10,773 bases of DNA, from positions 1-10,773 of the forward strand of contig DAOVFN010000013.1 of the NCBI GenBank assembly GCA_030672885.1. Direction: 5' to 3'. The notes under the pieces were generated by a model that saw nothing but the letters and a program-made list of their open reading frames with translations, did no database searches and was not told the origin of the DNA. The stretch's first letter is position 1. Every line of letters starts with the position of its first letter. The translations under genes and the position numbers were made by a program. The DNA is from Candidatus Aenigmatarchaeota archaeon (GTDB taxonomy: Archaea > Aenigmatarchaeota > Aenigmatarchaeia > QMZP01). This document shows positions 1-10,773 of this stretch, piece after piece.

Positions 1-1
1 G

Positions 2-841
2 GTCAAGGGACTGCTCAATCCTGTCCAGGCCCTGGAGAAGGTTGGTTTCCTTATACACATGCACTGCAGCGGCGTAACCATGGAGAGGGCAGGGGAACGG
101 GTGTGCGTCCAAGGCATGTCCGGAGTCCCTGAGCAGTTCTCGGAGGCTGTCCTGAAGAGGTGGGACCCGAAACCGCAGAGGGGCTGCTTCAATGTATTCA
201 TGATTCACCAGTCCATCTCACCGTTCATGTACGCGCCTCATCTGCTGCCCCTGGAGAAGCTTCCCAGGGGATTCGACCTCTATGTGCTTGGCCATATACA
301 TGAGAGCAGAAAATCCAGCTACTCGGGCTCCCCGTTGATAATACCCGGCTCCCTTGTGACCACCCAGCTCACCAAAGAGGCCGCCGCTCCCAAGGGGTTC
401 TGGATATTCGATACCGGAACGAGCGATGCCGCGTTCATTCCGCTGGAATGCCAGAGAAGGGTATATTATCTCAGACCTGAGAACTCCCAAAAAGAGCTCG
501 AGGCAGAAATCGAGAAGCTTCTTGAGCACCCACACGCAAAGAAGCCCCTGGTGCGCATAAAGGGAAAGGGACTCGACACTTCGGTGCTGAACTCGATGTT
601 CGGTGACAGGGCCATACTCTCTGTCAGGCAGGACACCGAGAAGGAACAGCCCAAGGCAGTGAGCATAAAGGAGCACACGCTATCTGTCCAGGAACTCGGA
701 AGGAAGCTGCTCAGGCAGAACCTGGAGAAAGCCGGGCTCGATCAGGAGCTGTTCGAGGGAGTATTCGACCTGTTCGTGCATGGCAAACCCGAGGAGGCGT
801 TAAGGTTATTAAGCCCGGAGAGGCAACATATATCAAGGTGA
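2..841 (+). CDS. mre11: Mre11-like DNA double-strand-break repair nuclease, 3' part only
   Basis: The reading frame is open from base 2, so the gene starts before the window and about 279 C-terminal residues are visible. The first residues (Leu-Asn-Pro-Val-Gln-Ala-Leu-Glu-Lys) fit the segment of Mre11 after the first metal-binding motifs. Two late metallophosphoesterase motifs are seen: Met-Ile-His-Gln-Ser near base 203 and Gly-His-Ile-His near bases 290-301, which supply metal-binding histidines. A Gly-Ser-x-x-x-x-x-Pro-Gly-Ser segment follows, then a charged C-terminal region likely to be the capping and Rad50-contact part. In archaea Mre11 works with Rad50 as a Mn-dependent exo/endonuclease at DNA ends. 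No rad50 is visible downstream, where gatC follows after 6 nt. The N-terminal catalytic Asp and Asn motifs lie outside the window. Confidence in the family is good. Confidence 0.85.
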   Translation, partial: VKGLLNPVQALEKVGFLIHMHCSGVTMERAGERVCVQGMSGVPEQFSEAVLKRWDPKPQRGCFNVFMIHQSISPFMYAPHLLPLEKLPRGFDLYVLGHIHESRKSSYSGSPLIIPGSLVTTQLTKEAAAPKGFWIFDTGTSDAAFIPLECQRRVYYLRPENSQKELEAEIEKLLEHPHAKKPLVRIKGKGLDTSVLNSMFGDRAILSVRQDTEKEQPKAVSIKEHTLSVQELGRKLLRQNLEKAGLDQELFEGVFDLFVHGKPEEALRLLSPERQHISR

Positions 842-847
842 GTGGCC

Positions 848-1132
848 ATGCCAGTGGACAAGAAAACCATCAGGAAGGTAGCCGGGCTGGCCAGGCTCGA
901 GCTGACGGAAAAGGAACTGGCCAGATTCTCAAGGGATGTGGATGAGATTCTCTCGGCGTTCAGGACGCTGCAGAGGATTCCAACAGACGGAGTGAAACCC
1001 ACTTTCCAGCCAACAGACATAAAGAACATCCTCAGGGACGACATCGTGAAGCCCGGCATCCCCAGAGAGAGGGCGCTCAGGAACATCAGAAACACAGAGG
1101 ATGGCTACATCAGGGGCCCCAGGGTAATATAG
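848..1132 (+). CDS. gatC: GatC subunit of Asp/Glu-tRNA amidotransferase
   Basis: This 94-residue protein matches GatC in size and pattern: an N-terminal helix with Val-Ala-Gly-Leu-Ala-Arg-Leu-Glu-Leu-Thr-Glu-Lys-Glu, then an Asp-Glu-Ile-Leu helix, then a Pro-x-Asp-Gly-Val-Lys-Pro-Thr segment and a C-terminal tail. GatC is the small linker that wraps GatA and helps hold the GatCAB complex, which converts Asp-tRNAAsn and Glu-tRNAGln to the amide forms. I chose ATG 848 over GTG 842 because AGGTGA at 836-841 sits 6 nt before it; GTG 842 would overlap that ribosome-binding site and add only two residues. The gene follows mre11 almost without a gap, so the two are probably cotranscribed. No gatA or gatB is in the window, so its partners must be elsewhere. 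Confidence 0.85.
   Translation: MPVDKKTIRKVAGLARLELTEKELARFSRDVDEILSAFRTLQRIPTDGVKPTFQPTDIKNILRDDIVKPGIPRERALRNIRNTEDGYIRGPRVI
1125..1131 (+). promoter_or_regulatory. Possible TATA box for the archaeosortase-like gene
   Basis: TAATATA overlaps the last codons of gatC and is centred about 28 nt before the ATG at 1156. That spacing fits a leaderless archaeal transcript, and no Shine-Dalgarno sequence precedes 1156. This is positional evidence only. Confidence 0.35.
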
Positions 1133-1155
1133 ACCATTGCAGCGCCCTTTGGCAT

Positions 1156-1749
1156 ATGCATGAAATAAGATTGTTATTGCTGCATGGCCAATACTATGTT
1201 ATGAGAGAGGCACTCCTGTCATGGAAGCGCAGATTAACGCCCCGGCAGGTCAGACTCTGGGACGTGCTGGAATTCCTGCTGAGGGTGTGCATATTATCGA
1301 TTCCACTATACCTTGTCATATGGCTTGGCGTGGACCTCTATCCGCTCCAGCTCGCTGCGGCATCACAATCCGCCTGGCTCCTCCAGGCAATGGGCTATCA
1401 TGCAGCCCTGGACGGGACAGGCCTGACCGTCAACGGATTCGGGTTCTTCATAATCCCTGACTGCACAGGCTGGAAGAGCATGACATTCCTTGCCGCGCTG
1501 GTGTTCGCTACACCGGGCATATCCATAAGAAAGAGGATTGCAGGTGTGGCCCTGGGTGTGGCTGTGGTGTGGCTGGGCAACATTGCCAGGATAGCCGGGG
1601 TGGTCGTGGCCCAGGGAGCATGGGGAACGGATGCTGCCCTTGCCATCCATGACTGGCTATTCCAGCTCGGCCTTGCGTGCCTTGTCCTCGGGATATGGAC
1701 CATATGGCTGCTCTGGGCAAAGAACAAACTCAGTCATGTCTTTTCATGA
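1156..1749 (+). CDS. Exosortase/archaeosortase-family membrane transpeptidase
   Basis: This 197-residue polytopic membrane protein carries the signature residues of the exosortase/archaeosortase superfamily: Cys103 in Pro-Asp-Cys-Thr-Gly-Trp-Lys-Ser, Arg145 in Gly-Asn-Ile-Ala-Arg-Ile, and His165 in Ile-His-Asp-Trp-Leu-Phe. These are the predicted catalytic Cys-Arg-His set. Hydrophobic segments lie at about 38-58, 64-80, 95-120, 127-152 and 166-188. Family members cut a C-terminal sorting signal (such as PEF- or PGF-CTERM) from surface proteins and are thought to transfer them to a lipid anchor. No protein with such a C-terminal tripartite signal is in the window, so the substrate is unknown. 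ATG 1201 (Met16) is an alternative start that would remove a short N-terminal extension; neither start has a clear ribosome-binding site. Its 3' end overlaps the convergent Nudix gene by 20 bp. Confidence 0.82.
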   Translation: MHEIRLLLLHGQYYVMREALLSWKRRLTPRQVRLWDVLEFLLRVCILSIPLYLVIWLGVDLYPLQLAAASQSAWLLQAMGYHAALDGTGLTVNGFGFFIIPDCTGWKSMTFLAALVFATPGISIRKRIAGVALGVAVVWLGNIARIAGVVVAQGAWGTDAALAIHDWLFQLGLACLVLGIWTIWLLWAKNKLSHVFS

Positions 1750-2197
1750 GCTTTCCCGTGTCAGCGATAATCCTGGCGTGGTCAAACCCCATCCTGTCGG
1801 GAAGCCCGTCCAGTGGAAACCACCCTATCTCCGTGGCCTCACTGGACTTCCTCAGCCTGCCTCCAACAGGCCTGCAGAGGAACGCCATGCTCACGGCATG
1901 CTTCTCGGGATCCCTTCTAGGGTCATCATAGAAACCGACCATCCTGATTATCCTGACTTCGAGGCCGGTCTCTTCCTTGGCCTCCCTGACACATGCGCCC
2001 CAGGTGTCCTCTTCGCTTTCAACCCTGCCGCCGGGAAGCACCCAGGAGTTCTTGAACATACCGAATGACCTCTTCTGGAGCAGGACCTCATTGCCCCTGA
2101 TTATGACAGAGTCCACTGTGGTTATCCTGTATCCATGAGTGGGCTTTGCCATGTCCCTAAGGCTGGTTATGTTGATTTTCAGGGGCTCAGGAACCAT
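1730..2197 (-). CDS. Nudix hydrolase
   Basis: This 155-residue protein has a complete Nudix box, G-x5-E-x7-REUxEExGU, at about residues 57-79, with Arg-Glu-Ala-Lys-Glu-Glu-Thr-Gly-Leu as its core; the glutamates bind the catalytic metals. Upstream there is a typical Leu-Pro-Gly-Gly entry, and strands on both sides fit one complete Nudix fold. Nudix enzymes hydrolyse a nucleoside diphosphate linked to another group; the substrate cannot be told from this sequence. The start at 2197 overlaps the end of aIF5B by 11 nt, and a strong GGAGGAGA ribosome-binding site lies inside the aIF5B end, so translation is probably coupled. Met16 (base 2152) is an alternative start close to where the conserved domain begins. 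Confidence 0.9.
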   Translation of the reverse strand: MVPEPLKINITSLRDMAKPTHGYRITTVDSVIIRGNEVLLQKRSFGMFKNSWVLPGGRVESEEDTWGACVREAKEETGLEVRIIRMVGFYDDPRRDPEKHAVSMAFLCRPVGGRLRKSSEATEIGWFPLDGLPDRMGFDHARIIADTGKLMKRHD

Positions 2198-3959
2198 GCT
2201 CCATCTCCTCCAGGAGCTCGAGCTCGTCGCCCCTTATCTTTGATTTGAGCTTCATCAGTATCTCCCTGTCTTTTTTGCTCACTATCGCATCGAGCTCGTC
2301 GCCCTCCTCGACGTCCTTGCCCACGACAACGCCCGGCATGGACAGCGCCACCCTCTCCCCTACGTCGGCCTTCCTGAGGTTCTCTCCCCTGGACTGTATC
2401 TCCTTGACCTCGCCCGGCAACACCTCTGTGTCCTGGCCTCTCTTGGAGAGTCTGACGCCGGGCTTTATTATCCCCTTGATGACATCGACACCGAACACGG
2501 CTGGCTTGCTCTGCCTGAAGACATATCCCGGCAGGAGCCTCACCCTGGCGGGCCTGCTCACACCGGCCAGGAGTTTGTCCTCTTCCCTGAGCTTCCTGTC
2601 ATGACTCCACTTCTGGTGCTCCTCAACGAGGCGATAAATCACATCCGAAGAGAACACCTTGACTGAATTGTCCTCTGCAAGCTTCACTATATCCTGGGGA
2701 ATCCTGACCCCGAAGGCAAATATCATGGGCTCGTCCAGTGTCCTGATTTCGGCTATGTCGCTCTTTGTCACGTCACCCACGCTTGCCTTCCTCACACTGA
2801 GGCCCGCGTCCCTGAGTGTCTTTATCAGGGCCTCTAGGCTTCCTAGGGTATCGGCCTTGAGCATGACACCATCCTGGCCGGTCTCTATCTCGACCTCAGA
2901 CATCTCGCTCCTTACCTCTGCGGCAGCTCTCTCAATGTCCCTCTCGTTCCTCACTGCCCTGAGGGGAGAGCCTGCGACAGCCCTCCCGAGTCCGGGCGCA
3001 GATATCTTGATTCCAGCAGCGGCCTGAACAAATGGTATGCTCTTGAAGTCCTTCTCTCCACTGAGTTCACTGAGCGGCCGGGGCGTCAGAAGGGCCCTGA
3101 CCCTGGTGACAGCAACGTCCTCTCCGCCTATCACGAGCGTGTCGCCGCGCTCTATCTCGCCATCATAGAGCACGACATCAATAGTTGTCCCGAGGCCTCT
3201 GTATTCCTTGACCTCGAGCACCGTCCCCTTGCCCCAGCCCGGAGTCAGCTCAAGCCTCTTCTTCAGGTACCTCTGGGCAATGCCCCCCAGCATCATGAGG
3301 AGATCAGCTATGCCCTCGCTGGACATGCTCGAGACCGGCACGACTGCGACCTGTTTCGTGAAGTCCTGGACCCTGTCAAACCTCTCTGCAGGGAAGCCCC
3401 TCTCTCCCAGCTGGCCTATCAGATAATAGAGCTTGTTATCCAGCTCCTCCCTGGTCCGATCCGGCTGGTTCTCATATGACTCAGAGAAGCACGAGCCAGG
3501 CGAGGGCGACCAGCCCACTATCCTGTCTATCTTGGTCGCGGCGACCACAAAGGGCGTGCCGAACTGCTTCAGGTAGTTCAGGCTCTCCTCTGTCTGGGGC
3601 TTGAACCCTTCATTGATGTCAATGACAAGCACCGCCAGGTCTGCGATGGCTCCGCCCCGCTTCCTCAGGGTAGTGAATGCCTCGTGCCCCGGGGAATCAA
3701 TGGCCAGTATGCCAGGAATCGAGAGCTCTATGCCGAGCTTGTCAAGCATGGCTCCGCACTTCTCTAATATGACGCCCCTTGGGATGTACGATGCCGAGAT
3801 GTGCTGGGTTATGAGACCCGGTTCAGTCTTGGTGACAGCGGTCTCCCTGATATTATCCAGAAGTGATGTCTTTCCGTGGTCAACGTTTCCGGTCGGATGT
3901 CACAAAGACAACCAATGCCCGAGCATGACCACGATTGGAGAGCGTATGTTCTTTTTCAT
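2187..3959 (-). CDS. infB: Archaeal translation initiation factor aIF5B, interrupted by a 30-nt candidate intron
   Basis: aIF5B is the ribosome-dependent GTPase that promotes subunit joining. Proposed coding parts are 3959-3915 and 3884-2187, giving 580 residues, the normal size for the archaeal factor. The ATG at 3959 begins the typical N-terminus Met-Lys-Lys-Asn-Ile-Arg-Ser-Pro-Ile-Val-Val, with a GGGGTGG ribosome-binding site at 3965-3971. After splicing, G1 is Gly-His-Val-Asp-His-Gly-Lys-Thr (14-21), G3 is Asp-Ser-Pro-Gly-His (78-82) and G4 is Thr-Lys-Ile-Asp (132-135). Beta-barrel domain II, domain III and C-terminal domain IV follow without interruption. Unspliced, the frame stops at TGA 3902-3900 after 19 codons. 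The first Met after that, at 3749, would remove G1 and the switch 1 region and so cannot give a working GTPase. The rest of the gene is intact, which argues against decay. The Nudix gene overlaps its 3' end. Confidence 0.9.
3885..3914 (-). other. Candidate 30-nt archaeal mRNA intron in aIF5B (bulge-helix-bulge-like)
   Basis: Seen: 30 nt with an in-frame TGA separate Leu-Gly-His from Val-Asp-His-Gly-Lys-Thr, and removing them restores the G1 motif. Manual fold of the transcript: an 8-bp outer helix of exon sequence (3933-3926 with 3882-3875); a helix of 3922-3917 with 3894-3889 (one G-A mismatch, one U-G pair); a 3-nt bulge AUU at 3916-3914; an inner helix 3913-3907 with 3901-3895 (one U-U mismatch); and a 5-nt loop. 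The 5' cut after the second bulge base falls between 3915 and 3914. The 3' cut falls in the unpaired AAACGU between 3885 and 3884. Cuts one or two bases to the left also give the same protein (His codon CAC). The 3' bulge is longer than the standard three bases, so this is a relaxed form. Confidence 0.75.
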
Positions 3960-4021
3960 TGCAACCACCCCGACAGCCACGTGCCATGTCTTTTCTGTGA
4001 ACAGCAACGTGAGCTGGCTGC

Positions 4022-4038
4022 TTTATATGGCCGGCCAT
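4022..4038 (-). promoter_or_regulatory. aIF5B promoter: TATA box with overlapping 12-bp palindrome
   Basis: On the minus strand CATATAAAG covers about 4029-4021, roughly 65 nt before the aIF5B start, leaving a leader of about 40 nt that contains the ribosome-binding site. A perfect 12-bp palindrome, ATGGCCGGCCAT, occupies 4027-4038. It overlaps the upstream edge of the TATA box where the BRE would be, and could be an operator. Direction and function are inferred from position. Confidence 0.5.
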
Positions 4039-4057
4039 GTTTGTGAACCACCCCACC

Positions 4058-4297
4058 CTAAACCCTGACGGGTTCTGAGGAAGGGGCTTCCTGCTTCCAC
4101 GACCAAACTTGCTCATGAATGCCCATGAGCAGAGGTCCAATCTCCACAGGCGCAGATTCGGGCGGTTCCCGCCCTAATGCCCGGTTCAGTATCTCAAGCA
4201 TGGAGTTGTAAACAAGTCTGCACTTGTTCAGCGTCCGCAGCATATTCTCCTGGTTCTGCCGTGATGGACACATCCTGAATTTGTGCGTCCTTTGCAT
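4058..4297 (-). pseudogene. tnpB: Truncated TnpB (IS200/IS605 OrfB) N-terminal fragment
   Basis: The first half of this 79-residue frame matches the N-terminus of TnpB transposon proteins: Met-Gln-Arg-Thr-His-Lys-Phe-Arg-Met-Cys-Pro-Ser, then Leu-Asn-Lys-Cys-Arg-Leu-Val-Tyr-Asn-Ser-Met-Leu-Glu. In full proteins this leads to the central helical region, a RuvC-like nuclease with three acidic residues, and a zinc ribbon. All of these are missing; the frame stops at 4058, where full TnpB has some 350-400 residues. The start at 4297 has a good AGGAG ribosome-binding site 6 nt upstream, so the 5' end is well preserved. TnpB is an RNA-guided nuclease encoded by these elements; this remnant cannot be active. 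It ends about 20 bp from the aIF5B promoter, so an old insertion and deletion probably shaped that region. Confidence 0.75.
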
Positions 4298-4331
4298 CTG
4301 TATCTCCTGCTCAAGAAACTGCTCATTGTTT

Positions 4332-4390
4332 CTGGTCAGGCCAGTTATCTTTGCTGAATCCTGTTTAGGATTGCATGAAGGTACATATAA
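4332..4390 (-). repeat. Possible left-end hairpins and promoter of the tnpB remnant
   Basis: Two small hairpins sit in the leader of the tnpB remnant: CTGG/CCAG at 4332-4344 (5-nt loop) and AATCC/GGATT at 4357-4372 (6-nt loop). A minus-strand TTATAT at 4390-4385 lies about 28 nt before the predicted transcript start. IS200/IS605 elements carry subterminal hairpins, so these could be remains of the left end, but the stems are short. Confidence 0.3.
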
Positions 4391-4496
4391 GCTTATGGCT
4401 ATGACATTTCCGTTATGCTGCATGGTTCTGGTTTGCTGCTGGAATCTGCTCCAACCGGCTGTTTTGTGCGATTCATCCGCCACCAAATCTGTGTGA

Positions 4497-4518
4497 ACCG
4501 CTCAGGTTTGGAAGCGGT
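4497..4518. repeat. 6-bp inverted repeat
   Basis: ACCGCT at 4497-4502 pairs with AGCGGT at 4513-4518 across a 10-nt loop. It lies upstream of the AT-rich ABC promoter. It could be an operator half-site pair or part of an old element end; no T-tract follows it. Confidence 0.3.
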
Positions 4519-4560
4519 CTTCTCGCACTTAAAGATAAAAAATTAAAATGCTTTTCCGCT

Positions 4561-4568
4561 AATTAATA
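4561..4568 (+). promoter_or_regulatory. TATA box of the ABC exporter operon
   Basis: AATTAATA is centred about 25 nt before the ATG at 4590, with an AT-rich tract just upstream (4530-4550). There is no ribosome-binding site before 4590, so the transcript is probably leaderless. Confidence 0.5.
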
Positions 4569-4589
4569 GTCTGCCCCAACATTATACAT

Positions 4590-5558
4590 ATGCACGCAAT
4601 AGAGGTCTCTGGGATAAGGAAGGTGTTCGGTGAGGGCAGCCATGCCACATGGGCGCTCAGCGGCATAGACCTCAGGATAAGGAAGGGCCAGGCCTTTGGC
4701 CTTCTCGGCCCGAACGGGGCAGGCAAGACCACCCTTATATACATACTCTCCACGCTGCTCACCCCGACATCAGGAAGGGGCAGGATCCTGGGATACGACA
4801 TCATCAGGGACCCTGATGAAGTCAAGAAGAGGACAGGGGTGTGCATGGGAGGAACATATTTCTACTGGGACCTGAGACCCAGGGAGATACTCAACTACTT
4901 CGGAAGGCTCTATGGTCTTGATTCTTCCACGAGAAAGAGGAACATAGACAGCCTTATGAAAAGGCTTGGCATACACAGATTCGAGAACAAGGAGTTCGGC
5001 CTGCTCTCCACTGGCATGCGGCAGAAAGTGGCTGTTGCCAAGTCTCTCCTGAACGACCCTGAAGTGCTTTTCTTGGACGAGCCGACCGCAGGGCTCGATG
5101 TCGGAGTGGCGCTGGAAGTCAGGAACTTCATAATGGACCTCATCCAGGAAAGGGACATGACAGTCATCCTAACATCCCACCATCTTGGGGAAGTGGAGCA
5201 GATGTGCAGGAGGATTGCCATAATAAACCAGGGCAGATTCGTGGAGGAGGGCATGATAAAGGACATCAGGGACAGCCTGAGTATTCCTGACGTGATACGC
5301 CTCTGCCTTGAGAAATACACAAACCTGGAATTCCTGGAGAGGATTCCGGGCGTCATCCACTACGGCGTAAGCGACGGGCTGTTCATAACAGTGGATTCCG
5401 GCAGGGACACGATAGCCCCCGTCCTTGCCGCCCTCAAGAGGAGGCGCATTGCAGTAAAGGACGTGGAGATAAGGAAGCCGAGTCTTGAAGAGGTGTTCCT
5501 CACTGTGGTGGGAAGGAAAAGCACGATTCCCAGAAAATCCGAGGAGGGTGCAAGATGA
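4590..5558 (+). CDS. ABC transporter ATP-binding protein, DrrA/ABC-2 exporter type
   Basis: This 322-residue cytoplasmic ATPase drives the partner permease encoded next to it. Walker A is Gly-Pro-Asn-Gly-Ala-Gly-Lys-Thr-Thr (40-48), the signature is Leu-Ser-Thr-Gly-Met-Arg-Gln-Lys (139-146), Walker B is Val-Leu-Phe-Leu-Asp-Glu-Pro (159-165) followed by Gly-Leu-Asp, and the H-loop is Ser-His-His (196-198). A C-terminal extension from about 220 ends in Pro-Ser-Leu-Glu-Glu-Val-Phe-Leu, typical of the drug/polysaccharide exporter branch of ABC-2 ATPases. The usual Q-loop glutamine is not evident: the segment near residues 83-93 reads Gly-Val-Cys-Met-Gly-Gly-Thr-Tyr. The stop overlaps the permease start as ATGA, so the two are translationally coupled. 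The cargo cannot be predicted. Confidence 0.92.
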   Translation: MHAIEVSGIRKVFGEGSHATWALSGIDLRIRKGQAFGLLGPNGAGKTTLIYILSTLLTPTSGRGRILGYDIIRDPDEVKKRTGVCMGGTYFYWDLRPREILNYFGRLYGLDSSTRKRNIDSLMKRLGIHRFENKEFGLLSTGMRQKVAVAKSLLNDPEVLFLDEPTAGLDVGVALEVRNFIMDLIQERDMTVILTSHHLGEVEQMCRRIAIINQGRFVEEGMIKDIRDSLSIPDVIRLCLEKYTNLEFLERIPGVIHYGVSDGLFITVDSGRDTIAPVLAALKRRRIAVKDVEIRKPSLEEVFLTVVGRKSTIPRKSEEGAR

Positions 5559-6334
5559 TTAGGGAAGCAAGCGCCCACTTCTACAAGCAGTGGAAGATAA
5601 TGAGCAGGAGACCCGGTGAGATGGCATGGATAGCTGTGCATCCGCTCATAAGCATACTCTCTCTGGGAATACTGGCCTATTTCGTGAGCACAGGGGGTGC
5701 GAGCCCGGAGACCATGCTATTCGTGCTGGCCGGCGTGATTGTATGGAACATTTATGATGCCTCCCAGAGAGCCATATCATACGGGATAACCCTTGACATA
5801 TGGAGCAACTGCCTCAAGCACACCTTCACAGGGAGCTCCAGCCTCCCGGGATTTGTTCTGGGCAATGCCCTCTACGGCCTCTTCAGCATGATATCGATTA
5901 CACTGGTTACAGGGATTCTCGCCATAGCACTGTTCGGCTTCAATATATTCATGGCAGGATTCTATCTGGTAAATTTCCTCTTTGTGTTCATCTTTGCCGC
6001 GGGGATGGGGCTTGTGATAAACTCCCTCATGGTCGTCAAGGGCGAGAAGTACATGTCCCTGATGTGGATACTCACAGGAGTCATAATGATATTCTCAGGG
6101 GTATACTATCCTATAGAGATTCTGCCCGGCCCTGTCCAGGCTGTTTCCCTCGCGGTTCCGGCCACGCATTCCATAATCTCCCTCAGGGCCTCTCTCGGGT
6201 TCTCCCCAGAAATTGCAGGCACCGAACTCCTCATTGGGGCAGCCCTCTCCCTGGCATATTTCGCCTTCGGGGCCCTGCTCTTCAGGTGGGCCATAAAGAG
6301 GAGCAAGATAACGGGCATGCTCACCAGGTACTGA
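5555..6334 (+). CDS. ABC-2 type transporter permease
   Basis: This 259-residue membrane protein has about six hydrophobic segments (near 24-45, 52-70, 100-128, 132-157, 167-190 and 218-246), the layout of ABC-2 family permeases. Before the last helix lies the typical Tyr-Tyr-Pro-Ile-Glu-Ile-Leu-Pro region followed by Ala-Val-Pro-Ala-Thr-His. It should form a dimer in the cell membrane, powered by the ATPase encoded just upstream; the genes overlap by 4 nt (ATGA). A GGAGGGTG ribosome-binding site precedes the start at 5555. Export of a lipid, drug or glycan is plausible from the family, but the substrate is unknown. The gene ends 188 nt before the carA ATG. Confidence 0.88.
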   Translation: MIREASAHFYKQWKIMSRRPGEMAWIAVHPLISILSLGILAYFVSTGGASPETMLFVLAGVIVWNIYDASQRAISYGITLDIWSNCLKHTFTGSSSLPGFVLGNALYGLFSMISITLVTGILAIALFGFNIFMAGFYLVNFLFVFIFAAGMGLVINSLMVVKGEKYMSLMWILTGVIMIFSGVYYPIEILPGPVQAVSLAVPATHSIISLRASLGFSPEIAGTELLIGAALSLAYFAFGALLFRWAIKRSKITGMLTRY

Positions 6335-6348
6335 GGTGCGAGCAAGCC

Positions 6349-6376
6349 TTATATCCACCTGGGTTAGATAACCCAG
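6349..6376 (+). promoter_or_regulatory. Upstream TATA box and 18-bp palindromic operator candidate
   Basis: TTATAT at 6349-6354 is followed by the perfect palindrome CTGGGTTAGATAACCCAG at 6359-6376. The palindrome lies between the TATA box and the predicted transcript start near 6378, a classic place for an archaeal repressor to block transcription. In RNA it would be a 7-bp stem with a 4-nt loop, so a terminator-like role for the ABC operon is also possible. If it is a promoter, carA would have a leader of about 145 nt. Confidence 0.5.
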
Positions 6377-6385
6377 ACATCCGCC

Positions 6386-6439
6386 CCCAGCCGACATGCT
6401 GGGCAATGCGATAATCTTTGCCGCTATACTGTTTATAGC
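6386..6439 (+). repeat. Two further hairpins in the carA upstream region
   Basis: CCCAGC at 6386-6391 pairs with GCTGGG at 6398-6403 (6-nt loop), and GCTATA at 6423-6428 pairs with TATAGC at 6434-6439 (5-nt loop). With the palindrome at 6359-6376 this makes three stem-loops in about 80 nt. They may form a structured leader of carA or a small RNA. I recognise no known riboswitch. Confidence 0.4.
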
Positions 6440-6481
6440 AGCTGATGCATGTAAGGGCGGCCTGTTCACTGACCGGCCTTC

Positions 6482-6490
6482 TTTTAAATA
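6482..6490 (+). promoter_or_regulatory. Proximal TATA box for carA
   Basis: TTTTAAATA lies 33-41 nt before ATG 6523, within an AT-rich tract. The predicted transcript start is near 6513, giving a leader of about 10 nt. carA may therefore have two promoters, this one and the one at 6349. Confidence 0.5.
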
Positions 6491-6522
6491 TTTTAATATC
6501 TACTTAGTTGTGGGTCCTTATC

Positions 6523-7602
6523 ATGTATTCTGCATTGGCACTGAGAGACGGAACGGTTTTTGTGGGAATGGGCTTCGGCGCTTCCTGCAAGGTCTCTGGT
6601 GAGGTTGTCTTCAACACCGGCATGGCCGGATACACCGAGAGCATAACAGACCCGTCATACTGGGGACAGATTCTCGTTCAGACATATCCCTTGATAGGAA
6701 ACTACGGGGTTTCCAGAAATGATTTCGAGTCCGATGGCCCGAGGATAACAGGATACGTGATCTCCCAGCTCTGCGCCGAGCCCTCGCACCACTCCTCTGA
6801 AAAAACCCTGGATGCATGGCTCAGGGAAAGCGGCATCCCGGGAATCCAAGGAGTGGATACCAGGGCCCTGACCAAGATAATCAGGAATAAGGGAACCATA
6901 CCCGGCATCCTCCAGGTATCTGATAAAGAGATAGATATCAATGCGCTGAAAGAGGATGCCAGCAAGGTCAGCGACCCGAATGAACGAGACCTCACCATGG
7001 AGGTCACGAGGGATTCTATTGCTGTCTTTGGCAAAGGAAGAACCAGGATTGCGCTCATAGACTGCGGGACAAAGAGTAGCATAATAGACTCCCTGGCATC
7101 CCTGGGCATGCAGGTCATCGTCTTTCCTGTGGACACCCCATTTGACACGATAATGGAGCATGCACCGGGGGGCCTGGTCATATCAAACGGTCCGGGAGAC
7201 CCCAAGAAATGCATGGCTGTGAAAGCAGCAAGGGCATCCCTGGAGCACGGCCTGCCGACAATGGGTGTGTGCATGGGCAACCAGGTGCTCGGCCTTGCCG
7301 CAGGGGCTGACACGTACAAGCTCAAGTTCGGCCACAGGTCACAGAACCAGCCCTGCATAGAGGCCGGCACAAAGCGCTGCTACATAACATCCCAGAACCA
7401 CGGCTTTGCCATAGACGCAAAGACCCTTCCAGAGGACTGGAAGGAGTGGTTCGTCAATGCCAATGACAGGAGCAACGAGGGGATAATACATAAGAGAAAA
7501 CCCTTCATGTCTGTGCAGTTCCATCCTGAGGCATCCCCGGGGCCAGTGGATACCGGGTTCCTCTTTGAGCGATTCGCAAAGGTGGTGAAGAATGAAGCCT
7601 AA
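6523..7602 (+). CDS. carA: Carbamoyl-phosphate synthetase small (glutaminase) subunit
   Basis: This 359-residue protein is a complete CarA. The N-terminal CPSase domain contains Gly-Glu-Val-Val-Phe-Asn-Thr-Gly-Met-x-Gly-Tyr-x-Glu. The C-terminal class I glutamine amidotransferase domain has Ser-Asn-Gly-Pro-Gly-Asp-Pro, nucleophile Cys250 in Gly-Val-Cys-Met-Gly-Asn-Gln, and His334 and Glu336 in Phe-His-Pro-Glu-Ala. It releases ammonia from glutamine and channels it to CarB to make carbamoyl phosphate in the cytoplasm. ATG 6523 fits the family start; a TTG at 6508 would add five residues with no support. The last 11 nt overlap the start of a small HTH-like gene, at a place where carB would normally begin. 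Confidence 0.96.
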   Translation: MYSALALRDGTVFVGMGFGASCKVSGEVVFNTGMAGYTESITDPSYWGQILVQTYPLIGNYGVSRNDFESDGPRITGYVISQLCAEPSHHSSEKTLDAWLRESGIPGIQGVDTRALTKIIRNKGTIPGILQVSDKEIDINALKEDASKVSDPNERDLTMEVTRDSIAVFGKGRTRIALIDCGTKSSIIDSLASLGMQVIVFPVDTPFDTIMEHAPGGLVISNGPGDPKKCMAVKAARASLEHGLPTMGVCMGNQVLGLAAGADTYKLKFGHRSQNQPCIEAGTKRCYITSQNHGFAIDAKTLPEDWKEWFVNANDRSNEGIIHKRKPFMSVQFHPEASPGPVDTGFLFERFAKVVKNEA

Positions 7603-7876
7603 AGAGGTTCGCTTTTGGGAATTACCTGACTCAGCTAGATTTCTCTTAAATCGGGAATTCTCCTTAAGATTGTTTGATAATGCCGCAAAGGGAGATTATC
7701 ACAGACTGGCAAACAAACTGAGCATTTCATATCATTATATTCATCGCTTAAGGCGGTCATTATATTCTATCCCAAAGAACATGTTAATTAGAATCTCGGG
7801 TTTAGCGGGAGAAGATTTAATAAGGATAGAGAGAAAAGCGGCATTGTTGAGAAAGTGGGGAAAGTGCGCCCAATAG
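7592..7876 (+). CDS. Small AT-rich HTH-like protein inserted between carA and carB
   Basis: I do not recognise a named family for this 94-residue, very basic protein. Residues about 32-62 look like a helix-turn-helix: Leu-Ala-Asn-Lys-Leu-Ser-Ile-Ser-Tyr-His-Tyr-Ile-His-Arg-Leu-Arg, then Ser-Ile-Pro-Lys-Asn-Met-Leu. This resembles, from memory, DNA-binding modules found in archaeal homing-endonuclease-type proteins, but no LAGLIDADG catalytic motif is present. A strong ribosome-binding site, GGTGGTGA at 7581-7588, lies in the carA end, and the gene overlaps carA by 11 nt. Its base composition (37% G+C at 7621-7800) and codons (TTA, ATT, TCA) differ sharply from carA and carB, which points to transfer. 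Its first six codons resemble the carB start. It may be a mobile-element protein, a regulator, or a remnant. Confidence 0.65.
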   Translation: MKPKEVRFWELPDSARFLLNREFSLRLFDNAAKGDYHRLANKLSISYHYIHRLRRSLYSIPKNMLIRISGLAGEDLIRIERKAALLRKWGKCAQ

Positions 7877-7927
7877 GGCATTCTTATGGAAAAAAAGGGG
7901 GTAGCATGAAGTGAAACCAAAAAAGGT
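7592..7927 (+). repeat. Imperfect 17-nt direct repeat of a carB-like start
   Basis: Bases 7592-7608 and 7911-7927 match at 13 of 17 positions and encode Met-Lys-Pro-Lys-Glu-Val and Met-Lys-Pro-Lys-Lys-Val. The first copy starts the small HTH-like gene and overlaps the carA stop; the second starts carB. The span covers both copies. It may mark the ancestral carB start duplicated during insertion, or be chance. Confidence 0.4.
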
Positions 7928-10773
7928 CTTAGTGCTGGGCAGCGGAGCTCTTAAAATTGGCCAGGCGGGTGAAAATCCTTTAGGTCATTGACCTATTGGG
8001 TCTCCAATTCGACTACTCCGGCTCTCAGGCAATCAAGGCCCTCAAGGAAGAGGATACGAAAGTCGTGCTCATAAACCCGAACATAGCAACAGTCCAGACC
8101 TCGGATTACATGGCCGACAGTGTATATTTCCTTCCCATAGAATCCTGTTTCGTAAGGGGCGTCATAGAAAAGGAGAGGCCTGACGGCATCCTGCTCTCTT
8201 TTGGTGGACAGACCGCGCTCAATGTGGGCATGGAGCTCGCTGACTCAGGTTTCCTGAAGAGGCACGGCATCAAGGTACTGGGCACGCCCGTGGAGGCCAT
8301 AAGGGACACCGAGGACAGGAACATCTTTGTCAGGAAGCTTACAGAAATTGGCATGAAGACCCCCAGAAGCATCGCTGTCACAAGCCTGAAAGATGCGCTC
8401 AGCGCAGCAGAGAAGATAGGCTATCCCGTCATGGCAAGGGCGGCCTATGTCCTGGGGGGAAAGGGAAGCGGCATATCCAAGAACACAAAGGCCCTTGAGG
8501 AAAGGGTGAGAAAGGCGCTGAGCCATAGCAGCCAGGTCCTCATAGAGGAATACCTGGAGGGCTGGAAGGAAATCGAGTACGAGGTCGTCAGGGACAGCGC
8601 GGACAACTGCATAACAGTATGCAACATGGAGAACTTCGATCCCATGGGAATACATACCGGAGAGAGCATAGTGGTCGCACCGTCACAGACACTCACCAAT
8701 CACGAATACCAGAAGCTCAGGGAGATATCGATAAGGCTCATCAGGCACATCGGGGTTGTGGGGGAATGCAACGTACAGTTCGCGCTTGACCCTGAATCAG
8801 ATGACTACAGAATCATAGAGGTCAATGCCAGGCTCTCAAGGAGCTCTGCACTGGCAAGCAAAGCCACTGGTTACCCCCTTGCGTTCATAGCAACAAAGCT
8901 CGCGCTGGGATACAACCTTCACGAGCTTGAGAATTCCATAACCAGAAAGACCATGGCATGCTTCGAGCCAGCACTGGACTACCTGGTAGTCAAGGTTCCG
9001 AGATGGGACCTCCAGAAGTTCGGCATGGTGAACAAGAGACTGGGCTCTGAGATGAAGTCAGTGGGCGAGGTCATGTCCATAGGCAAGTCATTCGAGGAGG
9101 CACTGCAGAAGGCCATAAGGATGCTCGAGATAGGCATGAATGGCATGGTGTGCAATCCAGGCATAACATTCAGTGACATTGAAAGGGAACTGAGAAAACC
9201 CACTGACCAGAGGGTGTTCGCCATAACCAGGGCCCTGAAAGCAGGGCTTTCTGTTGACAGGATACACAACCTCTCCAAGATTGACATGTGGTTCATATAC
9301 AAAATAAAGAACATAGTGGACATAGAATCCAGGCTCAGAGACACCAGGCAGGAAAAGCTCCCGGAAGGGCTTCTTCTCGAGGCCAAGCAAGCGGGCTTCT
9401 CTGACACGCAATTGGGAATGCTTCTGGACGCAGATGAACTCAGCGTGAGAGGGCTCAGGAAGGACATGGGTATCCTTCCCATGGTCAAGCAGATTGATAC
9501 CCTGGCAGCCGAGTACCCTGCATCGACCAACTATCTCTACCTGACATATCACGGCACAGAGGATGACATTGGTTTCAGGGACAGGAAACAGGTCATGGTT
9601 CTGGGTTCAGGTGCCTACAGGATCGGCTCCTCTGTTGAATTCGACTGGTGCTGCGTCAATGCAGTGACCACGCTCAGAAAACTCGGGTACAGGACAATCA
9701 TGCTCAACAACAACCCCGAGACCGTGAGCACCGACTATGACACGTGCGACAAGCTCTATTTTGACGAGCTCAGCTTCGAGGCTGTGATGGACATCTATGA
9801 AAAAGAGAATCCCCTGGGCATGATAGTTTCCATGGGAGGACAGATACCGAACAACCTTGCAATGAAGTGCCGCAAACAGGGGGCCATGATTCTGGGAACC
9901 TCTCCTGAAGATATAGACCGCGCAGAGGACAGGCACAAATTCTCCAGCCTCTTGGACGGGCTCGGGATAGACCAGCCTCCATGGAAGGAACTTGCCAGCA
10001 TAGATAATGCCAGGGAATTCTGCAATAAAGTGGGTTATCCTGTACTTGTAAGGCCGTCCTATGTACTGTCCGGCTCTGCTATGAACGTGGTCTTTGACGA
10101 AGGGAGCCTTGAGCGGTACATCAGAAAGGCATCAGATGTCTCCAGGGAGCATCCTGTTGTCATAAGCAAGTACATCCAGAATGCCCGGGAAGTGGAGATA
10201 GACGCTGTGGCTGACAGTGGTGAGGTCGTGGCCTGGGCTGTCTCAGAGCACGTGGAGAATGCTGGCGTGCATTCAGGGGATGCCACCATAGTCCTGCCTC
10301 CCCAGAAAACATATATGGAAACAGTAAAGAGGATAAGGGACGTCACCGGGAGGATAGCCAGGGCTCTCAGAATAACAGGCCCGTTCAACATCCAGTTCAT
10401 TGCCAAGGACAACCACATCATGGTCATAGAGTGCAACCTCAGGTCATCGCGCTCGTTTCCGTTTGTTTCCAAGATTCTCAAGAGCAACTTCATAGACATT
10501 GCCACCAGTGTCATAATGGGCAGAAAGGCCAGGAGCGACAGGAGCATGTGGGACATAGACTACGTCGGCGTGAAGGCCCCGCAGTTCTCATTCTCCAGGC
10601 TCAGGGGAGCTGATCCCACACTCAGCGTGGAGATGTCATCCACGGGCGAGGTGGCCTGCATAGGCGACGACCTCGAGGAAGCCTTCCTGAAGTCCATGCT
10701 CTCCACAGGATACAGAATCCCCAAGAAAAACATACTGGTGACGCTCAGCGGGACCGAGGACAAGGTAAAGATG
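7911..10773 (+). CDS. carB: Carbamoyl-phosphate synthetase large subunit, with candidate 34-nt intron, 3' truncated by window end
   Basis: CarB makes carbamoyl phosphate from bicarbonate, ammonia and two ATP, using CarA as glutaminase. Proposed coding parts are 7911-7973 and 8008 to the window end, 943 residues so far; the full family length is about 1050-1070, so the C-terminal regulatory domain is cut off. Exon 1 reads [12 protein letters not shown] and ends Gly-Gln-Ala-Gly-Glu; exon 2 opens Phe-Asp-Tyr-Ser-Gly-Ser-Gln-Ala. The first ATP-grasp half has Arg165 and the Gly-Gly-Lys-Gly-Ser-Gly loop; the second half starts near residue 553 with an uninterrupted copy of the same motif. GTG 7911 has GGGGG at 7897-7901 and is the only start in frame, as TAG lies at 7902-7904. 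Unspliced, translation stops at TGA 7989-7991 after 26 codons. Confidence 0.93.
7974..8007 (+). other. Candidate 34-nt archaeal mRNA intron in carB (bulge-helix-bulge)
   Basis: Seen: 34 nt with an in-frame TGA that also shift the frame separate Gly-Gln-Ala-Gly-Glu from Phe-Asp-Tyr-Ser-Gly. Manual fold: outer helix 7963-7967 with 8010-8014 (one G-A mismatch); central 4-nt helix 7968-7971 with 8002-8005 (one U-U mismatch); 5' bulge AAA at 7972-7974; inner helix 7975-7978 with 7998-8001, a UU/UU internal loop, then a perfect 6-bp stem 7981-7986 with 7990-7995; and 3' bulge AAUU at 8006-8009. Cutting each bulge after its second base gives 7973/7974 and 8007/8008, exactly the junction that restores the protein. 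Shifts of one or two A residues leave the mRNA unchanged, so sequence alone cannot exclude those positions. Confidence 0.8.

Follow-up and report, generated by a model that had tools for sequence, protein, structure and literature searches.

Minimal bulge-helix-bulge introns predicted in carB, infB and rtcB of DPANN archaea

The 34-nt insert that interrupts carB in the window (the whole 10,773-nt stretch of DNA that was analysed) is, with a probability of about 0.9, a minimal bulge-helix-bulge (BHB) intron that would be cut by the tRNA splicing endonuclease EndA and joined by the RNA ligase RtcB, and the same holds for the inserts found in infB, carB and rtcB elsewhere. Judged by sequence, it appears to belong to a family of minimal BHB introns that recur in conserved motifs, in three genes or more. 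Taken together, 32 genomes from two DPANN phyla carried at least one insert in carB, infB or rtcB. We infer that these genes are transcribed and that their transcripts are cut and joined.

The carB insert of the window

In the contig, which stems from a 772-kb draft genome that is 74% complete, the genes carA and carB lie on the plus strand, and infB (encoding aIF5B) lies on the minus strand. Exon 1 of carB (7911-7973, plus strand) starts with GTG at position 7911 and runs for 21 codons up to GQAGE. It is followed by the 34-nt insert (7974-8007, plus strand; AATCC...TCCAA), a putative relaxed-BHB intron at a position hereafter called site 2 (GQAGE^FDY), and by exon 2 (8008-10773, plus strand), which begins with FDYSG and runs off the end of the contig. 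As the preliminary description had claimed, the insert breaks the frame and adds a stop: an in-frame TGA is brought into carB, and GQAGE is split from FDY. Equally borne out were the 922 intact codons that follow, as exon 2 is free of stops up to the contig end, and the uninterrupted homologous motif in the second half of the gene (about 9595-9650). Cutting after the second base of each bulge was said to rejoin the protein exactly, and it does so, giving GQAGE-FDYSG; owing to an AA repeat the junction can slide 1 or 2 nt to the left, with the same message resulting from all three positions. Moreover, the carB of the nearest named kin found (Candidatus Aenigmatarchaeota archaeon B30_G1) reads GEAGE|FDYSG without a break. 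In the list of open reading frames for the window, both CarB and aIF5B begin only 3′ of their inserts, which leaves out the GTPase P-loop and the beginning of CarB.

The exonic strand of the central helix (GGUG, 7968-7971, plus strand) faces the intron strand CUCC (8002-8005) with one U-U mismatch, and the bulges are AA^A at the 5′ side (7972-7974, plus strand) and AA^U at the 3′ side (8006-8008, plus strand; a fourth U is possible). The fold described previously stood in its outline, namely a central helix of 4 nt, two bulges and a fitting flanking helix, but only as a relaxed fit, with three of the four central pairs formed, an inner helix AUCC/GGGU and a minimum-energy fold from which the central helix is absent. 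A relaxed fit was also reached by 7.7% of the shuffled inserts. With 200 shuffles for comparison, the fold energy was 1.37 standard deviations lower than their mean, and 17 of them folded at least as well. The BHB structure is therefore suggestive but not decisive from the window sequence alone, and it becomes more than chance because other genomes show it.

Between carA and carB, an open reading frame of 94 aa (7592-7876, plus strand) was observed in a region with 40% G+C, against 53.6% for the window. It opens with MKPK, which resembles the VKPK of the carB start and gives the impression of an insertion at the beginning of carB. We considered whether it might be a gene carried by an intron, but it returned no homologue, and we draw no conclusion from it.

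A putative intron of canonical form in infB of the same contig

The infB gene comprises exon 1 (3917-3959, minus strand; MKKNIRSPIVVMLG plus one base), a putative 30-nt intron at GH^VDHGKT with an in-frame TGA (3887-3916, minus strand) and exon 2 (2187-3886, minus strand), the two exons forming one frame of 580 aa with a single terminal stop. The reading is ...VMLGH, then the 30 nt containing TGA, and then VDHGKT. The insert has the canonical hBHBh′ form, with the central helix UCGG/CCGG, the bulges GC^A and AA^A, an inner helix and an outer helix of eight pairs formed by the two exons (CGUGGUCA/UGACCACG). With cuts behind the second base of the bulges, CTCGGGC is joined to ACGTTGACC, which is translated as L-G-H-V-D, and LGHVDHGKT is restored exactly.

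A total of 61 genomes (the window's and 60 relatives) were searched for infB, of which 50 matched and 30 loci were fetched. The P-loop was readable in 28 relatives, and only in one of them, G019, from the family of the window, was the same position occupied by an insert, again of 30 nt. With UUGG/CCAG against UCGG/CCGG in the window, the central helix of G019 shows a compensatory change. For 13 carriers from the woesearchaeal side, matches of the infB type started at profile positions 3-5, and no break before the P-loop was visible in these profile match positions. In-frame stops in infB of three genomes were rejected as inserts, one being the terminal stop (G021) and the other two lying in uninterrupted matches (G015 and G020). 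A survey of translation GTPases in 17 genomes suggested breaks in EF-2 as well. In G097 (L233) and G043 (L234), both carriers of carB introns, the match begins only after the P-loop; the break of G097, which looks like the end of an intein, was discarded, and so was the split in G047, which is a run of Ns. Separately, a remnant of the IS605 OrfB/TnpB type, with the helix-turn-helix domain only, adjoins the infB start (4058-4486, minus strand).

Inserts in carB of other archaea

In the first comparison of carB, seven out of 88 loci (the window included) were broken at the GQAGE^FDY codon boundary, the other six coming from Woesearchaeota or Nanoarchaeota records; in three loci (L084, L087 and L088) the beginning of the gene was not visible. 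Of 371 genomes sampled around the carrier G043, 61 contained carB, 60 of them readable, and 14 of these presented inserts: 13 at site 2, five at a second position (site 1, GSGA^KIGEAGE), which lies 23 coding bases further upstream, and four at both. Overall, site 1 was interrupted in six genomes. In the phylum of the window, 19 out of 156 genomes gave a strong carB match, and the match table flagged only the window and G494, whose 21-nt insert lies at site 1 with a relaxed BHB fit. Altogether, 149 carB rows were read, 128 being intact and 21 (16 genomes) not. None of the rows titled as bacteria had an insert, and the titled carriers were all archaeal.

Site 2 was interrupted in 14 archaeal genomes besides the window, with inserts of 17-32 nt (17-34 nt for all 15), which provides the comparison with relatives that had been proposed as a check. 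The best BHB cuts the same base in 14 of the 15, that is, in 13 of the 14 other genomes, and one base further in G326. All 15 kept at least three of the four central pairs (12 kept all four), the opposite of what would have told against an intron, namely relatives that keep the insert and lose the helices. Some site-2 inserts are alike and others unlike, the geometry being common to all: those of G255 and G097 have one difference in 21 bases, and those of G043, G045, G046, G289 and G117 have in common a CCTT stem and, after it, AAGGCGC. Furthermore, the flanking exons also pair together in many of the folds (AUCGGAG with CUCCGGU), which suggests to us that the coding sequence may pre-dispose this site. 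Inner stems of 9-10 bp were found in three of the five tested site-1 introns (L165/L241 of G193, L166 of G359 and L122 of G139), and only one of the 15 at site 2 reached 9 bp (L131). The carB genes of G289 (L240) and G359 (L242) are also damaged outside the introns, with an in-frame stop, missing residues or a frame break.

Inserts in the RNA ligase gene rtcB

The RNA ligase gene rtcB was interrupted in 20 genomes read in detail, from which 28 inserts were tested. Flagging was based on in-frame stops or on a late match start within a frame of normal size, so these counts are lower bounds, since stopless in-frame inserts escape the filter. RtcB was found in 116 genomes of a 119-genome sample around G043, with inserts in 10 of the 11 flagged and read, and in 35 out of 41 genomes of the window's order, with inserts in all five flagged and read. 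Five more carriers came from the set of carB-intron carriers, G097 being in both sets. The rtcB of the window's own genome is uninterrupted.

The inserts are concentrated at two motifs, PDGHWGYGFPIGG and GGIGFDINCG, where their exact positions vary slightly, and this variation points to separate insertions. The shortest form, an identical insert of 12 nt in G289 and G359, lacks an inner helix and has the central helix GAGG/CCUU, the bulges AA^U and AG^U and the outer helix CCCG/CGGG. The flagged rtcB of G132 had a larger gap and was left out of the BHB test.

Frames of about 900-1000 codons, in which the rtcB match starts at profile positions 44-49, were seen in G060, G082, G105, G106, G116, G125, G150, G159, G013, G025 and G041; these were left unread and are probably inteins near the same motif that the BHB introns hit. 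The rtcB of G042 (L266, 519-522) has a gap of about 32 residues (query positions 68-99), a stretch with both regions that bear introns elsewhere; the gap is either a deletion or an assembly fault.

BHB geometry and strand matching across the inserts

Structure played no part in the choice of the inserts, which were picked because they break the frame or bring a stop into a conserved motif. For each of them, all the cut pairs restoring the motif were listed, and the best BHB was compared with that of 1,000 shuffles of the insert with the same cut pairs (dinucleotide-preserving, with a plain shuffle as fallback). A canonical BHB was found at the protein-defined junction in 34 out of 50 inserts, against 0.32 expected from shuffles, and a canonical or relaxed one in 43 (1.77 expected), although related inserts were counted separately and the 50 are not fully independent. 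The first insert set gave 22 canonical cases out of 33 (0.19 expected) and 29 canonical or relaxed (1.05 expected), and the second set 12 out of 17 (0.13 expected) and 14 (0.72 expected), respectively. Two further inserts were not counted among the 50, namely that of G494 and the second rtcB site of L299, at which the search found no junction. The seven inserts fitting neither form were the two of 12 nt without an inner helix (L262 and L263), four with an inner helix shorter than three pairs (site 2 of L165, site 1 of L076, L288 and the first site of L291) and L287, in which no central pair forms.

When the intron strands of the central helix were swapped between genomes within a site, the standard pairs fell from 186 out of 200 to a mean of 131 (maximum 155 in 10,000 swaps), and the Watson-Crick pairs from 163 to 103. 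At carB site 2 alone, 57 standard pairs were observed against 49.3 after swapping (P 0.003; 15 inserts, one of them shifted by a base), while carB site 1 (n = 5, P 0.2) and infB (n = 2, P 0.5) were not significant by themselves. The strongest effect was that of the rtcB groups, for which the result speaks for complementarity more than for co-variation, because neighbouring insertion points were pooled. Judged by these swaps, the central helix is conserved through compensatory change.

De novo BHB scans without homology, run on the fetched loci and on a 112-kb sample of the window's genome plus the window, yielded mostly chance motifs and were set aside; one of them gave 631 filtered matches, 248 in loci labelled archaeal.

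Splicing machinery of the hosts and proposed mechanism

EndA was found in 16 out of 17 genomes (no match in G042) and RtcB in 15 (no match in G019, with the infB intron, nor in G255, with a carB intron), all the genomes without a match being incomplete drafts. ARAGORN detected no tRNA genes in the sampled contigs. The EndA of the woesearchaeal carrier G043 was closest to 3iey_A, the other chain of that entry being named NEQ261, presumably of Nanoarchaeum equitans. By homology, the window's host is predicted to encode both the splicing endonuclease and the ligase: its RtcB matched with an E-value of 5e−154, and its EndA (403 aa) matched PDB 4fz2/9w2k over residues 10-403 (2e−96), which we take to be the ARMAN-2 enzyme of the epsilon2 type. 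For enzymes of this type, relaxed substrate recognition is reported (PMC12397907), with which the relaxed carB motif of the window is in keeping.

In the proposed mechanism, base pairing between the Gly-Glu codons (GGUG) of the carB transcript and the 3′ part of the insert would create a bulge at each junction. EndA would cut both bulges behind their second base, RtcB would join the exons, and CarB would be made without interruption. The 30-nt infB intron of the contig would be removed by the same system, as would the carB and rtcB introns of many other DPANN archaea.

Alternative explanations

The kind of element proposed in the preliminary description, a BHB intron, is supported by the inserts at the same site in other genomes, the BHB junctions beyond those of shuffles, the strand matching and the presence of both enzymes in the host. 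At the gathering threshold, Rfam gave no family in the window, L182, L262, L241 or L291. Self-splicing introns of group I or group II were rejected, as no Rfam catalytic core was found and the inserts measure 12-36 nt, and so was an intein in the carB of the window, with an insert of 34 nt that breaks the frame and contains a stop. Ribosomes could instead skip the insert hairpin, as in the translational bypassing of phage T4 gene 60 and of the byp elements of Magnusiomyces mitochondria, and the inserts are indeed short, hairpin-forming and within coding frames. Bypassing is not known, however, to require that the upstream exon pairs with the 3′ part of the insert so as to leave a 3-nt bulge at either junction, nor that strands match across the junction; 34 of the 50 inserts show the former, and the latter was found here as well, so that we consider bypassing very improbable. 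Slightly less probable still are decayed genes or assembly errors, by which the inserts would be indels of pseudogenes or draft contigs. Most carriers are multi-contig drafts, and carB of G289 and G359 bears extra lesions (in-frame stop, missing stretch or frame break), but separate assemblies share the codon boundary of the inserts together with the BHB geometry, and exon 2 of the window's carB is open over 922 codons.

A different matter is the origin of the introns, as opposed to their mechanism. Vertical inheritance, with a single ancient intron at each site that most lineages later lost, would account for the constant position at carB site 2 and in infB and for the look-alike carB inserts, and intron losses in cbf5 are documented (PMC2738675). 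The look-alikes would nevertheless also be explained by lateral transfer of an intron-bearing carB or of the intron itself, and the rtcB insertion points lie a few bases apart within one motif. Moreover, in a CarB tree of 133 rows (G289 and G359 were dropped, their exon 2 being broken), the carriers are scattered: the 13 with site-2 inserts need at least 12 changes, and all 14 intron rows need 13 against a mean of 13.5 for shuffled labels, that is, they are no more clustered. The tree is weakly resolved, and its well-supported branches force at least six changes. Purely vertical inheritance is therefore rather doubtful, and repeated gain or spread at fixed codons appears to fit better than a single gain with many losses.

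Relation to known introns and significance

Marck and Grosjean reportedly described in 2003 the archaeal tRNA introns as cut by EndA. The inserts resemble those introns in the hBHBh′ form, with a central helix of 4 bp and bulges of 3 nt, but they lie in mRNA, where the exonic strand of the central helix is constrained by codons. Relaxed forms without one of the helices (hBH, HBh′) are likewise described for tRNA introns (PMC6379350). EndA also acts on an mRNA in the BHB processing of Haloferax HVO_1309, which takes place in the 5′ untranslated region and not, as would be the case here, in a coding intron (PMC7714728).

According to PMC7714728, only one additional BHB intron, that of the cbf5 mRNA, had been reported, and splicing of other protein genes is given as only predicted in PMC2738675. 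The latter source describes the crenarchaeal cbf5 intron (Yokobori 2009, citing Watanabe 2002 and Yoshinari 2006) in terms that recall the present inserts: it lies inside a protein frame with a BHB or relaxed BHB at the junction, the cut is expected between the second and third bulge base, it sits within a functionally critical codon, and it has been gained and lost among lineages (PMC2738675). Unlike cbf5, other genes are concerned here (carB, infB and rtcB), the inserts are of 12-36 nt and the carriers many and scattered, belonging not to Crenarchaeota but to the phylum of the window (named kin Aenigmatarchaeota) and to that of the Woesearchaeota and Nanoarchaeota records. A single gene also holds up to two inserts, no more than tens of bases apart, and the targets include the very gene of the splicing ligase. 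Introns in carB, infB or rtcB were named in no title or abstract start among the matches listed, and no paper matched for such introns with carbamoyl phosphate synthase; subscription papers and preprints fell mostly outside this search, and an earlier report is possible.

Several DPANN phyla might harbour active, recurrent minimal BHB introns, down to 12 nt, which arise or spread repeatedly at the most conserved motifs, and the interrupted rtcB would then place the splicing machinery under the control of splicing itself in a feedback loop, a proposal to which we give even odds. Automatic annotation of such intron-bearing genomes would make the same error at gene starts as was observed in the window. 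If the inserts are spliced, mRNA splicing by the tRNA machinery would reach at least three genes in two DPANN phyla, two introns about eight codons apart would be possible in one gene, and the ligase doing the joining would be hit as well. Furthermore, recurrent insertion at the same codons would make intron gain testable by comparing close relatives.
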